Positions 1 to 45,352 of a stretch of DNA of 45,352 bases are shown one piece after another. The translations under genes and the position numbers were made by a program. Under the pieces are notes generated by a model, which searched no databases, was not told where the DNA came from, and saw nothing but the letters and a program-made list of their open reading frames with translations. Position 1 is the first letter of the stretch. Each line of letters opens with the position of its first letter. This stretch comes from Saprospiraceae bacterium. GTDB lineage: Bacteria > Bacteroidota > Bacteroidia > Chitinophagales > Saprospiraceae. The stretch covers positions 1 through 45,352 of the forward strand of contig JAHDBF010000005.1 in the NCBI GenBank assembly GCA_020630525.1, given 5' to 3'.

Positions 1-7
1 ATAAATA

Positions 8-40
8 AAAAAGCCACCTAAAAAGGTGGCTTTAAAAATT
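8..40 (-). terminator. Rho-independent terminator for the giant adhesin gene
   Basis: Perfect stem AAAGCCACCT(aaaa)AGGTGGCTTT; read on the minus strand it is followed by a T-run (ttttttattt) and lies just past the stop of 60..5723. Confidence 0.85.
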
Positions 41-59
41 TTATCGGAAGAACAATTTT

Positions 60-3000
60 TTATTTTATAAGACTGACATTGCCAGAATGATTTATTTCTG
101 TTCCATCAATACATGTTGCTTTTAAACAGTATGCATAGACATCTGGAGAAAGTCTTTCTCCATTTAATGTACCATCCCAACCATTTCCTATTCCTGTGGA
201 CCTGAAGATTTCTTCTCCCCATCTATCATACACAAAAAATTCGTAATTTTCTGGTTGTATAATATGACTTCTCACTAAAAAGACATCATTGTTGCCATCT
301 TGGTTTGGTGAAAATGCATTTGGAATAAATATTCCTTCTGGTACTGTGCATGGCGGAGTTACAAATGGTTTTAGGATTGACGCTTCACCTTGACATCCAT
401 TTTCATCTGTCACTACGACGCTGTATTCGTTTAAATCATTGTTAGGATAGACGATTATACTTGGAGTAGTTTCTCCTGTATTCCATAATATATCATCACC
501 TTCCACTATTCCGTTTACTGTAATCGTACATGAATCACCTAAGATTAATGGATCATTTCCTTCTTTTGTTATATCTATTTCTATTGTAATTGGATCAACT
601 TCATAAGTCAAATTGATGGTATCAATACATATCTCTGCGTTATCTACCAATTGTACTGTAAATACTTTTGGCTCGGCATCTACAGAAACGGTAATTACAC
701 TTTCGCCTTGACCTGATACTATGCATTCTTCTGGTCCCCATACGTAAGTAAAGTCACTTCCTGCAATAATTGAGGTGTTAACCTCTAAATTAAATTCTTG
801 TCCCGCACAAGGACCAAAAGGTTCAGCAGGCCCTGAAATAATTAGAGAATCGCATAATGGCGGCTCAACTATTATTGTATCGATAATAACAACTACTGAA
901 GTGGTATCACTACAGCCGTATTGGTCTACAACTTTAGCGAATACTGTTTCTAATGAATCTACTTCATAGGAAATATTCGCTCCGGTTCCAATAACTTCTC
1001 CCATTGCATTACACCAAGAAATAGAGTCTAAAACAGAACCAGAAGTTGCAGAAAGTTCTACAGGATTATTCTCAGAAATCAATGTATCCTCTCCTATTCC
1101 AATAATTACTTCTGGCAAACTTGGAACTGTGATATCCATAGATGCTGAAATTCCAGGACATATTGAAGATAAATCTTCTAAGGTTACTGTATATGTTCCT
1201 ATTGAGTCATAAACATTAGTTGGCATAAACTCAGTTGATGTCTGACCGTCACCAAAATCCCAATTAAGTATGGAGTCTTGCCCCATTCCTGAAGCTGTAA
1301 ATATTAATGCAGTTTCACCACATTCAACAAGATCAAAAGTGAATGATAATTGTTGATTCTCTCCTATTTGAACGTTTAGGACTTCATCCGAAGTACATCC
1401 ATATTGGTTGCTTGCTGTAAAGTTTATACTAAAATCATCTGTTCCTGCGCCTACGGTAGGTACACCGTTTTCATCAACTGATATTAAGTTAGGGTGATCT
1501 TCCCAAACTAAGGTAATTTCTTGATCTGGATAATTGTTTGGAATCTCATATGCTATGGTATCACCTGGACACAAAACTAATGGATCGTCTTGTCCTAAAT
1601 TAATTGTACCGTTAATAATCTCCGTTGAAGAAGAAACATCGCAATTGGCATTTTGTGCTCCATCAATAATGGCATATACGGTTATTGGACCACTTTGATC
1701 AACATCCCATTGTAAAGTAGAACCTTCTCCAATTATATTTTCAAAATTTGGATCGGTAGACCAGATATAGTTTACTCCATTAATAGCATTATCTATTGTT
1801 AATTCAACTAGTCCATCACAGAATAATCCTGTACCATCTCCACCAATAATTATATTAGGAATTGCCAATGCTTCTGGAACTACAATTACTGATCCAGTAG
1901 ACACACAGCTTCCATCCGTTACCGTTACATTGTAAGTAGTTATTTCTGTTACAGAAACGATTGGGTCGGAAAAATTGATATTATCATTAAAGCTTAAACC
2001 ATCAGTAGGTTCCCAAGTATAATTCCAATTAGGATTACCATCCAAAATCAAAGATGTTTCATCACCATCACAATCTATAACTGGATCACCATTAAAAGTC
2101 GGTAATAAAGAATCATCTCCATCTGATGCAGTAAATTCTTGCGTTGTACTAGAAATACAATTATCAAAGAAAGTTGCCGTAGCAGATATATCTATTGTTT
2201 CTCCTGGTGTTAATTCTATTTGTATAGGATTACCATTTGCATTTATTATTTCTCCACCCTGCATATACGTCCAGCTAACTTCTGTTGCAGATGGAGATAC
2301 TGTAAATACATATAATAAAGGATCATCACCACATTCGACACCATCTGCTAATTGTCCAGAAATTGAAATCTCAGGAACTAGATCTGACTCATTCAATGTT
2401 TGTGTATTTGTCGTAACGGTACATCCATTGCTAAAATAAATAGTAGTTTGAATTATTGCTGATCCATCAACTGGGATGTTTATCTGAGGATTAATCTCAT
2501 TAGAAACAGATTCTACTCCGTTTATATTTATGTTCCAAGATATACTATCAATTTCAAATTCTTCAGGAAGGTTTGAAGGTGGAGCGAGTGTAACATTTAC
2601 TGATCCATCGTCCTCACAGCCTGTCACTTCGTATTCGAAGTCAACGCCATTACCGCCAGGTAATTCTAAGTCCTGCGTGTATTCAAAAACACAACCGTTA
2701 GAATAAGTAATAACCGTGGTTATTGTTGCTTCGCCAATAAGTCCACCGATGTCAACTGGGTTACCTTCAAACGGGAAAGATTCTCCATTCAAAGTTATTA
2801 TCCATTCAACGCTCTCGATTGAACCATCTATAACACTGTTTGTCTCATTTATTTGGATTACTTGCCCTTGTGGAATTAACACACAATCAGGGTCTCCATT
2901 GTCAGATCCATCACCTGGATTTCCTCCTGAAATAATTACGATTTCAAAATCAGGTGTAAGGTTATTGTTGTCATTTCCACCTGGTTCTCCGCCTTCGCCT

Positions 3001-5723
3001 AATACAGTATTAGGTAAATCGTAAGTACATCCATTCGTAAATGTAACTACTCCATTTACAGTAACTGTACCATTTGTAGCCACTTGTATTTGAGGCATTA
3101 AGTCAGTAGAATTTGTAATACTTCCATTGTCATCAAAAGTCCATGATACGCTTTCGATTTCATATCCATCAGGGAATGTCGGCAGTGATAGATCAACGAT
3201 AAATCCTTCTTCGATGCATTCTGCAACACTGAATCCTATTGATCCATTGATAAAACCACCATCTAATGCTATTTCTTCATTATAGCTAAAGACACATCCA
3301 TTGCTATAGGTAACCGTAGCAGTGATATTTGCATCACCTACTAATCCATTAATGTCTACAGGATTTCCTTGATAATTAAAAGTCTCCCCATCAACTACTA
3401 CAATCCAGTCTACATTTTCTATAGTACCATTAATAACGCTATACAGTTCTAAAATCTCTAAGGTTTGACCTGTTGTCAGTTCACAATCTTCTCCATTACC
3501 ACCAGAGCCATTTCCTCCAGTATTGTCACCTGGTACAGATACAACGATATCAAAATCAGGCGTCAAGTTGTTATTATCATTTCCTTCTGGAATTCCTCCA
3601 TCTCCTAAGATCGAAGGTCCAAAACTATACGTACATCCAGAATCACCATATACAGTTCCAGAGACTGTGGCAAATCCATTGTTAGGTATTTGTAAAGTTG
3701 GATTTAATTCATTTGATAAAATCGTATCTCCATTTATTACAATAATCCAATCAGCACTAGTAACAGTAAAATTTACTGTTGGAGGAGACAAAGTTACTGT
3801 GTAATTTTCTGCTCCACATTCATCGACTACATAACCAAATTCTGGTTCTCCGTTATTACTTCCTGTACCACCACCTAAGTCGAAAGTTTCCGAATTTTCA
3901 AAAACACAACCATTGTCAAATGTAACGATTACAGTTACGATTGCCTGTTCAGTAATGTCAGATCCAATATCTACAGGGCTGCCTTCATATGTCGTGATTA
4001 CGCCATTTTGGTCTACAGACCATGAAACGGAAATTATGTTTCCATCAATTGATCCGCCTGTTGCCATTAGTTCTAAAGTCTGATTATCAGATGAGATACA
4101 TCCACCTTCAGTACCTATCGATGTTCCTGAAATGGTAATATCTAAGTTTGGCACTAACTCATCATATACACTTACCGTTGTATTGGTAGTTTGAGAAGCA
4201 CAACCATTTGTATAATTTACAAAAAATTCTACTTCAAAAAGATCTGCTTCACTCACGATATTTATTGATTCAGTATCATAAGTAGTTGTTGTGCCGTCAG
4301 CAGTAATTGTCCAGTTATAAGAAGATACAACATTATTCCCATGATCAGAATTATCCGAAATAGAAATATTAAAACCATCATCAGTACAAGCAGTCAATGT
4401 CGCATCAAAATCTACGTTAGGGTGTGCTAAATCAAATATAGAAATATTCTCTTGGATATCATTTAGCGTACAACCAGTCGAACCTGTTCCAAATAAATCT
4501 ATGTCTAAAAAGTCATTTTCATTTAATTCTAACAAAACCGTTTGCTCGGTAAATGTTAGTTCTTGGCCATCATTTACTGCAACTGTCCATACAATATCTT
4601 GGACGGTAGTGCCATCAATATCTAGAATGTTATTAGATAATTCTAACTGTACATTTTCGCCATCACATTGAAGAACAGTCAATTCCATTCCCCCAGTGAG
4701 TCCATTTTCATATGCTGCAATCTGTACTTCAAAAGGAGCTGCTGAGCACTCCCCATTATCAGCTTCTAAGTGTACGGTATAATTACCTTCCTCTAAGTAA
4801 GTAACACTTGGGTTTTGCTCAGTTGAACTTGGTGTTAAATTTGGCCAATCAAAATACCAAATTAAATTATCAACATTTTCACTATTGTTTGTAAATGAAT
4901 AAGTTAATCCTGTGCAATTTTCCTCATTCACCTCAAAAGCAATATTTCCGTTTGATCCAGTGCCTCCATTCCCATCAAAACCATTTTGACAGTGACTAGT
5001 AAGAATAGATATTTCGTCTAAGTCCCAAACTGCTATATCTGCAATTTCACCAGCAGCACAGTATGCCGTCAATTCAAAATTAAAAGTCGTTTCTTCTGTG
5101 ATTGTAAATGCTGGATTATCAGTAAAATCAAAAGATTCTAAAGACCATTCTTGAGTTGTAAATTGATCAATTTCATGAAAAACTTCTGTTCCATTTACCA
5201 ATACCCGAACTGCGTATCTTGTTGGATAATTATTAGGTCCAGAAATTCCACCAATGTAACTAAAATTAAAAGGTGCCAATTCATAAAAAGACAATGCCTC
5301 TAACATACTAGGACCAGTGATCGGATCGATCGTTATATCAAATCTTACTGCCGCATCACTACCAGGAGTGTACAGACAATTTGTATCATAACCAACACAC
5401 ATTCCTGCAGAATCACCAATTCCTGGAGTACAAGAGTGAGGATTTGCAGTAGGTTCATTTCTATATAAATGCCCTCCTTCTACGCCTACTTGGATACAAG
5501 GATCATCGACGGACGAGGACGCAGTAAATTCTGTATAGTCAACATTTGTTCCTGTGATGGTATTTGAGATACAATCGTTAAAATCAAATGTTAGTGTAGC
5601 AGCTATGGCGTCACCGGAATTGGTTCCATCTGCACTGGGACACTGAGCAATTAAGTTGATTGAGAAACAACTAATTATTGCTATAATTAAAGTATGTATT
5701 GTCGACATTAGCTTCATAGCCAT
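60..5723 (-). CDS. Giant secreted surface protein with PKD/Ig-like repeats and a gliding-motility-associated C-terminal (CHU_C, T9SS type B sorting) domain
   Basis: 1887 aa; N-terminal signal peptide; PKD-like segment (LIWYFDWPNLTPSSTEQNPSVTYLEEGNYTVHL; WDFGDGQTSTEFMPTNVYDSIGTYTVTL); C-terminus IPNAFSPNQDGNNDVFLVR...YDRWGEEIFRS...GWDGTLNGERLSPDVYAY is the CHU_C signature. Confidence 0.93.
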   Translation of the reverse strand: MAMKLMSTIHTLIIAIISCFSINLIAQCPSADGTNSGDAIAATLTFDFNDCISNTITGTNVDYTEFTASSSVDDPCIQVGVEGGHLYRNEPTANPHSCTPGIGDSAGMCVGYDTNCLYTPGSDAAVRFDITIDPITGPSMLEALSFYELAPFNFSYIGGISGPNNYPTRYAVRVLVNGTEVFHEIDQFTTQEWSLESFDFTDNPAFTITEETTFNFELTAYCAAGEIADIAVWDLDEISILTSHCQNGFDGNGGTGSNGNIAFEVNEENCTGLTYSFTNNSENVDNLIWYFDWPNLTPSSTEQNPSVTYLEEGNYTVHLEADNGECSAAPFEVQIAAYENGLTGGMELTVLQCDGENVQLELSNNILDIDGTTVQDIVWTVAVNDGQELTFTEQTVLLELNENDFLDIDLFGTGSTGCTLNDIQENISIFDLAHPNVDFDATLTACTDDGFNISISDNSDHGNNVVSSYNWTITADGTTTTYDTESINIVSEADLFEVEFFVNYTNGCASQTTNTTVSVYDELVPNLDITISGTSIGTEGGCISSDNQTLELMATGGSIDGNIISVSWSVDQNGVITTYEGSPVDIGSDITEQAIVTVIVTFDNGCVFENSETFDLGGGTGSNNGEPEFGYVVDECGAENYTVTLSPPTVNFTVTSADWIIVINGDTILSNELNPTLQIPNNGFATVSGTVYGDSGCTYSFGPSILGDGGIPEGNDNNNLTPDFDIVVSVPGDNTGGNGSGGNGEDCELTTGQTLEILELYSVINGTIENVDWIVVVDGETFNYQGNPVDINGLVGDANITATVTYSNGCVFSYNEEIALDGGFINGSIGFSVAECIEEGFIVDLSLPTFPDGYEIESVSWTFDDNGSITNSTDLMPQIQVATNGTVTVNGVVTFTNGCTYDLPNTVLGEGGEPGGNDNNNLTPDFEIVIISGGNPGDGSDNGDPDCVLIPQGQVIQINETNSVIDGSIESVEWIITLNGESFPFEGNPVDIGGLIGEATITTVITYSNGCVFEYTQDLELPGGNGVDFEYEVTGCEDDGSVNVTLAPPSNLPEEFEIDSISWNININGVESVSNEINPQINIPVDGSAIIQTTIYFSNGCTVTTNTQTLNESDLVPEISISGQLADGVECGDDPLLYVFTVSPSATEVSWTYMQGGEIINANGNPIQIELTPGETIDISATATFFDNCISSTTQEFTASDGDDSLLPTFNGDPVIDCDGDETSLILDGNPNWNYTWEPTDGLSFNDNINFSDPIVSVTEITTYNVTVTDGSCVSTGSVIVVPEALAIPNIIIGGDGTGLFCDGLVELTIDNAINGVNYIWSTDPNFENIIGEGSTLQWDVDQSGPITVYAIIDGAQNANCDVSSSTEIINGTINLGQDDPLVLCPGDTIAYEIPNNYPDQEITLVWEDHPNLISVDENGVPTVGAGTDDFSINFTASNQYGCTSDEVLNVQIGENQQLSFTFDLVECGETALIFTASGMGQDSILNWDFGDGQTSTEFMPTNVYDSIGTYTVTLEDLSSICPGISASMDITVPSLPEVIIGIGEDTLISENNPVELSATSGSVLDSISWCNAMGEVIGTGANISYEVDSLETVFAKVVDQYGCSDTTSVVVIIDTIIVEPPLCDSLIISGPAEPFGPCAGQEFNLEVNTSIIAGSDFTYVWGPEECIVSGQGESVITVSVDAEPKVFTVQLVDNAEICIDTINLTYEVDPITIEIDITKEGNDPLILGDSCTITVNGIVEGDDILWNTGETTPSIIVYPNNDLNEYSVVVTDENGCQGEASILKPFVTPPCTVPEGIFIPNAFSPNQDGNNDVFLVRSHIIQPENYEFFVYDRWGEEIFRSTGIGNGWDGTLNGERLSPDVYAYCLKATCIDGTEINHSGNVSLIK

Positions 5724-5737
5724 TTAGCTTATTTCTG

Positions 5738-8179
5738 TTAATTTAATTTTCTTACACTGACAATCTGAGCTTTACGTTCTTCAGATGCCTCTACACTGTA
5801 AATTGATTTTCTAACATTCGAATTTGAATCACTTACTTGGCTTGGAGCTAACTCTTCACCAAATGATAAATCTGTAACAATCAAGCTACCAGAGTCAAGG
5901 AATGTTCCGAAAGAACCACTGGCATAATCAGTCAATTCGTTTCTTAAACTATATACCCTTCTTTGGCCTAATGCAAGGTTGTATTTGTTAGGGGCTTTCG
6001 GGCTTGTAAAACCTCTAATTGATACTTCGAATCTTTCTCCTCCACGTAGTCTGTCAAGCAATTTATCTAAAAATACTTGTAGTTTGTTGTATTCTCCTTG
6101 AACACGTTCTGTAAAGAATATTTCTAATTCTTGTGATGCAGTATATTTCATATCTCCAGTAAGCGGAGCTGCATATTTTTCTTTAAATTCTTCTTTTTTA
6201 TCGAAATAAGGGAAGTAAGTTTCTGAATATGATTTCAGTGTATACAATTTATTACTTCTTTGGTCTGGTTTGTCATTATCAAAATATAAAGTAACTGGCA
6301 AGTAAATATTTAAATTTGGAACACCTAAGTAGATCTTTTTCAGAATATTCGTGCCTATGTTTGGATCACAAGTGTCGATGATTAGCGTTTGTGGTTCAAA
6401 CCCATCTTTTGCAATCGTAACTCTATATTTTCTGCAAGGTTCTAATTCAAATTGGAAATCGTTTCCTAATTCATTTAATCTAATTATATCAGAAATTTCA
6501 GGATTGTCTACATCTTCTAAAATTACCGTTACTCCTGATAAATCTTCTTTAGTATTAGCGTCAAATGTTAAAATATCTAGTGTTATAACTTGAGGCTCTA
6601 AGTATAGTTTTTTGATTATATCTTCACCCTTCTTAGCGTTACGTGTATTTACAGAAATTGTATCAGAACTATAGCCATCTCTTTCAGCGATGACTTGGTA
6701 TTCTCTTCCAGATTTTAGGTCAAATTCGTGATCTATTCCATCAATGTTAGTAAACGAAGCATATTCTTCCCCAGTAGCAACATCTATAATTCGAACAGTA
6801 ACTTTTGAGAGCGAATCAGAAGTGGCTTTATTAAATGTAAGTGCATTAAATTTAATATCAAACTCTTCTATATCTACTGAATAAATGTCATAACAACATG
6901 CTTCAACCATATCTTCTAGATACTGTGAACCTATTCTATTTGAGGAGATGTGCCCTTTGTCCCCATTACCATTCAATGTAAAATATAAATCATTAAAACT
7001 AGAGTTGACTGGTAATCCCATATTCTCAATATTGACGATATCACCATTTTCTGTATAATCACTTCGGAACACATCGTAACCGCCGATCCCTAAGTAACCA
7101 TCTGAACTAAAGTAAAAAGTATTACTTTCTTTATGGAAAAATGGAGTAGCTTCATTTTCCCCTGTATTGACTGAGGAAAGATTGATAGGCTCACCGAATT
7201 CTGAACCAGACTCTATTGTAGAGTACCAAATATCTAACTTGCCTTGTCCTCCTTCTCTATCTGAAACAAAGTATAATATTTCTCTCCCCGAGTTTGCATC
7301 ATATCCAATGTTTGGCTGCGTAGAAGTACTTCCTGCCATATTGATTGATGATGGAAGTTTCGAGCCTGTACCAAAATTACCTTCTTCATCAATAGACTTA
7401 TAATAAAGATCACATCTGATATCAGTACTATTTAAATAAGCGCACACAGTGTAGTAAATACGTGTGTGGTTCATATTAAATGCTGAGTGAGCAACTAAAG
7501 AAGTTGTTGTATTAATATCACCATCAAGTACCTCACCAGAATCTTCTAAATTGGTTTTTAACAATTTACTTAATTGAGGAGAAGGCGTTAATGAAGGTTT
7601 AGCTTCTGGGTTGTCAAATCTTAGTGAAGAATAATAAAGGTCATCTTCATATTGATAAGCACCGAATTCTGAATATGGTGTATTTACAAGCTGACCAAGG
7701 TTTTCTACTTTAATGTGCTCAGCTTCTTTATCTTTCATGTCAATAGCATATTCGCATGCTTCTGACTCTTTAGATGCTCGATTAGTTAGGTATTCCCCTT
7801 CTGCTCCAAACTCTGATTTATATAACTCGTAGTTGGTTTTTGCTTCATCGTATTGACCCAATCTTTGGTACATTTCAGCCAAATAATATTGAGCTTGTGG
7901 ATACTTATTTTCTGTATCTAGTGCTATTGTCTTTTTGTATTGTTCTGCTGAATATTTGTATGCATTAAAATTTCTTCCTGCCTCTGCCGCTGCATACGCG
8001 ATATCTAAGTTTGTAGTATCAAATTCTAAAGCGGTTCTGTAATAATGTAATGCAGAATAATAATCTTTAGTCTCTAATGCTCTTTGTGCTGCTTCGGTGA
8101 ATGCTTTTTGAGTTTGAGAAAAAGCAATAGTACTTAATCCAAGCAGATAGACTGATAATATGACGTTTTTCAAGTTCAT
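5738..8179 (-). CDS. TPR / PD40 (WD40-like) / OmpA-family outer-membrane protein (PorE-like)
   Basis: 813 aa; N-terminal TPR (YYSALHYYRTALEFDTTNLDIAYAAAEAGRNF), PD40-type strands (ILYFVSDREGGQGKLDIWYS; FYFSSDGYLGIGGYDVF), OmpA-like C-terminus (FEVSIRGFTSPKAPNKYNLALGQRRVYSLRNEL). Confidence 0.85.
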   Translation of the reverse strand: MNLKNVILSVYLLGLSTIAFSQTQKAFTEAAQRALETKDYYSALHYYRTALEFDTTNLDIAYAAAEAGRNFNAYKYSAEQYKKTIALDTENKYPQAQYYLAEMYQRLGQYDEAKTNYELYKSEFGAEGEYLTNRASKESEACEYAIDMKDKEAEHIKVENLGQLVNTPYSEFGAYQYEDDLYYSSLRFDNPEAKPSLTPSPQLSKLLKTNLEDSGEVLDGDINTTTSLVAHSAFNMNHTRIYYTVCAYLNSTDIRCDLYYKSIDEEGNFGTGSKLPSSINMAGSTSTQPNIGYDANSGREILYFVSDREGGQGKLDIWYSTIESGSEFGEPINLSSVNTGENEATPFFHKESNTFYFSSDGYLGIGGYDVFRSDYTENGDIVNIENMGLPVNSSFNDLYFTLNGNGDKGHISSNRIGSQYLEDMVEACCYDIYSVDIEEFDIKFNALTFNKATSDSLSKVTVRIIDVATGEEYASFTNIDGIDHEFDLKSGREYQVIAERDGYSSDTISVNTRNAKKGEDIIKKLYLEPQVITLDILTFDANTKEDLSGVTVILEDVDNPEISDIIRLNELGNDFQFELEPCRKYRVTIAKDGFEPQTLIIDTCDPNIGTNILKKIYLGVPNLNIYLPVTLYFDNDKPDQRSNKLYTLKSYSETYFPYFDKKEEFKEKYAAPLTGDMKYTASQELEIFFTERVQGEYNKLQVFLDKLLDRLRGGERFEVSIRGFTSPKAPNKYNLALGQRRVYSLRNELTDYASGSFGTFLDSGSLIVTDLSFGEELAPSQVSDSNSNVRKSIYSVEASEERKAQIVSVRKLN

Positions 8180-8200
8180 GTCCTCGGGATATACATTTGC

Positions 8201-9223
8201 TTAGTAAATTGGGCAAACCTTGAATTGCTCCAATGGCTTTACTTTGGTTATTAAATAATTGAAGTGAACTTCAGGCCCTCCATTGAAATTGGTATGAGTA
8301 TTGAAATCAGATAAATCAATATCCCAACTTGCTGCGATAAAATATCTTTTCTTGTATTCTAATGCTACTTTAGGGAATAATGAGCCAGATGTTCTGTATC
8401 CTGCGCCAATGTGTAAATTAGTTTCTTTTCCACGATTTTGGTTTAGGTAAAGATTAAAATATCCGCCAAAGATAAGTTCTCTATATTCGTCTTGAAGTTG
8501 ATATAATCCATCTAATTGCAAATCAATCTTATCTGCAAGCTTGATTGTCCCTATACCATAAAAAGAGAATCTTCGTGGTAATTTTATATTACTTCTCACC
8601 AACGAATTAAATTCAGAATCAGGTTGTAATAAGTGCCATGCTCCAACTCCTAAATCAATTTTTGTTCTTGAAGATTTTTGAAATCTGTAGTTAAACCCAA
8701 GTGCATTTTCTAGAAATCCATAACGTTGATAATCAATACTTTCTTCTCCCGTTGTTAAAGAAGGATCAAATTCAAAACCGTTCCATTGGTTGTCCCATGT
8801 AAGGTTAGAATCGTCAAATCCACGAGTTGCGTATCCGGCAGTTAATCCTAAAGTTAATAAGTGATTCTTAGTGAGTATATAGGTTGCAGAACCGGATAGA
8901 TTGATGTTGGTAAGGTTAAGATTAGAATCTCCTTGTCTATCGTAATTAATAAATGCTCCAGCACTAAAGAATAGATCTTTTGAATTTTTAAGATAAATTT
9001 TTTGATCGTAACCCAATGAAATAGTAAACCATGGTACTGGAACATTACGCCATTGATCTCTTATTGATGCAGATACCCTTTGGTCTCCATTAAAAACACC
9101 AGTTAAAGAAGGACTTATATTTAGTGGTGAATTATAGAACTGAGAATAGTGCAGGTCTTGCCCTAGTAGACTACTTGACAGTACTATAAAAAAACAAAAG
9201 ACTATGTTCTTTTGAAGTTTCAT
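8201..9223 (-). CDS. porP: PorP/SprF family type IX secretion system membrane protein
   Basis: 340 aa; LLGQDLHYSQFYNSPLNISPSLTGVFNGDQRVSASIRDQWRNVPVPWFTISLGYDQKI is the PorP/SprF N-terminal signature. Confidence 0.92.
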   Translation of the reverse strand: MKLQKNIVFCFFIVLSSSLLGQDLHYSQFYNSPLNISPSLTGVFNGDQRVSASIRDQWRNVPVPWFTISLGYDQKIYLKNSKDLFFSAGAFINYDRQGDSNLNLTNINLSGSATYILTKNHLLTLGLTAGYATRGFDDSNLTWDNQWNGFEFDPSLTTGEESIDYQRYGFLENALGFNYRFQKSSRTKIDLGVGAWHLLQPDSEFNSLVRSNIKLPRRFSFYGIGTIKLADKIDLQLDGLYQLQDEYRELIFGGYFNLYLNQNRGKETNLHIGAGYRTSGSLFPKVALEYKKRYFIAASWDIDLSDFNTHTNFNGGPEVHFNYLITKVKPLEQFKVCPIY

Positions 9224-9767
9224 TCTCAGATAATTAATCGGTTATATTAATTCTTTTTTAAACAAGATTATGCCCTATTCTTATTAGAACTGGCTGTAAT
9301 CAACTATAAATGTACAAAAACTGTGCAAATAATTTATATCCTTTAAAATAAATCAAATTGCAAAATTTCTGAATTAACGAATATTTGGGATAGTAAATGT
9401 ATTTAATTTTTACCTTTTGAGTGATAAAACGTTAAAGCATTTTATCATTAATTTCATATTACAAAAACTTGTTAACTATCACATTATGAAGGTATTATAA
9501 AAAATTATTAGTTGTTAATTTTTAAAATAAAAATCCAATTTTTAGATATAGCTAGGGTAATCTGTAGTTTATATATTAATAAAACAGTTAATGTATTTTT
9601 TAAAAACAAGTATTTTGGCATACCATTAAGTGAATATTTTCACAAAATTGCAATATGTTAAATTTTTAAATTTCTTAAAATTCTTTCTTTGCAATCATAA
9701 ATATTGGTCAATAATTCATTTAATTCTGTGGAGTATAAAACGTCATTGAATTATTCAAGCAAATTAT

Positions 9768-10463
9768 ATGAAAAAAATTGTGGTTTTAACTGGCGCTGGA
9801 ATTAGTGCAGAAAGTGGGATTAAAACTTTTCGAGATGCAGACGGTCTGTGGGAAGGTCATGATGTTATGAGCGTTGCCTCTCCAGAAGGTTGGCAAAAAA
9901 ACCAGGCATTGGTCCAAGATTTTTATAACCAACGTAGAAGACAATTACTGTCAGTAGAACCAAATGCAGCACATTACTCTATTAATAAATTAGGAGAAGA
10001 ATACAATGTTGAAGTTATCACTCAAAATGTAGATGACTTACACGAAAGAGCAGGCAACAAAAACGTTTTACATTTGCATGGCGAATTAAGAAAGGTTAGG
10101 TGTTTAGCCTGTTATTCCGTATTAGATTGGGATGGAGATTTGTCTAATAAAAATCTTTGTTCTTGCGGTGGAAACTTGAGGCCACACATAGTATGGTTTG
10201 GTGAAGAAGTCCCCGAATTACAAAATGCGGCTAGAATTGTAAGTGAATCTGAAATTGCTATTATCGTTGGGACCTCTATGCAGGTCTACCCTGCTGCAAG
10301 TCTTATAGGATACTTACCAAGGTTTGGAAAAATTTACTACATAGATCCTAAACCAGCGCTTAATTATGAATTAACATTAAGTCAAGATCGATTGACCATT
10401 ATAGAAGAGGCTGCGACAACAGGTCTTCCTAAAGTTGTCAATAATTTATTAGCAGAAATCTAA
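9768..10463 (+). CDS. cobB: NAD-dependent protein deacylase, Sir2 family
   Basis: 231 aa; GAGISAESGIKTFRDADGLWEG, TQNVDDLHERAG, LHGEL, zinc cysteines CLAC...CSCGG, GTSMQVYPAASL. Confidence 0.95.
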   Translation: MKKIVVLTGAGISAESGIKTFRDADGLWEGHDVMSVASPEGWQKNQALVQDFYNQRRRQLLSVEPNAAHYSINKLGEEYNVEVITQNVDDLHERAGNKNVLHLHGELRKVRCLACYSVLDWDGDLSNKNLCSCGGNLRPHIVWFGEEVPELQNAARIVSESEIAIIVGTSMQVYPAASLIGYLPRFGKIYYIDPKPALNYELTLSQDRLTIIEEAATTGLPKVVNNLLAEI

Positions 10464-11186
10464 TCAGTCCAAATAATCAAAATTAAATACAGATTGTAAT
10501 TCATATTTTAGTGCTTCTATAACTTCATTAATTTTTATTTCTGTTTTTAGTTCATTGCTTAAAGAAGTTACTTTTTTGTTTTTTTGAACAATACCACAAG
10601 GGATTATTTTATTAAAGTAAGATAAGTCAGTATTTATATTAAAACCAAAACCGTGTAAGCTTACCCACCTGCTCATGTGTACACCTATCGCACATATTTT
10701 TCTTTCTTCGTTACTTTTTTTATCTCTAATCCAAACCCCCGTATAATCAGAAACTCTCGTTCCAGTAACATTGTATTTTTGTAAAAACCTTATGATTGCC
10801 TCTTCTATGTCTCTGACAAATCTATGAACATCATGATAAAAGTAATCTAGATCAAAAATCAAATAGCCTGTAATTTGCCCTGGTCCGTGATAAGTTATGT
10901 CACCTCCGCGATTTATTTTAAAGAATTCTATTTCTTCTTTTTGCAATTTTTCGTTGGAAATCAACAAGTTATCTATTGATCCACTCTTTCCTAATGTATA
11001 CACGGGTGCATGCTCGCAGAAAATCAGTTGATTTGGCAATCTGGCGACTGGACTTGTATCTGTAGTTTTCGTAACTTTAATTTTGTTTCGGATTAGTTTT
11101 TGTTGTAGAGATTTCTGGAAATCCCAACATTCTTTGTAGGACATTCCTGATAAATAACGAAACTGAACTTTAGGCTTCTCAATCAT
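10464..11186 (-). CDS. lipB: Lipoyl(octanoyl) transferase
   Basis: 240 aa; CEHAPVYTLGKSG, RGGDITYHGPGQITGY, KICAIGVHMSRWVSLHGFGFNI, IIPCGI. Confidence 0.96.
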   Translation of the reverse strand: MIEKPKVQFRYLSGMSYKECWDFQKSLQQKLIRNKIKVTKTTDTSPVARLPNQLIFCEHAPVYTLGKSGSIDNLLISNEKLQKEEIEFFKINRGGDITYHGPGQITGYLIFDLDYFYHDVHRFVRDIEEAIIRFLQKYNVTGTRVSDYTGVWIRDKKSNEERKICAIGVHMSRWVSLHGFGFNINTDLSYFNKIIPCGIVQKNKKVTSLSNELKTEIKINEVIEALKYELQSVFNFDYLD

Positions 11187-11263
11187 ATACTCAAAATAAA
11201 CAATATAAATTATATCTCGTTTCCTTTTATGAGCGAAATATATTAATTAAAGTAAACTTTATT

Positions 11264-12289
11264 ATGTGGAGAATTCTCGCTACTATCACGTTCATTTCCT
11301 GTTGCAGCAAAAGCATTGCTCAATTTGCTCCAGATTTCACCATTGAAGATACCAACGGAGAGGTGCATAATTTATATTCAGATTATCTTGACCAAGGAAA
11401 AACGGTCGTATTAAAATTGTTTTTTGTTGGCTGTCCTCCATGTACCAATATTGCCCCAGAGTTTCAAGAATTGTACGAGACATGGGGCGCAGGACAAAAT
11501 GATGTAGAATTTTTCGAGCTTACGACTCAATCAAGTAATGTAAACGATCAAATTGCCGTCTATCTCGGAGAACTGGGAGTTACCGTTCCAGCTTCTGGAA
11601 TTGATGGTGGCGGATATGATGCAAGCGAACCATACAGACAAGGAGAATTTGGCTCTTACTGGGGAACACCATCATTTGCGGTTATAAACCCAGCAAGAGA
11701 AGTAGTTTACTTTAAAAGTAATTCTAATCTAGAAGCTGTCCATGATGCCATCCTTTCAACAGGTGCTGTTGGTCCTGGCATCATAACGGAACCAGATCCT
11801 ATTCCTACAAGTTTTACTTTTGACTTTACTGATCAATGGAACGACCCTGTTGATGATGTTTCTGTATTCATAGAAGATTTAAATAATGGAACTAGCTACC
11901 CTATTAATGTTAGTGATACGCTTAAAATAATATCTCTTGAAGATAATTACCCAGGAATTGAAAACCCAAAATTTAGATTTGAAAAAATCGGTGATCCATC
12001 TATCGGAGTAAGTGGATTAGACTTAATCACCATAAGAAAACATATTTTAGGAATAGACCTTATTACGAATGAAGACATCCTTAGTGCTGGAGACGCTAAT
12101 GGAGATGCTAATGTTTCTGGAGTTGACATGATTACCTTCCAAAAGATTATTTTAAATATTACAAATCAGTTTCCTAACAATTTACCAGTTTGGACTTTTA
12201 AACAAAACAATATTAATACTGGATTCCAAATGGGAATGCACAACCACATAAGCGTGGAAATGATTAAGCGTGGAAATGTAAGAAACTAA
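11264..12289 (+). CDS. Exported thioredoxin-fold (TlpA/redoxin-like) protein with C-terminal dockerin-like segment
   Basis: 341 aa; signal peptide; APDFTIEDTNGEVHNL...VVLKLFFVGCPPCTNIAPEF (CPPC active site); SGLDLITIRKHILGIDLI...AGDANGDANVSGVDMITFQKIIL dockerin-like pair. Confidence 0.8.
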   Translation: MWRILATITFISCCSKSIAQFAPDFTIEDTNGEVHNLYSDYLDQGKTVVLKLFFVGCPPCTNIAPEFQELYETWGAGQNDVEFFELTTQSSNVNDQIAVYLGELGVTVPASGIDGGGYDASEPYRQGEFGSYWGTPSFAVINPAREVVYFKSNSNLEAVHDAILSTGAVGPGIITEPDPIPTSFTFDFTDQWNDPVDDVSVFIEDLNNGTSYPINVSDTLKIISLEDNYPGIENPKFRFEKIGDPSIGVSGLDLITIRKHILGIDLITNEDILSAGDANGDANVSGVDMITFQKIILNITNQFPNNLPVWTFKQNNINTGFQMGMHNHISVEMIKRGNVRN

Positions 12290-13899
12290 TCTGCTATTTT
12301 ACTTATGTTTTCAACATCTAGTAAATGGGTAATATTATTACTAATTCCTGAAATTGATTTTGAATAAAAATTAGAAGATTGATCGTAGAACAAAAATATG
12401 ATTGGTGCTTCTTCTAAAAGTATATTTTCCATTTGAAGGAATAATTCTGTTCTAAGGCTATCATTGGTTTCTAAATTTGACAATTCATATAAGTTGTCGA
12501 ATAATTTATTTTCAAACCTTGTATAATTAGGTGGTGCTCCATTCTTACTGTAAAATAGTGACATAAAATTCTCAGGATCAGGATAATCTCCTATCCAAGA
12601 GGCCCTAAATACACTTATGTTTCCATTTCTCATTCCTTCTCTCAACACAGAACTTTCCATCAATTCTACTTTTACTTTTAAACCAAGTTTTTCCCACTGC
12701 TTTGCAACAAAAAGCATAATATCTTCATAATCCTTATTGGTATTTAGTACAATTGGCGGCATTAGTTCTAAGTCTATACCAGATTTATTTATCAATGACT
12801 TTGCCTTATCAAAATCATATTTAAACCCTTTTATTGCACTAAATTGTGGGTTCAAACCAACAGGACAAAATCCATTCACTGCTGGAAAACCAATACTATT
12901 CCGTAGAGATAGTAAAAGTTGATTTTTGTCTATGGAGTAATTTAATGCTTGTCTTATTAATTTGTTTTTTAAAGGATGAGCATTTTGGAGATTAGCAGTA
13001 TTTATGCCTATATATTCAGAGTTTAAGTATAAAGATTTTTTAAAAATGATACTGTTACTATGTTTCTCTTGAAGGTCTCCATCTGAGGTTAACATCTCAT
13101 TGATGAATGAAGATTCTAAACCACTTATGTAATCCAAATTTTTATTCAACAATTCTAGGAAAGCAATTTTTCTATCTTTTATAAAATGAATTTTAATGCC
13201 ATCTAAATTTCCAATATTGCTTGCAAAACTTTTATTGGGTGTCAGAAAAATATTTTGATTTTTAATCCATTTTTTAAATTGATATGGACCTGAACCAATT
13301 GGATTGTCTTTCCATACTCTATTTTTGCTTTCAACGGCTTCTTTGGGCACTGCACTACAATATTGCATCGTCAATAAACTCAAAAATGGGCGAAATGGTT
13401 GAGTTAGCTCAATAATAAAAGTTGAATCATCTAATACAATAAAAGAATTTTCGTCCTTGATCTTATTTTCAAAAATCCATCTTCCTGGTGAATTGACTGT
13501 TGAATCTATAATCCTTGACAAACTGTATTTATAGTCTTCTGCTTTTACAGACCTTGGTTTATACTCATCCGCCAATGCTGTATTCCCAAATCTGAAATTA
13601 GTATTTAAGTTAAAAGTATATTTTAATCCATCCTCAGAAATATTCCAATGCTTAGCACCAGAAGGAACGATTTCACCATCTTTATTTAGCTTAACAAGCG
13701 TAGTAAAAATGTGACTTGTTACCCAAATTTCACTTTTACTCTTTGCAAACGCAGGATCTAATGAATTAGGATGAGAAATCAAATTATACTTAAACACATT
13801 ATATTTTCCACCCTCATCACTACAAGATATTACGTATAATAATATACATAATAAGCTCAATCGCTGGATTATAGACTTGAATTTATTCAATTTTAACAT
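12286..13899 (-). CDS. ABC transporter substrate-binding lipoprotein, peptide/nickel type (SBP_bac_5)
   Basis: 537 aa; lipobox LYVISCSDEGG; SLDPAFAKSKSEIWVTSHIFTTLVKLNKDGEIVPSGAKHWNISEDGLKYTFNL; IGSGPYQFKKW; SIDKNQLL. Confidence 0.9.
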   Translation of the reverse strand: MLKLNKFKSIIQRLSLLCILLYVISCSDEGGKYNVFKYNLISHPNSLDPAFAKSKSEIWVTSHIFTTLVKLNKDGEIVPSGAKHWNISEDGLKYTFNLNTNFRFGNTALADEYKPRSVKAEDYKYSLSRIIDSTVNSPGRWIFENKIKDENSFIVLDDSTFIIELTQPFRPFLSLLTMQYCSAVPKEAVESKNRVWKDNPIGSGPYQFKKWIKNQNIFLTPNKSFASNIGNLDGIKIHFIKDRKIAFLELLNKNLDYISGLESSFINEMLTSDGDLQEKHSNSIIFKKSLYLNSEYIGINTANLQNAHPLKNKLIRQALNYSIDKNQLLLSLRNSIGFPAVNGFCPVGLNPQFSAIKGFKYDFDKAKSLINKSGIDLELMPPIVLNTNKDYEDIMLFVAKQWEKLGLKVKVELMESSVLREGMRNGNISVFRASWIGDYPDPENFMSLFYSKNGAPPNYTRFENKLFDNLYELSNLETNDSLRTELFLQMENILLEEAPIIFLFYDQSSNFYSKSISGISNNITHLLDVENISKIAD

Positions 13900-14034
13900 T
13901 TTAATAATTAGACTTAAGGCTTTGATTATCTGTCACTTATCTTACATTTTTTAAAATTATCAATCAGAATACAATAATCCGAGGACTCATCTTTCACCGC
14001 TATGTCGTATTAACAGTGAAATTAACAACTAATT

Positions 14035-17000
14035 GTGAAAAATTCTCTAATCAAATTAATCACTATGATTATTACTAAACAAAGGTTTTGGCAAATTGGT
14101 CATGCATTATTATTACTTATAATAATATCAACCAACTTAAGATCTGAGATCCAACCTAATTTATGTTTGGACGCCAACCTTAAATTAAATGAAAATAGCA
14201 TAATGGATTGTAATACTGCTCCAGTAATTACTTGTCCATCTCTTTATTTTGGCTGTGTTGGAGACAGCACAGATCCTGCAGATATTGGATATGCAACAGC
14301 AATTCCAGGAGACTCAGGATGTGAACAACCTATTGTAACTTATCAAGATTTTATAGAAGTAAACGAAGATTGCTACTACGAATTACACAGATTATGGACT
14401 GCAAAATATCCAGGTGATGCAAATCCATGGTTATACGCTGATTGTACGCAAATAATCGTTTTAAAAGATGATAAAGCCCCGACTATAGGTGCTTGTCCTG
14501 CAGACTTCAGTATAAATTCTACTGCAAATTGTCATGGTACTGCAAAATGGAACGATCCAATCCCAAATGACAATTGCGGTCTTGCAAGTTTTGAAGTCAA
14601 TTACCCAAGTGGTTCTAGTTTTCCAATTGGCACAACTACGGTAATTTACGTAGCAACCGACAACTGTGGATTATCTACAACATGTTCTTTTGACGTTACA
14701 GTAATTGGTGAATGTTGTGATGCTGCACCAATTATTACTTGTCCAAATGACGTATTGGTATGTCCTAACTCAAGTACGACGCCTAGTTTAACAGGTCAAG
14801 CAACTGCTGTGTCAGGAAGTTCTGAATGTAATGGTCCAATTGAAATAACATATACTGACAATATTCAAGCACTTGGTGATTGTGATAATTCATATAAAAT
14901 TACAAGAACTTGGATGGCATTTATGATGTCTGATCCAACTTTATTTAGCACTTGTCAACAAACGATAAACGTTAGAGATTTAGAATCACCAGTAACACTT
15001 TCATGCTCTGGGAATATTAATGTAGAAGCAGATGGATCAAGTGCTATAGTTAACTATGATGAGCCAACTTTTTCTGACAATTGTGGAATAGATAATATCC
15101 ATAGCACGCATAGTTCTGGCGATTACTTCCCTTTAGGATGCACCACAGTAACGTATACCGCATATGATGTATGTGGCAATGTTACAGCTTGTAGTTTTGT
15201 AATCTGCGTAGAAGATACTTCTTGCCAAACAGCACCAGTAATTACATGTCCACCAAATCGAATGAGATGTCCAGGAACAGGTGCAGCAGGATATCATCCA
15301 AATTCCACAGGATACGCTACTGCTACTGCTGGAGGTACAAACTGTGGCGACCCTATAGTTTCTTATTCTGATGATTATCATGATATGCCAGGATGTCCGG
15401 GAGGAATGAAAATTTATAGAACATGGACTGCAACTGATCCTGAGGATCCTACACTGTTTTCTACATGTCTACAGATGATAAACTTAAACGATCCAGTAAG
15501 CCCAACAGTGGTCACTTGCCAACCTGATATCACAGTTGAAACTACAGAATCTGGCATGAATGTTAATTGGACAACTCCTCCTACATTCACAGATAATTGT
15601 GGGATCGAAAACGTTAGTTCAACACATGTAAATGGACAATTCTTTACTATTGGGACAACAACAGTTGTTTATACAGCTACAGATATGTGTGGAAATTCTA
15701 CTTCATGCTCATTTAACGTTACTGTAAATCAATTGGCATGTAATGCTCCACCTATTATTACTTGTCCGCCAAACAGAATGAGATGTCCAAATGCGCCAAA
15801 CGCAGCCTACCATCCTAATTCTACAGGATACGCAACTGCTGTTGCTGGAGGAGATCATTGCGGTGAACCAATAATTACATTTACTGACGTAGAAGAAGAT
15901 ATGCCAGGGTGTATTCAAGGAAGAAAAATATACCGTACTTGGAAAGCAACTGATCCAGAAAATCCTGGTTTAGTATCCACTTGTACACAGATTATAAATT
16001 TAAACGATCCAATATCACCTACAGTAGTATGTGCAGATGATGTTGTAGTTAATTCTACAGATAACAATAGTGTTATTGTAAGTTTTGAAAACCCTACTTT
16101 TTCTGACAATTGTGGTATTCATGAAATAACATGCTCTCATCAAAGTGGTGATACATTCCCTGTAGGCATAACTACTGTAACATGCTCAGCAGAAGATTAC
16201 TGTGGTAATACTGTAAGTTGTTCTTTTGAAGTAGATGTAAGGCTAATTGAGTGTGCGACTGCGCCGATAATTTCTTGCCCTGAAGATGCTACATTATGTG
16301 TGAATGGTGACTACACTCCATCTGCACTTGGGTTTGCAACTGCAACAAGTGGAGGATTAAATTGTGGAAATCCTATAGTTAGTTATATTGATATTATCAT
16401 TGAAAATGGTCCTTGTAATTCACCAAAAGTGATTCACAGAAAATGGACTGCTACTGATCCTAACAACAGTGCATTATCTTCTTTATGCTATCAAACAATT
16501 AATCTAATCGACACAGAAGCTCCAGTTGTTATAGGATGTTCTGGTGATATTAGCGCAACTGGTGGACCAAACTGTGATGTTGCAGTAACTTGGGAAGCAC
16601 CTGTAGTTACAGACAATTGTAGTAATGTAACAGTTACAAGTAATTACCAATCTGGAGATATATTCTATGGAGGAAATACAGAAGTCATATACACTTTTAC
16701 TGATGCATGTGGAAATCAGAGTTCATGTTCATTCCATGTGATTGTTGCTTGTGGTTCTTTTGGTTGTGCAGAAGTGCCAACGATTAATTGCCCAGCGGAC
16801 AAATACTTATGTGTTGGTTCAGAAACAAATCCATCTGTTACTGGTCATGCTACTGCAACGCCAGGATTATCTTCTTGTGAAGAACCAATTGTCAGCTATA
16901 CTGACGTTATAATGAGTACTGGACCTTGTGCAGGAGCAAAAGTGATAAAGAGAATTTGGAAAGCAGAAGACCCGATTGACGGAACTATATTTTCTACTTG

Positions 17001-19797
17001 TGAGCAATTTATCACAACAACAGATAACTCTCCGCCAACATTTATCTACTGCCCAGATGACTTAGTATTGGATGGAGGAGCATGGTGTGATGCTGTTGCA
17101 GCATGGGGACCAGTAACCGCAACTGACAATTGTCAATTGCCGAATATTACATCTAATTATACTTCTGGAGTAGTATTAGGTGCAGGAGTTACAGAAATTA
17201 TTTATACTGCAACTGATGCTTGTGGAAACCAAAGTACATGTTCTTTTAATGTTATAGTTACATGTAATGATCCTTGTAATCAACCACCAGTAATCAATTG
17301 TCCAGGATCAGTTACATTATGTCCAGGATCAGCTTACGATCCATCGATAACTGGAAATGCGACAGCTACCCCAAGTAATAATTGTAGCACTGATATAGAT
17401 ATTATTTATCATGACCAAATTATCACAAATGGTCCTTGTACTGGAGCAATGGTTATTGAGAGAACTTGGACTGCCAAAGATCCAATGGATCCTAGTCTGC
17501 AGAGTCATTGTACACAAATCATAACATTAGGAGACAATATTCCACCAGCTATCTGGGAATGTCCTACTGATATAACAGTAAATTATGGAAGTGCTGCAAC
17601 TTGGTATTTGCCAAGTGCTGATGATAACTGCGGAGTCCAAAGTTTAGTATCTACACACGATAGTGGTACTGTTTTCCCTGTGGGTGTAACAACTGTCACA
17701 TATACTGCTGAAGATTTCTGTGGTAATGTAGTAGATTGCCATTTTAACGTAACAGTATTGGGACAGTCAGGTCACTTAGAATGTCCAGATGATATTTCTG
17801 TGCAGTGTGCTGCATCAGGTGGTACGTACGTAAACTGGAATACACCAAGTTATACAGGAGGAAGTTGTGGTGATTGTAACGATCAACAGATTAGCGGATT
17901 TATGTATATGGGATCGTACAATGGTCACCAATATTACTGCTCATTAAATCCTGCAAATTGGAACACTGCAAGTAGCATCTGTCAAGCGAATGGTGGATAT
18001 TTAGCAGCCATAGATGATGCAGGAGAAAATGCTTTCTTAGCGAATATATTGACTATTCAATCAGCATGGATAGGAGGAAACGATTTGAATAATGAAGGCA
18101 CTTTTGAATGGACTAACGGATCACCATTTAATTATACCAACTGGTATCCAGGACAACCTAACAATTACAACTATGACCAACATTGTGTAGAGATGTTACA
18201 CGATGGGACTTGGAACGATCAGTATGCAATTACGCAATTAGAATTTATTATGGAATTACCATGTTCTTCTGTACACCAAATTTCTGGTCCTCAGCCTGGA
18301 TCACATTTAGAGCCAGGAGTGTATGAAGTTGTTTATCAATTGGATGAATCGTGTGGAACAGAAACTTGTTCATTTAATGTTCGAGTTGAATCTTCGATTA
18401 CAATGAAATGCCCAGATGATGTAACGATTGCTTGTCCATCTGGAGCATCAGGAGTACATATTAACTGGGATACGCCAGTAGCAAGCTCTTGTTGTTCTGA
18501 TTGTGGATTGGGTGGCAATATCCCTGGATTTATGTATATGGGTACGCATAATGGACATTATTATTACTGTTCATTAGACCCTGCGACTTGGCCGCAAGCC
18601 AATTCTATAGCGCAAGCAAATGGTGGATATTTGGCAGCAATTGGAGATGAAACAGAAAACGAATTTTTAGCTGGTATACTTACAATACAGTCAGCGTATA
18701 TTGGTTTAAATGATGCAAATAATGAAGGTCAATTTACTTGGTCTAATGGTGAGCCATTTGGATATTCAAATTGGTACCCACAACAACCAAACGACTATAA
18801 CGGATTCCAAGACTACGTTGAGTTATTAAGTAATGGTCAATGGAATGATCAATACAATAATCAACCATTAGAGTTTATTATGGAAATTCCAGGTTGTATT
18901 AATATTCAACAGATTGGTGGACCAGCAGCAGGTACTTATATTGCAGGAGGAACGACTACAACGATCACCTATCAAGCGACTGATGATTGTGGAAATGTTG
19001 AAACATGTTCATTTAATGTCACTGTTGATAAAAATGAGTGTAATTCTGGAGGTTTGAATTCAGATGTTTGCTGGATAGAACACATTGGTTTTGGTGACAT
19101 TAACAATACTACTGGAAGCGATGGAGGTTACGAAGATTATACAAACCAATGTACAACTGTACAACCTGGCATTGCTTATCCAATAAGTTTAACTCCTTGG
19201 TGTACATCAAATCAACACAAGGTATTTTGGAAAGTATGGATCGACTTCAATATGGATGGAGATTTCAATGATAATGGAGAATTCGTTGCATATGGTAATG
19301 GAGCAGGCACTATTAATGGGAATATTACCATGCCTTTATCAGGAATATGGTCTGGTTCTACGACGATGAGAATAGCCATGAAGTTGGGGACATATCCTAC
19401 TGGACCTTGCGAGGTATTCAGTCATGGAGAAACAGAAGATTATTGCTTAGAAATAATCAATGCTGATGTTAAAGGTGATGACACGATCGAATTAAGATCA
19501 AGCGATAAAGAAAATGAAGCAATATTATTGGTGGGATCAAAAGAAGAAATTGATACTAAGTTTCAAATTTCTCCAAATCCTGCCACTGATTTTATACATG
19601 TTCAATTTTCTAATATTGATAAAATTATTGAATCAGGAATTTATAATGTTGCCGGGAAAAAGATTATGAGTATTGAAAACCTGAATGATGAATATATCAG
19701 AATAGCGTTATCAAAAATTGAAAACGGGATTTATTTCCTAAATGCAATTTATGAAAATGGGAAAGTTGAAACGCAACGATTTATCGTTCAAAAATAA
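14035..19797 (+). CDS. Giant secreted surface protein: seven HYR-type repeats, two C-type-lectin domains, GEVED-like domain, T9SS type A sorting domain
   Basis: 1920 aa; repeated [AP]P.I[TS]CP and GTTTV.Y.A.D.CGN...CSF.V motifs; CTL blocks (YYCSLNPANWNTASSICQANGGYLAAI...AWIGGNDLNNEGTFEWTNGSPFNYTNWYPGQPNNY...WNDQ); CTSNQHKVFWKVWIDFNMDGDFNDNGEFVAYGNG (GEVED-like); C-terminal FQISPNPATDFIHVQF...GIYFLNAIYENGKVETQRFIVQK. Confidence 0.93.
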   Translation: MKNSLIKLITMIITKQRFWQIGHALLLLIIISTNLRSEIQPNLCLDANLKLNENSIMDCNTAPVITCPSLYFGCVGDSTDPADIGYATAIPGDSGCEQPIVTYQDFIEVNEDCYYELHRLWTAKYPGDANPWLYADCTQIIVLKDDKAPTIGACPADFSINSTANCHGTAKWNDPIPNDNCGLASFEVNYPSGSSFPIGTTTVIYVATDNCGLSTTCSFDVTVIGECCDAAPIITCPNDVLVCPNSSTTPSLTGQATAVSGSSECNGPIEITYTDNIQALGDCDNSYKITRTWMAFMMSDPTLFSTCQQTINVRDLESPVTLSCSGNINVEADGSSAIVNYDEPTFSDNCGIDNIHSTHSSGDYFPLGCTTVTYTAYDVCGNVTACSFVICVEDTSCQTAPVITCPPNRMRCPGTGAAGYHPNSTGYATATAGGTNCGDPIVSYSDDYHDMPGCPGGMKIYRTWTATDPEDPTLFSTCLQMINLNDPVSPTVVTCQPDITVETTESGMNVNWTTPPTFTDNCGIENVSSTHVNGQFFTIGTTTVVYTATDMCGNSTSCSFNVTVNQLACNAPPIITCPPNRMRCPNAPNAAYHPNSTGYATAVAGGDHCGEPIITFTDVEEDMPGCIQGRKIYRTWKATDPENPGLVSTCTQIINLNDPISPTVVCADDVVVNSTDNNSVIVSFENPTFSDNCGIHEITCSHQSGDTFPVGITTVTCSAEDYCGNTVSCSFEVDVRLIECATAPIISCPEDATLCVNGDYTPSALGFATATSGGLNCGNPIVSYIDIIIENGPCNSPKVIHRKWTATDPNNSALSSLCYQTINLIDTEAPVVIGCSGDISATGGPNCDVAVTWEAPVVTDNCSNVTVTSNYQSGDIFYGGNTEVIYTFTDACGNQSSCSFHVIVACGSFGCAEVPTINCPADKYLCVGSETNPSVTGHATATPGLSSCEEPIVSYTDVIMSTGPCAGAKVIKRIWKAEDPIDGTIFSTCEQFITTTDNSPPTFIYCPDDLVLDGGAWCDAVAAWGPVTATDNCQLPNITSNYTSGVVLGAGVTEIIYTATDACGNQSTCSFNVIVTCNDPCNQPPVINCPGSVTLCPGSAYDPSITGNATATPSNNCSTDIDIIYHDQIITNGPCTGAMVIERTWTAKDPMDPSLQSHCTQIITLGDNIPPAIWECPTDITVNYGSAATWYLPSADDNCGVQSLVSTHDSGTVFPVGVTTVTYTAEDFCGNVVDCHFNVTVLGQSGHLECPDDISVQCAASGGTYVNWNTPSYTGGSCGDCNDQQISGFMYMGSYNGHQYYCSLNPANWNTASSICQANGGYLAAIDDAGENAFLANILTIQSAWIGGNDLNNEGTFEWTNGSPFNYTNWYPGQPNNYNYDQHCVEMLHDGTWNDQYAITQLEFIMELPCSSVHQISGPQPGSHLEPGVYEVVYQLDESCGTETCSFNVRVESSITMKCPDDVTIACPSGASGVHINWDTPVASSCCSDCGLGGNIPGFMYMGTHNGHYYYCSLDPATWPQANSIAQANGGYLAAIGDETENEFLAGILTIQSAYIGLNDANNEGQFTWSNGEPFGYSNWYPQQPNDYNGFQDYVELLSNGQWNDQYNNQPLEFIMEIPGCINIQQIGGPAAGTYIAGGTTTTITYQATDDCGNVETCSFNVTVDKNECNSGGLNSDVCWIEHIGFGDINNTTGSDGGYEDYTNQCTTVQPGIAYPISLTPWCTSNQHKVFWKVWIDFNMDGDFNDNGEFVAYGNGAGTINGNITMPLSGIWSGSTTMRIAMKLGTYPTGPCEVFSHGETEDYCLEIINADVKGDDTIELRSSDKENEAILLVGSKEEIDTKFQISPNPATDFIHVQFSNIDKIIESGIYNVAGKKIMSIENLNDEYIRIALSKIENGIYFLNAIYENGKVETQRFIVQK

Positions 19798-19818
19798 ACC
19801 TATCCCTTATTTAATTTT

Positions 19819-19858
19819 AAGCCGCCTCGCATTACTGCGAGGTGGCTTTTGTTTTTTT
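19819..19858 (+). terminator. Rho-independent terminator after the HYR/lectin gene
   Basis: Hairpin AAGCCGCCTCGC-attact-GCGAGGTGGCTT followed by ttgttttttt; sits between convergent genes. Confidence 0.88.
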
Positions 19859-19875
19859 ATATTAAAAAGATTGTT

Positions 19876-20082
19876 TTAAATTACTTCTTGCTCCACTAAT
19901 ATTCTTCTTGCTTCAATTGCTTGAGATTCATCAACATACAGATTGATATCGCCAAATATACCTGCATGTGCTGAATCAGTCTGATCCAAAACAAAAGTTT
20001 CAATACCAGCCTCATTTAATACATGTTTTGCTGTCATAATTTTAATCTGAGAAACCGTAAACATTACTCTTTTTTCTTTCAT
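19876..20082 (-). CDS. DUF2007-like small protein
   Basis: 68 aa; KIMTAKHVLNEAGIETFVLDQTDSAHAGIFGDINLYVDESQAIEARRIL resembles the DUF2007 family. Confidence 0.75.
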   Translation of the reverse strand: MKEKRVMFTVSQIKIMTAKHVLNEAGIETFVLDQTDSAHAGIFGDINLYVDESQAIEARRILVEQEVI

Positions 20083-20144
20083 GATACTTAGGTTTTAAAT
20101 GTGAAAAATACTGATTGTTTATTCATCAAGCACTTATTAAATTT

Positions 20145-20681
20145 CTAGAACTGAATAAATGCAGAAATTTGATTTTTAACAGCAATAAAAGATTCTTCAT
20201 TCAATATACCATCATCAGATAGTATTTCACTAATGGAAGATAAAGGTATTTTAGTTGGGAAAACAGTCATTCCAAGGTAATTAACAAAGTCACAAATTGC
20301 ACTCATTCCCATCAAGTTGCCCGCTTTACCCGCAGAAACACCGACTAAAGCGACTTTCTTTTGTTTAAAATTTCGAGGATATTCGTTCATAGAAATTGCA
20401 TCAATAAACAATTTAAAAACACCAGGAAAACTGCCATTATATTCTGGAGTAATGAGGATCCACTTTTCTGCTGGAAAGATATATTCTTCTTGAATTTCCT
20501 TTAATTTGGGGCTAACATTTTCACTATCATACATATTAATACCAAATACTTCCAAAGGAATATCTTCTAAAGAAAGTAACTTATAATCAACTTTTGCTGC
20601 TTCCAAAATAACGGCATAAACATTTGCAATTTGCCTTGTCTTACTATTTGGTCTATTTGTTCCAGAAATAATCGTTATCAT
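20145..20681 (-). CDS. NADPH-dependent FMN reductase family protein
   Basis: 178 aa; IISGTNRPNSKTRQIANVY, WILITPEYNGSFPGVFKLFIDAIS, KKVALVGVSAGKAGNLMG. Confidence 0.92.
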   Translation of the reverse strand: MITIISGTNRPNSKTRQIANVYAVILEAAKVDYKLLSLEDIPLEVFGINMYDSENVSPKLKEIQEEYIFPAEKWILITPEYNGSFPGVFKLFIDAISMNEYPRNFKQKKVALVGVSAGKAGNLMGMSAICDFVNYLGMTVFPTKIPLSSISEILSDDGILNEESFIAVKNQISAFIQF

Positions 20682-20804
20682 CTAATATTTTTAATCGCAA
20701 AACTTGTTAATGAATTCATGTTATTACAATAAACACAGATTATCTAAAATCGTTTTATTGAATGGCTTTAATATTTATTATTAATTTGAAACAAGGCATA
20801 CAAA

Positions 20805-20834
20805 TTGCTACTTATTATTTAATGCTTATTTTTG
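20805..20834 (+). promoter_or_regulatory. Candidate Bacteroidota sigma-ABfr promoter upstream of the MBL hydrolase-parA-parB cluster
   Basis: TTG (20805-20807), 19 bp, TATTTTTG (20827-20834) matches the TTG / TAnnTTTG consensus; 40 bp upstream of the ATG at 20875. Confidence 0.5.
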
Positions 20835-20874
20835 CGTTTTTAAATACTATTCTTCAAAAAATCATACATTTCAT

Positions 20875-21558
20875 ATGAATATTAGGTTCTTAGGTCATGC
20901 GGCTTTTCAAATTACTATCAATGGCAAAAAGTTGATTATAGATCCATTTATTAGCGCAAATCCTAATGCATCAAACATAAAAGTTGATACTTTAGAGGCT
21001 GACTATATCCTTATAACTCATGGACATGGAGATCATATTGCAGATGTAGAGACAATTGCTAAGCGTACTGGAGCAAAAATTATTTCAAATTATGAAATTG
21101 TCGAATGGTTTGGGAAAAAAGACCTCGAAGGATATCCACTCAATCATGGAGGAAAAATCAAATTGGATTTTGGAACAATAAAGTATGTAAATGCTGTTCA
21201 CACAAGTAGCTTTCCTGATGGAAGTTATGCTGGACAACCAGGAGGATTTGTGATCTGGGATGAATCTGAGTGCTTATATTTTGCAGGTGATACTGCTCTA
21301 ACTATGGATATGAAGTTAATACCAATGACATGTCCAAAATTAACTACTGCCATATTGCCGATCGGTGATAATTTCACAATGGGTTATGAAGATGCAATTA
21401 TAGCTAGTGATTTTATCGAATGCGAAAAAATTATACCTTGTCACTTTGACACTATGGATATAATTTCAGTAGACAAAGAGGTGGTAAAGACTGCTTTTAA
21501 TGAAAAAGGTAAAGACATTTATTTCTTAGAAATTGGGGAAAGTATCGAAACGAATTAA
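20875..21558 (+). CDS. MBL-fold metal-dependent hydrolase (UPF0173-like)
   Basis: 227 aa; [64 protein letters not shown]. Confidence 0.93.
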
Positions 21559-22343
21559 TGGGAAAAATAGTAGCTATAGCAAACCAAAAAGGCGGAGTTG
21601 GCAAAACAACAACTGCTATTAATTTAGCATCGAGTATTGCAATCCTAAACAATAGGGTTTTATTGATAGATTTAGATCCTCAAGCAAATTCAACTTCAGG
21701 ATTAGGAATGGTACTGGAAGAAAATGACCCTACCATCTATGATTGTCTCATCAATGATACTAAAGTAAAAGATACGATAAAAACTACAGAAGTTAAAAAC
21801 TTAGATATCTTGCCTGCCAGTATAGATTTAGTAGGTGCAGAAATCGAGTTAATCAGCAAGATACGGAGAGAGTATGTGTTGTCATCTGCACTAAAAGAGG
21901 TCAAAGAAGAATATGATTTTATATTCATAGATTGCCAACCATCTCTAGGTATAATTACCATTAATGCATTAACAGCTACTGATACCGTCCTCATACCGTT
22001 ACAATGCGAAATATTTTCATTAGAAGGTTATGGAAAGTTAAAAAACACCATTGATATGGTACGTGAAGGACTGAATCCGAATTTAAAAATAGAAGGTGTT
22101 TTACTAAGTATGTATGACGCCAGATTAAGGATGGCGAACTTATTGATCGATGAAGTAAAAAACATGCTCGAGGAGAGAATCTATGATACTATAATCCATA
22201 GAAACTCTAAAATTGGCGAAGCTCCAAGTGTTGGAAAACCCGTCATTCTGTATGATGTAAATTGTAAAGGATCTAAAAACTTTTTGAATTTGGCTTACGA
22301 ATTTTTAAGTCATAATCAAGATAAAAATAATGAAGAAGAATGA
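21558..22343 (+). CDS. parA: Chromosome partitioning ATPase ParA/Soj
   Basis: 261 aa; Walker A variant [51 protein letters not shown]. Confidence 0.96.
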
Positions 22344-23242
22344 GCAAGAAGAAAGAAGAATTAGGTAGAGGTGTACGTGCACTACTCTCAAACATAAAAT
22401 CGAATCCAACTCCAGAAACAAAAAAAGAAGTTGTAAAAGACCTGACTGCTACTATATCAGAAATAGAAATTACTAATATAGAGCCAAATCCATTCCAGCC
22501 AAGGATAGAATTTAAACCTCAAGACTTGGAAGAATTGGCTCACTCTATAAAAACTCATGGTGTTATCCAACCGATAACGGTACGTAGTGTGGGTGGCCAT
22601 AAATTCCAAATTATCTCTGGAGAAAGAAGATGGCGTGCATCTCAAATGGCAGGAAAAAAATCTATTCCAGCTTATGTCAGAATCGCAGATGACCAGGGAT
22701 TACTAGAAATGGCAATCGTAGAAAATGTTCAGCGTGCAGATCTTAACGCAATAGAAGTGGCTGTATCATTCCAACGACTTATAGACGAATGTAGTCTTAG
22801 CCATGAAGAAATGGCAGATCGTGTTGGAAAAAACAGAAGTACCGTAACCAATTATCTAAGATTATTAAAGTTACCTCCTTCTTTACAATTGGCTCTAAAA
22901 GAGAATACAATCTCGATGGGTCACGCAAGGGCTTTAATTCCTGTAGAACCTACTGATGCACAATTAGATATATTCAACAGAGTTATTAGAGATAACTTAT
23001 CAGTAAGAGCGACGGAATCATTGATACAAAATCTAAAAGACTCTTTCAATAAAAAAACCAGTGCATCTACCAACAAAAAGTCTGAAGAAAACCCTGAAGT
23101 TCAAAAAATCAAACGACAATTAAGTGCACATTTTGGTTCGAAAGTAGACATCAAAAGAAATGCGCAAGGTAAAGGTAGTTTCATCATACACTTTGGTTCT
23201 GATGATGAGTTTAATGAGATATTGGATATTTTTGAGGTGTAA
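22340..23242 (+). CDS. parB: ParB/RepB/Spo0J partition protein
   Basis: 300 aa; [73 protein letters not shown]; overlaps parA by 4 nt. Confidence 0.96.
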
Positions 23243-23245
23243 ATT

Positions 23246-24385
23246 TTAGCTAAATTTTTCTATTTCTAAGATGCTTTGCATTTGTTTTTTCATTAGCTTT
23301 TGAGGCATGTTTTTAAGCATTAAATTTCTGATACTTTGTCCATATTTTATGTGTGCCATTTTGCCTGTACTCCAAGAATTTTTAACAATTTGATTGACTT
23401 TATGCTTTCTCTTATCGTAAAATAATTGAAAAAATCCTTTATCGCTATTACGCAAAATAATATTAGAAAGATAATAAGCATCCTCAATAGCCTGACCACC
23501 ACCCTGCCCCATATTTGGTGTAGTCGCGTGAGCTGCATCTCCGATTAAACAAATATTTTTATTATACCATGAAGCTAACGGAATCAAATCATCAATATCG
23601 TTTCGAGAAATTTTTTCTGTTTTTGTAGATGATATTATTTGGCTTACTAATGGATCAAAACTGGCATATCTATCCAACAATTGATTTTTGATTATCCGCT
23701 TATCATCTACTCCATTTCTTTTTGATAAAGCAACAGCAAACCAATATACTTTCTGCGGAGAAATGCTAGAAAATCCAAATCTTATTTGATTTCCCCATAG
23801 CTCAAATGCTCGGTTTTTAAGATCACCTACAAGAGAAAAATCTGAAACACCTCGCCAGCAGGTTTGACCAGAATATCGAGTTTTGCTTTCAGGGAACAAT
23901 TGCTTTCTAACTTTAGAATTAATGCCATCTGCTCCGATTACAAAGTCGGTTTCGATAGAGGAATCATCCATAAAACTTACAACAACAGAACTACTTTTAG
24001 CATCATAAGATTTGAATTCTTTTCCAAAAAATATTTTTTCTTTTGGAATGCTATTTATCAAAATTGATTGTAAGTCTGACCTATGGATTGCAATAGTTGA
24101 AAAGCCATATTTCTCTTTTACCTCGGATTGTATGTTGTCTGCAATCGGCGTTAAATTTGGCTTCCCTATAGTAAATCTATCTACGGCGTTTCCTTTCTCT
24201 TTTATATGTTCCAATATTCCAAGAAAATCAAAAACTTGTAATGCATTTGCTGCCAACCAAATGCCTGCACCTACTTCCTTGAATACCGGAACTTTCTCAT
24301 AAACTTCATAATCTATTCCAGCTTTTTCAAAAGCCAATGCTGTCGCTAATCCTCCGATTCCAGCACCTATAATTGTGAATTTCAT
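23246..24385 (-). CDS. FAD-dependent monooxygenase (salicylate hydroxylase / zeaxanthin epoxidase-like)
   Basis: 379 aa; IIGAGIGGLATALAFEKAG, VIGADGINSKVRKQLFP, CLIGDAAHATTPNMGQGGGQAIEDAYYL. Confidence 0.93.
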   Translation of the reverse strand: MKFTIIGAGIGGLATALAFEKAGIDYEVYEKVPVFKEVGAGIWLAANALQVFDFLGILEHIKEKGNAVDRFTIGKPNLTPIADNIQSEVKEKYGFSTIAIHRSDLQSILINSIPKEKIFFGKEFKSYDAKSSSVVVSFMDDSSIETDFVIGADGINSKVRKQLFPESKTRYSGQTCWRGVSDFSLVGDLKNRAFELWGNQIRFGFSSISPQKVYWFAVALSKRNGVDDKRIIKNQLLDRYASFDPLVSQIISSTKTEKISRNDIDDLIPLASWYNKNICLIGDAAHATTPNMGQGGGQAIEDAYYLSNIILRNSDKGFFQLFYDKRKHKVNQIVKNSWSTGKMAHIKYGQSIRNLMLKNMPQKLMKKQMQSILEIEKFS

Positions 24386-24544
24386 ACAATGTTCTATAGA
24401 TTAATATTTATTTGATACGGTTCAAAAAACTAAATAAATTTTTGTAATTCCTACAAAGAAATACATTTATCTTTTTAGTAAGGAAATTATATTATATAAC
24501 TTTAATTGTCTTGCAATTGTTTGAAAAAATAATTCTCATTTTAA

Positions 24545-25492
24545 TTAAAGATTTATGGACATACCAATGGTAAAATAAGAAATTCCATATCCCAATTCTG
24601 CAAATGGTTCAAAACGATCAGTAAGCTGATATCGCAACCCAGCCAATCCTGACCAAAAGATATAATTACTAGTTCCATCACCACAAAATGGCTCACAATC
24701 TCCTCCGAATGAGACTAATGTATATCCTAACATTAAACCAGCATATGGATCAAATTTATCACCCAACAAATCAAAGTGATATGTTCCTCTAGCACCAAAG
24801 ATCAAGTATCTATAATTCCAATCGTAACCATCTACATTTCCAAAGTTTGAAGTTGCAAACCCTGCATACCCGCCTAGCTTAATATTTTTCTTAAATGTTC
24901 TATTATAAGACAAAGAGACTGGAGGAATCCCTCCTGACCCACCAAAATTAGACAAGAATCCAACTCCGAAATTTAAAAAACTTCTACTTTCACTTGAAGC
25001 TATCTTAAGCTTGGCTGGATTATCTTTTTTATTAGATTCTTTTCTAGACTTTGTATCAGAGTCATTTGAAATCTTGCTATTCTTATTATTTTTCGATTTT
25101 CCATTATCATCCTTATTCACTTTATTATTTTCAAATTCACTATGACTAGCATCAACCAAAGAGTTCTCCATTTTTATGTTTGTCACATCCAACCTTTTCC
25201 AAGTATTCTTTTTATTGGTAGATGTATTGTAAGTAATCAAAGTGCTTCCAGAAATGACTTCCAAAAATAAATTTTCAATCTCAGAACATTTATATTTAGT
25301 ATCAGAAACTTGATCATAATATCTGTAAGAATCTTGATTGTCTATCTTAGTCTTGATACCATTCTTTGTGGCTTCTATTAGTTTAACAGTTTTTGTTGGT
25401 TCATATTCCCAATTGCCAATGGCTGATTGTGCCTGGACAGTCGAACACATTATTTGCAAAATTAGTATTGTAAAAATTAATTGATATTTCAT
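24545..25492 (-). CDS. Exported protein with low-complexity linker and C-terminal outer-membrane beta-barrel
   Basis: 315 aa; signal peptide; Asn/Lys/Ser/Asp-rich linker; alternating barrel-like strands ending YGISYFTIGMSINL. Confidence 0.7.
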   Translation of the reverse strand: MKYQLIFTILILQIMCSTVQAQSAIGNWEYEPTKTVKLIEATKNGIKTKIDNQDSYRYYDQVSDTKYKCSEIENLFLEVISGSTLITYNTSTNKKNTWKRLDVTNIKMENSLVDASHSEFENNKVNKDDNGKSKNNKNSKISNDSDTKSRKESNKKDNPAKLKIASSESRSFLNFGVGFLSNFGGSGGIPPVSLSYNRTFKKNIKLGGYAGFATSNFGNVDGYDWNYRYLIFGARGTYHFDLLGDKFDPYAGLMLGYTLVSFGGDCEPFCGDGTSNYIFWSGLAGLRYQLTDRFEPFAELGYGISYFTIGMSINL

Positions 25493-25521
25493 AGTTATAA
25501 TTATTTAGTTTAGGGTGAATG

Positions 25522-26922
25522 TTATGAGAAAAAACATATATCTACTGAATCGAATAATAAGTCGCTTTGATCAAAATTATATATCAAATCATCTATAATA
25601 TATGTTTCACTATTTTGATCAATAATACCATCTGTATCTGAATCTAATTCATCATCTAAATCATTGTATTTTTGTGCGCTATTATAATCTTGCTGATTGA
25701 CTTCTATAATACCATCATTATTGGTGTCCAAATTTAAAGTAGATGAATCCATCACTTCAAAACCGTGATCAATAATTCCATCTGCGTCTTTATCTAAATC
25801 TTTACCTGAATATGAATAAAACTCTTGACTATCATCTATTATGCCATCATTGTGTGAATCTAAAGTTATTGATGAAGAATTTGGGTCTATGTGATTCAAG
25901 CTTTCTGATTCTACGTCAATAATTCCATCATCATTTGAATCTAATAATTTGTCATCAATTTCCTCCAAACTAATCAATGCTTCGGTTGCTTCATCGTTGT
26001 CTTCTTTATACCTTTCTTTAGCATCGTTTTCTACTAGACCAATATTTGATTCAATATTATTTTCATTATCAAATTCAATAGAATGAAACTCATCATTAGT
26101 TATCGTTTTATCTTCCTCTGAAGCAAAATGACCAGAATTGCTTTCGTCAATTTCGTATGAATCTTGATTTATAGAATTGAGATTTTCATCTACCCTATCA
26201 TCATAGGTATTTTCTTCCGTAATAAACCACTCTTCATTTTTAAGTTTATTATTTGGTCTAAGTTCAGATTGTGTTTCTGAATCATTTTCAATTACAATAG
26301 ATTCAGGACTAGACTCTATAAATTCTGGCTCTTCTTTCGTTTCATAATCTATTGATTCACTTTGACTCTCATTACTGACGCCTATATATTCAGAATTGCC
26401 GTCAATTTGTGATTTGTAATCATCAACTGGAATACCATCGTGATTATCATAAGAGTCAGAAATATAAGTACTAAGTTCCTCCTTTAATAAAGTATTGTAT
26501 TTGCTTCCTCGCCATTCGAATTCGCCATAAGGTCCCATTTCATTTCTTGCATTTATAAAAGCATCTTTAAAAGAAAATTCAAATTCGTTGTTTATTTCTT
26601 CTGAGTTGGCAATGTCTTCATTTTCATTTAAATCCACATTTATATCATCTTTTGCAGTTTGATAATCTTCGAGCCAAACATTATCATCTTGTGCCGCGGA
26701 TTTTTCCTGCTGTACTTCGCTAATCATCTCTTCATTAACTTCTATCTCAGCAACATTTATGACTTTCTCTGACGTTGTATTATCAGTACTTTTAAAAGGG
26801 CTATCACATGATTGTGTTAACAAAGGAATAGTAGCACCACCAAAAAGGATTTTTGATGCTTGTTTTTTATCATTCAATAATGATTTGAAAAATTGTTGTT
26901 TTGTGTTTTTTCTATCTTTCAT
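25522..26922 (-). CDS. Very acidic, probably lipid-anchored protein with five DxDxDGIID Ca-binding-like loops
   Basis: 466 aa; N-terminal ILFGGATIPLLTQSCDS lipobox-like; loops DSNDDGIID, DSHNDGIID, DKDADGIID, DTNNDGIIE, DSDTDGIID. Confidence 0.75.
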   Translation of the reverse strand: MKDRKNTKQQFFKSLLNDKKQASKILFGGATIPLLTQSCDSPFKSTDNTTSEKVINVAEIEVNEEMISEVQQEKSAAQDDNVWLEDYQTAKDDINVDLNENEDIANSEEINNEFEFSFKDAFINARNEMGPYGEFEWRGSKYNTLLKEELSTYISDSYDNHDGIPVDDYKSQIDGNSEYIGVSNESQSESIDYETKEEPEFIESSPESIVIENDSETQSELRPNNKLKNEEWFITEENTYDDRVDENLNSINQDSYEIDESNSGHFASEEDKTITNDEFHSIEFDNENNIESNIGLVENDAKERYKEDNDEATEALISLEEIDDKLLDSNDDGIIDVESESLNHIDPNSSSITLDSHNDGIIDDSQEFYSYSGKDLDKDADGIIDHGFEVMDSSTLNLDTNNDGIIEVNQQDYNSAQKYNDLDDELDSDTDGIIDQNSETYIIDDLIYNFDQSDLLFDSVDICFFS

Positions 26923-26926
26923 TCAA

Positions 26927-27511
26927 TTAGAATTTAATATCGCATTTAGAATTATTGCAGGATTTTTTACCTTTCCAATAGGTATAACTTTGATTTATTA
27001 ATGTACTATAACATTTAGGGCATACTAGCTTATTCTCGTATTGTAATTTTAGATTATCTAGCTTTTCCATTTTTTTAATCGCATGATTATCTAAAGAACC
27101 AATAAGCATTGAGAAAAGTCCGATCGAAAGAAAAAGTACATACTTAATGTTATCTGGAATACTTTGTCCAAATTGAAAAAGAATTAATATGGCTAAAATT
27201 ATCATTGCAATTTTTACAAAAATCAATTTTGATTTACTACTGATAATTTCATTTCTATGGTCTTGATAATCTTTGTAGTCCTCTAAAACAGATTGAAAGA
27301 GATTCGTATAATTTGGTTCTATATTTTGATCTAAATTAGTATTTGCCTTTACAACTAAATCTTTGATTTCTATAGGTACTAATTTTAATATTTTTCTTTT
27401 ACCATAGTGTCTATTTGATGATTTCGCATTATAGACATTCCGTCCATCGCAAATTGAGACTCGAGAAAAACTATTTGTATTTTTTGAATATTCGAGAGTT
27501 CCAATTACCAT
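26927..27511 (-). CDS. Membrane protein with C-terminal zinc-ribbon-like motif
   Basis: 194 aa; two hydrophobic segments (IFVKIAMIILAILILFQFG; YVLFLSIGLFSMLIGSL); C-terminal CPKC...CNNSKC. Confidence 0.7.
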   Translation of the reverse strand: MVIGTLEYSKNTNSFSRVSICDGRNVYNAKSSNRHYGKRKILKLVPIEIKDLVVKANTNLDQNIEPNYTNLFQSVLEDYKDYQDHRNEIISSKSKLIFVKIAMIILAILILFQFGQSIPDNIKYVLFLSIGLFSMLIGSLDNHAIKKMEKLDNLKLQYENKLVCPKCYSTLINQSYTYWKGKKSCNNSKCDIKF

Positions 27512-28365
27512 TTCTTATTCCTAGATTTTAATGATGAATTAGAATTACTAAAATACTTTTTCAGAGTTTCATGTATTACTTTAATGTTTAAGTCTTTACG
27601 TAAACGATCTTTATTAAGCATTAAGCAAATAGCATTTTTTATTTCTAAAGGCATTTTTGATTCTGAAAATGTTAAGGTACTATTTATCAATTTTTGAATA
27701 TTCTTTTCTTTCAATTGATTCCCACCCAAAATCATTATAGGGCATTTATTTCCGTATAACTCGAACATAATTAATGCCAAAGACCACAGGTCACTTTGAT
27801 AAGATGCAATCCCGTATTTAAGAAATTCTGGAGAACGATAATTTAAGTATTTATTTAAAAGAACTTGGCGTCTATTTGATTGATTAGGCCCATTCAAATT
27901 TGATATTATTGGAATTAAATCTCTTCCATTTTTTGACATTAGTACATTGTACTTATTAATGTCACCAATAATTACCGACGCATTATGCAAGTGAGTAATT
28001 CCAGCTATTAGCCCATTTAACACTCTATTCTTTTGATATAATGTTAATTCAGATGACCCAAAATAATCAGACAACGTATTACTGCAATCAATAGATAATT
28101 CTGTGAAATGTTGGCTTTTCTTTTTAAAACTAATTTTAAAACACTTAGTTACGTCAACAATATTTTTATGCTTAGAAATACTTTTTAGTAATGAATACTC
28201 TTTGATAAGAAATTTTCGATGATCTTTGGTAATAGGTGTTTTGAGTGTAACCTTTTCTTTAGTATCCGACTTTACAACTTCGTAATAAATATAGTTGTCA
28301 ACTATTTTTTTACCATTCGTACTTAGCGGAAATTGATATGACTTTAGAAAATTTATAAACTTCAT
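27505..28365 (-). CDS. Protein kinase-like protein (probable pseudokinase or atypical kinase)
   Basis: 286 aa; VTLKTP + E helix, HLHNASVIIGDINKYNVLM, YRSPEFLKYGIASYQSDLWSLALIMFELYGNKCPI; DFG and Gly-rich loop not recognisable. Confidence 0.78.
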   Translation of the reverse strand: MKFINFLKSYQFPLSTNGKKIVDNYIYYEVVKSDTKEKVTLKTPITKDHRKFLIKEYSLLKSISKHKNIVDVTKCFKISFKKKSQHFTELSIDCSNTLSDYFGSSELTLYQKNRVLNGLIAGITHLHNASVIIGDINKYNVLMSKNGRDLIPIISNLNGPNQSNRRQVLLNKYLNYRSPEFLKYGIASYQSDLWSLALIMFELYGNKCPIMILGGNQLKEKNIQKLINSTLTFSESKMPLEIKNAICLMLNKDRLRKDLNIKVIHETLKKYFSNSNSSLKSRNKKW

Positions 28366-28473
28366 TATGATGTATTTATATCACAAATCTATAGACAAGT
28401 GACATAACAAAATGAAGTAATTTATAAGTGTAAGACTTTAGTTTAAATCTGTATAAATACCGATGATAATTGT

Positions 28474-29205
28474 TTACCGAACATCTATTAATTTGGTAAT
28501 AACGGCATCTTTTTTCCTTACAGAAACTGGAATATTTGTACCTGTCGTTAATACTATTACGCCTTCTTTATCATAACTATCTGCAAAATCAATATTAACC
28601 AAATAGGATTGGTGACAACGGACAAAATTAGCAGGAAGCCCTATATCATACTCTTTAATATTTTTAGAAGTAATAAACTCTCGACCATCAGTTAAAAAGA
28701 ATTTTGTATAGCTGCCTTCTGACTTGCAGTATGTCAATTCATTTAACCTCACCACTTGATATTTATCGTGAAAATGTAAGACTATTTTATCAATTGTGCC
28801 TACTAATTTTTTCTTACTTATCTCAAGCCTTTCTTTTAATAAAAGTTCTTTTTTTAAGTCTATCTTTTGAATTGCAGATTTTAATTCAAAAGAAGAAATA
28901 GGTTTTAGTAAATAATCAATCGCACCAACTTTCAGGGCCTGAAGTGCATATTCGTGGTAAGCAGTAATAAAAATTACATTAACTCCTTCTAATTCAATTC
29001 TATCCAAAAAATCAAATCCAGTACCATCTGGCATATTAATATCTAAAAAAATTAGATTTGGCTTGGTAGATCTAGTGACTACAATAGCGTCTGAGATGTT
29101 TTCACACTCGCCAACAATCTCTAGAGTATCTGCATGTGCTTCTAACAAACTTCTAAGTCCTGATCTAACAAAAGGTTCATCATCAACAATAAGTGATCTT
29201 ATCAT
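28474..29205 (-). CDS. LytTR-family response regulator
   Basis: 243 aa; receiver domain (SLIVDDEPFVRSGL...LIFLDINMPDGTGFDFL...FITAYHEYALQALKVGAIDYLLKPI) and LytTR domain (LTYCKSEGSYTKFFLTDGREFITSKNIKEY...FVRCHQSYLVNI). Confidence 0.95.
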   Translation of the reverse strand: MIRSLIVDDEPFVRSGLRSLLEAHADTLEIVGECENISDAIVVTRSTKPNLIFLDINMPDGTGFDFLDRIELEGVNVIFITAYHEYALQALKVGAIDYLLKPISSFELKSAIQKIDLKKELLLKERLEISKKKLVGTIDKIVLHFHDKYQVVRLNELTYCKSEGSYTKFFLTDGREFITSKNIKEYDIGLPANFVRCHQSYLVNIDFADSYDKEGVIVLTTGTNIPVSVRKKDAVITKLIDVR

Positions 29206-30680
29206 ACTATTCTTTTTATTGGTATTGCTAAGGTTACAATTGTGCCAGTACTTTCTTCTATGTTATTAATCTCAAATTTACCCTTAGTATTTAATTGCTG
29301 ATTTAAAATATTAATTCTTTCGGAAGTTATCTTTTGCGAAAGTGAATTTTTAGTAGCATTAATAGATTTGAATTCTGGATAATAGCCCTTACCATTATCT
29401 ACAATTTTACATTGTAGCAAATCATTACTAATTTCCATCTTAACTGTAATGAGTCCTTTTTTATCTAATCCACTTATTCCGTGTTCAATTGCATTTTCAA
29501 CAAAAGGTTGTATCATCATTGGAGGAATACACATTATACTGGAATTGATTGCAGGATCAACTTCAATTGAGTAATTGAATTTATTAAAAAAACGTAATTG
29601 CTGTAATTTAAAATACGAATGTAAGGTATCCAACTCTGAATCTATAGATACGAATTTTTTATACGCATTACTAAAAACTTGAAACAATAACTTAGAAAGC
29701 ATCTCTAAATATTCAACTGCTTGGACACTCTTCCCTCTAAGTACATGTGAATGAATTGCAGTCAGAGCGTTAAAAATAAAATGTGGATTCATTTGTTCTT
29801 GTAGAATGCTTTGTTCTAGTTCAATAGTTTGATTTTCCAATTGTTTTTTAACAATAGAAATTTTATAATTGTAAATTATGTAGTAAAACATCATTGACAA
29901 GAATAATATGATTCCTACAATTCCTATATTTTGAATTTTATACCTTCTTAATTCATTTAATCGATTTTTTTCTTGAATCAGTTTATATGATGTATGGCTT
30001 GTGCGAATTTTATTTATTTTATTATTAATTAAGCTATTAAGGATACTCTGCTTCTTGTTTTTATATAGTTCCTGATAAAGCTGTGCATTCAATATTTCAT
30101 TATTAAAAGTATAGTATTCATAATAAGTACTATATAGATTTTCATACTCCGTACCTCCTAAATATTTCGCATTTGTATGATGGATTGAATCCATTAAAAA
30201 AGATAAATACTCCTTTTCTGATTCAAACTCATGCTCATTTAGTATATATTTTTTGACTAAATTTAAATTCTTATTTTCAGTAATTCTAAAATTGTTTTTA
30301 AGAATATTAAAGACGAAATCGAATAAACTATTTGCCTTCTGATCAAGATCAATAACTTCATACAGTTTTGCTATTTGAGTAAGGTCATTGACATTCATCA
30401 CTAGTTCATCATACTGCTTACTAGGCTTTTCAACGATATTAGATTTAATAATTCTTTCTAGATTATTCAATTCTCTTACAAACTTTACATCATTTTGTAA
30501 TTCCAATTTCTTGTCTGATGATTTTATCACTTCAATCACCGATTCAAATTGTCCGGTTGATAAGGAATTATATATGGAGTCCATCGAAAATTCACTCATG
30601 CAAAACAATCTACTAGCTAATAGAATATATAATAGGCTAAGCGAGATTTTTTTTATTGTATGATTGGAAAATATTTTCAC
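29202..30680 (-). CDS. LytS/YehU-like sensor histidine kinase (His_kinase + HATPase)
   Basis: 492 aa; signal peptide, TM segment, QEQMNPHFIFNALTAIHSHVL, QPFVENAIEHGISG, IVDNGKGYYPEF. Confidence 0.93.
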   Translation of the reverse strand: MKIFSNHTIKKISLSLLYILLASRLFCMSEFSMDSIYNSLSTGQFESVIEVIKSSDKKLELQNDVKFVRELNNLERIIKSNIVEKPSKQYDELVMNVNDLTQIAKLYEVIDLDQKANSLFDFVFNILKNNFRITENKNLNLVKKYILNEHEFESEKEYLSFLMDSIHHTNAKYLGGTEYENLYSTYYEYYTFNNEILNAQLYQELYKNKKQSILNSLINNKINKIRTSHTSYKLIQEKNRLNELRRYKIQNIGIVGIILFLSMMFYYIIYNYKISIVKKQLENQTIELEQSILQEQMNPHFIFNALTAIHSHVLRGKSVQAVEYLEMLSKLLFQVFSNAYKKFVSIDSELDTLHSYFKLQQLRFFNKFNYSIEVDPAINSSIMCIPPMMIQPFVENAIEHGISGLDKKGLITVKMEISNDLLQCKIVDNGKGYYPEFKSINATKNSLSQKITSERINILNQQLNTKGKFEINNIEESTGTIVTLAIPIKRIV

Positions 30681-32419
30681 TTTAGTCCTTGATTATTTAG
30701 TATTGGGATTTTTAATAAATATTTAAAATCATCGTTAGACATAGATTCACCAATTGATATATTTTTTTTGCGGTCGAATACTTCGGTTATATTTTCCAAT
30801 CTTTGGATTGCCGCTTCCATCTCATCGGAAATAGAAAGTTCGGATTTTTCTAATACATATTTATCTCCATGTTTTTGATCAATAATTAGACATACAATAT
30901 TATTTTCCTCTTCCACAAAATTAATTTCATATTTAAAGTTTGTATTTGAATTTTGCTTTCCAATTTCTTGAAGATTTTCAACAAAAGGTTCTAGTATCAT
31001 AGAAGGCACAAAAATATTGGCAGAATCAATTTCATTTGAAATATTCGTTTTTAATTCAAAATTAAAATTAGGGTTTAACATTTTTAGTTTAAAATATTGA
31101 TTTATTGCTTCTATCTCTTCATCTAAAGGCCGAATAATTTCTCTTGAATTTTCTAAATTAAGCCTAATGGTTTTTGAAAATGTAGATAAATAATCCGCAG
31201 CTATTTTATTTTTACCTTCTTCAATAAATTGAACAATATTGTCTATTTCTCTAAAGATAAAATTTGAACTTAATTTTAACTTGAGTAACTTTTGCTCTTT
31301 TTTCAAAACATTGTTTAATGATACTTCTTTTACTTTATCTTGCCGAACTTGTTTTATTTTCAATAAGAATATCCCAAACAAGAGACCACCTAATGTTAAA
31401 ATTACATTCCGCGTCAATCTAGCAAATTTTAATGCATTTTTCTTTTCTTTAATGATTTCTTCCTTTTCTAACCCAATAGTATAATTGACTTCTTCAGTGC
31501 CCTTTGAAATTTCATCTTCAAAATTTTCGTCTATTAATTGTTGTTTTAGCACCATAAACTTTTTCACGGAATCCATCTCCCCAATAGATGTATACGATTG
31601 CATCAAGCCATCGTAGATTAGCGTTTTCAAGTCTTGCGGAATTTGATTATGAAAATAATTTCGACAAGAGTCTAACATTTCAATTTTCTTTTTAATCAAA
31701 GAAGGGGACTTATGATATCCTGCAACATTGAAATAACTTATCGCGATAATTTTCGCATCAGGAGTTTCTTTGCTTTTTGCAACCTCGATCGATTTGAGTC
31801 CGTAAATTATACTGCTATCAAGTTTACCCAAATTACGATAATACCTTGCCATATTATTATAGAAATACCCACTCAAAGGTTGCTTAGATTCAATTGAAAA
31901 TCTTTTGGCTTTTTCCAAAAGCTTAAATGCCTTTTTCTCACCACCTCTTTTATTCTCCATGGTACTCAAATTAATAAAAGACCGAATTAACATCGTAGTG
32001 TCTTTTAAAGATGAGTACACATTTATAGCTTTATTTAAAAACAATATAGACGTATCTATATTTCCAATTCTTAACTCAAAATGTGATTTATTCAAAAAAG
32101 CGCTTGCACTTAATGGACTGACTGTGTCAGACAAATTTAATTTTATTCGTTCGTATGTAATTTTTGCATTTGAAAAATCCGACAAAGAATTGTAGGCTTT
32201 AACCAATTCGATCAAATATTTCGTTTCTGATTGAGGATAATTTTGATCGACATACAATTCTTTTATTAGAATATCTTTTACTTCATTATAATTATTTTCT
32301 GCTATCAATGAGTCAATCTTTAAATCAAATTGACTTTCTTGACAATGTAGAAGATTGCCAATACTAAGTATCAAGAATAAACTTAAAGAATAAATAACAT
32401 CATTTTGAATTTGTCTCAT
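30677..32419 (-). CDS. TPR-sensor LytS-like histidine kinase homologue, catalytically degenerate
   Basis: 580 aa; TPR region, TM (VILTLGGLLFGIFLLKI), then LKLSSNFIFREIDNIVQFI...EEIEAINQYFKLKMLNPNF...VPSMILEPFVENLQEIGKQ aligning with the neighbouring kinase but lacking the His and G-boxes. Confidence 0.85.
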   Translation of the reverse strand: MRQIQNDVIYSLSLFLILSIGNLLHCQESQFDLKIDSLIAENNYNEVKDILIKELYVDQNYPQSETKYLIELVKAYNSLSDFSNAKITYERIKLNLSDTVSPLSASAFLNKSHFELRIGNIDTSILFLNKAINVYSSLKDTTMLIRSFINLSTMENKRGGEKKAFKLLEKAKRFSIESKQPLSGYFYNNMARYYRNLGKLDSSIIYGLKSIEVAKSKETPDAKIIAISYFNVAGYHKSPSLIKKKIEMLDSCRNYFHNQIPQDLKTLIYDGLMQSYTSIGEMDSVKKFMVLKQQLIDENFEDEISKGTEEVNYTIGLEKEEIIKEKKNALKFARLTRNVILTLGGLLFGIFLLKIKQVRQDKVKEVSLNNVLKKEQKLLKLKLSSNFIFREIDNIVQFIEEGKNKIAADYLSTFSKTIRLNLENSREIIRPLDEEIEAINQYFKLKMLNPNFNFELKTNISNEIDSANIFVPSMILEPFVENLQEIGKQNSNTNFKYEINFVEEENNIVCLIIDQKHGDKYVLEKSELSISDEMEAAIQRLENITEVFDRKKNISIGESMSNDDFKYLLKIPILNNQGLK

Positions 32420-32512
32420 TACTGATTCAGAGCTAATAGCTCAATAATATATTTAATGAATTACTTTTACAATAATAAGCGTAATGCACTTAGTTATATT
32501 TCCAAAATTAAA

Positions 32513-32563
32513 ACTGCAAACACTTAATTGATAATCGAAAGAGAATGGTTGATAATCGTAAGA
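32513..32563 (-). promoter_or_regulatory. Candidate LytTR-type operator and promoter of the sensor/regulator operon
   Basis: TTGATAATCGAAAGA (32528-32542) and TTGATAATCGTAAGA (32549-32563), 14/15 identical, 21-bp period; adjacent minus-strand TAATTTTG (32513-32520) matches the TAnnTTTG -7 consensus. Confidence 0.5.
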
Positions 32564-32875
32564 CTAAACAAATTCATTGGCATACTGTCAATTTTGGAAA
32601 ATAAATATCGTATAGTTTAGCTTAGTAAATAGAAAAACATACAACAATAGAAGTAATTTGACATTTTGGCTCTTCCGGTTCTAGGCAGTTACATTTCAGA
32701 TTTAATCATGATGTCTGCCATTTACTTTAACATGTTCCATATTTTTTGAACATTAATGGCATCAAGTAATTCAGGTTTTTTTCAGTATTTCTATTATTGC
32801 TAACACATAGATTTTAAAAATATAAGATCGAGTACCACTTAATAAATCAATTTCAAAACCTACTATTTAAACTCC

Positions 32876-33763
32876 TTAACTAAAGCTAGGAGAAACAACT
32901 ACTTCCTTTGTCTCACGACTATAAACATAAAATCCTTCACCAGATTTTCTTCCTAACTTTCCTGCTTGTACCATATTAACCAATAATGGACATGCAGCAT
33001 ACTTGGGTTGCTTAAAACCATCGTAGAGAACTTCTAAAATAGAGAGACAAACATCCAAACCTATAAAGTCTGCAAGTTGCAACGGACCCATCGGATGAGC
33101 CATTCCTAATTTCATAACTGTATCGATTTCTTCTACGCCAGCCACGCCTTCAAACAAAGCAGAAATTGCTTCATTTATCATTGGAAGTAAGATCCTATTG
33201 GCGACAAATCCTGGATAATCATTTACTTCGACAGGTACTTTTGATAAGTCTTTTGACAAGTCCATAATTGAATTCGTGATCTCATCAGAAGTGGCATATC
33301 CTTTTATCACTTCCACCAATTTCATCACTGGAACAGGATTCATAAAATGCATTCCTATGACTTTATCTGGTCTTTCTGTTGCACTTGCAATTTTTGTTAT
33401 TGATATAGAAGAAGTATTGCTTGCCAATATACAATCTGGTTTACAAAACTTATCTAAGTCACTGAATATACTCAGTTTTAAAGATTCGTTTTCTGTTGCT
33501 GCTTCAATCACTAAATCCGCATCTTTTACACATTCTTCTAGGTTTGTACCTGTCTGAATATTTTTGATCGTAGACTCCTTAATTTCTTCTGTAATTTTCT
33601 CTTTGGCAACCATTCTCCAGAGGTTTTTGTCAATGGTTTCAATTGCTTTAGACAATGCATTTTCAGAAATATCACATAGCGTCACATTATAATTATTCAT
33701 TGCAAAAACATGCGCTATCCCATTTCCCATCGTACCTGCTCCAATTACCGTTATATTTTTCAT
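32876..33763 (-). CDS. hbd: 3-hydroxybutyryl-CoA dehydrogenase / 3-hydroxyacyl-CoA dehydrogenase
   Basis: 295 aa; ITVIGAGTMGNGIAHVFAMNNY, LASNTSSISITKIA, GMHFMNPVPVMKLVEVI, PGFVANRILLPMINEA, GLDVCLSILEVL. Confidence 0.95.
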   Translation of the reverse strand: MKNITVIGAGTMGNGIAHVFAMNNYNVTLCDISENALSKAIETIDKNLWRMVAKEKITEEIKESTIKNIQTGTNLEECVKDADLVIEAATENESLKLSIFSDLDKFCKPDCILASNTSSISITKIASATERPDKVIGMHFMNPVPVMKLVEVIKGYATSDEITNSIMDLSKDLSKVPVEVNDYPGFVANRILLPMINEAISALFEGVAGVEEIDTVMKLGMAHPMGPLQLADFIGLDVCLSILEVLYDGFKQPKYAACPLLVNMVQAGKLGRKSGEGFYVYSRETKEVVVSPSFS

Positions 33764-33903
33764 ATTATGATTTTATTATATATGTAATTTTTATATTTAT
33801 AAGAAACATGCTTTCAATAAATTAATATGAGGTAAAATGCATGTTAATATTGTATAATCAAACACAAAATACTTTATTATAATTGTGAAAAAATAATACA
33901 ATT

Positions 33904-34872
33904 TTGAATTGTAAAAATAACTTTTTCTATTTAGCTCTTGGGTTTGTAGTAAACTATATTTTAATGGTTAATCCAATCAGTGCTCAAGAAGAAATAGCTG
34001 ATTCTTTAATTTATAAAGATATTGCAGCCTTAGTCTATTTAGATTCGATAACGATACGTCCAGATAACAATGATTTAAATGTAGAAGATTTTGTTCAGAT
34101 GGTACTTGCTGACACCTCGTTCTATGAGGCTTTTGAACAATTGCGTATTCATGCTCATAAAATGGATCATACTATTAATTATTTCACTAAAAATGGCAAT
34201 ATAAAGGCAAGCTATACAGGGATTCACCAACAAGAAATAACAGATTTATGCAGGACAATGCGGGTAATTTCTAAAAAAGAAACTGGGAAATATTATAAGA
34301 AAAATGGCAAATATAACTTCTATACTTCACAGCTTATTGATCGGGTTTTTTATACACATGGAAGACAATGTTTTGATACTTTATCCAATGTAAATACAAT
34401 TCCTAAATCAAAATTAGAAGGTCATATTAATAATTTAAAACAAATTATTTTCAATCCGGGGAAAGAAATCGAATTCCCTTTTGTGGGTAAAAAGATGGCT
34501 ATTTTCTCCAAAAATATGCGACAATACTACGACTACGCTATAAAACACCACAAAGATGAAAATTCAACTAATGGTATGTATATCTTTTCGGTAAAACAAA
34601 AAGAAGAATTTAAGAACACAAAAAACAAAACCATCATTAAGGAAATGATTACCTATTTTGATGATGAATCGAATCAGGTTTTACAAAGAAATTATACCCT
34701 ACAACACGATCAAAAAATTTATGCTTTTGATATTAATATAAATGTTATACTTTCAAAAATTGATGATATATATATTCCTGCAGAAGTTAATTATGATGGA
34801 TATTGGAATGTGATAACAAGAAAACCTGAAATTTGTAAATTTAAATTCATCATGACTGAAATTACAAAATGA
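33904..34872 (+). CDS. Exported protein of unknown function
   Basis: 322 aa; hydrophobic N-terminus (FFYLALGFVVNYILMVNPISAQ); apparent TTG start; 4-nt stop/start overlap with the next gene. No family recognised. Confidence 0.65.
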   Translation: MNCKNNFFYLALGFVVNYILMVNPISAQEEIADSLIYKDIAALVYLDSITIRPDNNDLNVEDFVQMVLADTSFYEAFEQLRIHAHKMDHTINYFTKNGNIKASYTGIHQQEITDLCRTMRVISKKETGKYYKKNGKYNFYTSQLIDRVFYTHGRQCFDTLSNVNTIPKSKLEGHINNLKQIIFNPGKEIEFPFVGKKMAIFSKNMRQYYDYAIKHHKDENSTNGMYIFSVKQKEEFKNTKNKTIIKEMITYFDDESNQVLQRNYTLQHDQKIYAFDININVILSKIDDIYIPAEVNYDGYWNVITRKPEICKFKFIMTEITK

Positions 34873-35702
34873 TAGCAATTATAGACAGTGGTTCAACAAG
34901 AAGTAAATGGTGTTTTTACAACCCAGAAAACGATCAGTTCTCAAAAGTTGAACTTAGGGGAATAAATCCTACTTCCGACATTCAGAGTCTTTCTATCCTC
35001 GACGAGATAGATCCATACATTTTTGCAAAATTAGAGAAAGTGTATTGGTATGGAGCAGGCATAAACACTATTGTCACTAAAGAAGTTATAAAAAAAGGCT
35101 TTGTTGAAAGATGTTTAAAACTAGAGTCGATAACAGTGGAGAATGATCTATTGGCTGCATGTAGAGCTACTGCTTTTAAGGACGAAGCCTATGTCTCTAT
35201 TTTAGGAACAGGAAGTAATGCTTGTTATTACAATGGAAATAATGTGGAAGACAAGGTGGCTAGTTTAGGATATTTATTTGATGATGAAGGATCAGCTTAT
35301 GAGATTGGAAAACAGATCATATTAAGTTATGTCAATGACAAAATGGGCACAAGAGATTTTACAGCATTTGAATCCTACTTAACCGTTCCTAAAGAAGAAT
35401 TGTTAATTTCAATTTACGGAGCGAATAAAATAAAGGAAAATCTAGCTAGTTACGCCAAGTTTCTTCCCTTAGCTAGTGATCAATATAAAGAAAATTTATT
35501 AACAAAAATATTTTCAAAATTTATTGAAAAGAAAATTAATCCTATCAGGAAAAACAAAATTGAAATAATACATTTTATCGGCTCTATTGCTTATTATTAC
35601 AGCGATATTTTAAAGTCCGTTTGTAATGCAAATAATTTAAAAATAGGAAAGGTCTTACAAGATCCAATGTCTGGCTTAATAAAATATCATTTAAACAAAT
35701 AA
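34869..35702 (+). CDS. BadF/BadG/BcrA/BcrD ATPase-family sugar (GlcNAc/MurNAc-type) kinase
   Basis: 277 aa; IIDSGSTRSKWCFY, YVSILGTGSNACYYNG, SLGYLFDDEGSAYEIGKQII. Confidence 0.85.
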   Translation: MIAIIDSGSTRSKWCFYNPENDQFSKVELRGINPTSDIQSLSILDEIDPYIFAKLEKVYWYGAGINTIVTKEVIKKGFVERCLKLESITVENDLLAACRATAFKDEAYVSILGTGSNACYYNGNNVEDKVASLGYLFDDEGSAYEIGKQIILSYVNDKMGTRDFTAFESYLTVPKEELLISIYGANKIKENLASYAKFLPLASDQYKENLLTKIFSKFIEKKINPIRKNKIEIIHFIGSIAYYYSDILKSVCNANNLKIGKVLQDPMSGLIKYHLNK

Positions 35703-35704
35703 CT

Positions 35705-36679
35705 ATGAAGCGAATCGCAGTTTTCACCTCAGGAGGTGATGCTCCAGGAATGAATGCAGCTATTAGATCAGTGGTACGTGCCGCTACATATCACGACCTC
35801 CATGTCTATGGAATCCATCAAGGATATAAAGGCATGATCGAAGGCAATATTGAACGACTGGAAAAAAAAGATGTAGGTAACATATTACAGCGTGGAGGAA
35901 CGATATTAAAAACTGCTCGGTCTCAAGAATTTATGACCAAGGAAGGAAGAGAAAAAGCTTTTCATTCTTTACAAGCTTATGATATAGACGGTGTAATTGC
36001 CATTGGTGGGAATGGGACTTATACAGGCGCGAATATATTCCAAGAAGAATTTGGCGTACATATGGTTGGGGTTCCTGGAACCATAGATAATGATATTTAT
36101 GGGACAGATTTCTCTATAGGTTTTGATACCGCGATTAATACAGCGGTGGAAGCTATTGATAAAATTAGGGACACTGCAGATTCTCATAATAGATTGTTTT
36201 TTATCGAAGTTATGGGACGACATTCTGGGTATATTGGATTATACGCAGGAATAGGAAGTGGCGCAGGCACCATCTTTTTACCTGAAACAAAAACTTCTAT
36301 TGAGGATTTAATCCAATTGTTGAGAAAAGAAGGTAGACGAAAAAAACTATTTAACTTAGTAGTAGTATCAGAAGGAAATAAAAACGGTGGAGCCATGGAT
36401 ATTGCCAGAAAAGTAGAAGAATCTGTTGGTGGAGAATTCGAAGTAAAAGTTACCATCATTGGACACTTACAGCGAGGTGGAACTCCAACTTGTGGCGACA
36501 GAGTACTGGCCAGTAGACTTGGATATAATGCAGTGGAAGCATTACTTGCGCACAAATCAAACATTGCCATTGGACTTCAAAATAACGCCATCGTACATAC
36601 GCCACTACTCGAAGCGATAAGCAAAGAAAATCCACTTAATGAAGATATGATAAAAATGACTGAAATATTGGCATTATAA
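35705..36679 (+). CDS. pfkA: ATP-dependent 6-phosphofructokinase
   Basis: 324 aa; IAVFTSGGDAPGMNAAIRSVVR, IGGNGTYTGA, GVPGTIDNDIYGTDFSIGFDTA, EVMGRHSGYIGL, GHLQRGGTPTCGDRVLASRLG. Confidence 0.96.
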   Translation: MKRIAVFTSGGDAPGMNAAIRSVVRAATYHDLHVYGIHQGYKGMIEGNIERLEKKDVGNILQRGGTILKTARSQEFMTKEGREKAFHSLQAYDIDGVIAIGGNGTYTGANIFQEEFGVHMVGVPGTIDNDIYGTDFSIGFDTAINTAVEAIDKIRDTADSHNRLFFIEVMGRHSGYIGLYAGIGSGAGTIFLPETKTSIEDLIQLLRKEGRRKKLFNLVVVSEGNKNGGAMDIARKVEESVGGEFEVKVTIIGHLQRGGTPTCGDRVLASRLGYNAVEALLAHKSNIAIGLQNNAIVHTPLLEAISKENPLNEDMIKMTEILAL

Positions 36680-36707
36680 ATTATAACTTTGAATAAATAA
36701 TTAAAAA

Positions 36708-37781
36708 ATGAAAACCTTAGCTTCAATACTATTTTCTCTACTGAGTCTATCTTTGTTTGGTCAAAATTCTGTTTGTTTCCAAATAGAAAACAACCCAAAT
36801 CAAGATGAACCAGCACTTAATATTTTTACAAAATATATAGATGTTTACGGATGTAGCATTTATGCTGAAGCTAACGTCCCTGATGAAAAAGTACTGCATG
36901 CAGCTGCAATATGGGCAGAACTAATTGACAACAATGAAGATGGAATAATTGATGACCCAGAATTATTAACTCGGCTTCAAAATAGCAAAGCAATGATGCC
37001 CATCTTCCAATCCGAGGATAGTCCGAATATGGAATTTTTCTTTGAGAACTATGAAGGAGAAGGTGTCGCTGCAATTTTATGGCAACAAGAAATCGATCCA
37101 AATAACCCAGGTCGCTGGGGCTATGATGCAACAGTCGAAGAGATTCTTCATACGATAAATTATGTTGGACATGTGCAAATATATCCAGAAGCTTTTAGTA
37201 TCCAACCCAATAGTTCTTTAATGTCGGAAGCTATGGACATCGCCAGAGGCGGACAATTCTTAAACATCCCTAATAATTACCCAGAAGAAGCTTGGTATCA
37301 TTACGATGACTTCACTTGCGATTATGAATGTATGATGATAGAATATATGTATTGGGCAATAGTCTCATGGATGGGGATTTTGGATGATCCGCAAACCTGT
37401 GATGGAATTTTTAATGAATGGGAAACATGTACACCAGAACTTTTTATGAATACCGACGTAGCAATGTTTAACTTAATAACTGATCCGCAGTATAAGTTAC
37501 CGCAATTGGCTCCTGACGGAAATTATTGTTCAATAGTACTAAGTACGAAAAAGGAACTTTCAGAAAACGATATCCGAGTATATCCAAACCCTGCCAATAC
37601 ATCAATCTTCTTCAGTGGTTTAAATAATGCTTACTATCAAATATTTAATTCTAATGGAGAACTGATTTTTGAAGGTACTTCAAAAAAAGACAACAACTTC
37701 ATTGATACTTCTAATTTCTCTGAAGGAGTGTACATTATACGATCTGGCAACCAATCAAAATCATTTGTAATTCAAAAATAA
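36708..37781 (+). CDS. Exported conserved protein of unknown function with T9SS type A sorting domain
   Basis: 357 aa; signal peptide; DNNEDGIIDDPEL; EEILHTINYVGH; C-terminal DIRVYPNPANTSIFFSGL...GVYIIRSGNQSKSFVIQK. Confidence 0.85.
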   Translation: MKTLASILFSLLSLSLFGQNSVCFQIENNPNQDEPALNIFTKYIDVYGCSIYAEANVPDEKVLHAAAIWAELIDNNEDGIIDDPELLTRLQNSKAMMPIFQSEDSPNMEFFFENYEGEGVAAILWQQEIDPNNPGRWGYDATVEEILHTINYVGHVQIYPEAFSIQPNSSLMSEAMDIARGGQFLNIPNNYPEEAWYHYDDFTCDYECMMIEYMYWAIVSWMGILDDPQTCDGIFNEWETCTPELFMNTDVAMFNLITDPQYKLPQLAPDGNYCSIVLSTKKELSENDIRVYPNPANTSIFFSGLNNAYYQIFNSNGELIFEGTSKKDNNFIDTSNFSEGVYIIRSGNQSKSFVIQK

Positions 37782-37788
37782 TCAATAA

Positions 37789-39123
37789 CTACCGCTCAAA
37801 CTCCATCCGCATACCAGCAGAAAAAGGCAATACATTATCATCAGCGTATACTAACTGACCGTTAACATATGTTTGCTCTACTTTTCCTTTAAATGTCATG
37901 CCTTCTAATGGTGACCAACCACATTTATAAAGAATGTTTTCTTTGTTAATCTCAATAGCTTTATTGATATCCACTAGCGCAAGATCTGCATAATACCCTT
38001 CTCTAATATATCCCCTCTTTGACACTTGAAAACATTGTGCAGGAGCATGACACATTTTCTCCACTACCCTCTCCAAAGAGATTTTTCCTTTGTGATAAAA
38101 GTCTAACATTAGATTTATACTGTGTTGTACCAGCGGCAATCCAGAAGGAGCATTTAAATAGTTACCAGATTTTTCCTCCATAGTATGCGGTGCATGATCT
38201 GTAGCTATGATATCTAATCTATTGTCTAACAGACCTTGCAACAATGCATCTTGATCTGCTTTAGATTTTATCGCAGGATTGCACTTTACTTTTGCACCAT
38301 GTGTTGGATAATAACTGTCATTAAAAAACATATGATGAACACAAAGCTCTGAGGTAATGCGCTTTTGCTCCAGAGGGATATCGTTTCTAAATAGATCCAA
38401 TTCTTTGGCAGTACTTATGTGCAAAATATGCAATCTAGTATTATGCTTTTTAGCCAATGCAACAGCACTCGAACTTGATAAATAGCAAGCCTCAACATCT
38501 CTAATTATTGGATGTTGTTCAAACGGGATATTTTCGCCAAACGCTTCTTGTGCCTTTGCGATATTTGCCCTTATTGTTCCTTCATCTTCACAATGTGTAG
38601 CAATCAACATTGGCACTTGAGCAAAAATACGGTCTAGGGTTTCAGAGTTATCGACGAGCATATTACCAGTACTCGAACCCATGAAAATCTTGATACCGCA
38701 TACATCCTTTGGGTTAGTCAATAATACTTCTTCTAGATTGTCATTTGTTGCTCCCATGAAAAAAGAGTAATTCGCTGGACTGACGGAATTTGCAATATCA
38801 TATTTTGCTTGCAAGTTAGCCTGTGTGACTGATTGTGGATTGGTATTTGGCATTTCCATAAAACTAGTAACGCCTCCTGCAACTGCTGCTTTTGACTCTG
38901 TAGAAATATCTGCTTTATGCGTCAATCCAGGCTCTCTAAAATGCACTTGGTCGTCTATTATACCTGGAATAATATGCAATCCTGATGCATCAACTTCCTT
39001 GGCTTCAGGCCTACTTATGATACCACCAATTTTTACAATTTTGTCATTATCAATGAGTAAATCTCCTTCTATGATTTTACCTTCATTGACTATTTGCGCG
39101 TTCTTAAAAATGGTTTTAGGCAT
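37789..39123 (-). CDS. pyrC: Dihydroorotase
   Basis: 444 aa; VIDDQVHFREPGLTHKADISTESKAAVAGGVTSFMEMPNT (as IIDDQVHFREPG...), ATHCEDEGTI, LHILHISTAKEL, IIATDHAPHTMEEK, SGLPLVQHS. Confidence 0.93.
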   Translation of the reverse strand: MPKTIFKNAQIVNEGKIIEGDLLIDNDKIVKIGGIISRPEAKEVDASGLHIIPGIIDDQVHFREPGLTHKADISTESKAAVAGGVTSFMEMPNTNPQSVTQANLQAKYDIANSVSPANYSFFMGATNDNLEEVLLTNPKDVCGIKIFMGSSTGNMLVDNSETLDRIFAQVPMLIATHCEDEGTIRANIAKAQEAFGENIPFEQHPIIRDVEACYLSSSSAVALAKKHNTRLHILHISTAKELDLFRNDIPLEQKRITSELCVHHMFFNDSYYPTHGAKVKCNPAIKSKADQDALLQGLLDNRLDIIATDHAPHTMEEKSGNYLNAPSGLPLVQHSINLMLDFYHKGKISLERVVEKMCHAPAQCFQVSKRGYIREGYYADLALVDINKAIEINKENILYKCGWSPLEGMTFKGKVEQTYVNGQLVYADDNVLPFSAGMRMEFER

Positions 39124-39186
39124 GATGCTGTTTTGACATTTTGATTTGATAATACGAACTTAAGATTTAATCCAAAGCACACAAAA

Positions 39187-39215
39187 AAAGGGAACTACAA
39201 ATTGCAATTCCCTTT
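39187..39215 (-). terminator. Rho-independent terminator of the glutamine synthetase gene
   Basis: Stem AAAGGGAA / TTCCCTTT with 13-nt loop; on the minus strand followed by ttttttt. Confidence 0.75.
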
Positions 39216-39259
39216 GATATTTTCGGTTTTATTTGATCAATTACTATCCCTTATAATAA

Positions 39260-40273
39260 TCAATTTTTCACCGTGCGGATGATAGAAGCAGCTACTTTGT
39301 ATGGATCAGCATTACTCGCAGGTCTTCTATCTTCTAACCATCCTTTCCATCCGCTTTCAACTGTAGCGATTGGTATTCTTATCGATGCGCCTCTGTCTGA
39401 AACTCCGTAAGAAAACTGATCAATAGCTTGTGTCTCATGTAAGCCAGTTAATCTTTCTTCGTTGTATGCTCCATAAACAGAGATTGCTTCTTTAATTCTT
39501 TCTTCAGGTCTAAATTTCTCACAAATATCTTCGTAAACCGATTTTTTTCCTGCTTTTCTCAATTTAGAATTTGAAAAATTGGCGTGCATACCAGATCCAT
39601 TCCAATCTCCCTTTACTGGCTTTGGATGCCAATCTATGACCAAACCATACTTTTCTGCTGTTCGTTCTAATATATATCTAGCGATCCAGATTTGATCACC
39701 AGCAGATTTTGCGCCTTTGGCAAATATTTGGAACTCCCATTGACCACACATTACTTCGGCGTTTATTCCTTCGATATTTAATCCAGCATCTATACAAAGA
39801 TCTAAGTGCTCTTCTACCAACTCCCTACCCACAGCATTGCCAGTACCTACGGAACAATAGTAAGGTCCTTGCGGAGCCGGATATCCATTTTCAGGAAAAC
39901 CAACTGGCTTATTTATTTCTGGATCGACGATTACATATTCTTGTTCAAAACCAAACCAGAAATCGTCATCATCATCGTCGATCGTAGCTCTACCATTGGT
40001 ATCGTGCGCAGTCCCATCAGAGTTTAACACCTCACACATTACAAAATAAGCGTTGTGTCTGCCAGGATCCTCATACACCGCAACAGGCTTCAAAAGCAAA
40101 TCAGAAGAACCACCTTTGGCTTGATTAGTCGAAGATCCATCATAAGACCACAATGGACAATCTTCGGGATTTCCTTTAAAACTTTTGGCATCAACCACCT
40201 TAGTTTTACTGCGCATTCCCTGTGTAGGTTGCGTACCATCTAACCAAATATATTCTAATTTAACTTTGCCCAT
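39260..40273 (-). CDS. glnA: Type II (eukaryotic-like) glutamine synthetase
   Basis: LEYIWLDGTQPTQGMRSKTKVV, WSYDGSSTNQA, WFGFEQEYVI, GINAEVMCGQWEFQIF, DWNGSGMHANFSN, DRGASIRIP; ORF runs to 40324 but homology begins at the internal ATG (40273). Confidence 0.93.
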   Translation of the reverse strand: MGKVKLEYIWLDGTQPTQGMRSKTKVVDAKSFKGNPEDCPLWSYDGSSTNQAKGGSSDLLLKPVAVYEDPGRHNAYFVMCEVLNSDGTAHDTNGRATIDDDDDDFWFGFEQEYVIVDPEINKPVGFPENGYPAPQGPYYCSVGTGNAVGRELVEEHLDLCIDAGLNIEGINAEVMCGQWEFQIFAKGAKSAGDQIWIARYILERTAEKYGLVIDWHPKPVKGDWNGSGMHANFSNSKLRKAGKKSVYEDICEKFRPEERIKEAISVYGAYNEERLTGLHETQAIDQFSYGVSDRGASIRIPIATVESGWKGWLEDRRPASNADPYKVAASIIRTVKN

Positions 40274-40447
40274 AGTTGAGAATTTATTGTATTTTATAAT
40301 CTGAGGCGAAAGTAATTCAGCCACAAGAAAATCGTCTAAAAAAAATCTATTAATTAGGTTTGAATATTTTTGTATTTTGTGATACCCATTAACAATATTT
40401 TGTAAATTAATCCTTGTATATCAACAACTTATAGACAGTAAAATATT

Positions 40448-41971
40448 ATGCCCACAGTACATTCTGACTCACTTTACTTATTGATAAAAAGCCTAACTAA
40501 AGCAGAAAAAAGGAACTTTAAACTCTTTGCAAATCGAATTAAAAGCAACAAAGATGGTCTGTATATACAAATGTTTGATTTTCTAGAAAAAGCCAAAATC
40601 TATAACGAAGAGAAAGTCAATAAGCGTTTTTCCAATTTAAAACCCAATGACATATCGAATCTTAAGAGACATTTATATACGCAAATATTAAAGAGCTTAA
40701 GACTTATACACACAAAAAAAGATGTGGATTTACAAGTAAGAGAACAGCTCGATAACGCTAAAATTCTCTATGGAAAAGGATTGTACTTACAAAGCCTAAA
40801 AATATTGCAGCGGATTAGGGAATTGACCAAATCTTCGGAACAAGAGATTATGAATCTTGAAGTTTTGGAATTTCAAAAATTAATAGAATCTAGACATATT
40901 ACTAGGTCAAGAAAAATTGAAAACAAGGTAGAATCACTCATTCGAGAATCAAAAAAATCTAGAAAACTTATTAGCAGAACGTCTCACCTCTCTAGTCTCT
41001 CATTAAAAATCCAAGGATTATATATAAAACTAGGATTCGTCAAAAATGATATGGAAAAATTTTTGGTGGAAGAATATTATGAAAGTAATAAACCTGATCC
41101 ATTGCAAAAAAACGCTGGATTTTATGAAGAAGTATTGTGGAATCAAAGTCTAGTGTGGCACCATTATATGTTGATGAATTTTGACAAGAGTCTTGACCAT
41201 TCTATAGCTTGGGTAGATGTATTCGACCGTAATGAAAGTATGCAAATCAAAGACCCCAGTTTATATATCAGAGGAATGCATTATGTATTGACAAATAATT
41301 TCTACTTACAAAATCAAAAAGACTATAAAGCATGGTTAAAAAGATACGAACAATTTAATGAAAAGCATGGAAAAGACTTTGATGCCACTACTCAGATTTT
41401 AAATTTCAACTATCTATATAATGCAAAAATAAATAGCCTTTTATTGTCAAATGAATACAAACAAGCGTTGACACTCATTCCTGAAATAATTGACGCTATT
41501 GAGCATTTTAAAATGAAATTGGATTCTCATAGGTCATTGATATTCTTTTACAAGATTGCTTGGTTGTATATTGCGGTTGGTGATTACCAAACTGCCATTG
41601 ACTATTTAAATAAGGTAATTTACAAAAGAAAAGACCACCTACGCTCAGACATTGTAAGTTATGCCAAGCTGCTTCACTTAATGTGTCACTATCATCAAGG
41701 CAATTATAAATTGATAGCAAATCTAACTACTGGAGTGAAGCGATCCTTAGAACTGAGCAATGAATATTGTCAAACTACTCAGGCGATTTTGGCATTTTTG
41801 AACAAAAACCCAAATTCTACCGACCAAAAGGCTGCAATATTAAAGTTAAACCGTAAATTGATGAAGACTTACTCGGAAAGTTATGAAAAAAGATGTCACA
41901 TTTATTTTAACTTTATCGGGTGGACTGAAAGCCTAACTGAGAATCAAAGCATGTATGAATACTATTCTTAA
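40448..41971 (+). CDS. Conserved helical-repeat (TPR-like) protein of unknown function
   Basis: 507 aa; helical composition; ALTLIPEIIDAIEHFK, WLYIAVGDYQTAIDYLNKVIY TPR-like units; no signal peptide. Confidence 0.75.
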   Translation: MPTVHSDSLYLLIKSLTKAEKRNFKLFANRIKSNKDGLYIQMFDFLEKAKIYNEEKVNKRFSNLKPNDISNLKRHLYTQILKSLRLIHTKKDVDLQVREQLDNAKILYGKGLYLQSLKILQRIRELTKSSEQEIMNLEVLEFQKLIESRHITRSRKIENKVESLIRESKKSRKLISRTSHLSSLSLKIQGLYIKLGFVKNDMEKFLVEEYYESNKPDPLQKNAGFYEEVLWNQSLVWHHYMLMNFDKSLDHSIAWVDVFDRNESMQIKDPSLYIRGMHYVLTNNFYLQNQKDYKAWLKRYEQFNEKHGKDFDATTQILNFNYLYNAKINSLLLSNEYKQALTLIPEIIDAIEHFKMKLDSHRSLIFFYKIAWLYIAVGDYQTAIDYLNKVIYKRKDHLRSDIVSYAKLLHLMCHYHQGNYKLIANLTTGVKRSLELSNEYCQTTQAILAFLNKNPNSTDQKAAILKLNRKLMKTYSESYEKRCHIYFNFIGWTESLTENQSMYEYYS

Positions 41972-44081
41972 ACACCTTATCCAAGCATTTTTACTGATTG
42001 CTTGTTCATGTATAGCTAACAACAACTTATCCGCTCAAGATATTCCTGTAGAATTGCAACAATTGCTCGAACAATATTTAGAAGAGCTTGATGCTGACGA
42101 ATTTGACATTACAGACATTATTATCCGATTAGAAGATTTTAAGAAAAGACCCTTAGAACTCAATACGGCAACTTATGAAGAACTCACGGAATTACTGTTC
42201 TTGACTGGACCCCAAATCCAAGCTTTAATTGATCATAGAATAAAATTTGGAGATTTACTTTCTATAGAAGAATTACAAAGTATTCCTGATTTTGATATTG
42301 AGACCATAAAGGCACTAGCTCCTTATGTGACCGTAAAAAAGAGCAATAGATTTAATTATTCGATTTTAAAAATGATGGCAGAAGGCCGTAACGAAGTCTT
42401 TTTAAAATGGAGGAGAATCATTGAAGAACAAAAAGGATTTATAAAAGATGAAGAAGGTACTTCCCCCTATCTTGGTGATCCCAATCGGTTATTTGTCAGA
42501 TACAGACATAACTACGAGAATAGGTTAAAATACGGATTTACACTAGAAAAAGATCCTGGCGAAGAGTTTTTCAAAGGTTCTAACAAGCAGGGTTTTGACT
42601 ATATGACTGCGCATTTATATTTAAAAGACTACACTAAGTTTTTAAAAGATTTGGCGCTTGGAGATTATACCGTGAGTATGGGACAAGGTCTAATTATGCA
42701 CAATAATTTTGGGTCAGGAAAATCAAGCTGGGTTAACTCTGTAAAAAAAGGTGGACGAGCTTTCAGAGCATATAACTCTGTAAATGAAAATGATTATTTC
42801 CGAGGTGCAGGAGCAACAATGCGTCCTTTAAAAAATATTGAATTAAGCCTATTTGGTAGTTATAAAAAGCTGGATGCTACGGTGGTAGAGCAAGACGATG
42901 AAGAAGATCCAGAGGCACCAGACGATGGAGGTCAAGCAGATTTTAGTTCGATAAGAACAGGAGGATTACATAGAACGCTATCTGAAATAGCTAATGAAAA
43001 AACCATCACTGCATTGCAATATGGTGGAATTGTAAAATACCAAAGAGACAGATTTCACTTTGCCGTAAATTATTTACAAAATGATTTTGGCGGAAATTTT
43101 GTTCCAAATACTGCGTTGTATAGAACATTCCAACAAATACCATCTGAACTTAATAATTTAAGTGTGGATTACTCTGTAAGAATTAAAAATTGGCACTTCT
43201 TTGGAGAATCTGCGTTATCAAACTATGATACTTGGGCCAATATTCACGGATTATTATTAGGTTTAGATAAAACTATTAGTGCATCGATAGTTTACCGTAA
43301 TTACAGTCGAGGTTACGTAGCCATCAACCCAAATGCATTTGGAGAATCATCAAGAATAAATAATGAAGAAGGCATCTATATGGGTGTAGAAATACGTCCT
43401 GTATACGCTTGGAAACTTTCTCTTTATGCAGATTTTTGGAAAAATCCTTGGGCAAGTTTCACTTCAAACAGACCAAGTTATGGCAAAGAATATCTAGCAA
43501 AATTAGACTATATTATTAAGAGAAAACTAAACATCTATGCTCAGATTATGTATGTAGATTTTGAGCAAAATGACTTTAGTGATACTACAATTAAGACAAT
43601 AGGAAACGCCAGAAGACTTAGGTTAAGAACACACGTTTCTTATAAGGTCAATAAGACTTTGGAATTAAGAAGTAGGGTTGAATTCCATTGGGCAAAGTTA
43701 GATGATAGCTATACGAGTAATGGAAATATTGCTTATGCTGACCTCATATATAAGCCAGCACAATCACCATTTTCTATGTCTGCAAGGTATATGATTTTTG
43801 ACACTGACGATTACAATTCTAGAATTTATACTTACGAAAATGATATACTTTATGAATTCTACATTCCTGCTTTCGCCAATAAAGGTTCTAGGTATTATGT
43901 AAATTTTAGATACAAAGCAACACGTTGGTTAACTGCGGAATTTAGGGTTGCAAGAACCCAATACGAAGATAGATTTGAATTTATCAATAACGAACGGGTA
44001 CAAGCAATCAGTTCTGGAAACAATCTAATTATTGGAGATAGTCAGACAGAAATCAAAGCGCAATTGGTTTTTAAATTTTAA
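41955..44081 (+). CDS. Outer-membrane beta-barrel protein with N-terminal helix-hairpin-helix (ComEA-like) domain
   Basis: 708 aa; signal peptide; LELNTATYEELTELLFLTGPQIQALIDHRIKFGDLLSIEELQSIPDFDIETIKALAPYV; long beta-strand-rich remainder ending AQLVFKF. Confidence 0.83.
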   Translation: MNTILKHLIQAFLLIACSCIANNNLSAQDIPVELQQLLEQYLEELDADEFDITDIIIRLEDFKKRPLELNTATYEELTELLFLTGPQIQALIDHRIKFGDLLSIEELQSIPDFDIETIKALAPYVTVKKSNRFNYSILKMMAEGRNEVFLKWRRIIEEQKGFIKDEEGTSPYLGDPNRLFVRYRHNYENRLKYGFTLEKDPGEEFFKGSNKQGFDYMTAHLYLKDYTKFLKDLALGDYTVSMGQGLIMHNNFGSGKSSWVNSVKKGGRAFRAYNSVNENDYFRGAGATMRPLKNIELSLFGSYKKLDATVVEQDDEEDPEAPDDGGQADFSSIRTGGLHRTLSEIANEKTITALQYGGIVKYQRDRFHFAVNYLQNDFGGNFVPNTALYRTFQQIPSELNNLSVDYSVRIKNWHFFGESALSNYDTWANIHGLLLGLDKTISASIVYRNYSRGYVAINPNAFGESSRINNEEGIYMGVEIRPVYAWKLSLYADFWKNPWASFTSNRPSYGKEYLAKLDYIIKRKLNIYAQIMYVDFEQNDFSDTTIKTIGNARRLRLRTHVSYKVNKTLELRSRVEFHWAKLDDSYTSNGNIAYADLIYKPAQSPFSMSARYMIFDTDDYNSRIYTYENDILYEFYIPAFANKGSRYYVNFRYKATRWLTAEFRVARTQYEDRFEFINNERVQAISSGNNLIIGDSQTEIKAQLVFKF

Positions 44082-44094
44082 TTCAACTAGTCGT

Positions 44095-45294
44095 CTAATA
44101 CAATAAATATTTCTCCCTGATCTTTTGAAAAGAATTGAGACCTGACTGCCAGTGGTCTCTTATTTCTTTTTCGGTCTTTTTCGCTAAGATTTGATTTCTT
44201 AATGATTTTGTTCCAGCTAGTTTTTCGAAGAAATTATTGTCAAGGAAAAAGTCAGTCTGATTATTTGGCAATCGATCAAATGCATCAATCACGTAATTTA
44301 AATTAAGTCTTGCTTGATTAAAAATGGAATCTACATTTAACTCAGACAATGACTTACCGAACACTACTTCATCTTTAAATTTTGGGTATTTAGCTCCAAA
44401 ATTTTCCTTTGGCATATAGGCAAATGACTTGTTGTTGTAATCAGTGTGTCCATATCTTTGGAATGGAGCATCAGTGCCTCTGCCTTCGTTAAAAGTTGTT
44501 CCTTCAAAAAAGCACAACGATGGATACAACTGTATAGACAGTGCATTAGGTAAATTGGGTGAAGGAGAAATCGGCAATTCATACCTAACTTCCCTATCAT
44601 AATTTTCGCAAGGAATGATGGTTAAGTCTAATTTTTTATCAGAATCCAACCATGATTCTCCTACCACCATCTTAGCGTACTCACCTATCGTCATTCCATA
44701 TGCAACAGGAACATTGTGTAAACCTACGAAAGATGTATACTCGTCCTCCATCAAAGGACCATCGATATAATGCGCATGTGGATTTGGTCTATCTAATACT
44801 ACAAACGGTATGCTCATATCTGCTGCAGTTTCCATAACGTAAGTCATCGTAGAAATGTACGTATAAAATCTTAATCCGACATCTTGAATATCAAATAAGA
44901 TTAGGTCGATGTCATTTAATATTTCGTGAGAGGGTTTTCGATTTTTACCGTATAATGACAAAATGGGAAGTCCTGTTTTTATGTCTTTGCCATCAGCGAT
45001 TTTTTCACCAGCATCAGCCTTCCCTCTAAATCCATGTTCGGGGGCAAATATCTTTTTTACATTTATTCCTAGAGCAAGTAAAGTATCTACCAAATGTGTA
45101 TTATCTATCTGACTAGTCTGATTAGCTACTATAGCTATAGATCGGTCTTTTATTAAAGGCAAGTATTTTTCTAATTGCTGTGCGCCTACCTTTAACTCAT
45201 TAGTCTTGGCCACACTATTTACTTGTGACTCTACAACCGATGCATTGCAAGAGAATAAAAAGAAAACAATACATAAAAGGACATTATAACTCAC
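44095..45294 (-). CDS. namZ: DUF1343 family lipoprotein (NamZ-like exo-beta-N-acetylmuramidase)
   Basis: 399 aa; lipobox FFLFSCNAS; SIAIVANQTSQIDNTHLVDTLLALGINVKKIFAPEHGFRGKADAGEKI, LPILSLYGKNRKPS, DLILFDIQDVGLRFYTYISTM, VLDRPNP, NEGRGTDAPFQRYGH. Confidence 0.9.
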   Translation of the reverse strand: MSYNVLLCIVFFLFSCNASVVESQVNSVAKTNELKVGAQQLEKYLPLIKDRSIAIVANQTSQIDNTHLVDTLLALGINVKKIFAPEHGFRGKADAGEKIADGKDIKTGLPILSLYGKNRKPSHEILNDIDLILFDIQDVGLRFYTYISTMTYVMETAADMSIPFVVLDRPNPHAHYIDGPLMEDEYTSFVGLHNVPVAYGMTIGEYAKMVVGESWLDSDKKLDLTIIPCENYDREVRYELPISPSPNLPNALSIQLYPSLCFFEGTTFNEGRGTDAPFQRYGHTDYNNKSFAYMPKENFGAKYPKFKDEVVFGKSLSELNVDSIFNQARLNLNYVIDAFDRLPNNQTDFFLDNNFFEKLAGTKSLRNQILAKKTEKEIRDHWQSGLNSFQKIREKYLLY

Positions 45295-45352
45295 GAAACG
45301 ATGTTTTACTAAATAAATCGCTCTAATATATTATAATTTTATTTAATATGTT

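Follow-up and report, generated by a model that had tools for sequence, protein, structure and literature searches.

A LytS-type protein lacking its phospho-acceptor histidine is retained beside an intact kinase in Saprospiraceae: a candidate heteromeric receptor

The window analysed here, a 45,352-nucleotide stretch of contig JAHDBF010000005.1 from a Saprospiraceae bacterium, carries on its minus strand a LytS-type protein that lacks the phospho-acceptor His, followed by an intact 492-aa LytS-type kinase and their cognate LytTR response regulator (Table 1). A preliminary description had reported an intact 580-aa frame at 30677–32419, and we recovered a minus-strand ORF of exactly that length. 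At 28% GC, a random run of 580 codons would contain ~54 stops, and the probability of finding none is 3.5e-25, so the ORF is not due to chance. Consecutive genes overlap by 4 bp, the pseudokinase and kinase at GTGA (30677–30680) and the kinase and regulator at 29202–29205. The earlier wording, "fused in an operon", therefore stands for the operon but not for the proteins, which are separate. The overlaps point to probable translational coupling of all three, which would yield matched protein amounts. A 21-bp-spaced direct repeat, CGATTATCA, lies upstream of the window operon and was seen in this single species only; no LytTR binding-site footprint shared by the upstream regions of the three operons described below was found.

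Table 1. Positions of the operon genes, their parts and the neighbouring syntenic genes in the window
Feature	Position	Strand	Basis
Pseudo-histidine kinase, 580 aa: signal peptide, TPR, TM, DHp, degenerate CA	30677..32419	-	ORF, Pfam, full-length orthologues L075/L107 and L076/L108
TPR superhelix, aa 44-278, probably periplasmic sensor	31586..32290	-	Pfam TPR_12, AlphaFold2, PDB fold comparison
Transmembrane helix, aa 336-356	31352..31414	-	Hydropathy maximum, sequence
DHp dimerisation domain, aa 379-447, His replaced	31079..31285	-	Pfam His_kinase aa 375-447; 38-48% identity among orthologues
Asn386 codon AAT, phospho-acceptor position	31262..31264	-	Codon read; Glu and Lys in orthologues
Degenerate ATPase (CA) domain, aa 448-572	30704..31078	-	20-33% orthologue identity vs 48-59% in partner; HATPase_c absent
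Intact LytS-type kinase partner, 492 aa, GTG start within pseudokinase stop (GTGA)	29202..30680	-	ORF, Pfam, His300 codon 29781-29783
LytTR response regulator, 4-bp overlap with kinase	28474..29205	-	Response_reg and LytTR above cut-off; 65-66% identical in two other operons
Ser/Thr-kinase-like protein without DFG Asp, syntenic in G227	27505..28365	-	Pfam Pkinase scores well; motif reading
194-aa membrane protein, syntenic in G227	26927..27511	-	48% identity
Acidic protein, repeated D-x-N-x-D-G-I-I-D motifs, syntenic in G227 (L107:12354-13979)	25522..26922	-	27% identity; sequence
Putative outer-membrane beta-barrel, syntenic in G227	24545..25492	-	42% identity; weak OMP_b-brl

Homology of its DHp domain to Pfam His_kinase (PF06580; 35.9 bits against a cut-off of 25.2) places the pseudokinase among LytS-type histidine kinases; its two orthologues also score above the cut-off, at 55.9 and 49.1 bits, and in the window protein TPR_12 is likewise above its own. 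AlphaFold2 modelled the TPR region with pLDDT of about 80–92 over most of the first two thirds, lower past residue 180, and comparison of residues 19–303 with the PDB returned the TPR folds of LGN, KLC and Rap at Z scores of 16–21. Confidence was low over DHp and CA, where the alignment held three sequences, so we make no fold claim for the CA domain. Pseudokinase and partner each have a signal-peptide-like start and one further transmembrane helix ahead of the kinase module, and for this reason the TPR region is probably periplasmic. Spacing from the transmembrane helix to the His position, a fuzzy guide to pairing, was 39 against 42–43.

Reading of the codons confirmed the two residues first reported at the phospho-acceptor position, Asn386 (AAT, 31262–31264) in the pseudokinase and His300 (CAT, 29781–29783) in the partner. 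The His of the NPHFxFN motif is absent from the pseudokinase, which reads SSNFIFR, with Arg also replacing the Asn that adjoins the His position in FIFN. A substitute His was sought in its DHp domain, and there is none; the only cytosolic His, residue 517, sits in the old G1 box. Another DHp His as acceptor is thereby ruled out for the window and G227 copies; the G231 copy has His at other DHp positions, not common to the orthologues. In the ATPase domain, the reported changes of the N box (ENAIEHG to ENLQEIG) and G1 box (DNGKG to DQKHG) are real, but the catalytic Asn and the first Asp survive in the window copy, so these two changes alone do not prove loss of ATP binding. The N-box Asn is gone from both orthologues (VDQIIKLN and IERIFELN), as is the first G1 Asp. 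In the window protein the G1 glycine is changed and the G2 Gly-Thr lost (STGTIVTL to NDDFKYLL); the Gly-Thr is absent from all three pseudokinases. Pfam, to which the preliminary description had pointed as a check, agreed: His_kinase matched both proteins, and HATPase_c matched only the partner, weakly. By its N, G1 and G2 boxes and by HATPase_c, the pseudokinase lacks the full set of ATP-binding features of LytS-type kinases.

We searched 398 genomes of the family with the pseudokinase and found full-length relatives in two uncultured Saprospiraceae of other genera, G227 (8e-54; contig CALLPN010000003.1) and G231 (3e-50; JAHDFN010000018.1; both from genome_contigs). Both keep the gene order pseudokinase, intact kinase, LytTR regulator. 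Neither orthologue has regained the His, having Glu (L075/L107) or Lys (L076/L108) in its place, and the H-box regions of the three proteins read SSNFIFR, SPEFVIN and NPKFILG. As far as this alignment goes, the loss of the His is conserved and the specific Asn, whose conservation had been raised as a check, is not; the Asn accordingly has no special role, and a conserved Asn as alternative acceptor is ruled out. A search of the same 398 genomes with the partner alone gave strong full-length matches in the same three genomes and no others, so pseudokinase and partner are strictly paired, always found together, in the three orthologous operons known from these searches. No further members of the pair were added from 309 more complete genomes of the family, no orthologue was found in the five other members of the genus searched, and a single-sequence scan of genome_contigs and viral_contigs gave no close orthologues. 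G308 has a lone TPR-LytS kinase that keeps the His and is accompanied by a regulator of its own, an arrangement that may resemble the ancestral one. One LytS-like relative of the pseudokinase (L109; 1e-6) is on a contig titled as a Roseburia hominis MAG (JAETOE010000014.1); its branch is very long and its placement or labelling uncertain.

Orthologous proteins share 26–27% identity, and synonymous sites are saturated. The ORFs are nonetheless intact, at 557–580 aa, in three genera; an uninterrupted, alignable and colinear ORF at such divergence is itself evidence of selection. This bears out the original view of the gene as retained and not decaying. Loss of catalytic residues in a gene kept across lineages (three genera, with Asn, Glu or Lys for His) is a feature that the protein shares with the pseudo-histidine kinase class.

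Constraint was then compared by region, with identity differences bootstrapped over alignment columns. The two proteins gave opposite patterns. Pairwise identities in the CA domain were 23, 20 and 33% for the pseudokinase vs 53, 48 and 59% for the partner (means 0.25 and 0.53; difference -0.285, CI -0.37 to -0.20). In the N-terminal sensor the order was reversed, at 24, 25 and 40% vs 13, 22 and 24% (means 0.30 and 0.20; difference +0.099, CI +0.05 to +0.15), the partner alignment here consisting of only three divergent sequences. DHp identities were 48, 38 and 46% vs 45, 54 and 64% (means 0.44 and 0.54), a difference whose CI spans zero. When DHp-minus-CA identity was contrasted between pseudokinase and partner, the interval was 0.025 to 0.351, excluding zero. 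The pseudokinase has thus held its sensor and DHp while its ATPase domain drifted, and the partner has held DHp and ATPase domain while its sensor drifted.

Loss of the His was rare among the related proteins compared. We gathered 174 distinct LytS domains from this genome and its relatives by similarity to the window protein, hence not as an unbiased survey, and 170 had the His; all four exceptions sit in tandem operons beside an intact LytS kinase. Among the 18 PF06580 matches listed in this genome, the window protein was the only His-less one of those compared. Two LytS-type kinases of ~950 aa at L068:5718-12753 in the same genome have altered H-box flanks (QPHIIAN and SPHFISN) and keep the His. 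The fourth His-less protein belongs to an operon in G129 (L106:6269-11105), where three LytS genes, the short third one having Asp for His, are followed by a LytTR regulator. All four pseudokinases, that of G129 included, matched His_kinase above cut-off and lacked HATPase_c; their intact partners showed both, HATPase_c weakly. A tree of kinase modules with 36 rows placed the three orthologous pseudokinases in one clade (support 99/100) and their partners in another (100/100), while the G129 protein grouped with its own tandem neighbours (100/99). The window and G231 pseudokinases were long branches, which limits the precision of this tree, and a larger quick tree misplaced the window protein. 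A single His loss for all four proteins was rejected (AU test, p=0.002); the His was therefore lost in a tandem LytS operon at least twice. Within the taxonomic order, LytS genes repeatedly occur as overlapping tandem pairs in which neither His has been lost (L070, L071, L072, L211 and L011); L070 and L071 are from the window's own genus but belong to a different lineage.

Histidine kinases are usually regarded as homodimers. Because of the contrasting constraint, the strict pairing, the 4-bp overlaps, the retained DHp, the separate loss in the G129 tandem operon and the recurring tandem pairs, we consider it fairly probable that the two proteins form one heteromeric receptor of LytS type. The pseudokinase would provide sensing and dimerisation and exert allosteric control over the intact kinase: its TPR domain, which is probably periplasmic, would receive the signal, and its DHp helices would pair with those of the 492-aa kinase. 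The latter would bind ATP, carry the phospho-acceptor His and phosphorylate the LytTR regulator, its kinase/phosphatase balance being set allosterically by a pseudokinase with no chemistry of its own. A sensor acting on its partner in this way would fit the constraint pattern; the physical heterodimer, the direction of control, the ligand and the topology are inferred. Against a heteromer, the partner has a signal peptide, N-terminal domain and transmembrane helix of its own and could work as a homodimer, and the DHp conservation could come from response-regulator binding.

The main rival explanation builds on this last point. Here the pseudokinase is a homodimer acting directly on the regulator, its DHp binding and sequestering it, or promoting its dephosphorylation, upon a TPR signal. 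DHp helices of histidine kinases also bear the regulator-docking surface, which counts for this reading, as does the fact that DHp is the conserved part of a protein encoded in one operon with its regulator. However, neither the His position nor its flanks are held constant among the three copies, and the drifted partner sensor and the strict pairing with a kinase are less well accounted for, so we hold this explanation to be unlikely. The surviving N-box Asn and G1 Asp of the window copy suggest another, in which the pseudokinase still binds ATP and takes a catalytic or nucleotide-gated role, transferring phosphate to the partner His in trans, as a His-less subunit can in principle do. That is improbable given orthologues in which both residues are gone, the G2 Gly-Thr missing from all three proteins and the absence of any HATPase_c match.

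The protein could instead serve, apart from the two-component pathway, as a scaffold on which further products of the cluster assemble, for instance the Ser/Thr-kinase-like protein at 27505–28365. The seven genes at 24545–32419 are indeed syntenic between the window and G227, but G231 retains only the first three, without the other four; pseudokinase, kinase and regulator therefore form the core, and we think a scaffold quite improbable. Finally, the long branch and degraded motifs could be those of a decaying paralogue, its frame still open by chance or recency. We give this very little credence, since the His is missing in three genera with full-length ORFs in conserved order, chance would have brought the many stops calculated above, and DHp constraint equals that of the partner within error.

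For comparison with known systems, DivL has a HisKA-type DHp, PAS domains and a conserved Tyr; the RocA gene lies outside the covRS operon; and the kinases BtsS and YpdA are intact and have no TPR sensor. Control of an active kinase by a pseudo-histidine kinase is established for DivL (PMC4211667, PMC12189002), RocA (PMC7380576) and an evolved ChrS (PMC9491836). We liken the window module to DivL and RocA as a functional class only; the module itself belongs to PF06580. DivL of Caulobacter, which lacks the phospho-acceptor His, regulates the active kinase CckA with its own catalytic activity dispensable (PMC4211667, PMC12189002), but it reads DivK~P, whereas the window module is of LytS type, with a TPR sensor, a free residue (Asn, Glu or Lys) at the His position and its gene in the partner's operon. 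RocA of group A Streptococcus, a membrane pseudokinase, shifts the kinase/phosphatase balance of CovS by direct contact; unlike the window protein it is not of the LytS family, has no TPR and needs only its N-terminal transmembrane domains (PMC7380576). The ChrS variant of Corynebacterium glutamicum is His-independent, has lost its CA domain, needs its DHp and acts via the paralogous kinase HrrS, but arose as a laboratory-evolved frameshift and is no natural conserved subunit (PMC9491836). RetS and GacS are paralogous kinases whose heterodimer sets kinase output, though RetS is a hybrid kinase with residual activities, encoded elsewhere (PMC12189002). BtsS/BtsR and YpdA/YpdB share the LytS kinase and LytTR regulator families with the window module (PMC5552118). 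Our literature search, in which few subscription journals were covered, returned HisKA-type cases only for heterodimeric or pseudo-LytS kinases, no pseudo-histidine kinase with a TPR sensor or as a dedicated operon pair, and no paper on TPR-LytS in Bacteroidetes.

In the Ser/Thr-kinase-like protein of the wider cluster, the Lys, Glu and catalytic-loop Asp/Asn positions are kept, but the DFG Asp is missing in both the window and G227 (IISNLNG and LLINIYN), so this protein too may be a pseudokinase. The acidic protein has a lipobox-like Cys near its N-terminus, and its repeats resemble calcium-binding EF-hand/dockerin loops. A broader reading, to which we would give somewhat less than an even chance, is that tandem kinase duplicates in Saprospiraceae gave rise, on at least two occasions, to a dedicated LytS receptor of two subunits, with sensing and dimerisation split from catalysis between operon paralogues, and that one lineage was coupled to this second pseudokinase and the acidic surface-protein cluster. 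If the heteromeric reading holds, the division of sensing and catalysis becomes directly testable in a small three-gene system, and the tandem LytS pairs with both His intact that recur in these bacteria may be heteromers too. Annotation by the DHp domain alone (PF06580) names inactive proteins kinases.

Elsewhere in the window are two large proteins linked to type IX secretion. One, a secreted protein of 1920 aa (14035–19797), combines eight HYR domains with C-type lectin and GEVED domains and carries a type IX secretion tail; the other, of 1887 aa (60–5723), has PKD/Ig domains together with a type IX secretion signal of the CHU_C kind.

Follow-up and report, generated by a model that had tools for sequence, protein, structure and literature searches.

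A 21-bp direct repeat upstream of a kinase-kinase-LytTR operon of a Saprospiraceae bacterium as the predicted operator of the operon's own regulator

The binding sites of LytTR regulators have a common architecture, namely repeats of 9-11 nt with an 11-13-nt spacer, and no common consensus (PMC4847170). In the LytTR regulatory systems (LRS), of which HdrR/BrsR of Streptococcus mutans are examples, autoregulatory LytTR 9-mers with N12 are located upstream of the operon promoter, the repeats typically end ~10 nt before the -35, and positive feedback via such repeats has been documented; LRS-like operons of Bacteroides carry TCCGGTATTCA-N11-ACCGGAAATCA (PMC6193735). In Escherichia coli, YpdB binds the direct repeat GGCATTTCAT, and both YpdB and BtsR are REC-LytTR regulators with a His_kinase-domain kinase (PMC4847170, PMC5552118). 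AgrA of Staphylococcus aureus likewise has a LytTR domain, which binds direct repeats upstream of a promoter (agr P2/P3; PMC4227749). We found little literature on LytTR operators in Bacteroidota. Here we describe a repeat pair of this architecture in a 45,352-nucleotide stretch of Saprospiraceae DNA (the window), where it precedes a three-gene minus-strand operon that runs from 32419 to 28474. The genes around the pair are as follows.

32876-33763, same strand as the operon: 3-hydroxyacyl-CoA dehydrogenase, the upstream gene, with its 3' end toward the site
30677..32419, minus strand: first gene, 580-aa TPR-TM-His_kinase protein (Pfam, alignment, TM-like segments)
29202..30680, minus strand: LytS-type sensor histidine kinase, 492 aa, with a canonical NPHFIFN H-box (Pfam, alignment)
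28474..29205, minus strand: REC-LytTR response regulator, 243 aa, the presumed binder (Pfam)

The genes for the REC-LytTR protein and the LytS-type kinase thus lie directly downstream of the repeat, with overlapping gene ends. The third gene product matches Response_reg (8.7e-25) and LytTR (PF04397, 7.5e-14) in Pfam, and its best NCBIfam model is BtsR, under the cut-off. In the 580-aa protein, which has a His_kinase domain, the H-box is degenerate in the alignment (SSNFIFREID, compared with NPHFIFN in two relatives), with Asn386 at the position of the His that would accept the phosphoryl group, and the 492-aa protein is therefore the likely phosphodonor. By its sequence, the 580-aa protein has the appearance of a pseudokinase that partners the canonical kinase of the second gene. 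Its G-box is also degraded, and it contains TPR repeats.

What the locus has in common with the LRS is a pair of direct repeats, 9-11-mers separated by N11-13, that immediately precedes the presumed promoter of the operon encoding the regulator itself. In contrast to LRS regulators, which pair with a membrane inhibitor, the present regulator is associated with a pair of histidine-kinase genes and has a REC domain, and the half-site sequence of the window differs from the published set and scores poorly with it. With a REC domain in the regulator and two His_kinase-domain genes ahead of it, the system falls outside the LRS sensu PMC6193735, which are defined by control through a membrane inhibitor instead of a kinase. 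The combination of a His_kinase-domain kinase and a REC-LytTR regulator is shared with YpdB/BtsR; however, the sites described for those systems precede transporter target genes and are unlike in sequence (PMC4847170, PMC5552118), and the operon studied here encodes an additional TPR kinase-like protein without a phospho-His. The LytTR part of the regulator aligns weakly with AgrA (3bs1, E 0.047), with RCH.S..VN and the final SVR kept, whereas the residue following RCH is Gln instead of the Asn of AgrA, and the half-site differs as well (PMC4227749).

The repeat lies in the 456-bp intergenic region in front of the operon. It consists of the 15-mers TTGATAATCGAAAGA (32528-32542) and TTGATAATCGTAAGA (32549-32563), which are identical at 14 of 15 positions and start 21 bp apart, just as an earlier note on this DNA had described them. 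On the minus strand, and hence in the orientation of the operon, the element reads TCTTACGATTATCAA-N6-TCTTTCGATTATCAA and spans 36 bp.

32549..32563, minus strand: distal half-site TCTTACGATTATCAA, 9-mer core TACGATTAT at 32560..32552 (sequence; the pair is unique genome-wide)
32528..32542, minus strand: proximal half-site TCTTTCGATTATCAA, 9-mer core TTCGATTAT at 32539..32531 (sequence; 21-bp enrichment at LytTR operons)

The two cores are separated by 12 nt and repeat with a period of 21, which fits the range of 9-11-nt repeats and 11-13-nt spacers; the LytTR-like geometry proposed in the earlier note thus holds and corresponds to that of experimentally known sites (PMC4847170, PMC6193735). 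The near end of the repeat (32528) is separated by 108 bases from the ATG at 32419, in agreement with the distance of 109 bp that had been given to the first start codon. Because the upstream gene is on the same strand and turns its 3' end to the site, the orientation of the genes implies that the repeat could serve only the sensor operon, from a promoter-proximal position.

Pairs of this quality are rare. In dinucleotide shuffles of the 456-bp region, a pair with at least 14 of 15 identical positions occurred at period 21 in 2 of 2000 shuffles, and at any period between 16 and 49 in 10 of 2000. A genome-wide scan, which the earlier note had proposed as a check, found the 10-base core pair, with N11 between the cores and no mismatch, at a single place in 3.46 Mb, namely upstream of the sensor operon. 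The next-best matches to the core pair have 3 mismatches and are mostly coding, and single 15-mers with one mismatch have 4 further copies in the genome, every one within ORFs. No second clear copy of the repeat was found in the rest of the window, for example before the downstream kinase gene.

Conservation at orthologous operons could not be used as evidence, as none of 148 further genomes from the family had an ortholog of the 580-aa kinase at E<=1e-40, only domain-level matches and no ortholog occurred in five congeners, and a search of genome contigs with the 492-aa kinase gave a single distant locus. The class of LytTR operons was therefore tested de novo instead. In six congeneric genomes, every LytTR gene was located together with its surroundings, operon heads were called, and direct repeats in the upstream non-coding regions were given a score at each period from 12 to 49 (38 periods). 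In this congeneric set, period 21 had a mean z of 0.96 against -0.03 (sd 0.14) at the other periods, and 9 regions scored at least 15 at period 21, compared with 0.5 on average at the others. With the window excluded, period 21 was among the top three of the 38 periods in 35 of 102 LytTR regions (expected 8.1). A second set of 48 regions, drawn from sixty loci in other genera of the family, gave 12 such cases (expected 3.8). Combined, this amounts to 47 of 150 regions where 12 are expected, with a nominal P of 9e-17 that overstates independence, because the regions of congeners may be partly orthologous. The score of the window pair was reached or exceeded in 4 of the 150 other LytTR upstream regions.

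At exactly 21 bp, pairs of G+C-containing 6-mers were present in 20 of 102 LytTR regions, whereas periods 17-20 and 22-25 gave 0-4; among other intergenic regions, taken from the genome of the window, 6 of 108 had such a pair. The neighbouring intergenic regions, which were to have served as negative controls, proved to contain 21-bp pairs, and an unrelated set was therefore fetched. The smaller excess away from LytTR genes may come from further LytTR targets or have a different cause. Taken together, these data show a specific enrichment of 21-bp direct repeats in front of LytTR operons, both in the genus and in the family.

The half-sites vary by regulator (TTCACCGA, TTCAGAACAAA, TACAGTTCAGA and CTTAACACCT, among others), a diversity that is to be expected given that LytTR sites have no consensus (PMC4847170). 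The half-site of the window reads [A/T]CGATTAT in the orientation of the operon, and similar pairs were found at other LytTR loci:

G149:C78: ACCGATAAT/ACCGATTAT, beside a LytTR-kinase pair
G017:C66: ACCGATGAT/ACCGATTATTAACTAAG, similar in sequence to the window's CGATTATCAATTAAG
L211: TACGAATAAT/AACGAATTAT
L188: ACGAATCTACA/ACGAATATACA
L185: TCGAATATGAA/ACGAAAATGAA

The first of these sites is situated between the LytTR-kinase pair and the gene for a 2718-aa LamG / T9SS-sorted protein. Allowing at most one mismatch, CGAWTAT pairs with a period of 21 bp were seen on the operon strand in 5 regions and on the opposite strand in 0, while the 17 other periods tested gave totals of 1 and 3; as the pattern was chosen from the window, this count serves as a consistency check. 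At up to two mismatches, CGAWTAT showed no clear gain over permuted patterns. A matrix built from published LytTR operons, which are mostly Gram-positive, gave the pair 0.4 bits and rank 5 among 854 intergenic positions.

With regard to the promoter, two candidates on the minus strand were considered.

32503..32510, minus strand: candidate -7 element TAATTTTG, put forward in the earlier note, 17 nt downstream of the repeat (sequence only)
32489..32520, minus strand: alternative promoter TTTG (32520..32517)-N20-TAACTAAG (32496..32489), proposed from sequence

The distance of 7 bp that had been given between the repeat and TAATTTTG is incorrect, since 17 nt (32527..32511) lie between them. As to the -33, for which the earlier note had seen no recognisable TTG, a TTTG is present at 32520..32517, but a gap of 6 nt places it too close to TAATTTTG to act as its -33. 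If TAATTTTG acted as the -7, the -33 region would overlap the proximal half-site, and a repeat in this position would suit a factor that replaces or blocks -33 contacts. In the alternative promoter, the TTTG starts 10 nt past the proximal 9-mer, resembling the 10-11-nt rule (PMC6193735), and TAACTAAG is a poor -7 with a 4/6 match to TAnnTTTG. An alignment for TAnnTTTG behind 26 strong repeat sites gave no shared -7 position, and matches in a sigma-70 scan were no commoner than in shuffles.

Given its geometry, the 21-bp enrichment at LytTR operons and the occurrence of some half-sites like its own elsewhere, all of which support the operator reading of the earlier note, the repeat pair is likely to be a LytTR operator of the operon's own 243-aa regulator, and the operon is probably autoregulated. 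Mechanistically, the 492-aa LytS-type kinase would phosphorylate the 243-aa REC-LytTR protein, and a dimer of the phosphorylated regulator would fill both half-sites, which are oriented in the same way as the operon, on one face of the helix, 21 bp corresponding to two turns. Once bound, the regulator would control how the kinase-kinase-regulator operon is transcribed, with positive feedback as the most likely mode; activation is favoured here from the class of the regulator, because the sequence is undecided and the related sites have no -7 position in common.

The alternative that the operator is read by one or more other LytTR proteins of the same genome, so that the operon is cross-regulated and not autoregulated, seems unlikely to us. 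The genome has 17 LytTR matches, and similar CGAT-type half-sites adjoin LytTR proteins that are merely ~31% identical to that of the window, so that the type of half-site does not track the closest protein. However, the site directly precedes an operon that encodes a LytTR regulator, autoregulation via such repeats has been described before (PMC6193735), and no equally good pair of the same sequence stands before other LytTR operons of the genome. It is quite improbable that the pair instead serves as operator for a regulator of another class that uses direct repeats over two turns, or is a promoter-embedded element without a link to LytTR: the residual excess away from known LytTR genes and the lack of a fixed promoter would agree with such an element, but the excess is ~3x stronger at LytTR operons and is replicated there in other genera. 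Chance, or a functionless remnant of a 21-bp tandem duplication, is very improbable despite the AT-rich region, the presence of two copies only and the many intergenic regions that were in view when the pair was picked out, considering the shuffles at period 21, the few LytTR upstream regions that match its score, and the difference between GAATGG, which lies between the copies, and CTAAAC, the following 6 bases, which argues against a plain tandem duplication.

A LytTR operator read by the 243-aa regulator would make this a known type of switch, and comparable pairs are carried by related operons across the family. We tentatively suggest, at somewhat below even confidence, that each LytTR regulator of the Saprospiraceae has private half-sites on one fixed 21-bp scaffold, at its own operon and often at adjacent targets. 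If this is true, finding repeats could be enough to assign operators and targets to many LytTR regulators that are as yet uncharacterised. The 21-bp signature offers an inexpensive way into the LytTR regulons of a family whose searched genomes are rich in such regulators, and a candidate operator is now given for an uncharacterised kinase-kinase-LytTR system.

Further repeat sites were noted in related genomes. At L122 (G150:C57), the exact pair TTCAGAACAAA-N10-TTCAGAACAAA occurs twice on the contig, near 3237 and 6052, with one copy reverse-complemented; both precede neighbours of the LytTR gene, and the locus is likely a small LytTR regulon. At L221 (G053:C43), TCCGTTACTCC-N10-ACCATTACTCC precedes the LytTR operon, and a neighbouring gene has the inverted form of this repeat in front of it, which suggests a single regulator for both.

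In the genome of the window itself, two 21-bp pairs with GATNANCAA half-sites are found elsewhere (G000:C7:3784-3880, L081; intergenic match 3849-3879), in front of a gene for a 122-aa secreted protein. This possible second target is a weak lead, because the GATTAACAA/CTTAACAA part of the site is also kept in a congener without a detected ortholog of the operon's first gene, and the pattern was refined post hoc. The remaining near matches to the repeat pair in this genome are coding or, on C49, beyond the last called ORF. The smaller 21-bp excess in intergenic regions of the same genome away from known LytTR genes (6 of 108; L241-L260, L081-L084) includes, for example, ACTCGACAAAC/ACTCGACCAAC at L250 (17762-17971), and such repeats may mark further regulator targets.

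Downstream of the operon, the minus-strand stretch 26927-28365 encodes, just past the regulator, a Ser/Thr-kinase-like protein (Pfam Pkinase, 27505-28365) in which SNL appears to take the place of the DFG motif. After it comes a 194-aa protein that has two TM segments and, at its C-terminus, a zinc-ribbon-like CxxC pair. In addition, a 466-aa acidic protein without a Pfam family (25522-26922, minus strand) contains several D-x-(N/D)-x-DGII(D/E) repeats, which resemble calcium-binding dockerin or thrombospondin-3 loops.
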